Source of the DNA: an uncultured Sphingorhabdus sp.
Lineage (GTDB): Bacteria; Pseudomonadota; Alphaproteobacteria; Sphingomonadales; Sphingomonadaceae
NCBI GenBank assembly: GCA_947492905.1
Contig: CANLOL010000001.1
Span: forward strand, 124,001-188,000
Reading direction: 5' to 3'
Length of the DNA: 64,000 nt
This document shows, in pieces, positions 1 through 64,000 of this stretch. A model generated the notes under the pieces. The model was not told the origin of the DNA, did not search any database, and worked only from the letters and a program-made list of their open reading frames with translations. Each line of letters begins with the position of its first letter. Within the stretch, counting starts at the first letter, position 1. A program made the position numbers and the translations under genes.

Positions 1-173
1 GCAAAATGAGCTTTGCAGACAAAGACATTAAAGCCAATTTCGATGCGTTAGTTGGCGCTATTATCAAAGCAAAACCATCTGGCGCAAAAGGCAAATATGT
101 TAAGAAAATATCGCTTACATCAACTATGGGCCCTGGCCTTAAAATTGATACGAGCGAAATAGAAGGCGCATAA
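1..173 (+). CDS. rplA: 50S ribosomal protein L1, C-terminal end (partial)
   Basis: Only the last 56 codons are in the window, reading in frame from base 3 to a TAA at 171-173. The peptide has the L1 C-terminal signatures: SFADKDIKANFDAL, AKPSGAKGKYVKK and the STMGPGLKID stretch that ends nearly every bacterial L1. L1 binds 23S rRNA at the L1 stalk and, in known systems, represses its own operon. rplK would be expected just upstream, outside the window. An intrinsic terminator follows 22 bases after the stop, so transcription of rplKA probably ends here and does not run into rplJ. Confidence 0.95.
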   Translation, partial: KMSFADKDIKANFDALVGAIIKAKPSGAKGKYVKKISLTSTMGPGLKIDTSEIEGA

Positions 174-195
174 ACGCCTTATCTCATAGTATTTC

Positions 196-230
196 AAGGG
201 CTGGCAGAGCAATCTGCTGGCCCTTTTTTT
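196..230 (+). terminator. Intrinsic terminator of the rplA operon
   Basis: A 12-bp stem (196-207 with 212-223 and following T's; two G-U wobbles in RNA, CTGG opposite CTGG) is followed by an unbroken run of T's. It lies directly downstream of rplA and points in the same direction. Confidence 0.85.
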
Positions 231-308
231 TATGATGCGGCCAATATACTCTATGCAATATGCTCTATGATATTTGGGCCAATATATTTTGAGCGGCCTA
301 TACCGAAG

Positions 309-340
309 CAAAAATAAAGAGGCCAAACACAGTTTTGGCC
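309..340 (-). terminator. Terminator for the outer-membrane protein gene
   Basis: On the minus strand GGCCAAA (340-334) pairs with TTTGGCC (327-321), followed by a T-rich run (319-309). It lies about 60 bases behind the minus-strand stop at 401 and faces the rplA terminator, so the two transcription units converge here. Confidence 0.6.
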
Positions 341-400
341 CCTTCATCGAAATAGTAATGATGCGCATAAAAAACTTATACGCATTAGAAAAATTGCGCT

Positions 401-1174
401 TTAGAATCTTGCGCGTAGGCCAATCCCTAATGAAAATGTATCGGTATCACCGCTAACATCAGCACTAAAACCATCTGCACCGCCAGCAACAAAGCGGCGC
501 TCAAAATCGCCGCTGGATATGCGGGTGTAACGGCCTTCTGCAAAAATATCGAATTTTTCACTCACTCTAGCTTTTAAGCCAATACGGCTGTTGGTCGTAA
601 ATTGGGTGGATGAGCCAAATACGCCAAATGTAGGAGCGGTAGCAATGCCATTATTGGGGAAATAAACGATATTAGTATCAACCACACCGATACCTAAGCC
701 ACCGCCAAAATATGGGATGATTTTTTGATTGTCGGATAATATGATGTCGCTGTTATAATTTGCTTGAACCGTCACAACATTAATGTCGCCACCAAAGCTC
801 TGATCGCCGCCATTGAATGCGCCGCTGCTCACATCTGCTTCTGCATAACCTACTTCTAATTCCACGCTGGGCTTTAGAAAGCTTATGAAACCGCGCGAAA
901 ACTCATAACCAATGGCGCCGCGAATATTATAACCTGTGTCAAAGTCAACATTCACAGCTGCTGGAGCACCAGCAGCACCGGGAACGCCAGCTTCTGGATT
1001 TTGTATGCCAACAAACTCACTATCGGTGAAAAATTCAGCACCACCTGAAAGCGACACATAGACACCGCTCTCGCCTTCACTCTCCTGTGCCATAGCCGGA
1101 TTGCTCATCATCATAGCAATGACAGTAGCTGGAATAAGTGCAGTTAATGTGCGCTTTTTTGAGAAATATGACAT
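401..1174 (-). CDS. Outer-membrane beta-barrel protein (porin/Opa-like)
   Basis: The 257-residue product starts with a typical Sec signal peptide (about residues 1-29, cleaved after NPAMA). It ends in an aromatic residue (GLRARF), the C-terminal Phe signature of proteins inserted by the BAM complex. The mature part alternates polar and hydrophobic residues and is rich in glycine and aromatics, with segments such as PYFGGGLGIGVVD and GYEFSRGF, as in small 8-stranded barrels of the OmpA-N/opacity type. Function cannot be read from sequence. A structural or adhesion role is possible. It is transcribed against the ribosomal genes and interrupts the usual rplA-rplJ linkage. Confidence 0.8.
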   Translation of the reverse strand: MSYFSKKRTLTALIPATVIAMMMSNPAMAQESEGESGVYVSLSGGAEFFTDSEFVGIQNPEAGVPGAAGAPAAVNVDFDTGYNIRGAIGYEFSRGFISFLKPSVELEVGYAEADVSSGAFNGGDQSFGGDINVVTVQANYNSDIILSDNQKIIPYFGGGLGIGVVDTNIVYFPNNGIATAPTFGVFGSSTQFTTNSRIGLKARVSEKFDIFAEGRYTRISSGDFERRFVAGGADGFSADVSGDTDTFSLGIGLRARF

Positions 1175-1583
1175 AATCTTCCTTAACTTTTTTATTGGGG
1201 GATGCTTATGTTTCGCTTGATTGGCCGATAGGTTACATTTTCATGGTCTTTTTCAGACGTAGAGATTGAACAGACTATTGTTGACAAATATCGCATCTTC
1301 TTTAGAGGGATATTTGAAAATTGCAGAATCGTTTACACGATATTGTAATTTCCGTCCGAGACAGTTGGTGAGAGTAATTTGGCTCTCTTAATTTCCAGCC
1401 TAGGCGGGGTAGAAATTTAGGTGACAATGTCGCCCAATTGATTTTCGGATCAAGCTTCCCCACGGACAATTCGCCGCAATGGCATTGAGAAGGGCTAGGA
1501 AGCAATTTTCAATATCATTGTATTTTATCAAGCGTTTTGATGCGCGTGACATTTGTCATACGTATCATGACAAGGAGAAAAGC
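1175..1583. other. 409-bp intergenic region between omp and rplJ
   Basis: No coding sequence was supported here. The stretch should hold the divergent promoters for the barrel-protein gene (minus) and rplJL (plus). A perfect TTGACA lies at 1281-1286, but the hexamer 17 bases later is a poor -10 match. Bases from about 1370 on look structured and are described separately as a candidate L10 leader. Confidence 0.6.
1370..1510 (+). promoter_or_regulatory. Candidate L10 (rplJ) autoregulatory leader
   Basis: The leader contains several nested pairings: GAGAG/CTCTC near 1370-1392, AATTTC/GAAATT around a GCCTAGGC core, and GCTTCC (1454-1459) with GGAAGC (1498-1503) closing a 38-base loop. In many bacteria L10(L12)4 binds a structured rplJ leader and represses translation. 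The position upstream of rplJ fits. The assignment is by position and structure only, because no consensus could be aligned. Confidence 0.45.
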
Positions 1584-2093
1584 ATGAACCGTAATGAAAA
1601 AACGGAAGCAGTATCCTCGCTGAACGCAGTATTTAACGAAGCGGCTGTTGTCGTGGTTACCCGCAATTTGGGTCTAACCGTGACAGATTCAACCACGCTT
1701 CGTAACAATATGCGCGATGCTGATGCTAGCTTTAAAGTTGCAAAAAACCGCCTTGCCAAAATCGCACTCAAAGGCACGCAATATGAAGCTATCGGAGAAC
1801 ATCTGACAGGTCCTACTGCGCTCGCTACATCAACAGATCCGGTCGCAGCAGCTAAAATTGTGGTCGAATTTGCAAAAACCAATGACAAATTAGAAATTGT
1901 CGGCGGTGCGATGGGCGATACAGTCTTAGATGTGGCTGGCGTCAAGGCACTAGCAGCAATGCCTTCACTCGACGAATTGCGCGGAACCATTGTTGGATTG
2001 CTCAATGCACCAGCAACGAAAATCGCACAAGTCGCCACAGCTCCTGCCAACAAATTGGCACGGGTTATCGGGGCATATGCCGCAAGCGAATAA
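1584..2093 (+). CDS. rplJ: 50S ribosomal protein L10
   Basis: The 169-residue protein has the usual L10 length and motifs: the N-terminal [16 protein letters not shown] helix, the [12 protein letters not shown] rRNA-binding segment, and a C-terminal helix ([11 protein letters not shown]) that binds L7/L12 dimers. The open frame extends upstream to 1479, but the ATG at 1584 is preceded by AAGGAG (1572-1577) at good spacing and matches the family N-terminus, so it was chosen. L10 anchors the L12 stalk on the ribosome. It is followed after 66 bases by rplL, with which it should be co-transcribed. Confidence 0.97.
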
Positions 2094-2159
2094 ATTTATT
2101 TATCACACAACACATTAATGGGTCACACTGGCCCAAACTAAATTTTGGAGTTATATAAC

Positions 2160-2534
2160 ATGGCAGATATTGCTAAAATTGTAGAAGAACTATCTAAATT
2201 AACCGTATTGGAAGCCGCTGAATTGGCTACCGCTCTTGAAGAGCATTGGGGCGTTAGCGCTGCTGCTGCTGTAGCTGTTGCTGCACCTGCTGCTGGCGGT
2301 GGTGGTGAAGCTGCTGCTGAGAAAGACGAATTTGACGTAATCCTTACCGGCGACGGCGGCAAGAAAATCCAAGTGATTAAAGAAGTTCGCGGTATCACCG
2401 CTCTTGGTCTTACCGAAGCTAAAGCCCTTGTTGAAGGCGCTCCTAAAGCGATTAAAGAAGGCGTTAGCAAAGCTGAAGCTGAAGAAATCAAAGGCAAAAT
2501 CGAAGCAGCTGGCGGTACCGTCGAGCTTAAGTAA
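2160..2534 (+). CDS. rplL: 50S ribosomal protein L7/L12
   Basis: The 124-residue protein shows the N-terminal dimerisation part ([20 protein letters not shown]), an Ala-rich hinge at about residues 38-55, and the C-terminal factor-binding domain ([20 protein letters not shown], then [19 protein letters not shown]). It forms the flexible stalk that recruits GTPase translation factors. A longer reading from 2145 is possible, but TTGGAG at 2145-2150 is the ribosome binding site for the ATG at 2160. A strong terminator follows, so rpoBC are not in this transcript unless there is read-through. Confidence 0.97.
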
Positions 2535-2552
2535 GCCTTATAAATTTACAGA

Positions 2553-2585
2553 AAGGGCGGTTCCTGTTGGAGCCGCCTTTTTTTT
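2553..2585 (+). terminator. Intrinsic terminator after rplL
   Basis: A 12-bp stem (2553-2564 with 2569-2580, loop TGTT, two G-U pairs in RNA) runs directly into a T tract. It separates rplJL from rpoBC, which begin 4.5 kb later. Confidence 0.9.
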
Positions 2586-2663
2586 GCGCAAATATATCAA
2601 TAATGAGCGCACGAGAAAACAGCCTAAAGAGGCTATATTTTATGAATTTTCAGAAAATATGGC

Positions 2664-2792
2664 TTACGCCAAATAGGGTACGGAATAATCCGGAGTATCC
2701 GATGTATCATTTTCACTATCGCTGAAGCTTGAGCATGCAGAAGCAAGCAGCACAGCCGATGATAACAATAGATATTTAGAGAATTTCTTCAT
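2664..2792 (-). CDS. Small lipoprotein, 42 residues
   Basis: A short minus-strand gene starts at an ATG (2792) preceded by AAGGG. The peptide begins MKKFSKYLLLSSAVLLASAC, a complete lipoprotein signal with lipobox LASAC and Cys20. Only a 22-residue acidic, Ser/Asp-rich tail follows (SSFSDSENDTSDTPDYSV and a short end). It should be exported and lipidated. Its size recalls entericidin-like or other mini-lipoproteins, but no family is recognised. It is the last gene of a minus-strand series (carotenoid oxygenase, membrane protein, PagL-like) and lies 66 bases behind the PagL-like stop. Confidence 0.65.
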   Translation of the reverse strand: MKKFSKYLLLSSAVLLASACSSFSDSENDTSDTPDYSVPYLA

Positions 2793-2858
2793 AGTCACCC
2801 TTCTAGATAATATATGTTACATTATTGTGAAAAAGTCAATCTATTGTATATTTTAGCT

Positions 2859-3416
2859 TTAAATCTTAAATGCGATTCGTGCGCCCATAATATCAATCCC
2901 TGGGTTTTGACGACTGAATAAAGTCGCATGGCTGATATGTTGCCATGTCAATTCAGCGGATATTTTATCAGAAATTTCATAGCCCAATATTAATTCAGGC
3001 TCGAACAATATAGCTGACCCTAAATCGGTGCGCCGCCCATCGCTTAATCGGAAACGCTGTGCGGTGCGGCCTTGCAGCGCAATCCCAATGCCCGGCCGAA
3101 AATATAATTTTTTGGCAATATCGATATGCCAGCTTAATCCGCCAGCAACAAATGAAGTATCATCGCTATCATTGATAGCAACAAAAATATAAAGCGAAGG
3201 CGAACCTATTTTTTCTAGGCCTTTTTCAGGATTTCCGCGAATACCCAAAATGATATTGGTGCCTTGCTCATCTATATCAAAGGAAAAAGGCGTATTCACA
3301 CCATTAATAGCGGCACCTGCATATATTTCCTCGGCATGCGCTTGATGTCCTTGCAATAGGAAAATAGCGACTAACCATAGTATTAGCTTACGAAAGACAA
3401 AGGGTGACAGCGCCAT
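2859..3416 (-). CDS. Acyloxyacyl hydrolase, PagL-like lipid A 3-O-deacylase family
   Basis: The 185-residue protein has a signal peptide (about residues 1-28, ending HQAHA). The mature part looks like an 8-stranded barrel. Near the C-terminus it has QHISHATLF followed by NPGID, matching the PagL active-site region where His and Ser of HxS and an acidic residue act together. Here Asp appears to take the place of the PagL Glu. PagL removes the 3-O acyl chain of lipid A in the outer membrane. The start overlaps the stop of the preceding gene by one base (TAATG), so translation is probably coupled. Activity is inferred, and the substrate could differ in organisms with glycosphingolipids in place of LPS. 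Confidence 0.7.
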   Translation of the reverse strand: MALSPFVFRKLILWLVAIFLLQGHQAHAEEIYAGAAINGVNTPFSFDIDEQGTNIILGIRGNPEKGLEKIGSPSLYIFVAINDSDDTSFVAGGLSWHIDIAKKLYFRPGIGIALQGRTAQRFRLSDGRRTDLGSAILFEPELILGYEISDKISAELTWQHISHATLFSRQNPGIDIMGARIAFKI

Positions 3417-3931
3417 TATAATAGGTTCAATCCAAGCATATAATCTAAATAAATTATAGTATCGCGGATATCAAATATGAAGGAGAATAGTATCACCAAT
3501 GTTATCCAGCCCGACCAAAGGGCATAGAGCGATTTCTCTTTTGCGAAGGGACGGTTTTTGAGTAGCAAATAAAGCGCTGGTGACCAAAAAATCAAATGCA
3601 CCAAGGCGACCAAACCCGACAAAGGCAGCAGCCCCATCAAATTTTCTAAGATGAATTTGGAAAATAATAAACCAACAATAAGGCCGCCAACGACCCAGCG
3701 CGCCTCTATGCGCTTCCATATAAAGAGCAAGCCTAATGCAAAACTGCTGATCATAATGATCAACCAATATTGCACCCATTGCGGAGAATTGGCTATGCCT
3801 TGCTGATTCCATAATTCCAATGCGCCATTACCCGCTGCGGGTTTTGCATGAATTAATTCTGGCCAGAAAAGAGCAATGGCTAATGCTGCCGATAGAAATT
3901 GCACCGAAAAAATACGCTTAACCTTCGTCAT
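3416..3931 (-). CDS. Hypothetical membrane protein
   Basis: About 171 residues from the ATG at 3931, which has GAGGG upstream; a TTG start at 3952 would add seven residues. A first hydrophobic segment (about 12-30) may be a signal anchor. Three or four further membrane segments follow (for example WLIIMISSFALGLLFIW, VVGGLIVGLLF, LVALVHLIFWSPALYLLL, ITLVILFSFIFDI). No family is recognised. It lies 68 bases behind the carotenoid oxygenase gene and overlaps the PagL-like gene, so it belongs to the same transcription unit. A role in membrane or carotenoid/retinal handling is only a guess from context. Confidence 0.6.
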   Translation of the reverse strand: MTKVKRIFSVQFLSAALAIALFWPELIHAKPAAGNGALELWNQQGIANSPQWVQYWLIIMISSFALGLLFIWKRIEARWVVGGLIVGLLFSKFILENLMGLLPLSGLVALVHLIFWSPALYLLLKNRPFAKEKSLYALWSGWITLVILFSFIFDIRDTIIYLDYMLGLNLL

Positions 3932-3999
3932 ACCATAGGCCCTCACTATCAAGCATCATAGGGTGCGTGCATCATAAGGCAATATTTATTAGGTTAATG

Positions 4000-5457
4000 C
4001 TAAGACGCTGCGGCCCAATTACCATGAAAGCCCGGTGGAATGTGATGTGGTATATGAATGATAGCTTGCGCCTCGCCCATAAAATCATCCGCATTTAATA
4101 TGTGCAATTCGCTGGTTTGTTCCTTCATATCAACCACAAGGCCCATCACCCAGCCGTCATCTTCTCGATCAACTTTATCGCCTCTGGGAATGAAGACAAA
4201 TTCACCCGGATGACGATCTGCTCCGAAATCGCGTGTCAGCACACTGCCGCTAACAACATCATGTTTGAACAAACGCGTATCTTCGACATTCATCTCGATC
4301 ATATCATCGCCAACCACATTAGATGCCAAGGCTATGCTATAAATATAACGATAGTCTTTACAGGTCATTTGCTCATTATAGCGGGGGAATTCTTGGCCTA
4401 TATCGTGTAATATTGTCCGTTCAACTTTGCCGCCGCCATTGCAATCCATTGTCCAGCGTTCAAGGCGCGATTTGGGACTATCGGGCCCGAATTTGCTCGT
4501 CTTAAACATGCTCTCATGCGCAACAACATCGACAATGACTTTTCCATCTTTTTCATAGGCATTGGCGGGATGAAAAACATAACAAGGGTCAACATCATTC
4601 CAAACCGTATCCGCTGCGCTGCCATTTCGCGGGCACAGGCCAACGCGGGCGCGATGATTATCGTTCCAAGCATAAGGAAAACGCGCGCCTGCCAATAATT
4701 CTTTCATCGAAAAAGTAACTGGCAGATCAAACACTAAGATATAATTATCGGTAATAGCACAGTCATGAATGGAGGGGCCATGTTCGACCTTAATCGGGTC
4801 TTGCTTGCGTACTTTGCCATTAACATCCACAATCACATGCCATACTTTATCCATGACAGGAGCATCATAACAAATCGCATGCAGCTCGCCGGTTTTAGGA
4901 TCAAGATGCGGGTGAGCAGAAAAAGACGTGTCCAGCGTTTCATCAAAAGGATTATGCGCAATAGTCTCTAGCGCATTGTCCAATTCTACGGGTAAGCCCC
5001 CTGCTTCCACGATTGCATAAGTGCGTCCAGCATGTTGAATGATATTCGTATTGGCTATATCACTGCGCGAACGGCGACCGGGTTTGCGCTCCTCGCCCAG
5101 TGCATCGCTCACCGCATTAGAGCGCATCCAACGATTATGATACCATAGAGCTTGTCCATCCTTTATCCGAATGGCGTGGCCCATGCCCTCTCCCGCGAAC
5201 CAATGATAATCGGCGGGGTTTTCCTCTTTGACAGGATTAGGGCCAATACGCATATAACGCCCATCTAAGGCAGGAGGAATAGAACCCGTAACCTGCAAAT
5301 TTTCAATCGTATTTTCATCCTTCATGGGTTTATGAATACCCGTTAAATAAGGATGCGGCCGATCGGGGGCTGCTCTGCGGTTACGATTAAATTCGGCTAT
5401 CGCTACAACGCTTTTTAGAACATTCTTCTTTATTGATTTTGCAATCACATTCGCCAT
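4000..5457 (-). CDS. Carotenoid oxygenase (RPE65 / carotenoid cleavage dioxygenase family)
   Basis: The 485-residue protein has the family's full length and its four metal-binding histidines in typical surroundings: His182 (AHPHLDP), His231 (SIHDCAIT), His296 (FHPANAYEKDG) and His478 (FHGNW). An N-terminal RIGPNP motif is also present. These enzymes hold Fe(II) in a seven-bladed propeller and cleave a double bond of carotenoids, apocarotenoids or stilbenes with O2. Members in sphingomonads include lignostilbene dioxygenases, so the substrate is open. No signal peptide is seen. It is the first gene of a minus-strand operon, and a perfect palindrome lies just upstream (5475-5489). Confidence 0.93.
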   Translation of the reverse strand: MANVIAKSIKKNVLKSVVAIAEFNRNRRAAPDRPHPYLTGIHKPMKDENTIENLQVTGSIPPALDGRYMRIGPNPVKEENPADYHWFAGEGMGHAIRIKDGQALWYHNRWMRSNAVSDALGEERKPGRRSRSDIANTNIIQHAGRTYAIVEAGGLPVELDNALETIAHNPFDETLDTSFSAHPHLDPKTGELHAICYDAPVMDKVWHVIVDVNGKVRKQDPIKVEHGPSIHDCAITDNYILVFDLPVTFSMKELLAGARFPYAWNDNHRARVGLCPRNGSAADTVWNDVDPCYVFHPANAYEKDGKVIVDVVAHESMFKTSKFGPDSPKSRLERWTMDCNGGGKVERTILHDIGQEFPRYNEQMTCKDYRYIYSIALASNVVGDDMIEMNVEDTRLFKHDVVSGSVLTRDFGADRHPGEFVFIPRGDKVDREDDGWVMGLVVDMKEQTSELHILNADDFMGEAQAIIHIPHHIPPGFHGNWAAAS

Positions 5458-5474
5458 TATAATGCCCCCTTATA

Positions 5475-5489
5475 GCAGTTAATAACTGC
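5475..5489. promoter_or_regulatory. Palindrome upstream of the carotenoid oxygenase operon
   Basis: GCAGTTA-A-TAACTGC is a perfect 7-bp inverted repeat with one central base, 18 bases before the oxygenase start codon. The length and symmetry suit a dimeric repressor. Because T's follow on the plus strand it could be misread as a terminator, but no plus-strand gene ends here. Confidence 0.4.
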
Positions 5490-5649
5490 GCTTTTTTGAC
5501 ATAGTAGCACAGCATCAATCGCGCACAAAATAATATCAACCTATGAATGTTTAGGTTTCAGGCACATGGCATTCATCGAATTAGGGTTTGAACATTAATA
5601 TAAAATCCGCAAATAAGATTATACCAACCTATTACAAGCGATTCACAGC

Positions 5650-6204
5650 ATGCAAAATAAAAATGACGACCTTAAATCTCTGGTGCGCACCATTTCTGGC
5701 TATCCAAAAGACGGCATAGAATTTCGGGATATATCGACGCTGTTATTGGATGGCGATGCTTTTCAAAAAATAATCGACAGGCTAGCAGCGCGCATTGAAC
5801 CGCAGCAATTTGATCGTGTCGCAGGATTAGAAGCGCGCGGTTTCATTATTGCAGCAGGCCTCAGCTATGCTCTAGGATTGGGGCAAATAATACTGCGCAA
5901 AAAAGGCAAATTGCCCTATAAAGAGGCAAGCGATGTGATAGGCGTGGATTATGATTTGGAATATGGCCAAGACCGTATTGAAATGCACCGCGATGCCGTC
6001 AAAGAGGGCGAGCATATTTTACTTGTCGATGATTTATTAGCCACGGGCGGCACAGCATTGGCCGGCGCGTCATTGCTGCGCCAAGCAGGAGCAATCGTGG
6101 ATACAGCCTTATTTGTGATTGATTTGCCTGATCTAGGCGGCGGACAAAAATTACGCGATGATGGTATTACAGCCCACAGCTTGATTGAATTTGAGGGCGA
6201 TTAA
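5650..6204 (+). CDS. apt: Adenine phosphoribosyltransferase
   Basis: The 184-residue protein is a type I phosphoribosyltransferase. It has the PRPP-binding loop VDDLLATGGTA (residues 126-136) and the APRT-typical N-terminal part GYPKDGIEFRDISTLLLD, plus the GLEARGFI motif (59-66). It salvages adenine to AMP using PRPP in the cytosol. It is transcribed away from the carotenoid oxygenase operon and convergently with the CBS protein. The ribosome binding site is weak. Confidence 0.95.
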   Translation: MQNKNDDLKSLVRTISGYPKDGIEFRDISTLLLDGDAFQKIIDRLAARIEPQQFDRVAGLEARGFIIAAGLSYALGLGQIILRKKGKLPYKEASDVIGVDYDLEYGQDRIEMHRDAVKEGEHILLVDDLLATGGTALAGASLLRQAGAIVDTALFVIDLPDLGGGQKLRDDGITAHSLIEFEGD

Positions 6205-6239
6205 ACCCTCTCCATATTCGCCTAATATTGATGATTATA

Positions 6240-6680
6240 TCATGCGGGAATTAGTCTGCCTCGGGCCATGTCACGCAATACTTGGCTCTCTAATTTCGCA
6301 TCTGACAGACCAGATTTAATAATATCACCAATGCTAACAACACCGACTATTTTATTACCCGCAATGACCAAAGCATGGCGATAACGGCCATATGTCATTC
6401 GGCGTTCAACGGCGCTAATGCTATCATGCTCATTCACAATCAAACTGTCTTTTAGGGTTACTTCACTTATGGCGCGATCCAAAGCGTGCGCGCCCAACAT
6501 ATTGATAGCCAATATTATGTCGCGTTCAGAAATAATATAATCGCTCTGATTATCGGCCACTACTACAACAGAGCCAATTTCTTCGCGTTCCATGATCATC
6601 ATTGCTGATCTAAGTGGGTCGGTATCATTAATCATATGGATGGCGCTATCTTTGCGATCTAAAATATCCGATATAATCAT
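6240..6680 (-). CDS. CBS-domain pair protein
   Basis: 146 residues from the ATG at 6680, which has AAGGAG eight bases upstream; the ATG at 6686 is too close to it. The protein is two CBS repeats and little else. The first (about residues 5-58) contains DTDPLRSAMMIMEREEIGSV and ISERDIILAI. The second (about 75-130) contains HDSISAVERRMTYGRYRHAL and GVVSIGDII. Free-standing CBS pairs bind adenine nucleotides and act as energy or redox sensors on partner proteins. No partner is visible. It is divergent from rpoB across 369 bases. Confidence 0.85.
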   Translation of the reverse strand: MIISDILDRKDSAIHMINDTDPLRSAMMIMEREEIGSVVVVADNQSDYIISERDIILAINMLGAHALDRAISEVTLKDSLIVNEHDSISAVERRMTYGRYRHALVIAGNKIVGVVSIGDIIKSGLSDAKLESQVLRDMARGRLIPA

Positions 6681-7049
6681 TTTCATTCTCCTTGCTCGCT
6701 CAAACAGGAGCGGCGTTACTTGTGAACCCCTTTCATATTTTTATTCGTGAAAATTTCAGATTTTGTTACAATGTCCTATGACCACATATATTGTGATAGG
6801 TGCATCAATCACCCCTTGACGCAAACCCTACAACTGCCTAATGAGGCCACATACACCGCCAGTTTTCGAGACAATTTTGCAATCGCGCAGCAAAATCAAG
6901 AATGAAAATGACGGTTTTTCATACGCGAAAAAGCTGCAAGCTGTTGATGCACTATCTGTATCTTCATGCCATGCGGCTTTTTGTCGTTTTGGAAATGCGC
7001 ATTCGAAAAAGATTGACGTAACAAATATTTAGCGAGGCTCAAGCACATC
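6681..7049. other. 369-bp intergenic region upstream of rpoB
   Basis: No protein-coding gene is supported. The stretch must carry the CBS-protein promoter (minus) and the rpoBC promoter (plus), since rplL ends in a terminator 4.5 kb upstream. TTGACG at 6816-6821 is the best -35-like hexamer, but its partner 17 bases on (TAATGA) is poor. A GAGG ribosome binding site precedes rpoB. Confidence 0.5.
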
Positions 7050-10000
7050 ATGGCGACCAAAGCAGCTCCCGACAAAATCACCCGCACACGGCGTATCCGC
7101 AAAATCTTCGGCGATATTCACGAAGTAATCGATATGCCAAACCTTATTGAGGTTCAGCGCGAATCTTATGAGCAATTTTTACGCAGTGACAAATCTATTG
7201 GATATGTTTCTGGCTTGGAAAAAACATTGCGCGGTGTTTTCCCTATTCGCGATTTCGCGGGCACAGCGGAATTGGATTTCGTTCATTATGAACTTGAAGA
7301 TCCCAAATATGATGTAGAAGAATGCCGTCAGCGCGGCATTACTTATGCTGCTCCTATGAAAGTCACCTTGCGCCTTATCGTATTTGAGGTTGATCCTGAT
7401 ACAGAAGCGCGCAGCGTTCTCGATATTAAAGAACAAGATGTCTATATGGGCGATATGCCATTGATGACAGAGAATGGTACATTCTTTGTCAATGGTACAG
7501 AGCGCGTTATCGTCAGCCAAATGCACCGTTCGCCAGGTGTTTTGTTTGACCATGATCGCGGCAAAACCCACGCATCAGGAAAATTCTTATTCGCAGCGCG
7601 CGTGATACCCTATCGCGGTAGCTGGTTGGATTTTGAATTTGACGCCAAGGATATTGTCAATGTTCGTATTGACCGTAAACGTAAATTGCCTGTCACAACA
7701 TTGCTCTATTCTTTGGGTATGGATGATGAAGATATTCTCAGCCATTTTTATGAAAAGATTAGCTTTGAACGTGCCAAAGATGGTTGGAAGATTCCATTCA
7801 ACGCCGAAGCATGGCGTTCAACCAAACCTATTTTTGATGTTGTTGATGCCGACAGCGGTGAAGTTATTTTCCCAATGGGACAAAAAGTAACGCCGCGTGC
7901 TGCCAAAAAAGCAGAAAAAGATGGCATGAAAAACATATTGCTACCGACCGAAGAAATCTTTGGCCGTTATAGCGCATATGATTTAATCAATGAAAAAACA
8001 GGTCAAATCTATATCGAAGCTGGTGATGAAGTTACCGCTGAAAATCTAGAGCTGCTCGATAAAGCAGGTATTGATACGCTAGAGCTTTTGGATATTGACC
8101 ATGTCACAACGGGCGCTTGGATCCGCAACACATTGAAAGCCGATAAAGCTGAAAATGGCGATATGGGTCTAGATGCGATTTACCGCGTCATGCGCCCCGG
8201 CGAGCCACCTACCCGCGAAACCGCTGATGCTTTGTTCGAAGGTCTATTCTTTGATTCAGAGCGTTACGATCTTAGCGCGGTTGGCCGTGTTAAGCTGAAT
8301 ATGCGTTTGGCATTGGATGCCGAAGACACGCACACCACATTGCGCAAAGAAGATATTCTGGCCGTGGTTAAAGAATTGGTCGATCTGAAAGATGGCAAAG
8401 GCGAGATTGATGATATCGATAATCTCGGTAACCGCCGTGTTCGTTCAGTTGGCGAATTGCTAGAAAATCAATATCGTGTTGGTTTGCTGCGTATGGAGCG
8501 CGCCGTTAAAGAACGTATGAGCAGCGTGGATGTTTCCACCGTAATGCCAAACGATCTTATCAACGCCAAGCCAGCCGTTGCTGCTGTGCGTGAATTTTTC
8601 GGCTCATCACAGCTCTCACAATTTATGGACCAAACCAATCCTCTGTCAGAGGTTACCCATAAACGCCGCGTTTCAGCATTAGGCCCAGGCGGTCTAACGC
8701 GTGAGCGTGCTGGTTTTGAGGTACGCGATGTGCATCCAACGCACTATGGCCGTATTTGTCCGATTGAAACGCCAGAGGGTCCAAACATTGGTTTGATTAA
8801 CTCGCTGTCATCCTTCAGCCGCGTCAATAAATATGGTTTCATCGAAACTCCATATCGTAAAATCATCGACGGCAAAGTGACCGACGAAGTTGTCTATCTC
8901 TCCGCTATGGAAGAGCAAAAGCACACCGTGGCACAGGCCAATGCTGAGCTTAACGATGATGGCAGCTTCGCTGAAGAAGTTGTCTCTGCCCGTCAAGCCG
9001 GTGAATTTTTAATCGCACCGCGCGATATCATCACCCTTATGGATGTTTCGCCAAAACAGCTTGTGTCTGTTGCGGCATCGCTCATCCCATTCTTGGAAAA
9101 TGATGATGCTAACCGTGCGCTTATGGGATCAAATATGCAACGCCAAGCGGTGCCTTTGGTAAAAGCCGAAGCGCCTCTCGTCGGTACAGGTATGGAAGAA
9201 ACTGTGGCCCGCGATTCTGGTGCTGCCATTGCGGCTCGCCGCAGCGGTATTGTCGATCAAGTGGATGCTACCCGTATTGTTATCCGTGTGACAGGCGAAG
9301 TCGAAGCGGGTCAATCTGGCGTTGATATTTACACATTGCAAAAATTCCAACGCTCGAACCAAAACACCTGTATCAATCAGCGTCCTTTGGTGAAGATGGG
9401 CGATGAAATTTTCGAAGGCGATATTATTGCCGATGGCCCATCCACCGAATTGGGTGAATTGGCTTTGGGTAAAAACAGCCTCGTGGCCTTCATGCCATGG
9501 AATGGATATAATTACGAAGATAGTATCTTAATTTCCGAGCGTATCGTGAAAGATGACGTCTTTACCTCGATCCACATCGAAGAATTTGAAGTCATGGCCC
9601 GCGATACCAAGCTTGGCCCAGAAGACATCACCCGCGATATTCCAAATGTTGGTGAAGAATCGCTGCGCAGCCTTGATGAAGCTGGCATTGTTTACATTGG
9701 TGCACAGGTTCACCCTGGCGATATTTTGGTGGGTAAAATCACACCAAAAGGCGAAAGCCCAATGACACCAGAAGAGAAATTGCTCCGCGCAATCTTTGGT
9801 GAGAAAGCATCTGATGTACGCGATACATCCTTACGCTTGCCGCCAGGTGTTGCCGGTACAGTTGTTGAAGTGCGCGTCTTTAACCGTCATGGTATCGACA
9901 AAGATGAACGTGCTCTGGCGATTGAACGTGATGAGATTGAGCGTCTTGCGAAAGACCGCGAGGATGAGCGTTCTATATTGAACCGTGCAACCTATAACCG

Positions 10001-11201
10001 TTTGCGCGATATGCTTATCGGTCAAACAGCCACAGATGCACCCGATGGTTTCCCCAAAGGTGCGAAGATTGATCTTGAAAATCTAGCCCTAGTTGAGCGT
10101 CACAAATGGTTCGACATAGCGGTTAAAGATGACAAGGTTCAATCTGATTTAGAAGCGGTAAAAGTTCAATATGACGAAGCGGTTAAATTGATCGTTGAGA
10201 AGTTTGAAGATCGCCGTGAAAAATTAGAGCGTGGTGATGAATTATCACCGGGCGTTCTGAAAATGGTCAAAGTCTTTGTCGCTGTGAAACGCAAATTGCA
10301 ACCCGGCGATAAAATGGCCGGTCGTCACGGTAACAAAGGGGTTATCTCGCGCATTCTTCCACAAGAAGATATGCCATTCCTAGAAGATGGTACACCCGTT
10401 GATGTGGTGCTTAATCCTCTAGGTGTGCCGAGCCGAATGAATGTCGGACAGATATTTGAAACCCATTTGGGTTGGGCTGCACGCGGCCTTGGTCAACAAA
10501 TCACCAAAGCTTTGGATGAATATAAATTAGCCAACCCAAATCCAGAAGCTGGCGCACCGCCAGAGGCTATTCGTGAAGTGCTGACCCATGCTTATGGTGA
10601 TAATTATGCCAAAGAGATTAAACGTCGCAGCGATAGCGAAGTTATGGAATTGGCCAATTATCTGAAACCCGGCGTCCCTATGGGTACGCCCGTATTTGAT
10701 GGCGCACGCGAAGCGGATGTTTCCGAAATGCTTATCAAAGCTGATTTGGATCCATCGGGTCAGGTTGATTTGTTCGATGGCCGCACCGGCGATCGTTTCG
10801 ACCGTAAAGTCACCGTTGGTTATATCTATATGCTGAAATTGCATCACTTGGTTGATGACAAAATCCACGCTCGTTCGATTGGCCCATATAGCCTTGTCAC
10901 CCAGCAACCTCTGGGCGGTAAAGCACAATTTGGTGGTCAGCGCTTTGGTGAGATGGAAGTGTGGGCGCTGCAAGCTTATGGCGCAGCTTATACGCTTCAA
11001 GAAATGCTCACCGTGAAATCGGATGATGTTATCGGACGTACCAAAGTTTATGAGAGCATCGTCAAAGGCGATGACAGCTTTGAAACGGGTATCCCAGAAA
11101 GTTTCAACGTTCTTGTCAAAGAAATGCGTTCATTGGGTATGAATGTTGTTTTGAACAATGTTGATGATGAGGATGACGATACAGCTGAGGCGGCGGAGTG
11201 A
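7050..11201 (+). CDS. rpoB: DNA-directed RNA polymerase subunit beta
   Basis: The 1383-residue length is normal for an alphaproteobacterial beta subunit. The rifampicin region is intact at about residues 518-545 ([20 protein letters not shown], then KRRVSALG), with the Asp, His and Ser that are usually altered in resistant mutants all in the wild-type form. Other conserved blocks are [39 protein letters not shown] and [12 protein letters not shown]. Beta forms one jaw of the polymerase and part of the active-site channel. GAGG lies just upstream of the start. rpoC follows after 80 bases, so the two form an operon. Confidence 0.98.
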
Positions 11202-11281
11202 TAAATGGGGCGGATTAACCCCCGCTCAATCACCCCTGATACTATTTCATAGGGCCGATAAGCCCAGATGAGGAAATGAAG

Positions 11282-14200
11282 ATGAACGAACTAAGCAAAT
11301 TCAACAATCCAGTCGCCAAGCCAGAGACTTTTGACGAAATTCAAATCGGTCTTGCTAGCCCAGAAAAAATCCGTAGCTGGTCATTTGGTGAAATTAAAAA
11401 ACCAGAAACCATCAATTATCGGACATTTAAGCCCGAACGCGATGGTTTATTCTGTGCCCGTATTTTTGGGCCAGTAAAAGATTATGAATGCCTATGCGGT
11501 AAATATAAGCGCATGAAATATAAAGGCGTCGTTTGTGAAAAATGCGGCGTTGAAGTCACCGTAACAAAGGTACGCCGCGAACGTATGGGTCATATCGAAT
11601 TGGCCGCACCTGTCGCGCACATCTGGTTCTTAAAATCATTGCCATCGCGCATTGGCTTGCTGCTTGATATGCAGCTTAAGCAATTAGAGCGCGTTCTTTA
11701 TTTTGAACATTATATTGTGACCGAGCCTGGCCTAACCGCTATGGAGAAATTCCAACTTCTTACCGAAGATGAACTTCTCGAAGCACAAGATGAATATGGC
11801 GAAGATGCTTTCTCTGCTGGTATTGGCGCAGAAGCCGTGAAACAAATGTTGATGGATCTTGATCTTGAAAAAGAGCGCGATGATCTATTGACCGAATTGT
11901 CTGAAACCAAATCAGAGCTGAAACCAAAGAAGATTATCAAACGCCTTAAAGTGGTGGAAAGCTTCATCGATTCTGGCAACCGCCCTGAATGGATGATCCT
12001 TGATATTGTTCCCGTGATACCGCCAGAACTTCGTCCTTTGGTTCCATTGGATGGTGGCCGTTTCGCGACATCAGATTTGAACGATCTCTATCGCCGCGTT
12101 ATCAATCGTAACAATCGTCTAAAGCGCCTTATCGAATTGCGCGCACCAGACATCATCGTGCGTAACGAAAAACGCATGCTACAAGAATCTGTTGATGCAT
12201 TGTTTGATAATGGTCGCCGTGGCCGTACCATTACCGGTGCGAACAAACGTCCATTGAAATCACTTTCTGACATGCTCAAAGGTAAGCAAGGGCGCTTCCG
12301 TCAAAACTTGCTAGGTAAGCGCGTCGATTATTCTGGTCGTTCGGTTATTGTGACGGGCCCAGAATTGAAATTGCATCAATGTGGCTTGCCCAAGAAAATG
12401 GCTTTGGAACTTTTCAAACCATTCATCTATTCGCGCCTCGATGCCAAGGGTCTTTCTATGACCTTGAAGCAAGCGAAGAAATGGGTCGAAAAAGAGCGCA
12501 AAGAAGTTTGGGATATTCTTGAAGAGGTTATCCGCGAGCATCCGGTTCTCTTGAACCGTGCGCCTACGCTTCACCGTTTGGGTATCCAAGCATTTGAGCC
12601 TGTCCTTATCGAAGGTAAAGCGATCCAGCTTCACCCGCTTGTATGTGCTGCTTTCAATGCCGATTTCGATGGTGACCAAATGGCGGTTCACGTGCCGCTA
12701 TCATTAGAAGCACAGCTTGAAGCGCGTGTATTGATGATGTCCACCAACAACATCTTATCGCCTGCCAATGGTAAGCCGATTATCGTTCCTTCACAGGATA
12801 TGGTTTTGGGTCTTTACTATCTGTCTATGGACCGCGAAGGCGAGCCAGGCGAAGGTATGCTTCTTGCTGATATGACAGAAGTTCACCAAGCTATTGAAGT
12901 GGGCGCAGTGACGCTGCACTCAAAAATCACTAGCCGCGTTCCACAAGCCGATTCAGATGGCAACCTCATCATGAAGCGCTTTGAAACAACGCCGGGCAGA
13001 ATGCTTTTGGGTGAATGTTTGCCTTCTAGTCATAAAGTACCATTTGATGTAGTAAACCAATTGCTCACCAAAAAAGAAATCGCAGATGTGATTGACCAAG
13101 TGTATCGTCATACAGGTCAAAAAGACACGGTTCTTTTTGCCGATGCGATTATGTCTCTTGGCTTTAAGCACGCTTTCAAAGCCGGTATTTCATTCGGTAA
13201 AGATGATATGATTATCCCCGAAGAAAAAGACGGTATGATTGAATCTACCCGCAGCGTTGTTGCTGATTATGAGCAACAATATCAAGATGGCCTTATTACG
13301 CAGCAAGAGAAATATAACAAAGTTATTGATGCTTGGAGCCGTTGTGGTGACCAAGTTGCTGATGTCATGATGGACAAATTGAAAGCCACACCAAAAGATG
13401 AAAATGGCCGCGAAGCCCAGATTAACGCCATTTACATGATGGCGCACTCTGGTGCGCGTGGTTCCCCAGCGCAGATGAAACAGCTTGGCGGTATGCGCGG
13501 TTTGATGGCGAAACCATCGGGTGAGATTATTGAAACTCCGATTATTTCAAACTTTAAAGAAGGTTTGACCGTTTTGGAATATTTCAACTCAACCCACGGT
13601 GCGCGTAAAGGTCTGGCGGATACGGCGCTTAAAACGGCGAACTCAGGCTATCTTACGCGCCGTCTTGTCGATGTGTCACAAGATTGCACCATCGTCGAAG
13701 AAGATTGTAAAACCGAACGGGCGCTTGAAATGCGTTCTATCGTCCAAGGCGGTAGCACCATTGCATCGCTTGGCGAGCGTATCTTGGGCCGTACTACTGC
13801 CGAAGATATTATGGGCCTTGATGGTAAATTATTGGTCAAAAAAGGCACATTGCTGGACGAAGATGCGGTTACCGCTATCGAAGAAACTGGCATACAAACG
13901 CTCAAAATTCGCTCACCATTAGTATGCGAATCTAAAGTCGGTGTTTGCGGTACTTGTTATGGCCGTGACCTTGCCCGCGGTACGCCAGTGAATATTGGCG
14001 AAGCCGTTGGTGTTATTGCCGCGCAATCAATTGGTGAACCGGGTACTCAGCTTACCATGCGTACATTCCACATTGGTGGTGCAGCGCAGCTTAACGAGCA
14101 AAGCAATCTTGATGCTTCATCCGATGGTTTTATCGAATATCGCGATTTACCAACATTGATGAACAAAGATGGCAAGCGTCTGGCTATGGCCCGTAATGGC

Positions 14201-15469
14201 GAAATTGTGATTAAAGATGGTGAAGGCCGCGAGATGGAATCGCACCGTATATCCTTTGGTGCTTTCCTATCATTCGAAGATGGCGCTAAAGTAACGGTTG
14301 GCGATCGTCTGGCGGAATGGGATCCATTCTCAATGCCAGTGATTACCGAGAAACAAGGTGTGATTAAATATCAAGACCTTGCCGATGGTAAAACCATGAC
14401 CGAACAAACCGATGAAGCCACAGGCATTTCACAGCGCGTTGTGACCGAATATCGCGCTGCTGGTAGAGCCAAGAAAGAAGATTTACGTCCGCGTATCACG
14501 CTTCTTGATGGTAAAACCGATGAAGCCGCTCGTTATCTTCTATCGCCTGGCACCATGCTTTCTGTGGACGATGGCCAAGAAGTACAAGCGGGTGATATTA
14601 TCGCTCGTGTATCGCGTGAAAGTGCGAAAACGCGTGATATTACCGGTGGTCTTCCGCGTGTTGCTGAATTGTTCGAAGCGCGTATCCCGAAAGATGTTAG
14701 CGTCATTGCTAAAATCTCTGGTCGTATCGAATTTGTACGTGACTATAAAGCGAAACGTAAGATTGCGATTGTTCCCGAGGAAGGGGATCGCGTCGAATAT
14801 CTCATTCCAAAAATCAAAGTTTTGGATGTTCAAGAAGGCGATTTTGTTCGTAAGGGCGAAAATCTTATTTCTGGTTCACCCAATCCGCACGACATTTTGG
14901 AAGTCATGGGCGTTGAAGCTTTGGCCGAATATTTGGTGGCAGAAATCCAAGAAGTATATCGTCTGCAAGGCGTGAAGATTAACGATAAACATATTGAAAC
15001 GATCGTTCGTCAAATGCTGCAGAAAGTGGAAATCACCTTTGGTGGTGACACAACATTACTTCCTGGCGAACAAGTCGATCGCGAAGAGATGGATGCTATG
15101 AATGCGAAGCTTGGCAAGAATAAAGCGCATGCAACAGGCACGCCTGTATTGCTTGGTATTACCAAAGCAAGCTTGCAAACACGCAGCTTTATCTCTGCCG
15201 CTTCTTTCCAAGAAACAACCCGCGTGCTGACGCAAGCGGCTGTTGAGGGCAAGAAAGACGTTCTCACAGGTCTTAAAGAGAATGTGATTGTTGGACGTCT
15301 AATTCCTGCTGGAACGGGCGCTGCTATGAACCGCGTTCGCGTTACAGCGAATAGCCGCGATGCAGCCTTGAAAGCATCTCAGCAAAAATTGGAAGAGAGC
15401 ATGGCGGCTGCCGCAGCCGTTGAAGCCGAAGAAAAAGCTGCTGCTGCTGAAACGCCAGCCGCAGAATAA
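11282..15469 (+). CDS. rpoC: DNA-directed RNA polymerase subunit beta'
   Basis: 1395 residues from the ATG at 11282. An in-frame ATG six bases earlier lies too close to the AGGAA site. The zinc-binding Cys70, Cys72, Cys85 and Cys88 are present, as is the catalytic [12 protein letters not shown] (residues 459-470) whose three Asp hold Mg2+. The second zinc site is visible in [14 protein letters not shown]. The C-terminal tail is Ala/Glu-rich. It pairs with rpoB, and a strong terminator follows 19 bases behind the stop. Confidence 0.98.
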
Positions 15470-15487
15470 ATTTCACATATAAAAAAT

Positions 15488-15519
15488 AACCCCGCTAGAT
15501 TTCTCTGGCGGGGTTTTTT
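15488..15519 (+). terminator. Intrinsic terminator of rpoBC
   Basis: A 12-bp stem (15488-15499 with 15504-15515; one G-U pair) with a 4-base loop is followed by T's, 18 bases after the rpoC stop. Confidence 0.93.
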
Positions 15520-15573
15520 GTGTGTATTTGACTTATTTGGAATAAATAGCGATAATCTCCATAGGAGGGGTCT

Positions 15574-16293
15574 ATGCTGATTTTCAAATATTTTACTGCA
15601 ATTGTTATGACGATTACTTTATTATCATTAGAGCAAGTTATAGCGCAGGATGAGAATAATATTATCGTTACTGGGACACGTTCGGATCGCTCTGATTATG
15701 AATATTATGACGAAGATCAAGCTGCAATCGGACTAACTCGAAAAGCCGATTTTTTTGTTAAATCACTTTTCATTACGTCTGACTCCCGTGACCGGGAAGT
15801 GCGCAAACAAGAAGTTTGGGCCATGTTAAGCGCACTGATTGAGCAGGCTAAGTCCCATAATATCACAATAGTCGCTGGTGATTATCAGCTCAAACGTGTG
15901 ACATTAGAAAATATGAAAGAATTGCCTATTCGTGGCGGTCGCAGGCCTGATACAAGCAGAATTTCTATCTATGCAAGAATAGCCGTAGGAGACGGTGAAA
16001 TAGGCAGCAAAGAGATAGACAGCAAAATTGATAATTTTGTTAAAAATATACCCGTAACTGGACGCTCGCTGATTGAAACAGGCAGTATCGGTCTAGTGAT
16101 CGATAACCCAGACCAATATCGCGCTGCTGTTGTGAAAAAGATTGCCGATGAATCAAAAAAATATGCATCATTTTTCGGCAATGATTATGGTGTAGAGATT
16201 AGAGGGCTGGACTCAGAACTTTACTTTCAACAAGCTAGCCCAAATGAAGTCTTTTTATATATTGGACATAGTTTTATTATTAAGCCTAAATGA
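15574..16293 (+). CDS. Secreted protein of unknown function, possibly SIMPL-like
   Basis: 239 residues after a clear AGGAGG site. A signal peptide (about 1-24, ending QVIAQ) is followed by NNIIVTGTR, a motif seen at the mature N-terminus of many exported sphingomonad proteins and TonB-dependent receptors. The rest has no receptor barrel. The C-terminal half (QYRAAVVKKIADESKKYA, then strands ending YIGHSFIIKP) resembles SIMPL/DUF541 periplasmic proteins in layout, but this is a weak resemblance. It stands alone between the rpoBC terminator and a convergent azoreductase gene. Confidence 0.6.
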   Translation: MLIFKYFTAIVMTITLLSLEQVIAQDENNIIVTGTRSDRSDYEYYDEDQAAIGLTRKADFFVKSLFITSDSRDREVRKQEVWAMLSALIEQAKSHNITIVAGDYQLKRVTLENMKELPIRGGRRPDTSRISIYARIAVGDGEIGSKEIDSKIDNFVKNIPVTGRSLIETGSIGLVIDNPDQYRAAVVKKIADESKKYASFFGNDYGVEIRGLDSELYFQQASPNEVFLYIGHSFIIKPK

Positions 16294-16358
16294 TAGAGAA
16301 TAGTCATAAAATTTTTGTCCAATATTAAAGAGATTGATATCTAATCATCAAAATAGAT

Positions 16359-16931
16359 TTAGAGGCTTTCTATCTTTGATATAGCCTGTTCCAATGCTTC
16401 TTTGCCGCGTGATCCTTGTTGGTCGGCTGCTATTAGGGTCACATCATCTATGCCTATAAAGCCTAATATATGCCGTAAATAGGTCGATGCAAAATCAATC
16501 TCGCTGCCCATTTTTGTGCCACCCGAAGCCATAGCAATATAGGCCTTCTTATCTTGTAATAATCCAACAGGCCCATTTTCAGTATATTTAAATGTCTTTC
16601 GTGCCCGTGCAATCATGTCCACCCATGATTTTAGCGATGCTGGAATAGCAAAATTATATACAGGCGAGCTTATGATAATAATATCTGCGCTCTCCAATTC
16701 CGCTACCAGCGAATCTGAAAATGCTAATGTCTCACGCTGTGCCTCGCTGCGCTCTGCTTCATCCGTGAAATTAGCATTCATCCAATCTTCACTCACCAAC
16801 GGCAATCCAGCCGAAACATCGCGGTTTATAATATGCGCATTGGGGGATTTTGCGACTATCGCATCCGCAATCGCGCGGCTAGAGGATCCATTTACACGTG
16901 CGCTACTATCAATTCGTAATATAGTGGTCAT
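16359..16931 (-). CDS. azoR: FMN-dependent NADH-azoreductase (AzoR/flavodoxin-like fold)
   Basis: The 190-residue protein has the N-terminal phosphate loop for FMN (RIDSSARVNGSSSRAI). It also has the SSPVYNFAIPASLKSWVDM block, in which P-x-YNF-xIP is the family hallmark, and an IARARKTFKYTENGP stretch before the second strand. AzoR enzymes are dimeric cytosolic flavoproteins that reduce quinones and azo compounds with NADH. The gene starts 10 bases behind the pirin gene, so the pair forms an operon divergent from a LysR-type regulator. This arrangement suggests a quinone or electrophile response. Confidence 0.9.
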   Translation of the reverse strand: MTTILRIDSSARVNGSSSRAIADAIVAKSPNAHIINRDVSAGLPLVSEDWMNANFTDEAERSEAQRETLAFSDSLVAELESADIIIISSPVYNFAIPASLKSWVDMIARARKTFKYTENGPVGLLQDKKAYIAMASGGTKMGSEIDFASTYLRHILGFIGIDDVTLIAADQQGSRGKEALEQAISKIESL

Positions 16932-16941
16932 TATTTATTCC

Positions 16942-17643
16942 TTATTCTGCTTCTAATAATAAAAATTCGGCATTGTCTTTGGCATTGATAATGAGCTCTT
17001 TTTCATCTCTGATGGCCGCAGCATCGCGCTCATTTAATATATTGCCATTTATTTCGATGCGGCCTTTGGATACCACTAAATAGAGATAGCTATTCTGATT
17101 TACCGCATGTTCAACAGTATCACCAGCTTGTAATTTAGCGCCATATAAGCGCGCATCCGCACCAATCATCAAAGCACCTGCTGCAATGTCAGGCTCATAA
17201 CCGCTCGCCAACACAGATAGCGTTTCACGCGAGGTTTTAGGAAACTCCTTTGCATCCCAACGCGCTTCACCGCCAAGCTCTCTTGGTTTTACCCAGATTT
17301 GAAACAGCTGCGTCTCTATATCCTCATAATTATATTCGCTATGGGTAATCCCAGAACCCGCGCTCATAACTTGAACATCACCAGCGGCCGTGCGGCCTTC
17401 ATTCCCTTTGGAATCTTTATGGGTGATAGCTCCCTCACGAACATAGGTTATAATCTCCATGTCCTGATGCGAATGCGGTGCAAAACCGCTTTGTGATGCA
17501 ATCTCATCGTCATTCCAAACCTTTATTGGTCCCCAGCCCATGCGTTTTGCATCATAATATTCTCCGAATGAAAAATGATGCTTAGCCTTTAACCAACCAT
17601 GATCCGCCGAGCCTAAATTACTATATTTGCGTGTCTCAATCAT
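16942..17643 (-). CDS. Pirin family protein (YhhW/quercetinase-like)
   Basis: 233 residues from the ATG at 17643, which has AGGAG upstream; an ATG at 17661 would add six unlikely residues. It shows the pirin bicupin signature: the metal-binding HSHQDMEIITYVREG with HKDSKGNEG in the N-terminal cupin, then GSGITHSEYN. The C-terminal cupin carries GDTVEHAV and is degenerate in metal ligands, as usual. Bacterial YhhW cleaves quercetin, while other pirins are redox-sensing regulators. It is the first gene of the pirin-azoR operon and lies divergent from a LysR gene, with a palindrome between them. Confidence 0.9.
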   Translation of the reverse strand: MIETRKYSNLGSADHGWLKAKHHFSFGEYYDAKRMGWGPIKVWNDDEIASQSGFAPHSHQDMEIITYVREGAITHKDSKGNEGRTAAGDVQVMSAGSGITHSEYNYEDIETQLFQIWVKPRELGGEARWDAKEFPKTSRETLSVLASGYEPDIAAGALMIGADARLYGAKLQAGDTVEHAVNQNSYLYLVVSKGRIEINGNILNERDAAAIRDEKELIINAKDNAEFLLLEAE

Positions 17644-17707
17644 TTTATTGCTCCTATGCATTGTCTATGGACAAGAGATAGGGAAATTTTATTTATTAAA
17701 AAATAGA

Positions 17708-17736
17708 AAATATAGAATAGCATTGTTTCTATATTT
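17708..17736. promoter_or_regulatory. Perfect inverted repeat, probable LysR-type operator
   Basis: AAATATAGAA (17708-17717) and TTCTATATTT (17727-17736) form a perfect 10-bp inverted repeat separated by nine bases. It contains T-N11-A cores as in LysR-family sites. It lies in the 108-bp gap between the divergent pirin and lysR-type genes, 15 bases before the regulator start. Confidence 0.65.
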
Positions 17737-17751
17737 GTCATAATAGAGCGT

Positions 17752-18636
17752 ATGAGAATATTTGATTTTGAATCATGGGCGATATTTGCAACCGTTGCGC
17801 GATTGGGCAGCTTTACCAAAGCGGCTGATTTTCATGGCCTTTCTAAACCCACTATCTCAAAAGCTATAACGCGCCTGGAAACCGAGTTAGGCAGCGCCCT
17901 ATTTCATAGAACATCGCGCCGATTATCGCTGACATCTTCGGGGAAAAAATTATTACCCTATGCTCAAAATATCGTCGATGTTGGCGAAAAGGCCCATGAA
18001 GCAGCCAGCGATGAGGTCGATATATTAAAAGGCCCGATTAAATTATCCATACCCATCAGCTTTGGCATGTCCAATGTCGCTCCGGTCATATCAGAATTTA
18101 TGGCGCTATATCCCGATATAGAGCTGGACATCATATTAACCGATGAACAAGTGGATTTGGTCAAAGATAGTTTTGATCTCGCCATTCGTATTGGCAGCCT
18201 ATCCGACAGTAGCCTTATCGCGATTAAAATCCGCGATATTAAAAGCCATTTTATTGCTGCACCCTCTTATTTCAAAGATAGGCCAATACCGACCCATGCA
18301 GAGGAATTATCAAATTTAGATGCGATACTTTATAGCAATACTAGCGATCGTTGGACCTTGCATAAAGCTGGAGAGAAAGATGTTACTATAAAGCCCATAG
18401 AGCGCCTTATCTGTAACAATGGTGATTTCATGTTATATCCGATACTCGCTGGCCAAGGCATGGGCCATCTGCCCGATTTCTTTTGTTCGCAATATGTAAA
18501 AACAGGTGCCCTGATTGCATTTTTAGAAGATTGGAACAGAGACCAACAATCGCTCTATATTATTACCCCGCCCTCACGTTCTCGCCCTGCGCGGGTCGAA
18601 GCCCTTATCCAATATTTAAAAAAGGCTCTTTCGTGA
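17752..18636 (+). CDS. LysR family transcriptional regulator
   Basis: The 294-residue protein begins with the LysR winged helix-turn-helix (about residues 4-62: FATVARLGSFTKAADFHGLS, then KPTISKAITRLETELGSALF). A substrate-binding domain follows (about 90-290). The divergent layout with pirin-azoR and the inverted repeat between them suggest it controls that operon and itself. Its closest look is the CrgA/DhcR-type LTTRs next to quinone or aldehyde enzymes, but the inducer is unknown. Confidence 0.92.
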   Translation: MRIFDFESWAIFATVARLGSFTKAADFHGLSKPTISKAITRLETELGSALFHRTSRRLSLTSSGKKLLPYAQNIVDVGEKAHEAASDEVDILKGPIKLSIPISFGMSNVAPVISEFMALYPDIELDIILTDEQVDLVKDSFDLAIRIGSLSDSSLIAIKIRDIKSHFIAAPSYFKDRPIPTHAEELSNLDAILYSNTSDRWTLHKAGEKDVTIKPIERLICNNGDFMLYPILAGQGMGHLPDFFCSQYVKTGALIAFLEDWNRDQQSLYIITPPSRSRPARVEALIQYLKKALS

Positions 18637-18826
18637 TATAAATTGCGTGCGAGCCTCTATATTCGGATATTAAATATATAATCAAAAATAACTTTAGCGT
18701 CATAAACTTAACTTTTTTGAGCGCATAAAATTCATCCCAAAACTTAAAATATGTGCAGTAGGTCACACATTATTTCTGCATCATATTCTACCTCTCTTTA
18801 ATAAGAAAAGAAGGAGGATGAACATT

Positions 18827-19279
18827 ATGAAGAAAATTTTAATATCAATCACAGCTCTATTTATCATGTCCTTACCCAGCGTTAGTCATGCCAATGGCGC
18901 AGCTATGTGTGTTGCGATGGAAAAAAATAGTAATAATGTCAGGATTGATAAGGAATATTTCATAAGATATGGAGGAGGCTCTGATACCACAGGTTATCAT
19001 GCAGATACAAAAGCAAGAGAAGATTTTCGAGAAAAATATAGCTCAACGCCATCTTGCCGTAACAGCGCCAGAAAATTTATGAATGGCGGATATTTTGTGA
19101 TTATAGAAAGCGGCCGTAAAAAAGATTATAGCGGCGCATATTATAATCGTTGGGGAATTGGTTTTGGTAATACTAGGGCCGAAGCCCTAATTGATGCCAA
19201 AAAACATCTCAGTAACCGTGACTGGGGATGGAATGAACGCAAACATGGTTATAAAGTGGATGAAAGTGGTAAATTTTAA
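18827..19279 (+). CDS. Small secreted protein of unknown function
   Basis: 150 residues from the ATG at 18827. AAGGAGG lies eight bases upstream, whereas the ATG at 18818 touches it. The signal peptide is about residues 1-22 (ending VSHA). The mature part has two cysteines (in AAMCVAME and STPSCRNS) that could form a disulfide, and a C-terminal GIGFGNTRAEALIDAKKHLS segment. That segment resembles DUF4189-type periplasmic repeats, where GxG..A...A..HC is common. No enzyme motif is seen. The gene stands alone. Confidence 0.6.
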   Translation: MKKILISITALFIMSLPSVSHANGAAMCVAMEKNSNNVRIDKEYFIRYGGGSDTTGYHADTKAREDFREKYSSTPSCRNSARKFMNGGYFVIIESGRKKDYSGAYYNRWGIGFGNTRAEALIDAKKHLSNRDWGWNERKHGYKVDESGKF

Positions 19280-19430
19280 GGACTGAAGTTACTGTAAATC
19301 GTCACTTTAAATAGCGGTTGGAGCGAGAAAGAAAATGGATTTACTATTGCAGATAGCCAGCCATTTTAACTGCAAAGCCAATTAAGTTTTGAAAATATTG
19401 TAATCCAATTCCGCTGCTCTATTAGGGGTA

Positions 19431-20057
19431 ATGGCTTATGAAACCCTGCTCTTATTTTTTATAACAGATTTATTGTTCTGCCTCTCCCCTGGGCCAGCCA
19501 CAATAGTCTGTGCTTCGCATGCTGCCAATGGCGGCATGCGAAATGCATTTGGGCCTATCATGGGCATTCATGCGGGCAATTTCATATGGTATGCCCTATC
19601 TGCACTGGGTTTGGTTGCATTGGTGCAAACCGCGCCTAGCCTCTATAATATCATTCGCTGGGCAGGCGTAGCCTATCTGTTGTGGATGGCCTTCTCCATG
19701 CTGCGTGAGAGCAGAGCTGACCTAGCTCTTAATAAGCGCGGCAATGTCAAATTCACCAGAGGGTTTATGAGCGGTCTAGCGGTGCATATGTCCAATCCAA
19801 AAGCCTTATTATTTTACGCAGCATTTTTACCGCAATTTATTGATCCGCAAATCAACATCATTTTTCAAATCACAATATTAGCCGCAATCACTATAGTAAC
19901 GGAAAGCATCGGCTTATTATTTTATTCGTCTATAGCTGCGGGTGCGCGCAGCATGGCAGATAGTGCAAAAATATCCGTCATTTCACATTATGGTTCTGCA
20001 ATTGTGTTAATCTTGGTCGCTTTATTTATGGCCTATCTCAATTATTCAGAAATATAA
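19431..20057 (+). CDS. LysE/RhtB family amino-acid exporter
   Basis: The 208-residue membrane protein has about six hydrophobic segments and the family motif FCLSPGPATIVCASHAANGG near the N-terminus. GFMSGLAVHMSNPKALLFY follows in the middle, where the NPKA-L-F block is typical. The family exports amino acids such as lysine, threonine or homoserine lactone by proton exchange at the inner membrane. The actual substrate cannot be told. AGGGG lies just before the start. It is convergent with the small lipoprotein gene downstream. Confidence 0.9.
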   Translation: MAYETLLLFFITDLLFCLSPGPATIVCASHAANGGMRNAFGPIMGIHAGNFIWYALSALGLVALVQTAPSLYNIIRWAGVAYLLWMAFSMLRESRADLALNKRGNVKFTRGFMSGLAVHMSNPKALLFYAAFLPQFIDPQINIIFQITILAAITIVTESIGLLFYSSIAAGARSMADSAKISVISHYGSAIVLILVALFMAYLNYSEI

Positions 20058-20072
20058 TGAGCGCTTAGAAAC

Positions 20073-20378
20073 TTAAATTTTCGTTTCTAACTCTTCATCA
20101 ATTTCCTCTTCTAGGGCTGCTGCTTTTTCGCAAGACTTTTGTTTACCATCTTCGCATCTGCGTAATTCTCTATCGCGTTTGCGGGTTAATTTGCCCAAGC
20201 GCTCCTCATGCTGACGCAGTCTCTTTCCGCGTTTTTCATCCGCTTCAGATTGGCTCGTCGTTACTGCATCAACGCCCTTGCCGACAACTTTGACGGGCGC
20301 AGTGACAATATTAGCTGCTGTACCAAGGGCGCATGCTTGTAAGGGCAATAATAATAAGAGGGGCAGTAAGGAGCGCAT
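20073..20378 (-). CDS. Small lipoprotein with coiled-coil tail
   Basis: The 101-residue protein begins with a lipoprotein signal (lipobox LQAC, Cys16). GTAANIVTAPVKVVGKGVDA follows, a segment I recall from conserved sphingomonad lipoproteins. After that comes a highly charged helical part with heptad character (about residues 45-98) and a Cys pair (RRCEDGKQKSCEK). It should be anchored in the outer or inner membrane. No function is known. Confidence 0.7.
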   Translation of the reverse strand: MRSLLPLLLLLPLQACALGTAANIVTAPVKVVGKGVDAVTTSQSEADEKRGKRLRQHEERLGKLTRKRDRELRRCEDGKQKSCEKAAALEEEIDEELETKI

Positions 20379-20512
20379 GGGTTCAGAGTAATCTATGATA
20401 TGATATTGTCAAATATTTCCATTTGAAGCAACGATTATACATAATGATATATTAGTTTACAATTAACTACATGCAAATATGATACATAGACTCCATTAAA
20501 GGAGTGTTTTTT

Positions 20513-21241
20513 ATGAAATCATCACAAAAAGGATTAGCCGAATTAATCGGCACATTTTGGCTCGTATTTGGGGGCTGCGGTAGCGCGGTATTAGCGGCGG
20601 GCATACCCGATCTTGGAATAGCATTTGTTGGCGTATCAATCGCATTTGGCCTTACCGTTGTCACTATGGCTTATGCTATTGGACACATATCTGGATGTCA
20701 TTTGAACCCAGCCGTGACAATAGGCCTATGGGCCGGCGGACGTTTCGACGCCAAAGACATACCGCTCTATATTATAGCGCAAGTCATTGGTGCCACTTTG
20801 GCCGCTTTAGCGATTTGGTTCATTGCATCAGGCAAAGCAGGCTTTGAAATAGCGCCCAACGGACTAGCGGTTAATGGATATGGAGAATTATCTCCCGATA
20901 AATATTCTATGGTCGCAGCATTTGCCATAGAAGTATTGCTAACATTCTTCTTCTTAATGATCATCATGGGATCAACCGATGGCCGCGCCCCTGCTGGATT
21001 TGCGCCATTGGCTATTGGTTTTGGTTTGGTGTTAATCCACCTTATCTCTATTCCAGTAACCAACACATCTGTTAACCCAGCGCGTAGCACCGGCCCTGCT
21101 CTATTAGTAGGCGGCATGGCATTGCAGCAATTATGGTTGTTCTGGTTAGCGCCTATTGTTGGCGGCATATTGGGCGGCATCACATATCGCAGCCTAGGTA
21201 AAGATGAGAATAAACCAGATATTGCTGGTGAAGTTTCTTAA
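20513..21241 (+). CDS. aqpZ: Aquaporin Z
   Basis: 242 residues from the ATG at 20513, with AAAGGAG eight bases upstream; a GTG nine bases earlier overlaps that site. Both pore motifs are intact: HLNPAVT (NPA 65-67) and SVNPARS (NPA 188-190, with Arg191 of the selectivity filter). His and narrow-filter context favour a water-specific AqpZ over a glycerol facilitator. Six transmembrane helices are evident. It sits in the inner membrane and equalises osmotic water flow. A terminator follows directly. Confidence 0.95.
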
Positions 21242-21262
21242 ATATTATCATCATCGCATGAA

Positions 21263-21294
21263 AAAGGCCTCGCAATTGCGGGGCCTTTTTTTTG
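21263..21294. terminator. Bidirectional terminator between aqpZ and galU
   Basis: An 11-bp stem (21263-21273 with 21278-21288, loop AATT) has a T run on the plus strand. An A run on the other side gives T's on the minus strand. It serves the convergent aqpZ and galU genes. Confidence 0.9.
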
Positions 21295-21308
21295 ACGGTG
21301 TAGCTGTA

Positions 21309-22175
21309 TTAAATATATTTTTTGATAAATTCACGAACATCATCGGCCAAATCTTCGCGTTCCATAGCAAGAGCAAAATTAGCCTCTAAATAGCCCGCCT
21401 TTGACCCGCAATCAAAACGATTACCATCAAAAGTAACAGCATGAAAAGCTTGGTTGCCAATCATCTTGGCCATCGCATCGGTCAGTTGAATCTCACCGCC
21501 GCTGCCAGCTTCCTGATTTTCCAATGTCCGCATCACATCTGGCTGCAATATATAACGTCCTGATATAATCAGATTAGAAGGAGCATCCTCTATCGCTGGT
21601 TTTTCAACAAGGCCGCGCACCTCAGTAAGAACGCCTTCGCTATTGCCAGGATCAATCACCCCATAGCTAGAGACTTTCTCTTTCTCAATTTCTAATACGC
21701 TAAGCAAGTTTCCGCCTTTTTCTTCATAAGCGGAGACCATTTGTTTCATGCATCCTGTCTCGCCATGCATAAATTCATCGGGCAAAAATACAGCGAATGG
21801 TTCATCCCCTATTATATCTCTGGCACACCAAATAGCATGACCAAGGCCCAATGGCTCTTGCTGCCGCACATAGGCACAATTGCCAGGCTTCAATCGCGTT
21901 CCATCTAATATAGAGAGGTCTTTATCACGCGAGCGCATAGTATGCTCTAATTCATAGGCACTATCAAAATGATCTTCGATAGTGCTTTTGCCGCGGCCCG
22001 TGACGAATATCATTTGCTCAATGCCAGCCTCTATAGCTTCATCGACTGCATATTGAATCAATGGGCGATCAACAATTGGCAGCATTTCTTTTGGAATGGC
22101 TTTTGTCGCTGGTAAAAAGCGCGTTCCTAGCCCCGCTACTGGAAATACTGCTTTGCGAATAGGTTTAACTGTCAT
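21309..22175 (-). CDS. galU: UTP-glucose-1-phosphate uridylyltransferase
   Basis: The 288-residue protein has the nucleotidyl-transferase N-terminus PVAGLGTRFLPATKAIPKEM (about residues 12-31), followed by the Lys-containing LVEKPAIEDAPSNL block. It makes UDP-glucose for exopolysaccharide and envelope glycans. AAGGATT precedes the start. It is followed upstream by msrA in the same direction after 67 bases, which may or may not be one transcript. Confidence 0.96.
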   Translation of the reverse strand: MTVKPIRKAVFPVAGLGTRFLPATKAIPKEMLPIVDRPLIQYAVDEAIEAGIEQMIFVTGRGKSTIEDHFDSAYELEHTMRSRDKDLSILDGTRLKPGNCAYVRQQEPLGLGHAIWCARDIIGDEPFAVFLPDEFMHGETGCMKQMVSAYEEKGGNLLSVLEIEKEKVSSYGVIDPGNSEGVLTEVRGLVEKPAIEDAPSNLIISGRYILQPDVMRTLENQEAGSGGEIQLTDAMAKMIGNQAFHAVTFDGNRFDCGSKAGYLEANFALAMEREDLADDVREFIKKYI

Positions 22176-22242
22176 ATTGAAATCCTTAAATACCCTTTCG
22201 CTATAATACGGTATATATAATGAAATTTTAAAAACTACCGCT

Positions 22243-22776
22243 TCATGCTTTTAATTTTGCAGCATGGTTTTTCTTTAGCTTTGCCAGTTTTGGCGGAATA
22301 ACGGCCATGCAATAAGGGTTTCTTTGCCCCTCACCGTCCCAATAATCTTGATGATAATCTTCTGCGACATACCAATTATCGGCTTTCTCAATACTGGTGA
22401 CAATAGGATCGCTATGATCGGACTGCGCGCGCGCAATGGCTTCATTAGCAAGTAACTCTTGTTCATTATCGGTTGGGAAAATAGCGCTGCGATATTGGGT
22501 GCCAATATCATTGCCTTGCCGATTAAGCTGCGTAGGGTCATGCGTCGCAAAAAATATATCGTATAAGTCCGCTAAGCTAATTTGATCGGAGTTAAAATTC
22601 ACACGAATAGCCTCTGCATGTCCGGTAGCGCCCGTGCAAATATCTTTATAGGTCGGATTCAGGCTATGCCCACCAATATATCCAGATTCAACGCTTGTAA
22701 CGCCGTTCAATTGCAGAAATACAGCTTCGGTGCACCAAAAGCATCCGCCAGCAAGAGTAATTGTTTGAGATGTCAT
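22243..22776 (-). CDS. msrA: Peptide methionine sulfoxide reductase A
   Basis: The 177-residue protein has the catalytic GCFWCTE motif at residues 11-17 and the YHQDYW block near the C-terminus, both diagnostic for MsrA. It reduces methionine-S-sulfoxide in proteins. No signal peptide is seen, so it acts in the cytosol. AGGAG precedes the start. No msrB is visible nearby. Confidence 0.96.
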   Translation of the reverse strand: MTSQTITLAGGCFWCTEAVFLQLNGVTSVESGYIGGHSLNPTYKDICTGATGHAEAIRVNFNSDQISLADLYDIFFATHDPTQLNRQGNDIGTQYRSAIFPTDNEQELLANEAIARAQSDHSDPIVTSIEKADNWYVAEDYHQDYWDGEGQRNPYCMAVIPPKLAKLKKNHAAKLKA

Positions 22777-22837
22777 ATTTGCTCCTATCTAGCCTAAGAT
22801 AGCTATGAATGAACGTAAGACAAGATAATCGTAATAA

Positions 22838-25800
22838 TTAAGCGGGTAAAGGCTGTTCAATGGAGGGTTTATTTTTTGCCTCATCCTCTTTGGCGACCAA
22901 CAAATACATAACGGGGGTAACGATACGCGATAAAATGGTCGATGAGATTAACCCACCAATGATAACAACGGCTAGTGGCGCATAGAGCGCGCCGCCAAAT
23001 AGAGCCAAAGGCATCAAACCACCCACTGCCGTCAATGATGTTAATAAAACGGGCAAGAAACGCACCCGCCCCGCCTGTTCAATTGCAGTGCGCAATTTCA
23101 TACCATCTTCGCGCAATTGCGCTGTGAAATCGACCAAAAGAATCGAATTTTTAATCTCTATTCCGATCAGCGCTATAAAGCCAATAACCGCCATAAAGCT
23201 AACCGAGTTGCCTGTAAAAAACAGCCCTAATATCCCGCCAAAAGTTCCAAGGGGTATCACTCCAACAACAACGATAGTCTCTCTGAAACGGCCAAATTCA
23301 GCCACCAAAATTGCGAAAATACTAAATAATGCCACCAATATGGCGGGGCCAAAGCCTTGTAGTGTTTCATTCACTGCCTCGGCCTCGCCTCCTGCTCGTA
23401 TGGAATACCCCACTGGCAAATCAATTTTTTCGGCCTCTTCCAAAATATCATTGGAAATTTGCGATGGAATACCTCCAGTCACAACTTGCCCAGTGACCGC
23501 AACTTCTCTCTCTAATTTATAGCGGCGGATGACGGGTGTGACGGCTTTTAATTTGGGCTCGGTAATCTCACCAAGTTGAATAGGTTGACCATTTCGCGAA
23601 GGTACATAAATATCTTGCAAAGCCGATACGGGCTGATTTTCATCGCGCGGCAAACGCACAACCACAGGATAATTATCCCCTTCATTATCACGAAAATTAC
23701 CCGCTGCCTCTCCATTTAAAGCAAGGCGAATGGTGCGCCGTGGTGAACCAGATGCAATGTTCAATAAAGCCGCTTTCTTTTCATCAATGTTCAAATCGAC
23801 ATCAATACGATCCTTAGCAACAGGATTTGCAACATCACGGGCATCCGGATGATCGCGCATGATAGTTTCCACTTGGGCCGCTATTGTTTTCAAAACATCA
23901 TTATCGGGACCTTGAATCCGTATTGAGAGCGGGGAATCGACTGGCGCACCAAATTGGAAAAGGACGACCCTTATTCTTGCTCCGGCAATATTATCATATT
24001 TCGCCCGAAGTCTCTCAATCATCGCCTCGCTCTCGCGCCCTTGCCATTTATCGAGAACAACCAAAATTTCTCCATAGTCGGCGGTTTCGCGTGTACCAAA
24101 AACATTATAAAATACTTGCTGATTTGCCGAGCCGATATTTTCTGCTCGAACTTTTATCGACGGTTCTTCTTTTAAAATAGCCGATGCTTTTTTCACAATC
24201 TCTTTTGTGGTGGCCAGACTGCTGCCTTGTTCCGCTTCGATTGTGACACGGAAATAAGAAGAATCGGCATTTGGGAATAATGTGAACCCCATATATTTTA
24301 TCAGGAAAAAGGCCGATAATGTGAGCAGCATAGCGCTGTAAAAAGTGGTCTTTGGCCAGTTTAGAGCGCGCTGTAATATAGGTTCATAAAAGCGCTCAAT
24401 ATTGCGATTAATCCATTGGAGCAGAACATTGCCCTCTGGGTCTTCATCACGTTTCAATATTCTGCTGGCTAAAAATGGAATGATGGTGAGCGAAATTATC
24501 ATTGATGCGATCACCGTAAAGATGATCGAATAGAAAAAGCTTTTCGTATAAGCACCGGCCCCTTCAGGGAGAAATAATAAAGGGAAAAAGGCGAAAATTA
24601 ACACACCCGTTGAACCCAAAATTGCCGGCGTAATTTCTTTTGTCGCATCAACAGCAGCAATAGCCCTGCGTTTTCCCATCCTAAGATGACGCGAGATGTT
24701 TTCGGTTACCACGATGGAATCATCCACCAACAAACCAAGCGATAAAATAAAACCTGCAACCACGAGCTGATTGAGATTTTCACCAATAGTATATATTGCA
24801 AACAATCCAGAGGCGAGCGACAATGGTATCGAAATCATAACAATCATCGATGCTCTTATACCCAGCGGCAATAGGGTGAAAATGACCAAAAAAAGTGCGA
24901 TAGAGAAATCACGAGCAAGCTCGTTCAGCCTGAATTTAATATCTTTCGATTGATCAAATTGCAGCTCTAATTGCATATCCGCAGGCAGCGTTTTTCGATA
25001 TTCTTCCAATTGTACAAATAATATATCGCGCAATTTTGTGACATCTATTCCATCTTTTTGGGTCGGGGTAATGAAAACCGCTCTTTTATCATTATGCGCA
25101 GCTTCAACGCGCCGCTCTTCGGTTGACCAAGCAACATCTGCAACATCATTTATCGTTAAAACTGCGCCATCCCCAGAGCGCACAGGCAATGCTTCGATTT
25201 GTGCCAAATTCTCATAAGCACCGCCAGCATCAATGTTGAATCTTCTACCGCCGCTCTCTACAGATCCGCCCGGAATTTCAGCAGCACCTTGGCGTAAAGT
25301 ATCGGCAATTTGAGTCATTGGAATCCGCAATTCAGATAATTTGCCTGCATCCACGGTGACACTAATTTCATTTTGCGGCAAGCCAGTGGTGCGCACATTG
25401 CGAACGCCCAAATTGCGATTGAGCAAATCTGACAAATCATCGCTATATTTTTGCATCCTGCGCCAACTGGCTGTCTCGCTAACCAGCGCTAATTGCATGA
25501 TAGCCGCCTCTGTAGTGCGCACGCGGCGGAACCTAAATTCGACAATAGCTTCGGGCAATTGGTCTCTAATGGCAGAAACTTCTCTTACCGCATCATTAAA
25601 ATATTTATCTGCATCGCCGCTCCAATCAAATTCAGCGCTAATTGTCGAACTGCCGTCACGATTGGTGGATTGCACTTGCTTAACACCATCAAGGCCTTGC
25701 AAAATATCCTCAATAGGCTTGGCTACGGTTTGTTCCATATCCCCAGCATCCGCACCAGGTTGGAGCGCAATCACAAAAACTACAGGTATTGGAAAATGGG

Positions 25801-25912
25801 GATCAACGGCTCTGGATATAGATAAAAAGGCGTTCATACCCAGCGCTACAAGCAAAGCAAATAATACCAATGAGAGCTGCCAGCGGTTTATGACGGATGC
25901 AGCTAAACTCAT
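22838..25912 (-). CDS. RND efflux transporter permease (HAE-1 type)
   Basis: The 1024-residue protein has the size and twofold repeat of RND pumps: about twelve membrane segments and two large periplasmic loops. The conserved LLVDDSIVVTENISRHL in TM4 (about residue 390) carries the proton-relay acidic residues. IGIEIKNSILLVDF lies in the second half. These pumps form a trimer in the inner membrane and export drugs, metals or lipids with an adaptor and an outer-membrane channel. The start overlaps the stop of the adaptor gene (ATGA, 25909-25912). No TolC-type channel gene is next to it. Confidence 0.93.
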   Translation of the reverse strand: MSLAASVINRWQLSLVLFALLVALGMNAFLSISRAVDPHFPIPVVFVIALQPGADAGDMEQTVAKPIEDILQGLDGVKQVQSTNRDGSSTISAEFDWSGDADKYFNDAVREVSAIRDQLPEAIVEFRFRRVRTTEAAIMQLALVSETASWRRMQKYSDDLSDLLNRNLGVRNVRTTGLPQNEISVTVDAGKLSELRIPMTQIADTLRQGAAEIPGGSVESGGRRFNIDAGGAYENLAQIEALPVRSGDGAVLTINDVADVAWSTEERRVEAAHNDKRAVFITPTQKDGIDVTKLRDILFVQLEEYRKTLPADMQLELQFDQSKDIKFRLNELARDFSIALFLVIFTLLPLGIRASMIVMISIPLSLASGLFAIYTIGENLNQLVVAGFILSLGLLVDDSIVVTENISRHLRMGKRRAIAAVDATKEITPAILGSTGVLIFAFFPLLFLPEGAGAYTKSFFYSIIFTVIASMIISLTIIPFLASRILKRDEDPEGNVLLQWINRNIERFYEPILQRALNWPKTTFYSAMLLTLSAFFLIKYMGFTLFPNADSSYFRVTIEAEQGSSLATTKEIVKKASAILKEEPSIKVRAENIGSANQQVFYNVFGTRETADYGEILVVLDKWQGRESEAMIERLRAKYDNIAGARIRVVLFQFGAPVDSPLSIRIQGPDNDVLKTIAAQVETIMRDHPDARDVANPVAKDRIDVDLNIDEKKAALLNIASGSPRRTIRLALNGEAAGNFRDNEGDNYPVVVRLPRDENQPVSALQDIYVPSRNGQPIQLGEITEPKLKAVTPVIRRYKLEREVAVTGQVVTGGIPSQISNDILEEAEKIDLPVGYSIRAGGEAEAVNETLQGFGPAILVALFSIFAILVAEFGRFRETIVVVGVIPLGTFGGILGLFFTGNSVSFMAVIGFIALIGIEIKNSILLVDFTAQLREDGMKLRTAIEQAGRVRFLPVLLTSLTAVGGLMPLALFGGALYAPLAVVIIGGLISSTILSRIVTPVMYLLVAKEDEAKNKPSIEQPLPA

Positions 25913-27060
25913 TTTTTAGCAGGCTCACCCTTCAGAGCAGTTTGGGTCGAGGAAGGTTTAGCAGGGTTAGTTTTTGCTGAGGTAGTTTTGGCTTCACCAC
26001 GATTGACGACTTTCACACTATCACCATTGGTCAATTTCTCATGACCCCTAACAATGATCTGTTCGCCCAGAGATAAACCTTCTAACACCTCAACTTGCGT
26101 ATCGTTTAATTGACCCAATATTATATTGCGCAATTTAACGGTCTTACTCTCTTCATCATAAATATATATAATGGCCTCTGATGCGCGCATACCGCTGATG
26201 GCGCCAGAAGGTATGGCAATTTTAGTCTCATCATTGGCGATAATGAAATTAGCGGTTCCAATTTGCCCCGATTTAAAACGGCTATCTGCTGGCAATTCCA
26301 CTATAGCAAAAAATGCGCCTGTTTGTTCATTCGCACGTCCATCTATTTCCGTAACCCGCGCCGAAAATATCTCTTCCTTGATCGAGGAAATAGATACTTC
26401 GACAGGAATACCAACATTGATTTTTGCTGCATCTGATGATGTGAGGGGAATGCGCATAATATAGCCGCTATCTAATTGTCCGAAAATTAGAGCGGGCGAT
26501 CCAACGGATATAATCTGCCCCGGATCAATATTGCGGCGAATGATTATCCCATTGCTGGGAGCATATAATTTTGCAGTATCGGATGCGAAATTGGCTTGCT
26601 CAATCCTTGCTTGAGCCGCTTGATAATTGGCTTGCGATCGCTCGAGTTGCGATTTGGTAACCCACCCTTGCTTGAACAAGCTCTCAATGCGATCAAATTC
26701 AGATTTGGCTCTATCTAATTCGGCACGCGCCAATCCAATATCAGCATTGACTGTGGTGGTATCTAGAGCGGCAATTAAAGAACCGCGCCTTACCCTATCC
26801 CCTTCATTATATCGAACATTGGACACTTTACCAGATGTGGTGAAGCCTAGCGATGTTTCTCTGCGAAATCGTAATGTGCCTACCGATGAAATAATGTCTT
26901 TATTGTCACCTGCAACGACAGTGCTAATTTCAACAGGATATATTGTTTCGCTTTTTGTAGCTTCTGTATCAGCCTCTTGCGATTCATTTCCTAAACCACA
27001 AGCTGACAGAAGCAAAAGACTGCTGATAGTGAAATATGCTATAAATATGTTACTACGCAT
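25909..27060 (-). CDS. RND efflux membrane fusion protein (periplasmic adaptor)
   Basis: 383 residues from the ATG at 27060, with GGAG upstream; a TTG three bases earlier is possible. A lipoprotein signal (LLLLSAC, Cys about 21) anchors it to the inner membrane. A barrel-sandwich half (RYNEGDRVRRGSLIAALD), an alpha-helical hairpin (about residues 95-155) and the second sandwich half (LYAPSNGIIIRRNIDPGQII) follow, then beta-barrel and membrane-proximal domains. The C-terminal tail is Lys/Pro/Thr-rich. It links the RND permease encoded immediately downstream to an outer-membrane channel. No local regulator is seen. Confidence 0.93.
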   Translation of the reverse strand: MRSNIFIAYFTISSLLLLSACGLGNESQEADTEATKSETIYPVEISTVVAGDNKDIISSVGTLRFRRETSLGFTTSGKVSNVRYNEGDRVRRGSLIAALDTTTVNADIGLARAELDRAKSEFDRIESLFKQGWVTKSQLERSQANYQAAQARIEQANFASDTAKLYAPSNGIIIRRNIDPGQIISVGSPALIFGQLDSGYIMRIPLTSSDAAKINVGIPVEVSISSIKEEIFSARVTEIDGRANEQTGAFFAIVELPADSRFKSGQIGTANFIIANDETKIAIPSGAISGMRASEAIIYIYDEESKTVKLRNIILGQLNDTQVEVLEGLSLGEQIIVRGHEKLTNGDSVKVVNRGEAKTTSAKTNPAKPSSTQTALKGEPAKK

Positions 27061-27161
27061 CAACGATAGGCTCCAGCATCTCTATATTTTTCATGGCATG
27101 GTTAGAAAATATAATCAATGCAAAGCTGTGTATCTTATATCAATATCATATTGATTAGATA

Positions 27162-27188
27162 TAAAAAAAGCGGCCATAAAGACCGCTT
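27162..27188 (-). terminator. Terminator of the OmpA-family gene
   Basis: Read on the minus strand, AAAGCGGTC and GGCCGCTTT pair (9 bp, one G-U only in minus-strand RNA), followed by a run of T's. The wobble fits transcription from the OmpA gene, whose stop lies 23 bases away. Confidence 0.85.
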
Positions 27189-27211
27189 TCCTTATAATAT
27201 ATTAGTCGAAA

Positions 27212-28330
27212 TTAGTTACCTGAACCAGGTCCATAAGTAACTTCAACACGACGGTTTTGAGGCTCACGTACACCATCAGCAGTATTTACCAATGGAGCTG
27301 TTTCACCAAATGCTTCTGTTGCAATTGCACCAGCGCTGATACCTTTTGATTCAAGGTAACCACGAACTACTGCGTTACGACGCTCTGAAAGAGCAACGTT
27401 GTAGCTGTTAGAACCTGATTTATCAGCGTGACCAGCCAACATTACACGAGCATTACCACAATTAGCATATTGGCTATAGGCATTATCAAGTGTTGAAGCA
27501 CCATCTGCACGTAGGTCTGATTTATCGTGATCGAAGAATACGATATATGGACCAGTGTTACATGGCGTTGCTACCGGTGGCGGTGGTGGCGGTGGCGGTG
27601 GTGGCGGAGGTGCAACCACTGGCGCCGGTGGTGGCGGTGGTGGCGGTGGCGGAGGAGGTGCTTCGCCGCCAAAGTTATAAATTAAGCTACCCAAAATTGA
27701 GTGCGATGTGAAATCTGTAGCAAAATCACGACCACGAGAATCTACCAAGTCAACACCATCAACATTGAAATAGCGATATTTTAGACCAAGGTCAAAACGG
27801 TCAGTCAATGGAGCACGAACACCAGCTAATACTTGCCATGCGAAACCTGTGTCGCTGTCATCTAGTACAACAAAGTCTAAACCATGATGCATATCTACAC
27901 GTGCGACACCAACACCGCCGCCAATGAAACCTTGAAGACCATCATCTGGTCCAAAGTCAAGAAGACCATTGAGCATAAAGCTAAGCGCATTTGCATCACC
28001 TACAGCATCAAAATCTCCACTGCGAAGAACTGTGCTACCGTTTTGGATCACGTTGCTAACTGAAGACAAACGCTCAACATCGGCTTCGCGGAAGCTAATT
28101 TCTGATTCCAGACGAAAAACACCAAAATCATAGCCTACAACACCTCCGAAATCATAACCGGTGTCTTGATCTACTAAAATCTCAGCATTTGAGTCAGTAA
28201 CAACAATTGTAGTATCTTCAACGATTGAAACCCCGCCGTCGACACCAACATACCATTGACCATCACGTGCCATCGCTGGCGTAGCCAATGCGGTGGAAGC
28301 GAGGGCCAAACCAATGGCTAACTTACGCAT
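27212..28330 (-). CDS. OmpA family outer-membrane protein with polyproline linker
   Basis: The 372-residue protein has a signal peptide (about 1-21, ending PAMA) and an N-terminal 8-stranded barrel (about 25-220). A linker of two polyproline tracts split by APVVA follows, then the OmpA-C peptidoglycan-binding domain (about 258-365). That domain contains FFDHDKSDL, GHADKSGSN and the NxxL..RR-type ALSERRNAVV and PQNRRVEV motifs. It ties the outer membrane to the wall. Long proline runs before OmpA-C are common in sphingomonads. It has its own terminator and is probably highly expressed. Confidence 0.93.
   Translation of the reverse strand: MRKLAIGLALASTALATPAMARDGQWYVGVDGGVSIVEDTTIVVTDSNAEILVDQDTGYDFGGVVGYDFGVFRLESEISFREADVERLSSVSNVIQNGSTVLRSGDFDAVGDANALSFMLNGLLDFGPDDGLQGFIGGGVGVARVDMHHGLDFVVLDDSDTGFAWQVLAGVRAPLTDRFDLGLKYRYFNVDGVDLVDSRGRDFATDFTSHSILGSLIYNFGGEAPPPPPPPPPPPAPVVAPPPPPPPPPPPPVATPCNTGPYIVFFDHDKSDLRADGASTLDNAYSQYANCGNARVMLAGHADKSGSNSYNVALSERRNAVVRGYLESKGISAGAIATEAFGETAPLVNTADGVREPQNRRVEVTYGPGSGN
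27565..27668. repeat. Low-complexity GGC/GGT tract coding for polyproline
   Basis: Two stretches of GGT/GGC triplets on the plus strand encode the proline runs of the OmpA-type protein. They are separated by the codons for APVVA. Such tracts can change length by slippage in steps of three without breaking the frame. Confidence 0.8.
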
Positions 28331-28508
28331 GTATATTCCCCTTTAAAATTTATAACTTAATAATTTGGTATTGGTTTATTACGCGCAAGTCACAAACCAT
28401 GCAAGAACAGTTTCAAATAAACTGTTGCTAAAATGTCTCCATTATGTGGATATTCTCATAAAAAACTGGTCTAATTCCCTAAAAAAACTAATTTTTATAC
28501 TTAATAAC

Positions 28509-28521
28509 ATGAGATTCTCAT
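28509..28521 (-). terminator. Weak hairpin at the 3' end of the GTA cluster
   Basis: ATGAGA-T-TCTCAT is a 6-bp inverted repeat touching the stop codon of the last GTA-cluster gene. Scattered T's follow on the minus strand. The loop is too tight for a convincing terminator, so this is a low-confidence call. Confidence 0.25.
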
Positions 28522-28992
28522 TTACGAGCGACTCAAGCCAAATTGCCGTAAATTATCCAAAATAGCCACAATAGATTCGCGCGCTTGTGAATCAATAATG
28601 TCTCCCCCCGCGGGCTCTGTGTGAGTCGGCGCTGTAAACCAAGACATATCTTTATATATCATGAGGCATCCAGATTGTGTATTGTGTATACGCATATTCT
28701 CAACAGGCTCTAAATATCGAAACCCATTGGCTGTTGATATTACTATTTGGTTGGCTCTTTGCGACCATGCACCGCTCGGCGCATCGCTAATCAGCCATGC
28801 GCTACTTTCACCCTCTATAGTTTGCTCTATGGCTTCTGGTTCAATATCTTCTGGACGATCAACAATTGATACTATCGAAAGGTTGAGCAAATTATCGATC
28901 AGCAATAAGGCTTCATTATGGGTATATTCTTTTTGAGCCTGTCCAACCGCCAAGAGCGGCAATTTATGGCGTGAAGTTCTAAGAGTCATCAT
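28522..28992 (-). CDS. DUF2793 protein, last gene of the GTA cluster
   Basis: The 156-residue protein contains the DUF2793 signature near the N-terminus (HKLPLLAVGQAQKEYTHNEA) and SAWLISDAPSGAWSQRANQI, followed by a C-terminal helix. The family occurs at the ends of alphaproteobacterial GTA and phage tail clusters, and its role is not established. A fibre or receptor-binding role has been proposed by context only. AAAGG lies before a double ATG (28992/28989). The gene follows the baseplate gene by 21 bases, so it belongs to the same transcript. Confidence 0.8.
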   Translation of the reverse strand: MMTLRTSRHKLPLLAVGQAQKEYTHNEALLLIDNLLNLSIVSIVDRPEDIEPEAIEQTIEGESSAWLISDAPSGAWSQRANQIVISTANGFRYLEPVENMRIHNTQSGCLMIYKDMSWFTAPTHTEPAGGDIIDSQARESIVAILDNLRQFGLSRS

Positions 28993-29013
28993 CGCATCCT
29001 TTAATTTTGATAA

Positions 29014-31245
29014 TTATTTTATATTATTTTGGAAAATAAGCGGCTGTGATCGCGCAAAAGTACCAATCTGGACCACAGAAATAGTGATGTTGATTATTCC
29101 CAAATTCACCCATTGCTCTAATTGCTCCTGCGATAGGTGATAATCCGATCTAGATAGGGTTTCATCAATCAGCAATTCAGAGCCGCTGGCGCGTTCATCA
29201 GATGAAATTTGCAACGCATATTGTTCACTATCTTCATGCAAAGCTATATCAACGCCATCGCTCCATGGCGCTGGTACGCGCGATCGCCTGATCCACTTTA
29301 TAGATTTACTGCCATCCTGAGCATCAATGATTGTCCCATGAACGGGAGGCAATGGCGTCAATGATCGGCCAATAGAAGATAAATTTGCGGTTTGCGGGGT
29401 TTCATCACCCAATCCCATAGCTTCGAGGCTGAGGCTCTGTCCCACATTATATTCTGCGGACTCAAGAAATTTCAATTGCTGTGTATCGAGCAAGACAAAT
29501 CTCTCATCCGCTTGATGGCTTGAAATAAAAGCCTCCGTGCCGCCAACACCTCTGCATAATCCCTCTAATGTATAGCTATCATCATCGTTCAAACGCGCGC
29601 TGCTAAAGGCAATAATCTCATCACCAATCATCGCAAAATTAGGGGCTTCAAAAGGGCTGTCATTGCCAACATCCGAGAGCGGTAGGCGCATAGCATCATT
29701 GAGCAACCGAATTTGCGGACGATTAGCATAATCGATAATATTCGGGTCAGCAGGCCGCATAGCTTCGGTAATCTGGCCGATATTCGAAACTCTATTCACG
29801 CTATCAATCGGCGTAACATTGCTGCCTTCACGATTGAAAATAGTGGCACTGCGCCATCCAGCTTCAGTGCCTGCGCTTGCTATGGCAATATTAGGCTGCT
29901 GAGCATTGCCAATGGTAAATGCTGGCAAATCGAGCAGATGGAAAATAGTTTCCCCCGCTTGTTCATCGCGCGAAATTATCGAACGGCCAGACGTAATATT
30001 GGATGCTCTCTGCGAAAGTTGATTCCGAGGAATTGCTCTAAGCTCTAAAGTGATGAGACCCAAATCTTGCTCAATTTGCGTGATTTGCCACAAATTCATA
30101 TGTCCCGCGATACTTACTATATCGCCGCTAATATGATTGGCATCATTGCGCACTACATTGATAGAGAGAGTTTGGCGCGCGAATATATCTTGATTATGTT
30201 TATGGCTCACCAACGCATTTGCATCTGCTGCATGCAAAGCTGCAGGGAAATCGATTGTCACATTTCTGCGGCCCGGCCCTGGGCGCCTGCTATTTTGCAA
30301 ACCCGCTTGATATTCACGCGATGGTTCATAATAACGAAGCGCATATTCCTTTGCCACCTCATTCAGTGGCAATACAGAAATTTGCTTATCTTCTAATCTA
30401 TTGTCATTTTGAAACGCTGCTTCTGGTGCATCAATAGCGGTAATTTCTTGGTCACTATTATGCGCAACCAATTCCAAATTCTTACCCTTAGCGCGCAATG
30501 ATAATGGCAAGGGGGATAGCAAGCTCTCAATCGCCTCTCGGCTATTACTATGCGATGCGGCAAAGCCTAATATAGAGAAATTCTGCTGCCCATTCTCACT
30601 ATTATCAATCAAGCCTTGGGTTAATATATTTGCAATAGAGATGATTTCTATTTGCCCAAAAATATTGATAATTTCAAATGTCAGCGAAGGTATTCTATTA
30701 CCAAAGTTTTCGAGCTGCATATTTTCAAAAACGGCATAGCTTATCCCTCTATGCGCGGGCGTATTGGCAATGCCCTCTGCCGATGCAATGAGCGGATCAA
30801 TAGATTGATTTTCTGTACCCGTATATAATCTAAATTGTGTTTCAGATTTGAAGTCACCTTGCGCGCCGCGCAGCAAATTACCATCAGCCCAAATACGGCC
30901 AACCGCAGCAATGGGCCGCGATGATAATGCAACGGCAAAATTTGCAGAATATGAAAAAGTGACAGTGGATGGCCTGCCCTTTCCGCCGCCCTCTCTATTG
31001 CTATCTTCCTGCAAATCGGTGGCCCATATTACGGAACCAGCGGTGCGCATATTGCCAAAAATTTGCGGTATCGCCGTTCCATAGCTCGATGTTTGTACCG
31101 AGACCTCTGCTAGCCTTGCGCCCTCTCTATCGGGGCCGCTGCCGATAATTGCTTGATCGAGTTGCGAGCCAATAAAGCTGCCAATGGCGCCCCCCAATGG
31201 GCCGCCAAAAATTGTACCTACTGTGCTTAATACCAATGTTGCCAT
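29014..31245 (-). CDS. GTA/phage baseplate protein (gp15-like), short form
   Basis: The 743-residue protein has the gp15-type N-terminus (MATLVLSTVGTIFGGPLGGA, then GSFIGSQLDQ) and the following NMRTAGSVIWATDL segment. A tail-hub domain lies in the middle (about 220-380), and the C-terminal part ends in strand-rich baseplate modules. The Rhodobacter protein is about 1300 residues and includes a TIM-barrel-like glycosidase domain. Here no room is left for it. The start lies two bases behind the peptidase stop, with GCAGGAG inside that gene. Confidence 0.88.
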   Translation of the reverse strand: MATLVLSTVGTIFGGPLGGAIGSFIGSQLDQAIIGSGPDREGARLAEVSVQTSSYGTAIPQIFGNMRTAGSVIWATDLQEDSNREGGGKGRPSTVTFSYSANFAVALSSRPIAAVGRIWADGNLLRGAQGDFKSETQFRLYTGTENQSIDPLIASAEGIANTPAHRGISYAVFENMQLENFGNRIPSLTFEIINIFGQIEIISIANILTQGLIDNSENGQQNFSILGFAASHSNSREAIESLLSPLPLSLRAKGKNLELVAHNSDQEITAIDAPEAAFQNDNRLEDKQISVLPLNEVAKEYALRYYEPSREYQAGLQNSRRPGPGRRNVTIDFPAALHAADANALVSHKHNQDIFARQTLSINVVRNDANHISGDIVSIAGHMNLWQITQIEQDLGLITLELRAIPRNQLSQRASNITSGRSIISRDEQAGETIFHLLDLPAFTIGNAQQPNIAIASAGTEAGWRSATIFNREGSNVTPIDSVNRVSNIGQITEAMRPADPNIIDYANRPQIRLLNDAMRLPLSDVGNDSPFEAPNFAMIGDEIIAFSSARLNDDDSYTLEGLCRGVGGTEAFISSHQADERFVLLDTQQLKFLESAEYNVGQSLSLEAMGLGDETPQTANLSSIGRSLTPLPPVHGTIIDAQDGSKSIKWIRRSRVPAPWSDGVDIALHEDSEQYALQISSDERASGSELLIDETLSRSDYHLSQEQLEQWVNLGIINITISVVQIGTFARSQPLIFQNNIK

Positions 31246-31246
31246 A

Positions 31247-31666
31247 TCAATCTCCTGCGTATCGCCAAGCCGCTTTCACGGGGGATAAAATGGGAAAGTT
31301 TGTTTTCACTATTTTGCGCAAACCACTGTGCGCATGAATATAACCATCTTGCGCGATGATTATGAAATGAAGCTGCTGCGCCGCTGGTGCGATGAGCGCT
31401 ATATCGCCAGTCAAAAATCCCTGCTCATTATCAATGCGTTCAAAATTATGCGCTTCAAAAAATGCCATTGGTATATTTATATCATCAAAGCGCAGACTAT
31501 AATTTCGCGGTATTTCTGTATCTATCAAGAGCGGCTTTATCGCATGAGCAATCAGGCCTACACAGTCCAAACCTGTTCCAATAGAACGGCCATGCAATCG
31601 GAAACGCAGCCCGATAGCCTCTTGCGCTCGCTCTGCAATGGTCAAGCGCATTTTTTCCATATTCAT
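31247..31666 (-). CDS. NlpC/P60-type tail peptidase (GTA gp14-like)
   Basis: 139 residues from the ATG at 31666, one base behind the stop of the preceding gene; a longer start at 31702 would overlap it by 35 bases. The catalytic Cys is in GTGLDCVGLIAH (Cys35). The His is in GYIHAHSGLRK (His111 or 113), as in NlpC/P60 enzymes. In the Rhodobacter GTA the homologue sits in the baseplate and cuts the wall peptide during DNA entry. It is translationally coupled on both sides. Confidence 0.88.
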   Translation of the reverse strand: MNMEKMRLTIAERAQEAIGLRFRLHGRSIGTGLDCVGLIAHAIKPLLIDTEIPRNYSLRFDDINIPMAFFEAHNFERIDNEQGFLTGDIALIAPAAQQLHFIIIAQDGYIHAHSGLRKIVKTNFPILSPVKAAWRYAGD

Positions 31667-31667
31667 C

Positions 31668-32504
31668 TTAATTGAGACCAGGGTATCGGGTGAGTAAATC
31701 ATTGCCGGGCAGATAAGGCTCGCCTCTAAAATTGACGCTATTTTGAAACCGATTGCTGCATGTCATAATGCTTTTATCGCACCCCATGATAATTTCTGCG
31801 CGCAAATTGAGCGGCTCTTCTTGATCGGATAGCATTGCAATTATGTGGGGAATATCCGTCAGAGAAAAACTATCATTATCATTGTCCAAAATGAAAGTGC
31901 TAATCCCCGTTGCTGGTCCGCTGAGCCATCTAAATTCCCCAAAAGCAAAATCCCCAATAGTGCCGGGTAAATTGCCATCAACAAATAATCTATCGCCCTC
32001 TATATGCGTTATGCGCACTTCATGGGTGAAACGTTGCTGATTTAATTTACAATGATGATCGCCAAATCTTGCTCTGCAATTTGGAGAGGTAACGGGTGCA
32101 ACTTCATGATCCAATTGCGCCGTAAGACCCAAAAATTCAGCCGTGAATGCGCCCTCTGATTGACGGATTTCGCCTAATTCTCCGCGCGCTAATGTGATTA
32201 TATCGGCATCATCCTCCATCCAATTATAGAGGAATATGTGCGTGCGCGCTCCATTCCATCGCCCGCTCTCAAGATCCTCTTCGCGCAAAGCATCATCGGT
32301 CAGAGCCCCGCTAATATCGAGACCATCAGATTGCGTCCCCAGCGATGATATAATCTTTGTCGGCACTAGACCCGGTTGCGCCGATAATCTTATGCCGCCA
32401 ATAATCTGTGATTGATCGTGTGAGGTAAACCCCAATGTCACGCCATCGCTGCGAATAATATGCCAACCATAGGCAAGGGTTTTCAAATTTTCATCCACGC
32501 TCAT
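31668..32504 (-). CDS. Baseplate hub protein, DUF2163 (GTA gp13-like)
   Basis: The 278-residue protein has the DUF2163 pattern: GWHIIRSDGVTLGFTSHDQS near the N-terminus, SPNCRARFGDHHCKL in the middle, and the C-terminal GCDKSIMTCSNRFQNSVNF. The latter carries conserved Cys that, in the GTA structure literature, bind an iron-sulfur cluster in the hub. It ends with FRGEPYLPGND. The start overlaps the gp12-like stop (ATGA, 32501-32504). Confidence 0.92.
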   Translation of the reverse strand: MSVDENLKTLAYGWHIIRSDGVTLGFTSHDQSQIIGGIRLSAQPGLVPTKIISSLGTQSDGLDISGALTDDALREEDLESGRWNGARTHIFLYNWMEDDADIITLARGELGEIRQSEGAFTAEFLGLTAQLDHEVAPVTSPNCRARFGDHHCKLNQQRFTHEVRITHIEGDRLFVDGNLPGTIGDFAFGEFRWLSGPATGISTFILDNDNDSFSLTDIPHIIAMLSDQEEPLNLRAEIIMGCDKSIMTCSNRFQNSVNFRGEPYLPGNDLLTRYPGLN

Positions 32505-34873
32505 AATGCTTCTTTCACCTCTATCAATGCGATAGAATTGCTATCGAAAGCGCCATAGGTTGCACCCGCCAAATCCAGCGTATCATTGGTAAAACGCACG
32601 GGCACATCAAAATGAAATCCTGCGGTAATGATACTATTTTCTGCTGGAGCATTCTCAAATATAATCATGGCATCATCACCCAATGACCATCCATTAACGA
32701 CCTCGCCATCAATCGCGATTATGACAGTCTCTGCAATAGGACGCGTAATTACACGCCGCTGAGGTTCATCAATCTCATCTCCATAATTTTTCATGCCATA
32801 ATTTTTCATGAGGGCAAAACGGGTCTGCAGCCCATCACCAATGCCGATTTGCTGATCGAACGGGCTAATCTCTCCGCTATCAGAAGAGCAATTATCATAA
32901 GGATCTTTGAAACGAAATCCGACCGCGCTGCCGCGCCTTGCTCTAAAGAAATTGATCAGCACTGCGACATCCTCTTCAGAGCGCAAGGCCGGACCAACAT
33001 CATAACGCATACGCGCATCCGCCCAATTGCTATTGCGAAATTCATGGCCCGATGTCGATGTCACAATATGGGTTGAAAATTCAGGAGAGACAATCGCATT
33101 TTCGCTCAATGCTAGGGGTAATCTCTCATCATAAAATGCATCCATCATGTCTTCCTCTTCGCTGTTGCGCGCGTCCATATTCTGTAAATTATAATAAGTG
33201 AAACCATCGCGCGATACTTGGGGCAGCGCCCAAATGAATATATGCTCAATGTCTCGTTTTTTTGCGCTAACCGCGGCAAAATCAATCTCATGCCATTGGG
33301 CTTTTTCCTCTGGCAGCAATACAAAGCCGCTGAAATAATGTTGCTGCTCAATCGGATAGGATAAGCGCTGCGTCATTAATTCAGTGGCGCGTAATGTCGC
33401 ACCATGATTGCCCGCAATCACCCAATCATAATCTTCCAATTGCAATATATCGAATGCAGGGGCGCTCCAGCCATTGGGAACATTAGCCCGCAAAGCATCG
33501 GGCGCGCGTTCATCCAATACGGTTGGCAAATATACCAATAATGATATTTCGCTTTTCGTTCCTAAATTGGCTGCATATTCCTTTGTTGCATTGGATATAA
33601 GCGCGGTCGATGCCGCTAATAATTCACCAGCACGATCCAGCATCGCCTGTTCATCGGCACTTTTAGCGCCAAATATCGTGTCCATCTCTTGCAGCATATC
33701 GCCAAATAAAGCGCGCGCACGATCATCATAAAGACAAATACGCCCATCCAAAAATATCCACCACCAAGGCTCGCCCACCTGAAAGCGCATGGGCAGCCCG
33801 CCCGATACCAATATATCGGCAAAGGCCAATGCGACATGCCGCAGATAATTTATCGCTCCATCATGCGCGGGCGATACCAATGTTGAGGGCGGCGTATAAT
33901 AGGTCAAGGCAGGATTACCGTCTAAATCCCGCTGCTTCCAATCATTCCAGCAATGGGCATTAAAAATCTCATAGGATAAGGAAAAAATGGCTTCATATCC
34001 TGCTGCTTTAACGAGCTGCACAAAATTTTCATGCCATGCGATACATGCATTATTGAGCGCACCGCCATTAAGGCTAACATAATGATCGCCGCCCACAGGT
34101 TCGAGCCTGAAATAATGGCTCATTCCAACATAGTGATTGATCGTTCCGCGATAGCCCAATGCGCGAATTTGCCGCAGCACCCGCGCGGGGGTAAGATTAT
34201 AGGCATCGTCATAGCCGGTGGCCATTTGCATATCATGTTCGGGCATCATTATATCGCCCGTATCCAGCATTGTGCCTGCGCCATCGCACCGGATCTGTAA
34301 CAGTTCTAAACTCGCCTCTTGCGCGGGATGTATTAGCGTATCTTGATTATCAAAGCTTGGCGGCACTAAGGATATGAACATGCGATCAATATCCCCAGCA
34401 TAGACAGGGTCTGCCTCTGATGGGAGCAAAAACCCGCCACTAAGATCGCTAAAGTTCAAAGTAATTTGCGCATCGGTAGGGCCACCAGATGCATAATTCC
34501 AGAGCCGCACAAACCAGCTGCGCGGATTGCCATTTTGATCGCGTCCCTCGATTGTGAGCGTCGGCCCATTAATCTCATCGAGCGGTTTAATGCCGACAGA
34601 TCTCCAATGAAATGATAGCGTTAAAGACCGATAATCTCGATTGGTTTCATAAGCGAGCAGAGGATGATCCCAGCGATCTTCGCTCTCCCATATCAATCCT
34701 GCCAGAGCATTTTGATGATAAAAAACCGCTTCTACACGCAGGGATTCAGGGCCAGTATTGACAACAGATGCCATCATTGGGCGCGCAAAATCTACGGTCC
34801 AAAATCGCGGATCAAATCTTTGCACAGGGTTTGATATATGCCCATCGCGCTGCTGCGCTAACCAATACGCCAT
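32501..34873 (-). CDS. Distal tail protein (DUF2460, gp12-like) with large N-terminal extension
   Basis: The 790-residue protein is far longer than the roughly 210-residue Rhodobacter gp12. Residues 577-790 are a complete DUF2460 domain (STHIVTSTSGHEFRNSNWAD, GFRFKDPYDN, FDQQIGIGDGLQTRF). The first 575 residues contain a beta-rich start (1-190). A region with glycosidase-like aromatic and acidic clusters follows (about 215-480: ALGYRGTINHYVGMSHYF, SYEIFNAHCWNDW, QVGEPWWWIF), reminiscent of a TIM barrel. A five-residue tandem duplication (KNYGM twice) lies near residue 690. Start and stop overlap both neighbours. It probably forms the tail tip and may bind or trim surface glycans. Confidence 0.85.
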   Translation of the reverse strand: MAYWLAQQRDGHISNPVQRFDPRFWTVDFARPMMASVVNTGPESLRVEAVFYHQNALAGLIWESEDRWDHPLLAYETNRDYRSLTLSFHWRSVGIKPLDEINGPTLTIEGRDQNGNPRSWFVRLWNYASGGPTDAQITLNFSDLSGGFLLPSEADPVYAGDIDRMFISLVPPSFDNQDTLIHPAQEASLELLQIRCDGAGTMLDTGDIMMPEHDMQMATGYDDAYNLTPARVLRQIRALGYRGTINHYVGMSHYFRLEPVGGDHYVSLNGGALNNACIAWHENFVQLVKAAGYEAIFSLSYEIFNAHCWNDWKQRDLDGNPALTYYTPPSTLVSPAHDGAINYLRHVALAFADILVSGGLPMRFQVGEPWWWIFLDGRICLYDDRARALFGDMLQEMDTIFGAKSADEQAMLDRAGELLAASTALISNATKEYAANLGTKSEISLLVYLPTVLDERAPDALRANVPNGWSAPAFDILQLEDYDWVIAGNHGATLRATELMTQRLSYPIEQQHYFSGFVLLPEEKAQWHEIDFAAVSAKKRDIEHIFIWALPQVSRDGFTYYNLQNMDARNSEEEDMMDAFYDERLPLALSENAIVSPEFSTHIVTSTSGHEFRNSNWADARMRYDVGPALRSEEDVAVLINFFRARRGSAVGFRFKDPYDNCSSDSGEISPFDQQIGIGDGLQTRFALMKNYGMKNYGDEIDEPQRRVITRPIAETVIIAIDGEVVNGWSLGDDAMIIFENAPAENSIITAGFHFDVPVRFTNDTLDLAGATYGAFDSNSIALIEVKEAL
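32781..32810. repeat. 15-bp tandem duplication inside the gp12-like gene
   Basis: CCATAATTTTTCATG occurs twice head to tail, adding five residues (KNYGM) in frame to the DUF2460 domain. Because the copies are identical, it looks recent. Confidence 0.85.
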
Positions 34874-35454
34874 TATCGATCTGCCCTTGCCAATGCGCCG
34901 CGCACTGCGCGCGCCATGTGCCGCGATGAACGGTTCAGCGCATCGGGGGCGCTGCCATTACCATTATCCGAAACATTGATCGTCATATTGATCGAAGCAC
35001 CCGATCTGTTGCGCCCATTATCAATAGCGCCGCTGGTTGTTGGGACAAAAATCTCAGGCCCATTTTCACCTACTAAATAGGGACGCCCCGATGATACAGG
35101 TCCGCCCGTCGAGCGTCCTGGCAATCCCAAAGCCGCGCTAGCAAGGTTCGTTAAACCGCCAATCAATCCGCCCGATGAACCAGATGAACCGCCAAATAGG
35201 CTGTCTAATCCCGTGCGTAGCGATGCGGATGCAATATCAGATAGCACCGATAATGCGACATTGCGTAAATCTTCAAAGCCTAAGCTTCCGCGCCGCAATG
35301 CGCCCAACAAACCGCGCTCTAGCCCTGCACCAGCGCGCTCTAAACTTGTAGCAAAACCGCCATCTAATTGCGAACGGACATTGCCCAATTCACGCGCGAA
35401 TTCTTGGGTGTCGGCGCGCACTTGGATGGTCAGGCTTTCAATTTCTTCGTCCAT
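34873..35454 (-). CDS. Tape measure protein (GTA gp11-like)
   Basis: The 193-residue protein starts LTIQVRADTQEFARELGNVR, the usual start of GTA and lambdoid tape measures. It then has a Gly/Ser-rich middle (FGGSSGSSGGLIGGLTNLAS) and the block GRPYLVGENGPEIFVP, common at the C-terminus of such proteins. The short length fits the short tail of GTAs. It overlaps the chaperone gene by 25 bases and the next start by one base (TAATG), so translation is coupled. Confidence 0.9.
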   Translation of the reverse strand: MDEEIESLTIQVRADTQEFARELGNVRSQLDGGFATSLERAGAGLERGLLGALRRGSLGFEDLRNVALSVLSDIASASLRTGLDSLFGGSSGSSGGLIGGLTNLASAALGLPGRSTGGPVSSGRPYLVGENGPEIFVPTTSGAIDNGRNRSGASINMTINVSDNGNGSAPDALNRSSRHMARAVRGALARADR

Positions 35455-35726
35455 TTTTCTTCCCTTTTTACAGATATTATCGGCTGATACTTGTCGCCTT
35501 CATTTTGATCTTTTTGGATCAAATCTTCCAAAACCGCGCGGTCAACAGGCGCTATATTTTGCGCATCATTGGCCGATAATATGATTGCGATTTCATGCGG
35601 GGTAGAGTCCCAAAATTCTGGCGGACGCCACCCCAATATTAGCGCGATTTGCCCGCATAATTTTTGCGCGCTCTCGGAAAAATAACGCCCGCTATCATCC
35701 AATGCGCGCGGTGGTGCAGAAATCAT
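35430..35726 (-). CDS. Tail assembly chaperone (GTA gp10.1-like)
   Basis: The 98-residue protein carries LILGWRPPEFWDSTPHEIAI, the hallmark of the small Phage_TAC_2 family that lies before the tape measure in GTAs. Chaperones of this type keep the tape measure soluble until the tube polymerises. It overlaps the previous gene by four bases (ATGA) and the tape-measure gene by 25. Confidence 0.85.
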   Translation of the reverse strand: MISAPPRALDDSGRYFSESAQKLCGQIALILGWRPPEFWDSTPHEIAIILSANDAQNIAPVDRAVLEDLIQKDQNEGDKYQPIISVKREEKWTKKLKA

Positions 35727-36043
35727 TGCCCTTGTAATATTTGACGCAAAATAATCTTAAGAATAGGCGTCAAACCCACCATGCCCATCGCCGCCAAAGT
35801 TTCGGAAAATTGCTCCCGATTAAGGGCGTGTGTATCAACAGAGCAATGCCAAAATAAAGCAATAACCTCGCCCAATAGCGCCTTGCCAGCCGCAGCGCGT
35901 TCCACAAAATCGAACAAAGAGCCGATTTCATTTTCAGCAGCTACAAGCGCTGCAAAGCTTGGGCGGATAATATAGGCCTTATCGCCTATCATAAATTGCG
36001 CTTCGCCGCGCGCGCTGTTGGCGGATATATTATGCGTCATCAT
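35723..36043 (-). CDS. GTA gp10-like tail assembly chaperone
   Basis: The 106-residue protein has ARGEAQFMIGDKAYIIRPSF, followed by AALVAAENEIGSLFDFVERA. This is the typical N-terminal half of the GTA gp10 family (Phage_TAC_11), described as a tail chaperone upstream of the tape measure. AAGGGG precedes the start. Confidence 0.88.
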   Translation of the reverse strand: MMTHNISANSARGEAQFMIGDKAYIIRPSFAALVAAENEIGSLFDFVERAAAGKALLGEVIALFWHCSVDTHALNREQFSETLAAMGMVGLTPILKIILRQILQGQ

Positions 36044-36054
36044 AGGCCCCTTGG

Positions 36055-36462
36055 TTATAGATTATGGACAGCTCCGCTGCTTTCCAGATTAAAGGTAAAG
36101 CTGCGCTCTCCATTATAATCACCTGCATAATCCAATCGGCTGATAAGGAATTTTCCGCGCATACGCTCACCGCTCTCAAAGCTGAGTTCATAATTGTCAA
36201 TCTCACCCGCCAGCGCATGATTGCGAATACGCAATTCAGCATCAGATCCTGTGAAAATACCCGCCGCCGATACCGACACAGATCGCACGCCAGCGCGCGA
36301 TAATAGCTCGCGCCATCCACCGCTATCTTTTGTGGTGATATTCACCGCTTCCCCATTGATGGACATTTGCGTAGTGCGCAGTCCCGCAATCACGCTATAA
36401 TTGATGGGATCTGCCCCATCGCCAATTTTCAACAAAAATGCGCTTCCTCTTTCAGCAGCCAT
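36055..36462 (-). CDS. Major tail tube protein (GTA gp9-like)
   Basis: 135 residues from the ATG at 36462, which has AAGGAAAG upstream; the frame opens at 36477. It shows the TP901-1/GTA tube-protein pattern: GSAFLLKIGDG, GLRTTQMSINGEAVNITTKD, SGGWRELL, then a beta-rich C-terminal half (GEIDNYELSFESGERMRGKF). It polymerises as hexameric rings around the tape measure. The gene stands in the expected place between tail terminator and chaperones. Confidence 0.92.
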   Translation of the reverse strand: MAAERGSAFLLKIGDGADPINYSVIAGLRTTQMSINGEAVNITTKDSGGWRELLSRAGVRSVSVSAAGIFTGSDAELRIRNHALAGEIDNYELSFESGERMRGKFLISRLDYAGDYNGERSFTFNLESSGAVHNL

Positions 36463-36529
36463 AATCTTTCCTTTCAATATTTGGGGTGAAGGCCATCAGA
36501 AATTTGCCGATGAAACCGTTTTTATATTT

Positions 36530-36937
36530 TTATAAATGTTGTAATCGCACGCGAAACTCGGACATAATCGTCCAGCGATTATTGGCATCATGGCGCGTGC
36601 GAGCGCGAATATAGATGCTATTGATAATCTTATAATGCGGATTATCTGTTGGAATATTAGCAGGCAGATTTTGCACCACCTGCTCTATCAAATCGATCGT
36701 CGAGACATCGGGTGCATTTTCTTGCGCGGAGCTTATCAACGCGATGGAAAGACGCACCTCTCGCCCATCAAAGCTCTTGCTGCTCCAATCGCTACTGATG
36801 CTGCTCAGCAATTCAACATAGGGTGCGCTCGCCGCAATAGGGCGCTCATCAAACACACCATTTACCCGCGCCATAATCGCACTATTAGAACGCAGTGCGT
36901 CCAATAATGCAGCGCGTAATTCCCACTCTGCACTCAT
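36530..36937 (-). CDS. Tail terminator, DUF3168 (GTA gp8-like)
   Basis: The 135-residue protein has the DUF3168 layout: ELRAALLDALRSNSAIMARV, then VFDERPIAASAPYVEL, and LIEQVVQNLP in the middle. The family caps the tail tube next to the head. It is placed, as expected, between the head connector genes and the tube gene. Confidence 0.9.
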   Translation of the reverse strand: MSAEWELRAALLDALRSNSAIMARVNGVFDERPIAASAPYVELLSSISSDWSSKSFDGREVRLSIALISSAQENAPDVSTIDLIEQVVQNLPANIPTDNPHYKIINSIYIRARTRHDANNRWTIMSEFRVRLQHL

Positions 36938-36964
36938 ATCATCATTCTCAGTCTATCGGATTTA

Positions 36965-37201
36965 TTAGCCCAAGAATCGCTCAATAAAGCTTTGCGGACT
37001 GCGCAATTTTTCATTGGTCATCATGCGATTAAACAATCGGCGCGCAGCTATGCGCACGCCATTTTCATCTTGTGAAATTGCACCATCGGGCGCAGCCTCT
37101 TGCAAAATTTCAGCCAATTGCATTTGGGTGTTTTTGATGCGCCTTTGCCCAGCCTTATTGGCCCTTGCGATCAATGATCGGTCTAAATCACCAATATTCA
37201 T
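36965..37201 (-). CDS. Small GTA-cluster protein in the gp7 position, unrecognised
   Basis: 78 residues from the ATG at 37201. That start overlaps the adaptor-gene stop as ATGA, favouring it over one at 37231 that would overlap by 34 bases. The protein is basic and mostly helical (RANKAGQRRIKNTQMQLAEI). It does not show the roughly 110-residue head-tail stopper pattern expected at this place. A shortened HK97-gp10-like protein is possible. Its position between adaptor and tail terminator makes a connector role likely. Confidence 0.6.
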   Translation of the reverse strand: MNIGDLDRSLIARANKAGQRRIKNTQMQLAEILQEAAPDGAISQDENGVRIAARRLFNRMMTNEKLRSPQSFIERFLG

Positions 37202-37740
37202 AATAATCGCATTCGGCGATAGGGTTGCCAAAGTGCGGCTATAGCAACCGGCGGCTGCGCGCTATCGTCCAAATCTCTATTGCTGTAAATATGCGCCGCA
37301 AGACGGATGATACCGCTGCGCAATTGATCGGGCAGCATATCCCAATTTTTGCTAAGGCCAGCGCTATAGCTAACTCTAATCCGTGGATGGTTTTGTCCAT
37401 TATGCACTAAAACACGCCCTTTTGATTGGGCATTAATATCGATCGCATAATTTTGTATTGGCAAGGCTATGGCATCACCCAACGCCGTTAAACCCATGAC
37501 GGATTCAATCATTACGACTGGCGATTTTGATAAATATTGCCAGTCTTTTGAAACATGCATTTCCTCAATAGTCTTGCTCAACAAAGGCGATGCACCAATG
37601 AAATTTGCACATATATCCAATGATGCACGCAGCAAGCTATAAAGTTTTGCATCTTCATGGGATAAGGTGATGCGCAAATAATCTTTTAATTCATTCAGCG
37701 CATTAACGGGCAGCTCAGGCGGCGTTGATTCTATCATCAT
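37198..37740 (-). CDS. Head-tail adaptor (GTA gp6-like)
   Basis: The 180-residue protein shows the GTA gp6/HK97 gp6 connector pattern: NALNELKDYLRITLSHEDAK, LLRASLDICANFIG, and a C-terminal RLAAHIYSNRDLDDSAQPPV, AIAALWQPYRRMRLL. These form the ring that binds under the portal. It starts within the stop of the fibre-tail adaptor gene (ATGA) and ends within the start of the next gene (ATGA), so translation is coupled. Confidence 0.9.
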   Translation of the reverse strand: MMIESTPPELPVNALNELKDYLRITLSHEDAKLYSLLRASLDICANFIGASPLLSKTIEEMHVSKDWQYLSKSPVVMIESVMGLTALGDAIALPIQNYAIDINAQSKGRVLVHNGQNHPRIRVSYSAGLSKNWDMLPDQLRSGIIRLAAHIYSNRDLDDSAQPPVAIAALWQPYRRMRLL

Positions 37741-38018
37741 CGTTTCTCCACACGAAAGCTGATACTGCGCTCATCACGCTCGCCATTTTCCAAAACGACT
37801 TGATTGCGCACATCATAAACGCGCCCAGATACGCCGCCTTCTATAGTGACGGTTGTTATCTTTCCGTCATGGCTGGATTCAGCGGCAAAAATTGCATTTT
37901 CATGTTGCGGTGTTACCGTCCATATTGAGGATTGAATTATATCATTGCCAAGATGGCCTGCGCCCCAATCGATCTTATAATCAATTCGCGCAGATGGGTC
38001 TTTTACAAAGACACGCAT
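37737..38018 (-). CDS. Phage fibre-tail adaptor-like protein
   Basis: The 93-residue protein begins MRVFVKDPSARIDYKIDW and contains a beta-rich core with TIEGGVSGRVYDVRNQV and ERDERSISF. This is the pattern of small phage proteins that I know as fibre-tail adaptors (K-DP-A-LDY-DW at the N-terminus, then GG-G-Y-V). AGGGAG precedes the start. It sits next to the tail-fibre gene, which supports a role in attaching the fibre. It is absent from the Rhodobacter order at this place. Confidence 0.7.
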   Translation of the reverse strand: MRVFVKDPSARIDYKIDWGAGHLGNDIIQSSIWTVTPQHENAIFAAESSHDGKITTVTIEGGVSGRVYDVRNQVVLENGERDERSISFRVEKR

Positions 38019-38058
38019 GTCTTGCTCCCTTTTGTTAAAATGTTAGAGATTGCGGCAA

Positions 38059-38220
38059 TTAACCGCGTGTCGGTTTTATACTATTTTGCTCAGCATATTG
38101 GGGTTGAACGCGCCCTTCTTGATGCACGGATATTGATAGGCTGCTATCATTATCAAGCGGCCTGATAGTGCTCCGAAAAGGTGCGGCTATTGCCTGTGAG
38201 GCGATACTAAAACCAAGCAT
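38059..38220 (-). CDS. Small protein, 53 residues, coupled to the fibre gene
   Basis: The ATG overlaps the fibre-gene stop as TAATG, so translation can be coupled. It fills the otherwise empty 200-base gap before the fibre-tail adaptor. The peptide starts MLGFSIASQAIAAPFRST, which could be a short hydrophobic anchor or signal, and continues with a polar PLDNDSSLSISVHQEGRV part. No family is recognised. A fibre chaperone or accessory role is inferred from position only. The case for a real gene rests on the overlap and compact packing. Confidence 0.5.
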   Translation of the reverse strand: MLGFSIASQAIAAPFRSTIRPLDNDSSLSISVHQEGRVQPQYAEQNSIKPTRG

Positions 38221-39866
38221 TAGATACGCTCAATCAGAGTATTTATTTGCTCTTTTAGGGCATTTATTTCGCCTTGCTGGCGCTTGGTTTCGCGCAAGCT
38301 CCACGCCGATGCCAATGCAAATAATTGGTCATATTTTACGCCATAGCTATCGCCAGCCTCTTGGATTAAATTGCGCTCCATAATGGGCTCACCATCATCA
38401 TCTAACATCTGATGCCCATCATCGTCTAATTTGAGAGCGTCCTCATATTGCGCATCCCATTTATGATAATTGAGCAAACCCATAGCGGCTATTTGATCAT
38501 CATCCATACCCACAGATTTTGCGCCGCGTTCTATATCTTGCGCCAATACACCGATTTGGATTTTGCCATCACTATCCTTTCCGCCTTCACCCTTCATAGT
38601 GAAATTTTTCCATTGAATGATGGCGCCATACCAATCGAGCATTTGATCGGTAATGAGCGCTATATTTTCTTTGTGCCGTTCGTCCGATGTGACAATCGGA
38701 TTATTAGCCAAATATAGATTAGAAATTCTCTTATTGGCGGCTCCTATATCGCTTCTATTATCCAACATTGGTTCTATACCGTGTCGGAATTTAGACGCCT
38801 CTTGCGGATGCAATACCACGCTTAATCCGCCTAAAAAACCATTGTTGGTTTGGGTTCTAACATTGAAAGAACCGTTATTTTGATCGCCTTGGTAATTTAA
38901 TCCCGCATTGATGTAAAAACCCAACATATTGGTATAATTTGCGCCCCATCTCAATGAAGGGCCCGAATCTGGTCTTGATGCAGCATATGCTAGCTGGATT
39001 GTACCCGATGGTATTTCAATCGTAGAAGGCGATATTATATTACCACCATCTGCACGGCGCGCGGGAAAAGCATCGCCCGCAATCGTGACAAAATTCTGTC
39101 CCGAAGCTCCAACAGCAACGTTTAGCCTATCATTGGTCCTTAGAAAATTTTGCGCCGTTAGATTATTAATTCCAAGGTCAGCAAAGCTATGCTCATGATT
39201 TGCATCGGCATAATCGCCCGCCTCTTGTTTGCTGGCTAATATATCGCTTAAGCCCGCAATAGTCTCTGCATCATGGCTATGATCGGCGCTGGCATAATCG
39301 CCTGCTTCTTGTTTGCTGGCTAATATATCGCTCAAGCCTGCAATAGATTCTGCATCATGACTATGATCGGCGCTGGCATAATCGCCCGCCTCTTGTTTGC
39401 TGGTCAATATATCGCTTAAGCCTGCAATAGTCTCTGCATCATGGCTATGATTGGCGCTCGCATAATCGCCTGCCTCTTGCTTGCTCGCTAATGCTTGGTC
39501 CAATCCATCTATGCTTGCCATATCATGCTGATGCGCAATGACCTCATTGCTCTGCTGGTTAAACCAATCAGCGGATATGGTCAGATTTATATTTTTACGG
39601 CCCGATGAAAAATCCACCAACTCATCATTGTGCGATGAAATTATGGGAGCACGTGCCAACAAAGATTGCGCATCAAGATGCCCTATACCCACTTCCCATT
39701 CATTCGCTTCGTCATCATGGCTTATCGCGTAATAAAATGTACGGCCCGCTGGCACGCTATTCGCAAAACTGCGATAGCCCGCCACAGGCCCATCGAGCTG
39801 CATATTATCAGTGCCGCTAGTGCGCGATGTTTCTCTGACAAGGTCTGCAAAAAATAATATGGTCAT
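38220..39866 (-). CDS. Tail fibre with HxH repeats and S74 intramolecular chaperone
   Basis: 548 residues. The N-terminal domain (about 1-105) matches alphaproteobacterial phage tail-fibre starts (DRV-type FADLVRETS, then AGYRSFANSVPAGRTFYYAI). Residues 112-223 hold four 28-residue repeats, each starting with HxHD and ending SKQEAGDYASA. A fifth HEH follows. After a beta-rich shaft, residues 394-548 form a Peptidase_S74 domain: SDERHKENI supplies the Ser394/Lys399 dyad for self-cleavage before Ser394, and the end is a coiled coil. Such fibres trimerise and bind cell-surface glycans. It lies between capsid and adaptor genes, behind a strong terminator. Confidence 0.88.
   Translation of the reverse strand: MTILFFADLVRETSRTSGTDNMQLDGPVAGYRSFANSVPAGRTFYYAISHDDEANEWEVGIGHLDAQSLLARAPIISSHNDELVDFSSGRKNINLTISADWFNQQSNEVIAHQHDMASIDGLDQALASKQEAGDYASANHSHDAETIAGLSDILTSKQEAGDYASADHSHDAESIAGLSDILASKQEAGDYASADHSHDAETIAGLSDILASKQEAGDYADANHEHSFADLGINNLTAQNFLRTNDRLNVAVGASGQNFVTIAGDAFPARRADGGNIISPSTIEIPSGTIQLAYAASRPDSGPSLRWGANYTNMLGFYINAGLNYQGDQNNGSFNVRTQTNNGFLGGLSVVLHPQEASKFRHGIEPMLDNRSDIGAANKRISNLYLANNPIVTSDERHKENIALITDQMLDWYGAIIQWKNFTMKGEGGKDSDGKIQIGVLAQDIERGAKSVGMDDDQIAAMGLLNYHKWDAQYEDALKLDDDGHQMLDDDGEPIMERNLIQEAGDSYGVKYDQLFALASAWSLRETKRQQGEINALKEQINTLIERI
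39198..39533 (-). repeat. Four tandem 84-bp repeats in the fibre gene
   Basis: Four units of exactly 84 bp encode 28-residue repeats (H112, H140, H168 and H196 as first residues). The inner three are nearly identical at protein level; the outermost N-terminal one has diverged. Unit number could change by recombination without frame loss. Confidence 0.9.
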
Positions 39867-39879
39867 ATCTGCCTCTTAT

Positions 39880-39918
39880 AAAAAAACCTGTGCCAGCAGG
39901 GGGAGAGCCGGCACAGGT
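39880..39918 (-). terminator. Strong intrinsic terminator directly behind the capsid gene
   Basis: On the minus strand ACCTGTGCC (39918-39910) and GGCACAGGT (39894-39886) pair perfectly over nine bases with a 15-base loop. A run of seven T's (39886-39880) follows. It lies about 50 bases behind the capsid stop and before the fibre gene, inside what is otherwise one long operon. Confidence 0.88.
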
Positions 39919-39925
39919 CATCCAT

Positions 39926-39945
39926 CCCAGAAGAGTCATTCTGGG
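39926..39945 (-). other. Second hairpin behind the capsid gene
   Basis: CCCAGAA and TTCTGGG form a perfect 7-bp stem with a 6-base loop between the capsid stop and the terminator. Stable hairpins at this place can protect the upstream mRNA from 3'-exonucleases. Confidence 0.6.
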
Positions 39946-39971
39946 CTGAATAATGTTGTGATGAACGTGAT

Positions 39972-41189
39972 TTAGCTGGCTGAGAATTTCAGCAATTTAA
40001 TCGCTTCGCTGTTCATCACTTGTCCGCCAATGCGCTTGGTCGCATAAAAATGCACAAAGGGCTTATTGGTGAATGGATCGCGCAAGATTTGCGTCGCTTT
40101 GCGCTCTGCAATCAAATAACCTGCTCTGAAATTACCAAATGCAATGGAGAGGCTATCGGCGGTGACGTCGGGCATATCTTCGGCTTCTACCACAGGATAA
40201 CCCAACAATGTATCGGGCTGACCAGAGGCCAAGGACGGTTGCCATAAAAATGCACCATCGCTCGTTTTGAATTTGCGGATATGCGCCAATGTGCTGCTAT
40301 TCATAACAAATGCCGCACCCTGACGATAGGAAGCGCGCAGGCTATGCACCAGATCAACGATTTGATCTTCTGGATTATCGCTACCAAAATCACCATCGCT
40401 GCCCGTGGCAATATATTGCAAAGTACCAAAAGCGCGATTGGCATCATCCGCATCGCTTGTCGCTTCGGTTAAGAAACCGCGCGGTTGATTGACGCCGCTG
40501 CCCAGCACAAAGGCGCTGCCCTCGGCTCTTGCAAATTCACGCGCAATTTCATCGGCCAGCCAATTTTGCACATCGAATGCCGCATCATCGAGCATCGCTT
40601 GAGACGCTGCTGGATTAGCATATAGCTCGCCCGTTGGCGGCGCAATTTCATTGAAATTAGGCGTATCGGTCTCTGGACGGCCAGCAACCTCGCTCACCCA
40701 ACCCGATGGCGTGCCACCATTGGTCACCAATTTACGATAACCTGCGCTGCCCGTTTGCACCATAGTCGCGATGCTGCGAATGGGCGAAATATCGGTCAAA
40801 GTTTTGCCAATCATAGCATCAATTTGCTGCGGAACAGCATAGCCGCCATCCGATGGACTTGCGCCCGATAGGCTCTTAATCTCTTGATCAATACCGCGCC
40901 GCAAATATTGGTCCACAAAGGCAACCGCTTTTGGATCACGCATCGATTTTTCACCGCTTTCTAATGCGGGACGCGCCGCAGCAGATGAAACTTTTGCCAT
41001 TTGCCCTTGCAAAGTTTTGACATCAGATTTTGTACCATCAACATCACTGCGCAAGGCCTTTATTTCGGTCTTTTGCACCTCTTGTTCATCGGCAATAACC
41101 GCCATATCTTCGGCGGCTATCACAGCATCAAAAGAAGATTCCATAGGGTCAGCTTTTGTTTCTAATTCTATATTCAGGGGGGTATCCAT
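39972..41189 (-). CDS. HK97-type major capsid protein (GTA gp5-like)
   Basis: About 405 residues from the ATG at 41189 (MDTPLNIELETK). A GTG at 41267, overlapping the protease stop as GTGA, would add 26 residues. The N-terminal part (about 25-75) is a coiled coil rich in DEQEVQKTEIKALRSDVDG, the scaffold segment that the prohead protease removes. The mature part begins near the RPALESGEKSMRD region and has the HK97 fold motifs GGYAVPQQID, VLGSGVNQPRGFLT, AAFVMNSSTLAHIRK and LLGYPVVEAEDMP. It builds the particle shell. Confidence 0.93.
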   Translation of the reverse strand: MDTPLNIELETKADPMESSFDAVIAAEDMAVIADEQEVQKTEIKALRSDVDGTKSDVKTLQGQMAKVSSAAARPALESGEKSMRDPKAVAFVDQYLRRGIDQEIKSLSGASPSDGGYAVPQQIDAMIGKTLTDISPIRSIATMVQTGSAGYRKLVTNGGTPSGWVSEVAGRPETDTPNFNEIAPPTGELYANPAASQAMLDDAAFDVQNWLADEIAREFARAEGSAFVLGSGVNQPRGFLTEATSDADDANRAFGTLQYIATGSDGDFGSDNPEDQIVDLVHSLRASYRQGAAFVMNSSTLAHIRKFKTSDGAFLWQPSLASGQPDTLLGYPVVEAEDMPDVTADSLSIAFGNFRAGYLIAERKATQILRDPFTNKPFVHFYATKRIGGQVMNSEAIKLLKFSAS

Positions 41190-41263
41190 ATATAATTTAC
41201 CTTTCATTTTCGTCTTAATCTTAGGAGCTACTTCTCCTATATTTGAGGATGATTTGGCGATCT

Positions 41264-41674
41264 TCACTCTACCAAATGCACCCTCGCCAGCGGCTGCATA
41301 GGAAATGTAACCAAACTGATTTCTGCGACATCAAGCGCCAATAATTCACGCGGTTTTGTGCCTTGAGAATTTTGCACACGATAACCAAAAGACAGGCCTT
41401 CTATCGCCCTTTGTTTGAGTAATTTTATCGCCTCATGCGCGCGCTTATTATCATCCAATGAAGCAATGATACGCAGGCCGCGCTTATCAACCTTTGCATA
41501 ATCAATCGTGCCAATTTTCTGCATAGGATCATGTTGCCAAAGCAGCGGTAAATTTGGTTTAATCGCCTCAAATGCGCGTGGCCGAATTATATCACCGCCC
41601 TTATCTAATCTGTTGAAAATGGCCGCATAGCCAGCGATACGAAACAGATGGTTTCGGCTCTTTTTCATCATCAT
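41264..41674 (-). CDS. HK97-type prohead protease (GTA gp4-like)
   Basis: 136 residues from the ATG at 41674, which overlaps the preceding stop (ATGA); the frame is open further up, but without the family pattern. Motifs: FRIAGYAAIFNRLDKGGDII near the start, LLWQHDPMQKIG with His48, and EGLSFGYRV with Ser95. These are the His and Ser of U35 prohead proteases. It trims capsid scaffold segments during head maturation. Confidence 0.9.
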   Translation of the reverse strand: MMMKKSRNHLFRIAGYAAIFNRLDKGGDIIRPRAFEAIKPNLPLLWQHDPMQKIGTIDYAKVDKRGLRIIASLDDNKRAHEAIKLLKQRAIEGLSFGYRVQNSQGTKPRELLALDVAEISLVTFPMQPLARVHLVE

Positions 41675-41979
41675 GAAAGCAATCCGCCTTGGCCAACGCG
41701 CACAACAATGCCAAGCAATAAAAGCGCCAATATACCGCGCACCAACCATGTGATAATCGCTTTGGTAGCCGATGATTTTGCATCGCGCCAAGCTTGTAAT
41801 AATTCGCGCAATTCTGCCAAATCCTCTTTGGCATTATCACCGCTTAATCCCATGCGCTCCAGTACGCGCTTTGCGCCCAAATCGCTGGATTCCTCTACGA
41901 TAGCGCGCAAAGTTACCAAATCCGTGCCATCGGCATGCGCCTGCGCAAATAATCGTGCTAGCATCTCATCATGCTTCAT
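41671..41979 (-). CDS. Small protein with C-terminal membrane segment (gp3.5 position)
   Basis: About 102 residues from the third of three successive ATGs (41985/41982/41979). AAGGA is inside the portal gene's end. The N-terminal two thirds are helical and charged (AKEDLAELRELLQAWRDAKS). The C-terminus is one hydrophobic helix (WLVRGILALLLLGIVV). Genes of this size and layout lie between portal and protease in GTA clusters. The role is unknown. Confidence 0.7.
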   Translation of the reverse strand: MKHDEMLARLFAQAHADGTDLVTLRAIVEESSDLGAKRVLERMGLSGDNAKEDLAELRELLQAWRDAKSSATKAIITWLVRGILALLLLGIVVRVGQGGLLS

Positions 41980-43159
41980 CATCATTTCCTTCATTATCTC
42001 TTTGTGTTTCCAGCCTCAGCATCGCTCTTTTTTCATCATCGCTCAGGAAATTAGCCGATGATATTTGCGACCATAATCGCTCACGATCTTCTGATAATGC
42101 GCTCACTTGATCCAGATCTACGAATAGCGAAATATCATCAAACCATGGCAGAGCGCCCGATGATAAACCATGTTCCAATGCCGATAATATTTTGCCCATC
42201 AACGGCAATATTGTCAGACGCCAAAGCGCTCTATTGGCTTCTCTATAATTGGCATAGCTATTATCCCCAGGGATACCGAGCAGCATCGGCGGCACACCAA
42301 ATGCCAGCGCAATATCGCGCGCAGTGGTCGCTTTTAATTCCACAAAATCCATATCCGCCGGCGATAGGCTCATGGCTTGCCATTTCAATCCACCCTCTAA
42401 CAACATGGGGCGGCCCGCATTATTGCTGCCGCTAAAACTACTCTCCATTTCACTGCGCAGTCGATCAAATTGCACATCAGAGAGCGGCACGGCATTATCG
42501 CCGCCATCATAGACAAGCGCCCCCGATGGCCGCGCTGCATTTTCCAAGATTGATTTATTCCAGCGCGTTGCTGCATTATGCACTCTGATAGATTGTGCCG
42601 CAGCGCAGAGGCATCCCAATCCATAATGATCATCGCTAGGATGAAAGCTTTTGATATGGATAATCTGCATACGGCCCAGCGCATCATGCGCATCAATATA
42701 TTCTATTTGCTCGCCTACCCTATATTCATAGCGCATCGGCCAGCCGCGATTATCAGCAATGATGCGCACCCTATCGGGCCGCAATGGATAGAGCGCAGTG
42801 GGAGTATCTTCACCCATCACCAATTGAACATAAGCATTACCATGCAGCATTATATGCGATGCAATAGTTTCCAGCAAAGATTGGCCATGATGATTGTTAT
42901 AAACCAGATCGGTTATTTCATCTTTTTTATTTGAACCAATGATTATTGGCGTATTACCCGAAGCATCGGATACGATACGCACACAACGCTGCACTATGGC
43001 ATTATTTTCATAGCCTTCCCGCAGTGCATTTTCATAAGAAATATCATCATCTTTATAATCCAAATAGCCATTAAAAAACCGCCCTAAAGGCGGTCTATTT
43101 TCAGTCCCATTTTGCTCTGCCCCCTTAAAGGCGAGCGATAATCTGTCTATCCAGCGCAT
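41969..43159 (-). CDS. Portal protein (GTA gp3-like)
   Basis: The 396-residue protein has HK97-family portal motifs: AIVQRCVRIVSDASGNTPII, LLETIASHIMLHGNAYVQLV, LYPLRPDRVRI and AFGVPPMLLGIPGDNSYANY, then REANRALW. The dodecameric ring is the DNA entry point of the head and the docking site for terminase and adaptor. AAGGAT precedes the start. Confidence 0.94.
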   Translation of the reverse strand: MRWIDRLSLAFKGAEQNGTENRPPLGRFFNGYLDYKDDDISYENALREGYENNAIVQRCVRIVSDASGNTPIIIGSNKKDEITDLVYNNHHGQSLLETIASHIMLHGNAYVQLVMGEDTPTALYPLRPDRVRIIADNRGWPMRYEYRVGEQIEYIDAHDALGRMQIIHIKSFHPSDDHYGLGCLCAAAQSIRVHNAATRWNKSILENAARPSGALVYDGGDNAVPLSDVQFDRLRSEMESSFSGSNNAGRPMLLEGGLKWQAMSLSPADMDFVELKATTARDIALAFGVPPMLLGIPGDNSYANYREANRALWRLTILPLMGKILSALEHGLSSGALPWFDDISLFVDLDQVSALSEDRERLWSQISSANFLSDDEKRAMLRLETQRDNEGNDDEA

Positions 43160-43175
43160 ATTTTAATCCTTATGT

Positions 43176-44513
43176 TCATCGTCTAATTTTTGGTGCAATA
43201 TTGCGCCGCAGTAATAATTCACTCAAAGCCCACACCAGCGCATCGGCCCTATCGGGTGATCGGCCAGGCCCGACATAATCACCGCCGCTCATCAATCCGC
43301 AAAGCTGATCTTCCAACTGCATGAATAGTCCAGCATGAAAAACCCTACCTGCCTCATAAAGCGCCGCCACAGGTTCCGCTCTGGCAACCTTGCCGCGCGA
43401 GGCATGCACCAATGTAACGGCGGCATTAATATTGGCGGCTTGCAAGACGCTTTTGACCATCGCACCACCTTGATTAGCTTCTGCTATAATCCGATCAGCA
43501 TCCCAGATAGCCACTGCATCAGCCACCTTTCTGGCCCATGTCTCTGGCGAAGCTTTTTCGGCGCTATGATCCGCCAAAATATAGGCTTTACCTTCATCAT
43601 CAAGCCCAGCCACAATGATGCCGCACGCATCGCCATGGGCGCTAATGGGCGGATCTACAGCAACAATGATGCGCCGCATCCTATCGCGCGCTATAGGTAA
43701 AACCCGCTGCGCCTCAATCAAGGTTCGGCTCCATAAAGCGCCTTCTATATCTTCGATCATCTCGCCATTTAATTCTTGGCGGCCCAGCGATGTCCCTGCA
43801 TATTGATTATGCACCGCATTTATAAATCTTGCAGGCAAATTGGCTATATTTTCATGCGTGCTGCCCTTGGTTATCACAACATCTTTTTCCGCCATTATCT
43901 GTTTGAGCAATGGCACAGGGCGCGGCGTAGTCGTCACCAAACATTGCGGATTTTCACCCAAACGCATACCCATCCATAAATTATCCCATATATCTCCATT
44001 CAATTGCCCTGCCCCCATATTCCATTTGGCCAATTCATCGCACCAAGCATGGCTATGTTGCGGCCCGCGAAGCGCATCGGCTTCCCCTGCTGAATAGCAA
44101 AAAACCTGCGCCCCATTGGGATAGGTTAAGCGGCGCAATGACGATTCATATTCTGGCCGTTCTTCTTCAGGGCCAATGGATAATAATCCGCTTTCTCCGC
44201 TCACCATGATGCTGCGCGTTTCATGATGGTTCGCCCCAATCAAGGCTATGCGCGCATCTGGATCATTTTGAGCAATAGTGCGCACCCATTCAGCGCCTGC
44301 GCGGGTTTTACCAAAACCGCGGCCCGCCATAATTAACCAAATACGCCAATTTTCTCGGGCATCGCATTGGGATGGCGGCAATTGTTCGGGCCGTGCATTC
44401 CACGTCCAATTATACAGGATTTCGCGCTGTCCATCTGCGCCTAATTCTTCTAATATTTTGGCAATTTCTTCATCGGGCAATAGCGCTAATTTTTCAATTT
44501 CAGAATGGCTCAT
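43176..44513 (-). CDS. Terminase large subunit (GTA gp2-like)
   Basis: The 445-residue protein has the ATPase Walker A at residues 64-70 (GRGFGKT) and the acidic pair of Walker B in WCDELAKW (157-164). The C-terminal RNase-H-like nuclease begins about residue 285 (IIVAVDPPISAHGDACG), with later Asp residues in SPDRADALVWA. It packages DNA and cuts it when the head is full. In GTAs this takes up random host DNA. The start overlaps the small-subunit stop (ATGA, 44510-44513). Confidence 0.95.
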   Translation of the reverse strand: MSHSEIEKLALLPDEEIAKILEELGADGQREILYNWTWNARPEQLPPSQCDARENWRIWLIMAGRGFGKTRAGAEWVRTIAQNDPDARIALIGANHHETRSIMVSGESGLLSIGPEEERPEYESSLRRLTYPNGAQVFCYSAGEADALRGPQHSHAWCDELAKWNMGAGQLNGDIWDNLWMGMRLGENPQCLVTTTPRPVPLLKQIMAEKDVVITKGSTHENIANLPARFINAVHNQYAGTSLGRQELNGEMIEDIEGALWSRTLIEAQRVLPIARDRMRRIIVAVDPPISAHGDACGIIVAGLDDEGKAYILADHSAEKASPETWARKVADAVAIWDADRIIAEANQGGAMVKSVLQAANINAAVTLVHASRGKVARAEPVAALYEAGRVFHAGLFMQLEDQLCGLMSGGDYVGPGRSPDRADALVWALSELLLRRNIAPKIRR

Positions 44514-45091
44514 TCCGCTATGATATTAGCCTTATTTAATTTGCCGCTATCGGTGGATAAAGACTTCACTTCTGATGTTCCATTCAGCCTGCGTTTTATA
44601 TCGCTAATCCGGCGCATTAATGCTTGATAGGTTTCATCGCTATTGGTCATATCGTCTTTCTTTCCTGTTTTATGGTCAGCAACATTGGCGAGATGCAGCG
44701 ACAAAAGCCGCATCGCCATCGTGTCGTTCAAATCGTTAAATACACCCGTTTTTTTACCGCCATAGATAATCGGTTTTTCCGTTCCATAGCGCGCTCTACG
44801 TAGCATTTCGAGCATCAGCTCATCATAAGCAATCTCAATCGCTTCGGCCCATTGCTCCTTAAATTTCGTATCTGTTTTGCGGTGTCGATAAACAGTATCA
44901 ACGCTCACCCCTGTATCATCTGCGCTTTGCTGCACATTACAACTTTGCGAGAGATGGCGCAAAAATGTTGCTTTCCTACTTTTATCAAATGTTACGCGTT
45001 TAGAAGTTTTATCAGACTTTTTCTGCGCGGTTTTTTTGACAATATTTTCATTATCACTAACAAGCGAAACAGCAGATTTCTTTTTGGACAT
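44510..45091 (-). CDS. Terminase small subunit-like protein (GTA gp1-like), first gene of the cluster
   Basis: The 193-residue protein has a basic N-terminal tail and a helix-turn-helix at about residues 45-70 (SCNVQQSADDTGVSVDTVYR). A helical oligomerisation part follows (WAEAIEIAYDELMLEMLRRA) and a polar C-terminus. This is the layout of GTA gp1-type small terminases, which recruit DNA to the large subunit. In GTAs they bind with low sequence specificity. It opens the minus-strand cluster and overlaps the next gene by four bases. Confidence 0.88.
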   Translation of the reverse strand: MSKKKSAVSLVSDNENIVKKTAQKKSDKTSKRVTFDKSRKATFLRHLSQSCNVQQSADDTGVSVDTVYRHRKTDTKFKEQWAEAIEIAYDELMLEMLRRARYGTEKPIIYGGKKTGVFNDLNDTMAMRLLSLHLANVADHKTGKKDDMTNSDETYQALMRRISDIKRRLNGTSEVKSLSTDSGKLNKANIIAE

Positions 45092-45425
45092 TGCGCGGGC
45101 CTTATCATTAAGCCCCCTTAGATTGAAATTGGTTTTTAGATTGGGTTTGGAAATGAAGCACTGTGCAATATCTCTTTGCGAATCGCTTTATCTCGACTGT
45201 ATATATATTTGCCATAAAGGCGTGACGATGTCAAATTAAAAAAACCTATTTGGTTAATTTTAATCGTGCTGAAAACATCTCTGCATCTATTGTTTATGCT
45301 TTATATATGAATTTATCCCCCGTGAAAGGCAGCAAAATTCCATATGAAGCTTGCGGAATCTGATTGATACGTTAAGCCTTGCTCTAAGGGCACAGCACAA
45401 CATCATTTATTTTGAGGGAAGTAGA
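45092..45425. other. 334-bp divergent region between the GTA cluster and the alanine symporter
   Basis: AT-rich with no supported gene. It must contain the GTA promoter (minus) and the symporter promoter (plus). On the minus strand TTGACA lies at 45234-45229, followed by an AT-rich stretch (45211-45200), but no spacing gives a good -10. No CtrA-type TTAA-N7-TTAA and no glycine-riboswitch-like core was seen. Confidence 0.5.
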
Positions 45426-46985
45426 GTGAGCACAGCAGATACAAAGCTAATTGATCAAGTCACCAATATATCCGATTTTATCTGGGGCGGCACATGGCAT
45501 GGCAATCCTGTCATCGAAATATTTGGTCAACCCATTGCGCCAATGGTTATCATCTTATTGGGTGCAGGGCTTTATTTCATGATTGGCCTTCGCGGTTATC
45601 CGCTACGTCAATTATTTCCTGCGTTAAGAACGCTGTTCAAAAAGAGCGATAATGACGGCGCAGGCGAAATATCGCCCTTCGCTGCGCTCTCCACAGCGCT
45701 ATCGGGCCAAGTCGGTACTGGTAATTTGGCGGGCGTTGCTACCGCCATAACATTGGGCGGCCCAGGCGCTATATTCTGGATGTGGATTACGGCGCTATTT
45801 GGCATGGCGCTGGCCTTTGCCGAGGGATCATTATCCATTCGTTTCAGAGAAAAAACCGCCGAAGGAAATTATCGCGGCGGCCCCATGACCTATATTACAC
45901 TGGGTCTAGGATCGAAATGGATATGGCTTGCGGTATTATTCTGCTTGGGCACATTATTCTCCTCTCTCGTTACCGGCAATGGCATTCAAGCACAGAGCCT
46001 TGGCACATCGGCCAATGAATTATTCGGTGTCGAGCCATGGGTTGGCGGCCTAGTTGCTGCCATAGCGGTTTTCATTGTGATTATCGGCGGCGTTAAATCT
46101 ATTGGTAAAGTCGCTGAAACAATTGTGCCTTGGATGGCTGGCGCTTATTTGTTGATGGCGCTGGTTGCGCTGATCATTAATTTACCGCAATTGCCAGCTA
46201 CATTTGGATTAATTTTTTCCGATGCTTTTGGATATGATGCAGCCACGGGCGGATTTACTGGTGCTATGATTATCATGGCGATTAGAGCTGGCGTAGCGCG
46301 CGGCCTATTCTCTAACGAAGCGGGTCAAGGTTCAACGCCGATTGCCCATGCCGTTGCCAAAACCAATGATCCCGCAGCGCAAGGGCGCTTTGCCATGATG
46401 GGTACATTCATTGATACAATCGTGATTTGCACCATGACGGCCCTTGTTATGCTGACAGTAACGGGTGATTTTACGGCGACCGATGCCAATGGCGTTACGA
46501 GCGCCGTTAGCCATGCTTGGCAGTCCGATCTGGAAGGTTTCAAAATGACTTCGGGTGCTTATGCAGCGGCATTCCCATTTGAAGTATTCACTATACCGAT
46601 TGGGACATTGATTGCCTCTGTCGCGCTTATCCTATTCGTATTTTCCACGCTATTAACATGGAGCTATTATGGCGAACGCGCTATCACCTATCTTTATGAT
46701 TTAATTCCGGGTGCATCATTGGGCGGCGAGAAAATATTGCATATTATCTGGCGATTGCTGTGGTGTGTGGTTATTTACATCGCTTCTTATCAAGACCTAG
46801 ACCTCGTCTGGCGCTTGGGCGATATATCCAATGCCGCCATGACATTCCCGAACCTTATCGCATTGCTCGCACTATCGGGCGTGGTATTTGCATTGGCCAA
46901 GGGAAATCGCACCGCAGGAACTGACCATGGCCGCGAAACTCCAAAAGAATTAAGCGAAGAAATTTCTGGCAGCGCTGGACATTGA
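45426..46985 (+). CDS. Alanine/glycine:cation symporter (AGCS family)
   Basis: 519 residues from the GTG at 45426, with GAGGG seven bases upstream; the frame opens at 45351. Motifs: FAALSTALSGQVGTGNLAGV, the AGCS hallmark near the first half, and GGPGAIFWMWITALFGMALA. GLFSNEAGQGSTPIAHA follows, then about eleven membrane segments. It imports alanine or glycine with sodium or protons. A strong hairpin follows the gene. It is divergent from the GTA cluster and probably just the chromosomal flank. Confidence 0.92.
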   Translation: MSTADTKLIDQVTNISDFIWGGTWHGNPVIEIFGQPIAPMVIILLGAGLYFMIGLRGYPLRQLFPALRTLFKKSDNDGAGEISPFAALSTALSGQVGTGNLAGVATAITLGGPGAIFWMWITALFGMALAFAEGSLSIRFREKTAEGNYRGGPMTYITLGLGSKWIWLAVLFCLGTLFSSLVTGNGIQAQSLGTSANELFGVEPWVGGLVAAIAVFIVIIGGVKSIGKVAETIVPWMAGAYLLMALVALIINLPQLPATFGLIFSDAFGYDAATGGFTGAMIIMAIRAGVARGLFSNEAGQGSTPIAHAVAKTNDPAAQGRFAMMGTFIDTIVICTMTALVMLTVTGDFTATDANGVTSAVSHAWQSDLEGFKMTSGAYAAAFPFEVFTIPIGTLIASVALILFVFSTLLTWSYYGERAITYLYDLIPGASLGGEKILHIIWRLLWCVVIYIASYQDLDLVWRLGDISNAAMTFPNLIALLALSGVVFALAKGNRTAGTDHGRETPKELSEEISGSAGH

Positions 46986-47000
46986 TAGGCTTAAATTTAT

Positions 47001-47041
47001 GAACAAAGAGGCGTTATAGAGAATATAGCGCCTCTTTGTTC
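47001..47041. terminator. Long hairpin behind the alanine symporter gene
   Basis: An 18-bp stem (47001-47018 with 47024-47041; one mismatch on DNA that is G-U in RNA) with a 5-base loop. No true T run follows, so it may be a terminator or an mRNA-stabilising hairpin. Confidence 0.65.
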
Positions 47042-47089
47042 AACATATATTTCAACACCACCATATTCTCAAAATAAAGAAAACCGACC

Positions 47090-47671
47090 ATGCTAAGAAA
47101 ATTATATGATTGGACGATGGAAAAAGCTGGTCACCGCTATGCAGAGCGTTGGTTGGCTGGAATCTCATTCATGGAAAGTAGCTTCTTTCCAATTCCGCCC
47201 GACACTATATTGGCGCCAATGTGTATCGCCAAGCCAGAGCATAGTTTTCGCTATGCGCTCATCTGTACCATTGCATCTGTGCTGGGCGCATTGCTGGGTT
47301 ATATTATCGGTTCATTCTTGTTCGATACAATCGGCATTGCGATATTAGATTTTTATGGTTTGGGAGAAAAATTTGATAGCTTCTCTGAACAATTTAATGC
47401 CCAAGGTTGGATAATTGTTCTGCTGGCTGGATTTACCCCATTGCCCTTTAAAGTGATTACCATTGCCGCTGGTGCAACGGGTATGCCGCTCTATGTTCTG
47501 ATTCCCGCCGCCATTATCGCGCGCGCTGCTCGTTTCTTTTTGGTGGCGCTATTGTTGTGGAAATTTGGCCCGCCGATGAAGGAATGGATTGAAAAGAATT
47601 TCGCCCTAGCCACTACATTGGTGGGTGTCGCATTCATTGGCGGTTTTGTGGCGATACGCTATCTTATTTAG
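47090..47671 (+). CDS. YqaA/DedA-type membrane protein
   Basis: The 193-residue protein has about five hydrophobic segments and the conserved ISFMESSFFPIPPDTILAPM region. The second motif is GFTPLPFKVITIAAGATGMP, with an Arg-rich RAARFFLVALLLW segment. These match the YqaA branch of the DedA/SNARE-associated (VTT) family. DedA relatives are linked to undecaprenyl-phosphate or phospholipid flipping in the inner membrane. For YqaA the function is not established. It is a single-gene unit. Confidence 0.88.
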   Translation: MLRKLYDWTMEKAGHRYAERWLAGISFMESSFFPIPPDTILAPMCIAKPEHSFRYALICTIASVLGALLGYIIGSFLFDTIGIAILDFYGLGEKFDSFSEQFNAQGWIIVLLAGFTPLPFKVITIAAGATGMPLYVLIPAAIIARAARFFLVALLLWKFGPPMKEWIEKNFALATTLVGVAFIGGFVAIRYLI

Positions 47672-47902
47672 ACTATAGAGCAGCATTATAGTTAATCTTT
47701 ATATAATAGATTTATAATGATTATATTAGGTCTAATTTATAATGATTCATATCGACCATATAGCATTCATATTATATTCATTTTACAAAATATAAAAATT
47801 ATCTAACTTAAAGAGTAGTTTGTTCAGGGTATCATTTTACAGTAAGCGTGTTTTTAAAGTTATATCAGAGTCCTCTCTTTTTAAAGCAGTAGGAGAATGA
47901 AT

Positions 47903-49114
47903 ATGTCCAAATTTTTTACTTCCATTGGATTGGGTACATTAATTTTCACGCATAATGCTTATGCACAAGATATAGCCGATAATGATAAAAAAAACGAAGA
48001 CGTGATTGTTGTTACTGGGCCTAATTTAAATGAGACTTTGGCAGCCTTACAAAATTGTATAAATAATGGATGTCGCCCAGATATTGATATAGACGCAACA
48101 CTAGCCCATGCAGAAAATCTGTTCATAGAAGGCGAATATAAAACTGCGCAAGATATTATAAAATCATCTATAAAAAGAAATAAAAAATTTGCATCGCAAT
48201 ATCCCATACCCGTTTCAGATCTATACCGCAGTGGCAGCCGTGTTATGGAGCATCTCGGCCGTCTAGATGCTTCTAAATTCAATATTATCAAAGCCAGCAG
48301 TACGATTAAAAAGAACATCTCAAATGAGAGAAATATATTAGTAGCTGATCTTGAAATAGCAGCTTCCCGAATAAAGTCTGGTGCTTTTGGTTCGGCCAAA
48401 AGACGCTATAAAAGGGTACATAAAAAAGCTAATGAATTAGGATTTTATGATATAGCTGGTGTTGCCAAAATTAGAGAACTCCAACTACGAGCGTCTCGGT
48501 CAATAGCATTTAGATCACCCAGCTTAATTAGAAAAGCGCAACGCGATATAATTGAATATATTGATAAAGTTGATAATCCAGAAGATAAATATTCTGCAGC
48601 TGCGAAACTTATATTATTAAGATTAGATAGTGAAATTAATGATACAATAATAACTGATGAGACCATAGGGTCATTTGCTAGAATTTTTGCTGATCAAAAC
48701 AAACCAATTTTGCTATTATCAGACCCTATCTCTTCTAAAATTTTAGCAGAAAGCGGCAGTATCTCAATTCCAAACCGCAATTTAACGTCGACATTAGCTT
48801 CTACATATAACCCAAAGGAATTTAAAAATCGTTGGGCTGATCTAGGATTTATAATTAATGAGAATGGGCGTGTAGAGGATATTGAAGCATTAAGAGTTAA
48901 AGGGAATGATGACTGGTTAGAAGCCGTTCTTGCTCATATTAATAGCCGTGTTTATGCGCCGCGCATTGACCCTGATACTAAAGAAGCTGTGCCGCAATAT
49001 ATTGTTGAACGCTTCACATTCACTCTCGGATTTAATAGGAGTAGTAGTACTCTGAAATCCACCACAGCAGGCAATCCTATAGTGCGATCATTGGATCTTA
49101 CAGTTTATGATTGA
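47903..49114 (+). CDS. Secreted protein, TonB_C-like end, paralogue 1
   Basis: 403 residues from the ATG at 47903, with AGGAG seven bases upstream; the ATG at 47897 is too close. A signal peptide (about 1-22, ending NAYAQ) is followed by VIVVTGPN and a Cys pair (LQNCINNGCRPDID). Helical repeats of TPR character follow (about 50-260: [20 protein letters not shown]). The C-terminal domain (about 300-380) has [19 protein letters not shown] and SRVYAPRIDP, resembling a TonB C-terminal-type fold. It has a close paralogue 57 bases downstream. I recall the family from sphingomonads, without a known function. Confidence 0.75.
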   Translation: MSKFFTSIGLGTLIFTHNAYAQDIADNDKKNEDVIVVTGPNLNETLAALQNCINNGCRPDIDIDATLAHAENLFIEGEYKTAQDIIKSSIKRNKKFASQYPIPVSDLYRSGSRVMEHLGRLDASKFNIIKASSTIKKNISNERNILVADLEIAASRIKSGAFGSAKRRYKRVHKKANELGFYDIAGVAKIRELQLRASRSIAFRSPSLIRKAQRDIIEYIDKVDNPEDKYSAAAKLILLRLDSEINDTIITDETIGSFARIFADQNKPILLLSDPISSKILAESGSISIPNRNLTSTLASTYNPKEFKNRWADLGFIINENGRVEDIEALRVKGNDDWLEAVLAHINSRVYAPRIDPDTKEAVPQYIVERFTFTLGFNRSSSTLKSTTAGNPIVRSLDLTVYD

Positions 49115-49171
49115 TTATAACTGTAAGAAATAGTCCTTGGTGTTGGATATTTTTTCGTTAAAGTAGTATAT

Positions 49172-50392
49172 ATGGTAGAAAAAATACAAAAACCTCTCAA
49201 ATATTTAGCAATTATGACCGTGCTGATAAGCAGTGGCATTACATCGGTTTCTGCGCAAAATAATGTTGAACAAAATACAAAAGAAGAAAAAACTATTGTC
49301 GTTGTTGGCCAAACACTTGATCAATCTCTAAAAAATTTAAATGATTGCCTAAAGAGGAACTGTCCGCCTGATCAAGATATCAACGCCAGCCTCGCGCATG
49401 CAGAAAATTTATTCGTTGAAGGCGAATATAAAGACGCACGCAAAACTATTGATGCATCATTGAAACGAAACAAAAAGCATGCAGCTGAATACCCTCTACC
49501 TGTATCCGATCTCTACCGTTCTAAAGGACGTGTTTTGGAGCATTTAGGGTTTATAGATAAATCAAATTTTGCGGTCCTAAAAGTACGTGACACGCTCGAA
49601 AAACATTTATCAGGCGAATTGGACAAAATCTTATATGCTGAATTGGCTATTGCCGATGCATTTTTAAAGGATGGAAAATTTCCTAAAGCACTGAACAAAA
49701 TTAGATCTGTCAATGACAGAGCGCGCGAGAATGATTTTATCAAGATTGCCAACTTTGCTAAGTTGCGTGAATTAAACATTGAATTAAGTTTAGCGGACCG
49801 CAGCGCAAGATCTGCCACTTTAAAAGTAAAAAAAGATATTACAGATTATATCAATAGCCTTGCAAGCGATGAGAATAGCTTTGCTTTTCCTGCTAGTATA
49901 TTATTGGCAAGAGCAGATAGAAATTTGGGTATAGAAGATTCTACCAATGAACTCATAAAATCTTATGTGACCACTTTTGGTAGAAAACGGCCATTGCTTG
50001 TTTCATCGGATCCAATTGATCTTCAACCAAGTGTCGAGCCTGTAAATGTTGGTTTTCTGAATGCGGCTAAAACTAGCTTAGTAACAGAAGATTTTGACGA
50101 TAGATGGGTTGATATTGGTTTTTATGTCAATGAAAATGGGCGCGTCGAAGATATTGAGATATTGCGCATAAAAGGTTCTCCAAATTGGATTAGAGCTGTT
50201 ACTGAGTCTATTCAAAGCAGAGTATATGCACCGAAATTTGATTTAGAGCAAAATATGCCATTGGGACAATATGTTGTTGAAAGATATAGCTATACTGCTG
50301 AGTTTGAAAAAGCACCAGGTTCAAATTTAGTAGTCAGAACTGGCGAACCAATCGTGCGCAGGCTTGATCTTACTATATATGATGAAGATTAA
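49172..50392 (+). CDS. Secreted protein, TonB_C-like end, paralogue 2
   Basis: 406 residues with the same layout as the gene before it: signal peptide (about 1-29, ending SVSAQ), TIVVVGQT and Cys pair ([14 protein letters not shown]). TPR-like helices follow ([20 protein letters not shown]), then the C-terminal [19 protein letters not shown] and SRVYAPKFD. The two agree along their full length with many substitutions in the middle, so they derive from an old tandem duplication. No clear ribosome binding site is seen. Its stop overlaps the convergent VOC gene by four bases. Confidence 0.75.
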
Positions 50393-50823
50393 TTTGCGAA
50401 AATTTGCGCATCATCGCCAAAGGCTTTGAACTCAAGCGCATTGCCCGCAGGATCCAGCAAGAACATAGTGGATTGCTCCCCCACCTCGCCCTTGAATCGG
50501 GTATAGGGTTCTATGACAAATTCCACCTGCGCAGCGCGTAATTTATCGGCCAATGCCTGCCAATCATCAGGCGATAATATTACGCCAAAATGCGGTATCG
50601 GAACAGCCTTTGTATCCACTTCGCTCGCGGCAACTGGCGATGATTTTTGTTCTACCAAATGGGTGACAATTTGATGGCCATAAAAATTAAAATCAATCCA
50701 ATGGTCCGATGAACGTCCTTCGCTACACCCCATTATATCGCCATAAAAGCGGCGCGCTGCATCCAAATTATCAACCGGAAAAGCCAGATGAAATGGCCGT
50801 AAGATATGTTTTGAATCTGTCAT
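50389..50823 (-). CDS. VOC (glyoxalase/dioxygenase fold) family protein
   Basis: The 144-residue protein has the vicinal-oxygen-chelate pattern: [20 protein letters not shown] with a first metal-type His. [15 protein letters not shown] has a second, and [17 protein letters not shown] holds the Glu ligand. The family includes glyoxalases, extradiol dioxygenases and resistance proteins, and the reaction here is unknown. The start lies one base behind the stop of the secreted-protein gene upstream, so the two are co-translated. Confidence 0.85.
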
Positions 50824-50824
50824 T

Positions 50825-51478
50825 TCACGATCCTATTTCTTGGCAAAATGTGATTTTATCATCTTCAAAAACGCTTTTTTGAAAATTCACTTTTTCTTTT
50901 AAAATATCGGCGCGCGCAAAAGTAGAACCATTGGATGTGCGGCCATATTTTTCCTGTTTATAGCGCCATGAAAGATTCTCAAATAGCAAATCTTTCTTGG
51001 CGATACGCCTATCTTCTCTATCGATCATAACGCCAATAATCGCGCCGCAATCTCTATAATCATTGGCGCTAATTTTGCGTTTCTGCACGACAATCGCATC
51101 GCCGGTGCTATCTTCTAACAATGGCAAACATGTCTCCATCCGCATCGACAGGTCAGCGCTGCGCTGCGCCGTCAACAAAGGCAGCTGATCGCGGGCTGAT
51201 TCTTGGATAGCAAAGGCAATCACCTCGCGGGTCTGCGCCGTTTCTTTCAGCACTTTCTCGCCGACATTGGCAGCAAAAAGCGGCCCTGTCTTATTCAAAT
51301 CACCATATTGCGAAAAACCAGCAGCGCCCTTTTTCTGCTGATCGGCCACTAAGGCTATCATAGCAACGCAGCCAATTGCCTCGCTATGCGCCTGCGTAAA
51401 TGGTTTAGGTTGTTTCACATAATCATCGGCGACGGGGTTCACGGCGGATTGCAACAGTAATAAAGCTAATATTTTCAT
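50825..51478 (-). CDS. Hypothetical secreted protein
   Basis: 217 residues with a short N-terminal hydrophobic segment ([19 protein letters not shown]) that looks like a signal peptide. It has four cysteines (in [28 protein letters not shown] and TFCQEIGS), suggesting two disulfides in the periplasm. No domain is recognised. It is the first gene of a two-gene unit with the VOC protein. Confidence 0.6.
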
Positions 51479-51513
51479 AGGGGCATCGCTATCATAAGTT
51501 AGATTGCGTTCCT

Positions 51514-51564
51514 ATGAACAATTTGGCCCCATGAACAATTTGGCCCCATGAACAATTTGGCTCC
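51514..51564. repeat. Three tandem 17-bp repeats upstream of lnt
   Basis: ATGAACAATTTGGCCCC occurs three times without a gap (51514-51530, 51531-51547, 51548-51564; the third ends CTCC), followed by the first four bases of another unit. It lies between the divergent secreted-protein gene and lnt. Confidence 0.92.
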
Positions 51565-51634
51565 ATGAAAATCTATAACCCTAACAATTTGTCCTATCAT
51601 TGCATTTTCTTACAAGGCATAGCATGAGCAATAT

Positions 51635-53314
51635 ATGTCAAAGATCATGTCATCCATTCATAATTATTGCGGCACATGCGCGCTCATCGCGGGCGGACTA
51701 TCGGCAATGGGATTTGCGCCGCTGGGCCTTTGGCCGATTAGCCTCGCCTCATTCGCGATGCTAATATATTTATTGGTCCAGACGGAAAGCATAAAGACAA
51801 GCTTTCGATTGGGTTGGCTATGGGGATTGGGCCATTTCACTATCACCCTGCAATGGATCGCTTTTTCCTTCACTTTTCAAGATGCCATGCCCGTATGGCT
51901 CGGTTGGGGCGCCGTGGTCGGGCTTGCACTATATTTAGCAATATACCCCGCCATAGCATCAGCCAGTGCGCGTTGGTTAAGCGCAAAACTAGGCCTAGAA
52001 ACGCACAGCAATGGCGGGGCAATAGGCTTCATATTTCTATTGTCTGCGACATGGATATTGTCCGAATGGCTGCGTAGTGTGTTGTTCACGGGCTTTGGCT
52101 GGAATCCGATTAGCGCCTCTATGCTAGATACATTTTTAGCGGGATTTTTGCCGTGGATAGGCAGCTATGGCGTATCGGCTTTGGTGATTATTGTTGCTGG
52201 TATTTCTATGATGCTATTACGGCAATTAACATGGACGCAGATTAGAGCCAAAAATTATTGGGGTTTGGCTTTAATACCACTCCTATTCTTTATTTCATTG
52301 GAAATTTTCCATACTTTTATAAAAAAACCGAATAATGGCCCAGTGGACATCACTATCGTTCAACCCAATATTGGCCAAGCCGATAAATATCGCAGTGATT
52401 CTAGACAGGTTAATTATCAAAAATTAACGCAGCTTAGCAGCCCACCCATAGGCAATCGAAATTTAGATAAGGAAAAGGCCCGTATCATATTTTGGTCCGA
52501 GGATGCCATCCCCGATTATTTAGAAAGCGGCTATCCGCAGCGCGCTTATTTCAATACAATGGGCGGCAGCGCGGAAAATGCTCTGGCTGAAATTGGCAAA
52601 ATAATGGGACCGCATGATATATTGATGACGGGCGGGACGCGTCTAGAGTTTGAGGATAATGCACTATTGGGCGCGCGCAACAGCGTGATGGCGCTCAAGA
52701 AAAATGCGGCCAATGACAGTGCCGAATTATTTGCAACTTATGACAAAGCCCATTTGCTGCCCTTTGGCGAATATCTGCCGTTTCGGAATATATTAGAACC
52801 TTTGGGTCTGGCACGTCTTGTGCCTGGGGAAATTGATTTCTGGCCTGGCCCAAAACCAGAAACTATTACAATCGCATCCGACCATCCCGAATTTGGCGGT
52901 GTTAAAATCGGCATTCAAATTTGTTATGAATTGGTATTTTCTGGCCGCATCATTGATCGGGATAATCGCCCAGATTTCATATTCTCGCCCAGCAATGATG
53001 CATGGTTTGGTCCATGGGGGCCGCCCCAACATGAAGCTCAAGGCCGGCTGCGCGCTATCGAGGAAGGATTGCCCGTATTGCGCGTTACGCCAACAGGGGT
53101 AAGCTCTATCATTGAAAGCGATGGATATGTTACGGATCAAATAGCAGCGGGCGTTGCTGGACGTATTGATACGGTCATGCCCAGTAGTGGGCCTCCGACA
53201 TTTTTTGCTAAGCATGGCAATGCGATACCCATTACGTTCGCGCTGTTGATTTTATTCATCACAAGCATATCCACCATTGCCATTAGCCGCTCACGCCGCT
53301 ACAGAAACATATAA
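51635..53314 (+). CDS. lnt: Apolipoprotein N-acyltransferase
   Basis: The 559-residue protein has five to six membrane helices in the first 230 residues (beginning GGLSAMGFAPLGLWPISLAS), then a nitrilase domain. The catalytic Glu lies in IFWSEDAIPDYL, the Lys in YDKAHLLPFGEYLPFR and the Cys in GIQICYELVFSG. Lnt adds the third acyl chain to lipoproteins, acting from the periplasmic face. A last helix is at the C-terminus. The ribosome binding site is weak. metK follows after 56 bases. No promoter, terminator or riboswitch-like structure was recognised between, so co-transcription is possible. Confidence 0.94.
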   Translation: MSKIMSSIHNYCGTCALIAGGLSAMGFAPLGLWPISLASFAMLIYLLVQTESIKTSFRLGWLWGLGHFTITLQWIAFSFTFQDAMPVWLGWGAVVGLALYLAIYPAIASASARWLSAKLGLETHSNGGAIGFIFLLSATWILSEWLRSVLFTGFGWNPISASMLDTFLAGFLPWIGSYGVSALVIIVAGISMMLLRQLTWTQIRAKNYWGLALIPLLFFISLEIFHTFIKKPNNGPVDITIVQPNIGQADKYRSDSRQVNYQKLTQLSSPPIGNRNLDKEKARIIFWSEDAIPDYLESGYPQRAYFNTMGGSAENALAEIGKIMGPHDILMTGGTRLEFEDNALLGARNSVMALKKNAANDSAELFATYDKAHLLPFGEYLPFRNILEPLGLARLVPGEIDFWPGPKPETITIASDHPEFGGVKIGIQICYELVFSGRIIDRDNRPDFIFSPSNDAWFGPWGPPQHEAQGRLRAIEEGLPVLRVTPTGVSSIIESDGYVTDQIAAGVAGRIDTVMPSSGPPTFFAKHGNAIPITFALLILFITSISTIAISRSRRYRNI

Positions 53315-53370
53315 ACTTTGCTTTATATGATATAGCAACGTAATTAACTTAATTATAACAAGGGTTTAAT

Positions 53371-54585
53371 ATGCGCTCAGAATTTTTCTTTACCTCTGAA
53401 TCAGTATCAGAAGGCCATCCCGACAAAGTATCCGACCAAATTAGCGATGCGATTGTTGATCTATTTTTATCAAAAGATCCCGAAGCGCGCGTGGCCTGTG
53501 AAACCCTCACCACCACCGACCGCGTTGTTATTGCTGGCGAAGTGCGCGGCAATGGAATGATCGATACCGATGGCAATTGGGCCGAAGGCGCATTAGAAGA
53601 GATTGAAAAAACGGCCCGCCAAGTGGTCAAAGATATTGGCTATGAGCAAGATGGCTTCCATTGGGAATCGCTCAGCTTTGAAAACCATCTTCACCCACAA
53701 TCTGCGCATATCGCGCAAGGCGTAGATGCTGGTGACAATAAAGACGAAGGCGCAGGCGACCAAGGAATTATGTTTGGTTATGCCAGCGATGAAACACCCG
53801 ATCTCATGCCAGCAACATTGCAATATTCGCACCAAATTTTGCGCCAAATGGCCGAAGACCGCCACAGCGGCAAAGCACCTTTCCTAGAGCCTGACAGCAA
53901 AAGCCAAGTCACATTGCGCTATGTTGATGGCGTGCCCGTAGAAGCAACGGCTTTGGTGGTTTCCACCCAACATGCGCCGGGCTATTATAAAGATAGCGAT
54001 AATCCTGCACTCTACAGCGAATTGCGCGATTATGTTATTGGCGTATTTAATGATGTTCTGCCAGAAGGCTTCATCACCGACAATACCGCCATTCACGTTA
54101 ACCCAACGGGCCGTTTTGAAATTGGTGGCCCCGATGGCGATGCAGGTCTTACCGGACGTAAAATCATTGTGGATACTTATGGCGGTGCATCTCCGCACGG
54201 CGGCGGCGCATTCAGCGGCAAAGACCCTACCAAGGTTGACCGCTCTGCTGCTTATATCACCCGCTATTTGGCGAAAAACATCGTAGCTGCTGGCATTGCT
54301 AAGCGCTGCGCTATTCAGCTTTCTTATGCCATTGGCGTTGCTGAGCCTTTGTCAATCCACGTTGATTTGCACGGCACGGGAACGGTTGATGAAGCTAAGC
54401 TAGAAGCTGTGTTACCTGAATTGGTGAAATTAACACCGCGCGGCATCAGAACGCATCTAGGTCTTAACAAGCCAATCTACCGCCCAAGCGCAGCCTATGG
54501 TCACTTTGGCCGTCAAGCCGATGGCGATTATTTTGGTTGGGAAAAAACCGATTTGGTAGACGCACTTAAAGCTGCTGTTGCCTAA
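53371..54585 (+). CDS. metK: S-adenosylmethionine synthetase
   Basis: The 404-residue protein has the N-terminal [20 protein letters not shown] with the ATP-binding His. The methionine-loop motif GAGDQG is at residues 127-132, followed by IMFGYA. The P-loop-like [19 protein letters not shown] lies in the middle. It forms SAM from methionine and ATP in the cytosol. It supplies methyl groups for TrmB, encoded nearby, among others. Confidence 0.97.
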
Positions 54586-54602
54586 ATTATAACATTATTA
54601 AA

Positions 54603-54631
54603 TAGAAGAGCGGCTTTAAGCTGCTCTTCTA
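54603..54631. terminator. Hairpin between metK and the diguanylate cyclase gene
   Basis: A 12-bp stem (54603-54614 with 54620-54631, one mismatch/G-U) with a 5-base loop, 18 bases behind metK and 26 before the convergent GGDEF-gene stop. It has T-rich DNA only further on and could serve both genes. Confidence 0.7.
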
Positions 54632-54656
54632 CTGATAAAACAGATTATCTTTTTAT

Positions 54657-55850
54657 TTATGCGACCTTGAGCTTATTCGCTAAAATATTGTTCATATCAT
54701 AGGCTTTTACCATATTACGGCCAGCATCTTTGGCGGCATAAAGTGCTTGATCGGCATTCTCTATTGCTTGTTCCAATTCATGATGTTTTTGAACAGCAGC
54801 TACGCCAAAACTTGCTGTAGATTCATAGTCCGCAGGCAATTCAGGATGACGCACCAAAGCCAGCTTCTGACGTATATTATTTGCTAATAATAGGGCCACT
54901 TGCTGCGTTTGGTTCGGCAATAATATTATAAATTCTTCGCCGCCAAAACGGGCACAAGCCCCTTGCGATTGAATGGTGGAAACTATCGTTTTCGCGCAGC
55001 GTTTGAGCACCAAATCGCCAACCGTATGGCCATAATTATCATTGATCCGTTTAAAATGATCGAGATCAAGCTGAATGATATATAGTCCTTTATCGCATAA
55101 ATATTCATCATTCTGATATTCATCAAAATATTGTCTAATTCCGCGCCGATTAAGCAGTCCTGTCAGCGGGTCTTTGATCGTTTCCAATTTATAGTTTTCA
55201 ACAATATTTATCGCCACTTTCACCAGCAGAGGAAAGGACATAGCAATAGCGACTATTGACGATATAAAATAAAATATAATCACATAGGGTTCGCTCGCAT
55301 ATGTCTCTAATGAGATATTACGATCAATTATGAATATGCCGATAATTGGCCTTATCATATTATTTGCTACGATAATCGCAAAACACCAAAACAAGCCATA
55401 GCTCATCAAATTACTGCGGTTATTCCATAAAATAGGCAGAACAGGCATCATCAATAAAGAGGCCATAACATCCGTCACTAAGATGCGAATATAGAGATCA
55501 TTGACGCCATAATGCCAATAAGCTTGGCACATATATCCCATAATGAATAAGATACTCAGAGCTTTGAACGGCGGTTCTTTTTTATGGCTAATCGCAATAC
55601 CTATGACGCTACTGATACTGATAAATAAATAAAGACCATTGGAAATATCGTCAAAGCGCAACGGGCCAAAATCTAATCTCTCATGAAAAAGCTCAATCAA
55701 TGAACCGATAAATGCACTCACATAAGCTGCAGCAAACCAGAGCATATAGTTTGAATCTTTGCGCAATAAAAATATCAATAAAAAAGTAATGCCAAAAAAC
55801 CCAAAATTGAGCGGCATAAATAATTTAAAAATATCCAATTCGACATGCAT
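54657..55850 (-). CDS. Membrane-bound diguanylate cyclase (GGDEF domain)
   Basis: The 397-residue protein has about seven hydrophobic segments in the first 210 residues and a GGDEF domain from about 225. The domain includes DPLTGLLNRRGI, DLDHFKRINDNYGHTVGD and the active GGEEF at 303-307. Catalysis of c-di-GMP synthesis is therefore likely. The RxxD inhibitory site expected five residues before GGEEF is absent (the corresponding residues are QSQG). The membrane part is an unknown sensor module. No phosphodiesterase gene is next to it. Confidence 0.93.
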   Translation of the reverse strand: MHVELDIFKLFMPLNFGFFGITFLLIFLLRKDSNYMLWFAAAYVSAFIGSLIELFHERLDFGPLRFDDISNGLYLFISISSVIGIAISHKKEPPFKALSILFIMGYMCQAYWHYGVNDLYIRILVTDVMASLLMMPVLPILWNNRSNLMSYGLFWCFAIIVANNMIRPIIGIFIIDRNISLETYASEPYVIIFYFISSIVAIAMSFPLLVKVAINIVENYKLETIKDPLTGLLNRRGIRQYFDEYQNDEYLCDKGLYIIQLDLDHFKRINDNYGHTVGDLVLKRCAKTIVSTIQSQGACARFGGEEFIILLPNQTQQVALLLANNIRQKLALVRHPELPADYESTASFGVAAVQKHHELEQAIENADQALYAAKDAGRNMVKAYDMNNILANKLKVA

Positions 55851-55950
55851 TATTTTACACTAATATATATTCATTAAAAAATTATTAGGGTTAATAAAAC
55901 ATTATAAGAAAAAGTTGCATCATAGCGAATAATATCGCTATTGCAGTCCC

Positions 55951-56667
55951 ATGTCCGATACTATTCATAAAGACACTGATAAACCGCATGACCCCTCAAC
56001 CATCCGCCAGCTTTATGGCCGCCGCCAAGGGCATAAATTGCGCCCGCAACAAGTGCGCTTGGTCGAGGAATTATTGCCGCAAATCTCTATAGCAGAGAGC
56101 GGCCCGCTGACCGCTGAAAATCTATTTGGTACACAGCGGCCATTGCACTTTGAAATTGGCTTTGGCGCAGGTGAGCATATGGCCGATCGCGCCGATATGC
56201 TGCCCGATCATGGTTTTATTGGCTGCGAGCCATTCCTCAATGGTATGGTCAGCGCATTGCAGCATATTCGCGATAGAAATTTACCCAATATCCGCCTGCA
56301 CATGGGCCATGCGCTTGATGCTCTGGAACGTGTCCCCGATGATAGTTTAAGCTTTGTCTATTTATTGCATCCTGATCCTTGGCCCAAGGCGCGCCACGTG
56401 AAACGCCGCATCATGAATGATGGGCCGGTTGATCTGATTGCCGCAAAGCTAAAATCTGGCGGTGAATTTCGTTTTGGCACGGACCATCCTGTCTATGTAC
56501 GCCATGCGATGATGGTGATGCAGCGGCATTTTGATCAATTTCATTGGCTATGCGATAGCGCGATTGATTTCCAAAAACGCCCCGGCGGCTGGCCCGAAAC
56601 GCGCTATGAGAATAAAGCACGGCGCAAGGGTCATGAAGTATGGTACTTTCGTTACCGCAAGAAATGA
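55951..56667 (+). CDS. trmB: tRNA (guanine-N7)-methyltransferase
   Basis: The 238-residue protein has the SAM-binding LHFEIGFGAGEHM (about residues 66-78), the conserved GCEPFLNGMVSAL, and LLHPDPWPKARHVKRR. It ends with a basic YENKARRKGHEVWYF segment. It makes m7G46 in the variable loop of tRNAs. It is convergent with the DUF2200 gene, 10 bases between stops. Confidence 0.95.
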   Translation: MSDTIHKDTDKPHDPSTIRQLYGRRQGHKLRPQQVRLVEELLPQISIAESGPLTAENLFGTQRPLHFEIGFGAGEHMADRADMLPDHGFIGCEPFLNGMVSALQHIRDRNLPNIRLHMGHALDALERVPDDSLSFVYLLHPDPWPKARHVKRRIMNDGPVDLIAAKLKSGGEFRFGTDHPVYVRHAMMVMQRHFDQFHWLCDSAIDFQKRPGGWPETRYENKARRKGHEVWYFRYRKK

Positions 56668-56677
56668 TCGCGCTTAA

Positions 56678-57025
56678 CTAACGCAATATATTTTCAAATT
56701 TTTTGCCTCTGGTAAGTTCATCAACCAACTTATCCATCCAACGTATTTTTTGCGTCAGCGGGTCTTCGATATCCTCTACCCGATGGCCGCAAATCACACC
56801 CTTTATCAGATGCGCATTTTGATTTATCTGCGGGGCTTGTTGAAAGAAAGCCTCTAAATCAGCATTGCCATTAATATGATTTTCTAGGCCCGTATCATCA
56901 TATCCTGTGAGCCATTTTATGATTATATCCAACTCTTCTTTGCTGCCCGATTTCTTCTCAACTTTATTGACATAGAGCGGATAAATATCAGCAAATTTAT
57001 ATTCGCCTATTGATTTGCGCGGCAT
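56678..57025 (-). CDS. DUF2200 family protein
   Basis: The 115-residue protein matches the DUF2200 pattern along its length: FADIYPLYVNKVEKKSGSKE, IIKWLTGYDDTGLENHI, GVICGHRVEDIEDPLTQKIR and a final MDKLVDELTRGK. The family is widespread, cytosolic and uncharacterised. No signal peptide is seen. Confidence 0.9.
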   Translation of the reverse strand: MPRKSIGEYKFADIYPLYVNKVEKKSGSKEELDIIIKWLTGYDDTGLENHINGNADLEAFFQQAPQINQNAHLIKGVICGHRVEDIEDPLTQKIRWMDKLVDELTRGKKFENILR

Positions 57026-57098
57026 CGCCCTCTCCTTTCGGGTCGGTCATAGCATATAGTAAGTAAAATGTCAGCTTTGCGCTTAAGTAGTGCTATTA

Positions 57099-57644
57099 TC
57101 AAAAATCATTTTCGATTTTTTCAACCCATTCGGGGAAAAATGAAGGCGAGCGTTTTGACCAACCCACAGCCGTAGCAGCGGCTTCGCTAATTGATTGCAA
57201 TAATTTTTTGCGCTCTTTCGGATCAAGCTGCGGTAAGGATGCCGTTGCACAAAATATAGCGGGCAACCAAGGCCGCACATTCGCGCCCAATAAACGCTCA
57301 TACAAAAAACGATACGCCGCAAAACAATCAAGCTTGCCCTGTAAAATATCAAAAGATGAAATCGCCATCAATTGGGCAAAGAATATTTCATTGCCTGCTA
57401 TATCATTACCGCTCGGAATGCGGCTGCGTAATGTATCAAGATTGGCATATTTTTTCTGCTGAAGCTTCATGGCCTTTATTTCATCATTATTGCGCGACCA
57501 TAGGGCGATGGCATCTTCGCGGCCAAATGCGACATCCAATGCCATACGAATATAGCGCTGCGATTTAGACGAGAAATTAGCAAATTCCCTAATTTCTGTC
57601 AGTGTCAACGTGCCCGATGCGTCCTGTTTTACATTCTCGCCCAT
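57099..57644 (-). CDS. Hypothetical protein
   Basis: 181 residues from the ATG at 57644, with AGGGAA upstream; the frame is open to 57680. The protein is soluble and mainly helical, with clusters such as FSSKSQRYIRMALDVAFGRE and YRFLYERLLGANVRPWLPAI. No domain was recognised. It lies divergent from the histidine kinase gene, across a 209-base region that carries direct repeats. Confidence 0.55.
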   Translation of the reverse strand: MGENVKQDASGTLTLTEIREFANFSSKSQRYIRMALDVAFGREDAIALWSRNNDEIKAMKLQQKKYANLDTLRSRIPSGNDIAGNEIFFAQLMAISSFDILQGKLDCFAAYRFLYERLLGANVRPWLPAIFCATASLPQLDPKERKKLLQSISEAAATAVGWSKRSPSFFPEWVEKIENDF

Positions 57645-57733
57645 AATATATTCCCTGCGTTTCAGAAACAATGTGCGCAAATATGGTTATTTTTCGGTTA
57701 ATATTGTTCAATTATCTGCTTCAAGAAGGAGAA

Positions 57734-57790
57734 ATGCATAGTTTTCGATTAAAGCTTCGACCAATGATGACCGCAATTCGACCAACATAG
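57734..57790 (+). other. Possible 18-codon upstream reading frame
   Basis: A short frame (MHSFRLKLRPMMTAIRPT) follows AAGGAG at 57726-57731 with normal spacing, 63 bases before the kinase gene. It overlaps the direct repeats described separately. Whether it is translated is unknown. It may be chance. Confidence 0.3.
57756..57785 (+). promoter_or_regulatory. Direct repeats with LytTR-type spacing upstream of the kinase/regulator operon
   Basis: TTCGACCAA occurs at 57756-57764 and again at 57777-57785: identical 9-mers 12 bases apart, with a third, weaker copy (TTCGATTAA) at 57744-57752. LytTR-domain regulators are known to bind two 9-bp direct repeats separated by 12-13 bases. The encoded downstream regulator has a LytTR domain, so autoregulation is likely. 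Confidence 0.55.
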
Positions 57791-57853
57791 AGTCTGATGA
57801 TGTTCATATTTCAGATAATTTGTTATGGTGATATTTGAACATAGGATTTTATC

Positions 57854-59005
57854 ATGATAAAATTTAAGCGCGGAACAAAACCCTTAGTCGGTGCTCAATT
57901 GGCCTTATTATCCATCGTTGGGTTTTGGGCATTTTACGCCGTAATCGTTACGCTGCGCACCGCAGTGATGGATTTTCCATCGCAGGGCGAAATTGCTGGC
58001 CGCCGCATGATAGTAGTGGTCATGGGTATATGCGTCACATGGTTTTTCTATCTTTATTTGCGCCTATTTGATCGCAAAGCATTGGGCCACCGCATAGCCG
58101 CAGCCTTTATCGGCGCTATCCCCTGCGCTATCATTATTGCATCCGCCAACCATTATATATTCAACAGATATGATCCGATAAGCATGTTCGAAGATCAGAG
58201 CATCGGCCGTCAATTGGCGGAGATAAACGAAGCTTTGGGCATTACTATCTATCAACAAATGGCGGAATTTGCCGTTGCTCTCTATTTTTTCATGATTGCT
58301 TGGGCTTTATTGTTCATCGCCATTGGCTATGCACGTGAAGTCAGGGAAATAGAAAGAGCCGCAGCCCGCTTTGCACAAGCAGCACAAAATGCCGAGCTGC
58401 GTTCCTTGCGCTATCAAGTAAATCCGCATTTTTTGTTCAATACGCTTAATTCACTCAGCACTTTGATTATCAAAAATCATAATGAGCGCGCCGAGACGAT
58501 GATTCAAAATCTATCGACATTTTACCGCACTAGCCTGTCCAATGATCCATTAGAGGATGTCATATTGGCCGAGGAAGTGCGCTTACAAAAATTATATTTG
58601 GATATAGAGGCCGTGCGTTATCCAAAGCGATTAATCGTCGATATAGATATTGCCGATGATTTATTGAGCATAAAAGTGCCAGCGCTTATCCTGCAACCTC
58701 TTATCGAAAATGCCATTAAATATGGAGTGTCGCGCTCTAGCAAGCCTGTAACCGTTAGAATGAAGGCCGAAAAAATTGGGCAGAGTCTGCAAATCAGCGT
58801 CACCGATGATGGTGAATATTTTCCCGACATCCAAGACAGCGGCAATGGTATAGGCCTAGTCAATGTGCGCGATCGTCTGGAAGCCCGCTTTGGCAGTGCA
58901 GCATCGCTTAGCTGTAAAACTCTGCCCGATGGCGGCTATGAAGCCATTATCACTATGCCCATTAAATATGACACGATCATTCAAGAGGAATTAACGATTG
59001 CCTAA
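57854..59005 (+). CDS. LytS/AlgZ-type membrane sensor histidine kinase
   Basis: The 383-residue protein has four hydrophobic segments (about 12-35, 50-70, 80-98, 138-160), a short coiled linker, and the His_kinase domain. RYQVNPHFLFNTLNSLSTLI carries His192. An ATPase domain follows with VPALILQPLIENAIKYGV (N box) and SGNGIGLVNVRDRL (G box). It has no large extracytoplasmic domain. It pairs with the LytTR response regulator that begins eight bases before its stop. Confidence 0.92.
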   Translation: MIKFKRGTKPLVGAQLALLSIVGFWAFYAVIVTLRTAVMDFPSQGEIAGRRMIVVVMGICVTWFFYLYLRLFDRKALGHRIAAAFIGAIPCAIIIASANHYIFNRYDPISMFEDQSIGRQLAEINEALGITIYQQMAEFAVALYFFMIAWALLFIAIGYAREVREIERAAARFAQAAQNAELRSLRYQVNPHFLFNTLNSLSTLIIKNHNERAETMIQNLSTFYRTSLSNDPLEDVILAEEVRLQKLYLDIEAVRYPKRLIVDIDIADDLLSIKVPALILQPLIENAIKYGVSRSSKPVTVRMKAEKIGQSLQISVTDDGEYFPDIQDSGNGIGLVNVRDRLEARFGSAASLSCKTLPDGGYEAIITMPIKYDTIIQEELTIA

Positions 59006-59738
59006 AGAAACGCAAAAATTACGCACGATCATTGTTGATGATGAGCCGCTTGCCATTGAACGTCTGCAAATTTTATGCGCTCAAATAGATAATTTGGATT
59101 TAATAGGAACGGCTGCCGATGGTGCATCTGCGCTGCGGCTGAGTGAGAGCCTAAATCCAGATTTGATATTGCTCGATATTACCATGCCAATCATGGATGG
59201 CATAGAGACGGCAAAATCATTGGCAAAATTACCCAATAAACCATCGGTTATTTTTATCACCGCTTTTGATAATTTCGCCCTAGAAGCCTTTGATTTGGAC
59301 GTCGTGGATTATGTTCTAAAGCCCGTTGCTATGGAGCGATTAAAACGCGCTATCACGCGCGTGGTTCAGAGCCGCGATAATGATGCAAAAACGCCAGAGA
59401 AATCCGATTATGCCCAAGAATTTTGGGTATCGCATCGCAATGAATTAATCCGCATAGCAGCCCTTGATATTGACCACATAGAAGCAGAGCGCGATTATAT
59501 GCGTTTGCATGTGGGCGATAGAAGCTATTTGCTGCATCAAACGATTAGCTCGCTCGAAGAGAGATTAGACCCCGCTATGTTTCAGCGTATTCATAGATCG
59601 CATATTTTGCGCAAAGATACGATTACGGGGCTGCGTCATGAGGGCGGCGGTGTGTGGCATATATTGCTCAGCAATGGTGAGAGTTTGCGCATTGGCCGTA
59701 AATATTTGGCTGATGTCAAAAATCTTGCCGGCAAATAA
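58998..59738 (+). CDS. LytTR-family response regulator
   Basis: 246 residues from a TTG at 58998, overlapping the kinase gene by eight bases. The receiver domain (about 9-125) has the acidic pair Asp14-Asp15, the phosphorylation site Asp60 (LLDITMP) and the Thr/Lys (ITAFD, VLKPV). The C-terminal LytTR domain (about 145-243) includes IEAERDYMRLHVGDRSYLLH and FQRIHRSHILRK, ending GRKYLADVKNL. It should bind direct-repeat DNA sites. One candidate lies upstream of its own operon. Confidence 0.93.
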   Translation: MPKETQKLRTIIVDDEPLAIERLQILCAQIDNLDLIGTAADGASALRLSESLNPDLILLDITMPIMDGIETAKSLAKLPNKPSVIFITAFDNFALEAFDLDVVDYVLKPVAMERLKRAITRVVQSRDNDAKTPEKSDYAQEFWVSHRNELIRIAALDIDHIEAERDYMRLHVGDRSYLLHQTISSLEERLDPAMFQRIHRSHILRKDTITGLRHEGGGVWHILLSNGESLRIGRKYLADVKNLAGK

Positions 59739-59810
59739 ATTAGGGCCGCAAACCAATAATCAAAATTATAGCCTAAATTTGATTGTCACTTCATGGTTAT
59801 AGACACAATA

Positions 59811-59831
59811 ATAGCCCGATATACGGGCTAT
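59811..59831. terminator. Hairpin between the response regulator and the UrcA-like gene
   Basis: ATAGCCCG and CGGGCTAT form a perfect 8-bp stem with a 5-base loop between two convergent genes. No T run follows, so it is only a possible terminator. Confidence 0.5.
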
Positions 59832-59860
59832 CATCATTGGTAATATTGTGAATTTAGCGC

Positions 59861-60268
59861 TTAGTTTCCGACGATATAAATCCGATTATTCGCTAATTTA
59901 ATTTTCGCATTATTTTGCGCAATGACATTTTCCATTTGGCGATATGCTTTTTTAGTCGCTTGGCTTTGGCACTGTCTTGCCGCTATGCGTTCGTTTAAAT
60001 TACGAGCCTGATTAATAGAACATACTTTCTTAACAGCACTATTGATGCGCGTTGCTAATCTTTTTTGGCCTTGCTTGTTGGTCAAATTCAGATCCTGATA
60101 GGACACGGTAATAGTCGGTGCGCTATCATAAGGAGCAGCTATCGCACTTTGAGAGATAAAAGCTACCGGCAAAGCCGCAATCATCAATAATTTTGCTGTG
60201 AATTTTTGCGCTTTATTATGCGTATTTTGGGTGCGTGTGTTTTGGTTTTTTGTATGGGGGCTAAACAT
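59861..60268 (-). CDS. UrcA family protein
   Basis: 135 residues from the ATG at 60268, with GAAGGAAG upstream. An N-terminal basic and Asn/Thr-rich part precedes a signal segment (AKLLMIAALPVAFISQSAIA). The mature part shows the UrcA pattern: TITVSYQDLNLTNKQGQKRL, AVKKVCSI and ARQCQSQATKKAYRQ, with the two conserved Cys. UrcA proteins are small exported proteins of unknown role, common in sphingomonads and caulobacters. It is transcribed toward the LytTR regulator gene. Confidence 0.85.
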   Translation of the reverse strand: MFSPHTKNQNTRTQNTHNKAQKFTAKLLMIAALPVAFISQSAIAAPYDSAPTITVSYQDLNLTNKQGQKRLATRINSAVKKVCSINQARNLNERIAARQCQSQATKKAYRQMENVIAQNNAKIKLANNRIYIVGN

Positions 60269-60520
60269 TTTTTCTTCCTTCGTTAGATGTGAAACCAAAA
60301 GAGAGAGCTTTTGGTTATAATGATGCAGGAGGAATAAATTTCTAATTTGAGGAAAAAGGAATATTCCGTCCTGCCCTTATTGTTTAGCAAGGCAGCACGA
60401 GATATTTTATATCATGTCGATAAAAGGCAATTATCATCGTTATTACGACAAGCGTATAGACCAACGGACGACAGCTGTAGACGAAGTGTAATTTAGTTAC
60501 AATTATCAATCAAATTTTAT

Positions 60521-61294
60521 TCAAATCAACCCAGCCAATGGCGAAGAAGGGTCTGCATATTGCCTACGGCCCATTCTACCCGCCAAATAAGCCGCGCGCC
60601 CCGATTGCACAGCAAGCTTCATAGCACCCGCCATCATGACAGGGTCTTTGGCCTCTGCAATAGCCGTATTCATCAAGACGCCATCGCATCCAAGTTCCAT
60701 CGCAACGCTCGCATCGCTGGCTGTACCAACGCCAGCATCGACAAGCACCGGTACTTTTGCGCCTTCGACAATTAGACGAATCATTACTTTATTTTGCAGG
60801 CCAAGGCCGCTGCCAATTGGCGCGCCCAAAGGCATGATGGCGACAGCCCCTGCATCTTCTAATTGTTTGGCGGCTATCGGATCATCGGCGCAATAGACCA
60901 TCGGTAGGAAACCTTCTTTGGCCAAAATTTCGGTTGCTTTTAACGTCTCGCGCATATCGGGATAGAGCGTCTTAGCTTCCCCAAGCACTTCGAGCTTGAC
61001 CAGATCCCAGCCGCCAGCCTCACGCGCTAAACGCAATGTCCTGATGGCCTCATCACCGGTAAAACAGCCCGCTGTATTGGGCAAATAAGTAATTTTTTTG
61101 GGATCAATATAATCGGTGAGCATCGGCGCACTGGGATCGGATACATTAACGCGGCGCACAGCAACAGTAACAATCTGCGCCCCTGATGCTTCTAAGGCTG
61201 CTGCATTTTGTTCAAAATCTTTATATTTGCCCGTGCCGACAATAAGCCGCGAATTAAATGTTCGCCCTGCTACACTCCAACTATCTGTCATCAT
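60521..61294 (-). CDS. thiG: Thiazole synthase
   Basis: The 257-residue protein has the ThiG pattern: [50 protein letters not shown] and the catalytic Lys in [30 protein letters not shown] follows near the end. It joins deoxyxylulose phosphate, dehydroglycine and the ThiS thiocarboxylate to make the thiazole of thiamine. It follows thiS by 24 bases. Other thiamine genes are not in the window. Confidence 0.96.
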
Positions 61295-61318
61295 AATTCC
61301 CCGTTTAAGCGATTCATA

Positions 61319-61537
61319 TTAACCGCCGCCTACAAAATGGACGATTTCCAAAGCATCACCATCTGCACATTGCACATCCGCAAGAGTAGAACGAGGAACA
61401 ATTTCCATATTGCGTTCAACCGCTACTTTATTGGGTTTTAAGCCTAATGTCTCGATCAGCTCTAACAGCGTCAATGGCCCTTCAAAGCTGCGATTTTCAC
61501 CATTAAGTTGAATGGAAATAAGATCAGATGATGACAT
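61319..61537 (-). CDS. thiS: Sulfur carrier protein ThiS
   Basis: The 72-residue beta-grasp protein ends in VHFVGGG. The terminal Gly pair is the site adenylated and converted to a thiocarboxylate. The body shows the family pattern (ISIQLNGENRSFEGPLTLLE, VAVERNMEIVPRS). It gives sulfur to ThiG, encoded directly downstream. No TPP-riboswitch core was seen in the 90 bases upstream. Confidence 0.92.
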   Translation of the reverse strand: MSSSDLISIQLNGENRSFEGPLTLLELIETLGLKPNKVAVERNMEIVPRSTLADVQCADGDALEIVHFVGGG

Positions 61538-61627
61538 AATATATGTTTAGCCTCGATTTTTACTTGATAGCCATATAGGAAAGGCGCAACAAGGAATGCA
61601 ACAGCTAAGCATAAACTAGGAGCTTAT

Positions 61628-62068
61628 ATGACAGATCAATCGGTCGTCTATGTTATCAATGGGCCAAATCTCAATATGTTAGGCATAAGAGAACCCGATA
61701 TATATGGCAGCGCGACATTAGATGATATTGCCGCCGCCCTAGAGGATAAAGCAAAAGAGCTGAATATTGACATAGATATGCGGCAATCCAACCATGAAGG
61801 CCATTTGGTAGATTGGATTCAAGAAGCCTATGCCAATGGCGCAAAAGCCATTATTTTGAACGCTGGTGCATTAACCCACAGCTCTATGGCTTTATATGAT
61901 GCCATCAGAGGGGTTGAGACACCCGTAATCGAAGTGCATATTTCAAACCCAATAGCACGCGAAGATTTTCGTTCAGAAAGCTGGGTCGGCAAAGCCGCAA
62001 AGGGCACAATATCGGGCTTTGGTGCCCATTCCTATGAACTTGCATTGGATGCAGTCAGCAAGTTTTGA
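61628..62068 (+). CDS. aroQ: Type II 3-dehydroquinate dehydratase
   Basis: The 146-residue protein has the type II motifs: INGPNLNMLGIREPDIYG (catalytic Tyr and Arg side), QSNHEGHLVDWIQEA, LNAGALTHSSMALYDA and the catalytic His in EVHISNP. It makes 3-dehydroshikimate in the shikimate pathway. AGGAG precedes the start. The order aroQ-accB-accC is common in alphaproteobacteria. Confidence 0.97.
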   Translation: MTDQSVVYVINGPNLNMLGIREPDIYGSATLDDIAAALEDKAKELNIDIDMRQSNHEGHLVDWIQEAYANGAKAIILNAGALTHSSMALYDAIRGVETPVIEVHISNPIAREDFRSESWVGKAAKGTISGFGAHSYELALDAVSKF

Positions 62069-62149
62069 TTTATAAATAAAAATAGCGACTTTACGGCATG
62101 CGCATTGCGCATCTATAAAGCGGTAAATGAAAAAGGAGTTTTTCGAAAA

Positions 62150-62626
62150 GTGGCAACGAAACAATCAAAAGATTCTATGAATGTCGATACGAAATTGGTT
62201 CGCGAATTGGCCAAATTGCTCAATGATAGCGGTTTAAGCGATATTGAAGTCGAAGATGGCGATCGCAAAATCAAAGTATCGCGCACCATGAGCGCCGCCG
62301 TGCACGCAGCACCAGCAGCGCAAGCACCTGCACCATTAGCACCAGCTGCGCCAGCCGCACCGCAAGAAAGCGCACCAGCAGAGCCAGATCATCAAAATGC
62401 TCTCAAATCCCCAATGGTAGGCACAGTCTATATGGCCGCAGAACCAGGGGCTGCGCCTTTCATTAGCGTTGGCCAAAAAGTAAGCGCGGGCGATACATTG
62501 TTAATCGTCGAAGCCATGAAAGTGATGAACCCTATTGTCGCCGATAAGGGCGGCACTGTATCGGCTATATTGGTCGAAGACAGCCAACCCATAGAATTTG
62601 ATCAACCATTGGTGGTGATTGATTAA
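62150..62626 (+). CDS. accB: Biotin carboxyl carrier protein of acetyl-CoA carboxylase
   Basis: 158 residues from a GTG at 62150, with AAGGAG 11 bases upstream; the frame opens at 62105. The N-terminal part ([20 protein letters not shown]) matches BCCP. An Ala/Pro linker (about 50-85) and the biotinyl domain with EAMKVMN follow. The biotinylated Lys is residue 124. It swings between AccC and AccAD in fatty-acid synthesis. accC begins one base after the stop. Confidence 0.94.
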
Positions 62627-62627
62627 G

Positions 62628-63980
62628 ATGAAAATAGAAAAAATCCTTATCGCAAATCGCGGTGAGATTGCCCTGCGCATTCACCGTGCTGCTCATGAGA
62701 TGGGCATTAAGACCGTAGCCGTCCATTCAACTGCTGATGCTGATGCCATGCATGTGCGCTTGGCCGATGAAGCGATATGTATTGGGCCGCCAGCGGCTAA
62801 CCTCAGCTATTTGAATATTCCCGCCATTATTTCCGCAGCGGAAATCAGCCAAGCCGATGCCATTCATCCTGGCTATGGCTTCCTCTCTGAAAATGCGCAA
62901 TTTGCCGAAATAGTTGAGAGCCACGATATTAAATGGATTGGCCCTAAGCCTGAACATATCCATACGATGGGCGATAAGGTCGCCGCTAAAATATCCGCTG
63001 GGGAATTGGGACTGCCGCTAGTTCCCGGTTCGGATGGCGCGATTGAAGATATTGAAGAAGCCAAAAAAATCGCCAATGAAGTGGGCTATCCTGTCATCAT
63101 TAAAGCCGCATCAGGTGGCGGTGGACGCGGAATGAAAGTCGTCCAAAATGAAGAAGAATTAGAAAGCCAAATGCAACAAGCTGGCAGCGAAGCCAAAGCC
63201 GCATTTGGGGATGCGACCGTTTATTTGGAAAAATATCTGGGCAATCCGCGCCATATTGAATTTCAAGTTTTCGGTGATGGCGAAGGCAATGCCATCCATC
63301 TGGGGGAGCGCGATTGTTCGTTGCAACGCCGCCACCAAAAAGTTTTAGAAGAAGCTCCATCGCCGATTCTATCAACCGAAGAACGCAACCGTATGGGCGA
63401 AATTTGCTCTAAAGCAATGTCCGATATGGGCTATCGCGGTGCAGGTACGATTGAATTTCTATATGAAAATGGAGAATTTTATTTCATCGAAATGAACACA
63501 CGTTTGCAGGTTGAGCATCCCGTTACCGAGATGATTACCGGCATTGATTTGGTGCGCGAGCAAATTCGTATTGCCGCGGGCAAACCATTGACGTTTAAGC
63601 AGGATGAAATTCAATTCAAAGGCCATGCTATTGAATGCCGCATCAATGCAGAAGATCCTGAAACATTCATGCCATCGCCCGGCAAAGTGACTTGGTATCA
63701 CCCGCCCGGTGGTCTTTATGTGCGGGTCGATAGCGGCCTATATCATGGCTATAAAGTGCCGCCCAATTATGACAGCATGATTGCGAAATTGATCGTTTAT
63801 GGTCACACGCGCGAAGGATGTTTGATGCGTCTGCGCCGTGCCTTGGGCGAATTTGTCATAGAAGGTATGAAAACCACGATTCCGCTGCATCTAAAATTGC
63901 TCGATAATCCTGATGTCCAAAATGGCGATTATACCATCAAATGGCTAGAGGAATGGCTAGACGGTGATCACCAAAGCTAA
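62628..63980 (+). CDS. accC: Biotin carboxylase subunit of acetyl-CoA carboxylase
   Basis: 450 residues from the ATG at 62628; a TTG at 62619 overlapping accB is less likely. It shows [20 protein letters not shown] and [15 protein letters not shown]. The ATP-grasp glycine-rich loop [15 protein letters not shown] follows, then [17 protein letters not shown], where Glu and Arg act in catalysis. The C-terminal part is complete. It carboxylates biotin on AccB with ATP and bicarbonate. Confidence 0.97.
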
Positions 63981-64000
63981 GCCGATGGATAGAAGATTGT

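Follow-up and report, generated by a model that had tools for sequence, protein, structure and literature searches.

The closest described system is the gene transfer agent (GTA) of Rhodobacter capsulatus (RcGTA, g1–g15), whose genes run in order from TerL to the megatron. The window analyzed here, a stretch of 64,000 nucleotides from an uncultured Sphingorhabdus sp., carries a cluster of the same TerL-to-megatron content and order, sharing with RcGTA the HK97 capsid, adaptor, tail tube, tail assembly chaperone, hub, and DUF2793 fibre genes; it differs in the length of g12 (790 aa versus 210 in RcGTA) and g15 (743 aa versus 1304), and in the DUF2793 gene (156 aa; 28522..28992, minus strand; PF10983, E 7.2e-13), which, unlike in RcGTA, lies directly after g15 at the cluster end. 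DUF2793 is named as the RcGTA tail fibre family in PMC10883770. According to PMC7296036, the RcGTA capsid and adaptor bear consecutive numbers (Rcc01687 and Rcc01688), and the particle carries both head spikes and tail-tip fibres; the genes for its receptor-binding proteins lie at ectopic loci, as stated in PMC13420450, whereas the fibre cassette described here lies inside the cluster.

The initial annotation had placed a fibre gene, a 53-aa ORF, and a fibre-tail adaptor-like gene between the capsid and head-tail adaptor genes, and both this arrangement and its coordinates hold. On the minus strand, the slot is bounded on its left by the HK97-type major capsid protein (g5; 39972..41267; PF05065, E 5.9e-91; TIGR01554, E 5.3e-111) and on its right by the head-tail adaptor (g6; 37198..37740; TIGR02215, E 3.8e-17; phrog_442, E 2.2e-17), the start of which overlaps the stop of the preceding gene. 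Within it lie, also on the minus strand, the fibre (38220..39866), with 548 residues and an S74 C-terminal end, as had been proposed; the 53-aa ORF (38059..38220), the start of which overlaps the fibre stop (TAATG); and the adaptor-like gene (37737..38018), which encodes a 93-aa, seven-stranded beta sandwich of the Gp77 fibre-tail adaptor family (PF23148, E 4.4e-23). The fibre can be divided, with limits set by eye, into an anchor (residues 1 to ~105), a repeat shaft (~106–240), a variable tip (~241–393), and the S74 chaperone (394–548); the shaft contains a tandem repeat of 3.4 copies of an 84-bp (28-aa) unit (39207..39492, minus strand), and the fibre of the nearest relative, locus L033, is 84 aa shorter, equivalent to three repeat units, with the gap in the shaft. 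Relative to L033, dN/dS is 0.17 for the fibre, 0.08 for Gp77, and 0.09 for the capsid, and this purifying selection on fibre and Gp77 indicates that these two ORFs are real rather than chance frames. The 53-aa ORF is the least secure member of the cassette, with a dN/dS of 0.55 over 53 codons and no family match in profile searches; short ORFs occupy its place in some relatives.

The S74 domain (PF13884) was matched at residues 394–446 with 34.5 bits (E 2.5e-8), above the cut-off of 22, and Ser394 lies in the motif SDERHK, exactly as claimed. Across 19 aligned fibres, D395 and K399 do not vary, and at least 90% have Ser394, with Cys in L178; Ser394 and Lys399 are presumably the catalytic Ser/Lys pair of the S74 motif. 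The first residue of the free chaperone 3gud is the one that aligns with Ser394. In a profile search, seven chains, from mature fibres and endosialidases, stop at profile position 339 and 3gud starts at 340, as expected for a cleavage before Ser394; autocleavage at this point is thus predicted from the ends of solved relatives. The structural model agrees in this region with the S74 chaperone fold (3gw6, E 1.6e-9; 3gud, E 2.9e-6), although it is poor outside residues 1 to ~105 and ~400–548, with 285 of the 548 residues at pLDDT below 50. The likeness to the S74 fibres, such as endosialidase, the phage T5 L-shaped fibre, and the neck appendage protein, comprises the sequence, fold, and Ser/Lys motif of the C-terminal chaperone and is confined to that part, whereas neither the anchor nor the shaft of the GTA fibre matches any of them, and the structures matched are phage proteins. 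Family, catalytic residues, and modeled fold together support the proposal of a receptor-binding cassette with a predicted self-cleaving trimeric fibre.

The Gp77 model (pLDDT 93) has as its best Foldseek match 8jou_B (E 2.9e-6, TM 0.82/0.86), from the structure entitled 'Fiber I and fiber-tail-adaptor of phage GP4', and the GP4 adaptor is also related in sequence (E 0.00024); in contrast, Fiber I of this podophage has neither a sequence nor a fold match to the GTA fibre, and GP4 is short-tailed whereas the GTA cluster encodes a tail tube. Since the N-terminal domain of the fibre has no solved relative by sequence profile or fold search, 8jou included, it is by co-occurrence that the anchor is linked to Gp77, and this pairing is not strict among the three phage regions scanned: MW202475 has the anchor with no Gp77 match, phage DSL-LC06 has Gp77 without the anchor, and only roseophage CRP-603 has both. 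In CRP-603 the same anchor domain, one gene, and Gp77 follow in the order seen in the window, but it is a phage that encodes terminase, portal, and coat proteins of its own, and no match to the GTA core genes was found in the stretch scanned.

These phage relatives of anchor and Gp77, the order of the trio in CRP-603, and the differing slot content within the genus of the window would suit a recent acquisition, in which the cassette passed from a phage into the ancestor of this species with no GTA history. This explanation is nevertheless very improbable, since the phage matches listed (40 of 71) are below 45% identity and all 71 below 60%, the six records of a second phage search are all below 45%, cassettes in this slot recur in several families of the order and diverge with the capsid, and the Gp77 tree places the window with other Sphingomonadaceae. 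In that tree, which has only 94 columns and few well-supported forks, a single clade of the eight phages sampled is not rejected (AU p 0.675). The phage searches, the viral-contig scans, and the Gp77 tree revealed no near phage donor, and the combination expected of a phage cassette, nearest relatives in phages and a history unlike that of the core, was not seen. A single-protein query for close relatives of Gp77 retrieved nothing from viral contigs; a capsid query of these contigs returned at least 80 loci, on contigs of up to 28.2 kb (38 of 80 under 10 kb), which by size and capsid identity are presumed to be GTA clusters filed as viral and which entered none of the comparisons. A recent origin from a phage is thus not supported, given that the sampled phage Gp77s are not near that of the window and that cassettes are widespread in the order.

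This distribution was followed in 143 non-redundant GTA loci, including 76 named loci, which have the nearest capsids among the matches listed in a pattern search, and 66 others fetched for carrying Gp77, a set that is not random. A fibre-like gene plus Gp77 occupies the slot in 72 of the 143, from several families of the order, so that 'inserted' is a misleading term for the module, while 63 loci, mostly from two clades, have no module there; Gp77 is accompanied by the anchor-type fibre in 41 loci and by another long ORF in 31 of 143, and stands without a long ORF in 6. The carriers of this cassette include a cultured bacterium, Blastomonas natatoria DSM 3183 (locus L046). Among 79 stretches of the order fetched around Gp77, the succession capsid, Gp77, adaptor is found in 70. 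In the class-wide sample, Gp77 was detected in 6 of 289 genomes, four above the cut-off, the denominator being genomes rather than GTA loci; the six are the window's own, G523, where it lies beside a GTA-like adaptor, and four others, where the match sits in open frames of 174–1486 aa. The other origin proposed, that the module is characteristic of this GTA lineage, fits better, as cassettes are widespread in Sphingomonadales GTAs and the anchor parts follow the capsid, and the 63 loci without it are at variance with a module common to all alphaproteobacterial GTAs. The capsid-locus tree has 142 rows, leaving out L216 (a 76-aa capsid piece) and counting L096 (a long ORF and no Gp77) as without the module; because the deep module-free lineages G013, G020, G026, G031, and G015 lie outside it, gain and loss are inseparable at the base, and the module-free clades are no less likely to have lost the module than the others to have gained it. 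Several module-free clades keep the GTA, and the module is therefore dispensable for the particle.

Distances from 32 of the 41 anchor-type Gp77 loci, those with a well-aligned anchor, correlate with capsid distances for Gp77 (rho 0.82) as for the adaptor (0.79) and tail tube (0.78); within the fibre, rho is 0.86 for the anchor (first ~105 residues) and 0.52 for the rest, a lower value to which saturation and gaps in the alignments (median identity 18.5%) may contribute. When all 78 Gp77 loci are taken together, rho for Gp77 falls to 0.58, below the adaptor and tail tube (0.71 each). Between the window and G151 of the same genus, identity is 86% for the capsid, 68% for Gp77, 56% for the anchor, 23% for the tip, and 34% for S74. 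Among the 13 loci of this genus with the capsid in view, four have this cassette, five an Mtd_N-type one, one another, and three nothing. In G130 and G179, a decayed copy of the module was considered and rejected, as the slot has no similarity to the 361 module ORFs collected; it holds an Mtd_N-type cassette, with second Mtd_N matches at E 0.005–0.006, below the cut-off. Slot genes range from 225 to 1570 aa; S74 is present in some, a carbohydrate-esterase domain in one, and a weak beta-helix-like match in one. From these sequence comparisons, the attachment parts (anchor and Gp77) appear to be old and inherited, and the tip swapped or fast-changing. A tentative but plausible generalization is that Sphingomonadales GTAs have a dedicated receptor-binding slot, prone to recombination, between capsid and adaptor, in which the dock (anchor plus Gp77, or Mtd_N-type) is kept and the tips are exchanged; if so, GTA recipient specificity would diversify like phage host range, and these GTAs would be under current selection for whom they reach.

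The identity of the cluster as an RcGTA-like agent is indicated by its syntenic TerL-portal-protease-capsid-adaptor-tail-hub-megatron genes and by a fixed host location with flanks common to some same-genus genomes; g15 reaches 381 bits of the 800-bit cut-off of the megatron model NF048004, matching at the ends and not in the middle. An ordinary decaying prophage remnant, with the fibre as a leftover phage gene, would be in line with the capsid and tail tube of G053, each in two pieces, and the interrupted terL and g12 of G179. In the window, on the contrary, the structural genes are open, with dN/dS against L033 of 0.04–0.25 for named genes (0.48 for an unnamed 88-aa ORF), and a search of its genome gave one match each for fibre, capsid, and Gp77. 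The host neighbours are likewise common to same-genus genomes: the adjacent symporter has ~92% identity to its counterparts in G589 and G151; for the OmpA-like gene of the other flank, 11 same-genus loci, including two of a single genome, were searched and 6 gave a match; and rpoB lies ~32–36 kb from terL in G000, G151, and G584. None of the seven flank genes scanned belongs to an integrase or repressor family, two of them being without a family, and a prophage remnant is accordingly quite unlikely. Identity of terL to the window is 52–59% in many same-genus genomes; a horizontal swap of the cluster within the genus was not supported, as rpoB is likewise only 87–90% identical in six low-terL genomes checked. 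Two MAGs are odd in this respect: G589 (terL 90%), the rpoB match of which is only 71%, and G598, which gave values of 98% and 70%. DUF2793 was found in 221 of 296 genomes of the order, many of them without Gp77. Replacement of the RcGTA tail fibre by the module was rejected, because the window's genome has the canonical DUF2793 fibre gene as well, and the S74 fibre is thus an additional fibre.

The cassette therefore probably gives the GTA a trimeric, self-cleaving side fibre that Gp77 holds in place, at a slot where receptor-binding tips change. The fibre would fold as a homotrimer with the help of the C-terminal S74 chaperone, which would then release itself by a cut before Ser394 (Ser394/Lys399). 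Through Gp77, an Ig-like fibre-tail adaptor, the ~105 conserved N-terminal residues would tie the mature fibre to the particle, at a site that gene position would put at the neck, near portal, adaptor, or capsid. The distal part would contact the recipient cell surface; divergence and exchange would alter it from species to species, while anchor and Gp77 would pass down with the GTA core. We infer each of these steps, from cleavage, trimer, and incorporation to attachment site, receptor, and effect on recipient choice. A location at the baseplate or head vertex, with Gp77 merely encoded beside the adaptor, is possible though somewhat doubtful: phage gene order does not fix virion position, RcGTA has both head spikes and tail-tip fibres (PMC7296036), and several actinophage relatives of Gp77 are annotated as, or lie beside, minor tail proteins, but Gp77 stands directly before the adaptor gene in 76 of the 79 stretches of the order, and its solved relative is the fibre-tail adaptor of a short-tailed phage. 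Which cells receive GTA DNA is relevant to the open question of how a lethal trait can persist. In many lineages of the order an adhesin dock with variable tips lies inside the cluster, whereas the adhesins of R. capsulatus are encoded outside it, and recipient specificity would thereby become readable from genomes; a variable tip, if under selection, would argue that these GTAs are still in use, and swapped tips could let related bacteria change DNA-exchange partners.

The gap between capsid and fibre (39880..39918, minus strand) holds a terminator-like hairpin (39886–39918) with a run of seven T (39880–39886), which folds at -23.2 kcal/mol and lies 13 bases before the fibre ATG. The automatic terminator scan missed it, probably since its loop limit is 8 bases and the loop here has 9. 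A terminator as the mark of the module was rejected, because a hairpin with a T run is absent from the nearest relatives L033 and L152 in a folding scan and present in 31 of the 63 module-free loci; among the fibN+gp77 loci it occurs in 27 of 41.

The gene transfer agent (GTA) cluster of the window lies on the minus strand, with terS (45091) at one end and a DUF2793 gene (28522) at the other, and its products match, in Pfam, PHROGs and NCBIfam, the small terminase phrog_4044, TerL, portal, S78 protease, HK97 capsid and head-tail adaptor families, together with tail terminator-like, tail tube, GTA-gp10, tail assembly chaperone, DUF2460 distal tail, hub and, in part, megatron families; gene set and order are the same as in Rhodobacter capsulatus GTA (RcGTA). 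The core genes have open reading frames under constraint, the host flanks are common to the window and some genomes of its genus, and a scan of seven flank genes, two without any family match, detected no integrase. According to the published accounts, RcGTA-like clusters are present in many Sphingomonadales, and a conserved 'prophage' of this order, on which Viswanathan et al. 2017 reported, counts as an RcGTA-like element (PMC6821227); the cluster of Sphingomonas AAP5 is described as resembling that of R. capsulatus in organisation (PMC8067484). Two proteins differ from RcGTA in size: g12 (32501-34873, minus strand) has 790 aa instead of 210 aa, with an N-terminal non-contractile-tail-sheath domain and a TIM barrel followed by DUF2460, and g15 (29014-31245, minus strand) has 743 aa instead of 1304 aa and no match to the megatron peripheral domain. 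Similar lengths occur in most sphingomonad loci with complete genes, and the TIM-barrel domain seems to be placed in a different protein in the sphingomonad GTA lineage. Damaged-looking GTA genes were seen in two genomes, with terL and g12 (G179) or capsid and tail tube (G053) each split into two pieces.

The initial annotation had set a fibre, a 53-residue gene and a fibre-tail adaptor-like gene between capsid and adaptor, and this is borne out: the trio consists of a 548-aa fibre (38220-39866), a 53-aa ORF (38059-38220) and the 93-aa fibre-tail adaptor Gp77 (37737-38018), all on the minus strand, with the HK97 capsid gene (39972-41267) as left and the head-tail adaptor gene (37198-37740) as right neighbour. 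The module is real and constrained, and the cluster is an RcGTA-like GTA that contains a putative slot for adhesins, of which no description was found in a literature search covering few subscription papers, in itself weak evidence. Among 296 sampled genomes of the order, capsid homologues were found in 198 and Gp77 in 81; in a class-wide sample, Gp77 was found in 6 of 289 genomes (4 over the cut-off), the window and G523, a genome outside the order, among them. The module may extend beyond Sphingomonadales, as G523 suggests; there, Gp77 lies directly 5' of a GTA-like adaptor, and g12 is RcGTA-sized (209 aa). Stretches around Gp77 were fetched for 79 loci of the order and G523, leaving out eight secondary or weak matches. 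Capsid and adaptor enclose Gp77 in 70 of the 79; in 6 more, Gp77 is 5' of the adaptor and the stretch shows no capsid match; of the remainder, L193 ends in Gp77, and L158 and L182 are atypical. With the window and 76 named loci added (from at least 80, of which 4 showed no adaptor) and 4 duplicates removed, the set came to 143 loci, whose counts are not frequencies because part of them had been selected by their Gp77: the module is absent in 63, an anchor-type fibre accompanies Gp77 in 41 and another long ORF in 31, Gp77 occurs without a long ORF in 6, and an anchor-type fibre (L064, cut by the contig end) or another long ORF (L096) stands alone in one each. In the family-f5 loci (L188, L195, L198 and others), capsid, a long fibre gene of 500-1570 aa and Gp77 precede adaptor and tail genes, and no g12, g13 or g15 match was found within the stretches; these loci may be a group of prophages or belong to a GTA that has diverged.

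Across the 142 rows of the capsid tree, presence versus absence of the module needs 8 changes; the largest module-free group has 44 rows (Erythrobacteraceae, Novosphingobium and kin), the second 13 Parasphingorhabdus-type rows, and six single module-free rows lie elsewhere, while five deeper module-free lineages were found outside this tree, so that the module may have been either present or absent at the root. In 32 loci with an anchor, the N-terminal fibre segment, Spearman correlation with capsid distance was 0.86 for the anchor, 0.82 for Gp77, 0.79 for the adaptor, 0.78 for the tail tube (30 loci), 0.72 for the tail terminator-like g8 (31 loci) and 0.52 for the rest of the fibre, and each of these six values was higher than in all 200 permutations. 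Median identities in the anchor loci were 43% for both Gp77 and anchor, 36% for the adaptor, 70% for the tail tube, 28% for g8 and 18.5% for the rest of the fibre. The coupling of capsid and Gp77 is looser over the whole set, since over all 78 Gp77 loci rho was 0.58 for Gp77 (adaptor 0.71, g8 0.48).

Gp77 matches its Pfam family (E 4.4e-23) and, in sequence, PDB 8jou from podophage GP4 (E 0.00024); its AlphaFold model (39 sequences, pLDDT 93) is a seven-strand sandwich, for which 8jou_B was the sole Foldseek match under 0.001 (E 2.9e-6, TM 0.82/0.86). The 53-aa ORF, whose start overlaps the fibre stop, appears at best weakly constrained: its 53-aa counterpart in L033, the nearest relative locus, shares 49% identity (dN/dS 0.55). 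Several relatives carry an ORF of 41-61 aa at this place, alike, by eye only, in the first ~15 residues (G/A/S alternating with I/V/L), and 10 of 41 anchor-type loci have none of at least 30 aa; in other families the place is usually taken by a gene of about 120-200 aa, with no Pfam family in four tested and a weak phrog_644 match in two.

With 62 rows, 94 columns and good support at just 6 of 59 inner branches, the Gp77 tree places the window among Sphingomonadaceae GTAs, and a single clade of the eight phage rows is compatible with the data (AU p 0.675). In profile scans of three phage regions, roseophage CRP-603 has an anchor-type fibre, one gene and then Gp77, whereas MW202475 matches only the anchor and DSL-LC06 only Gp77, so that the two can occur apart. 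Phage-origin arguments built on viral-contig collections need care: among the matches listed, L281-L360 are contigs filed as viral that, going by size and capsid, may be GTA clusters.

The anchor of the fibre, from residue 1 to about residue 105, is common to many sphingomonad fibres and 33-42% identical to six phage records. The shaft holds a tandem repeat (39207-39492) of 84 bp (28 aa) in 3.4 copies, and it appears to lengthen or shorten in entire repeat units, since the L033 fibre is 84 residues, or three units, shorter, with the alignment gap inside the shaft. Beyond the shaft come the tip and, last, the S74 domain; an S74 domain is found in 20 of 42 anchor-type loci. Ser394, as previously proposed, is exact in the window; an alignment of 19 fibres has D395 and K399 throughout and S394 in at least 90%, L178 having Cys. 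The first residue of the free chaperone 3gud aligns to Ser394, and in the profile search 3gud starts at position 340, where seven mature-fibre or endosialidase chains stop at 339; self-cleavage is thus presumed for this fibre. With the fibre model, all Foldseek matches under E 0.001 were S74 chaperones (3gw6, 3gud, 4uw8); the anchor, modelled with confidence unlike the middle of the fibre, had no match. The fibre would presumably attach at the neck. Directly 3' of g15, inside the cluster, lies the DUF2793 fibre gene (28522-28992, minus strand; 156 aa, versus 371 aa for the RcGTA fibre), a family represented in 221 of the 296 genomes sampled from the order. Since the cluster has this gene too, the module would provide a further adhesin, its fibre acting besides the DUF2793 fibre; for RcGTA, a model has the capsule bound by head fibres before tail fibres are used (PMC7296036).

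Within the genus of the window, 13 loci have the capsid in view (six further stretches do not). The cassette of the window occurs in four (G000, G151, G589, G584), an Mtd_N-type cassette in five (G130, G179, G600, G608, G611) and a third kind in one (G604), and the slot is empty in three (G278, G583, G602). The Mtd_N-type cassette (L232 7474-9103, minus strand; also L233, L266, L269 and L272) is made up of three genes, for proteins of 113-126 aa, 150 aa (Mtd_N) and about 202-242 aa; the 150-aa protein of G130 matches PF18454 (E 8.5e-8), and those of the other four genomes are 85-95% identical to it. Between the window and G151, identity is 86% for capsid, 60% for adaptor and 68% for Gp77, and along the fibre 56% for anchor, 46% for shaft, 23% for tip and 34% for S74. 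The surprise is that a domesticated element combines a dock that appears to be old with tips that change. In other loci, the slot gene of L163 has a weak NosD-like match, below the cut-off, and that of L183 a carbohydrate-esterase domain.
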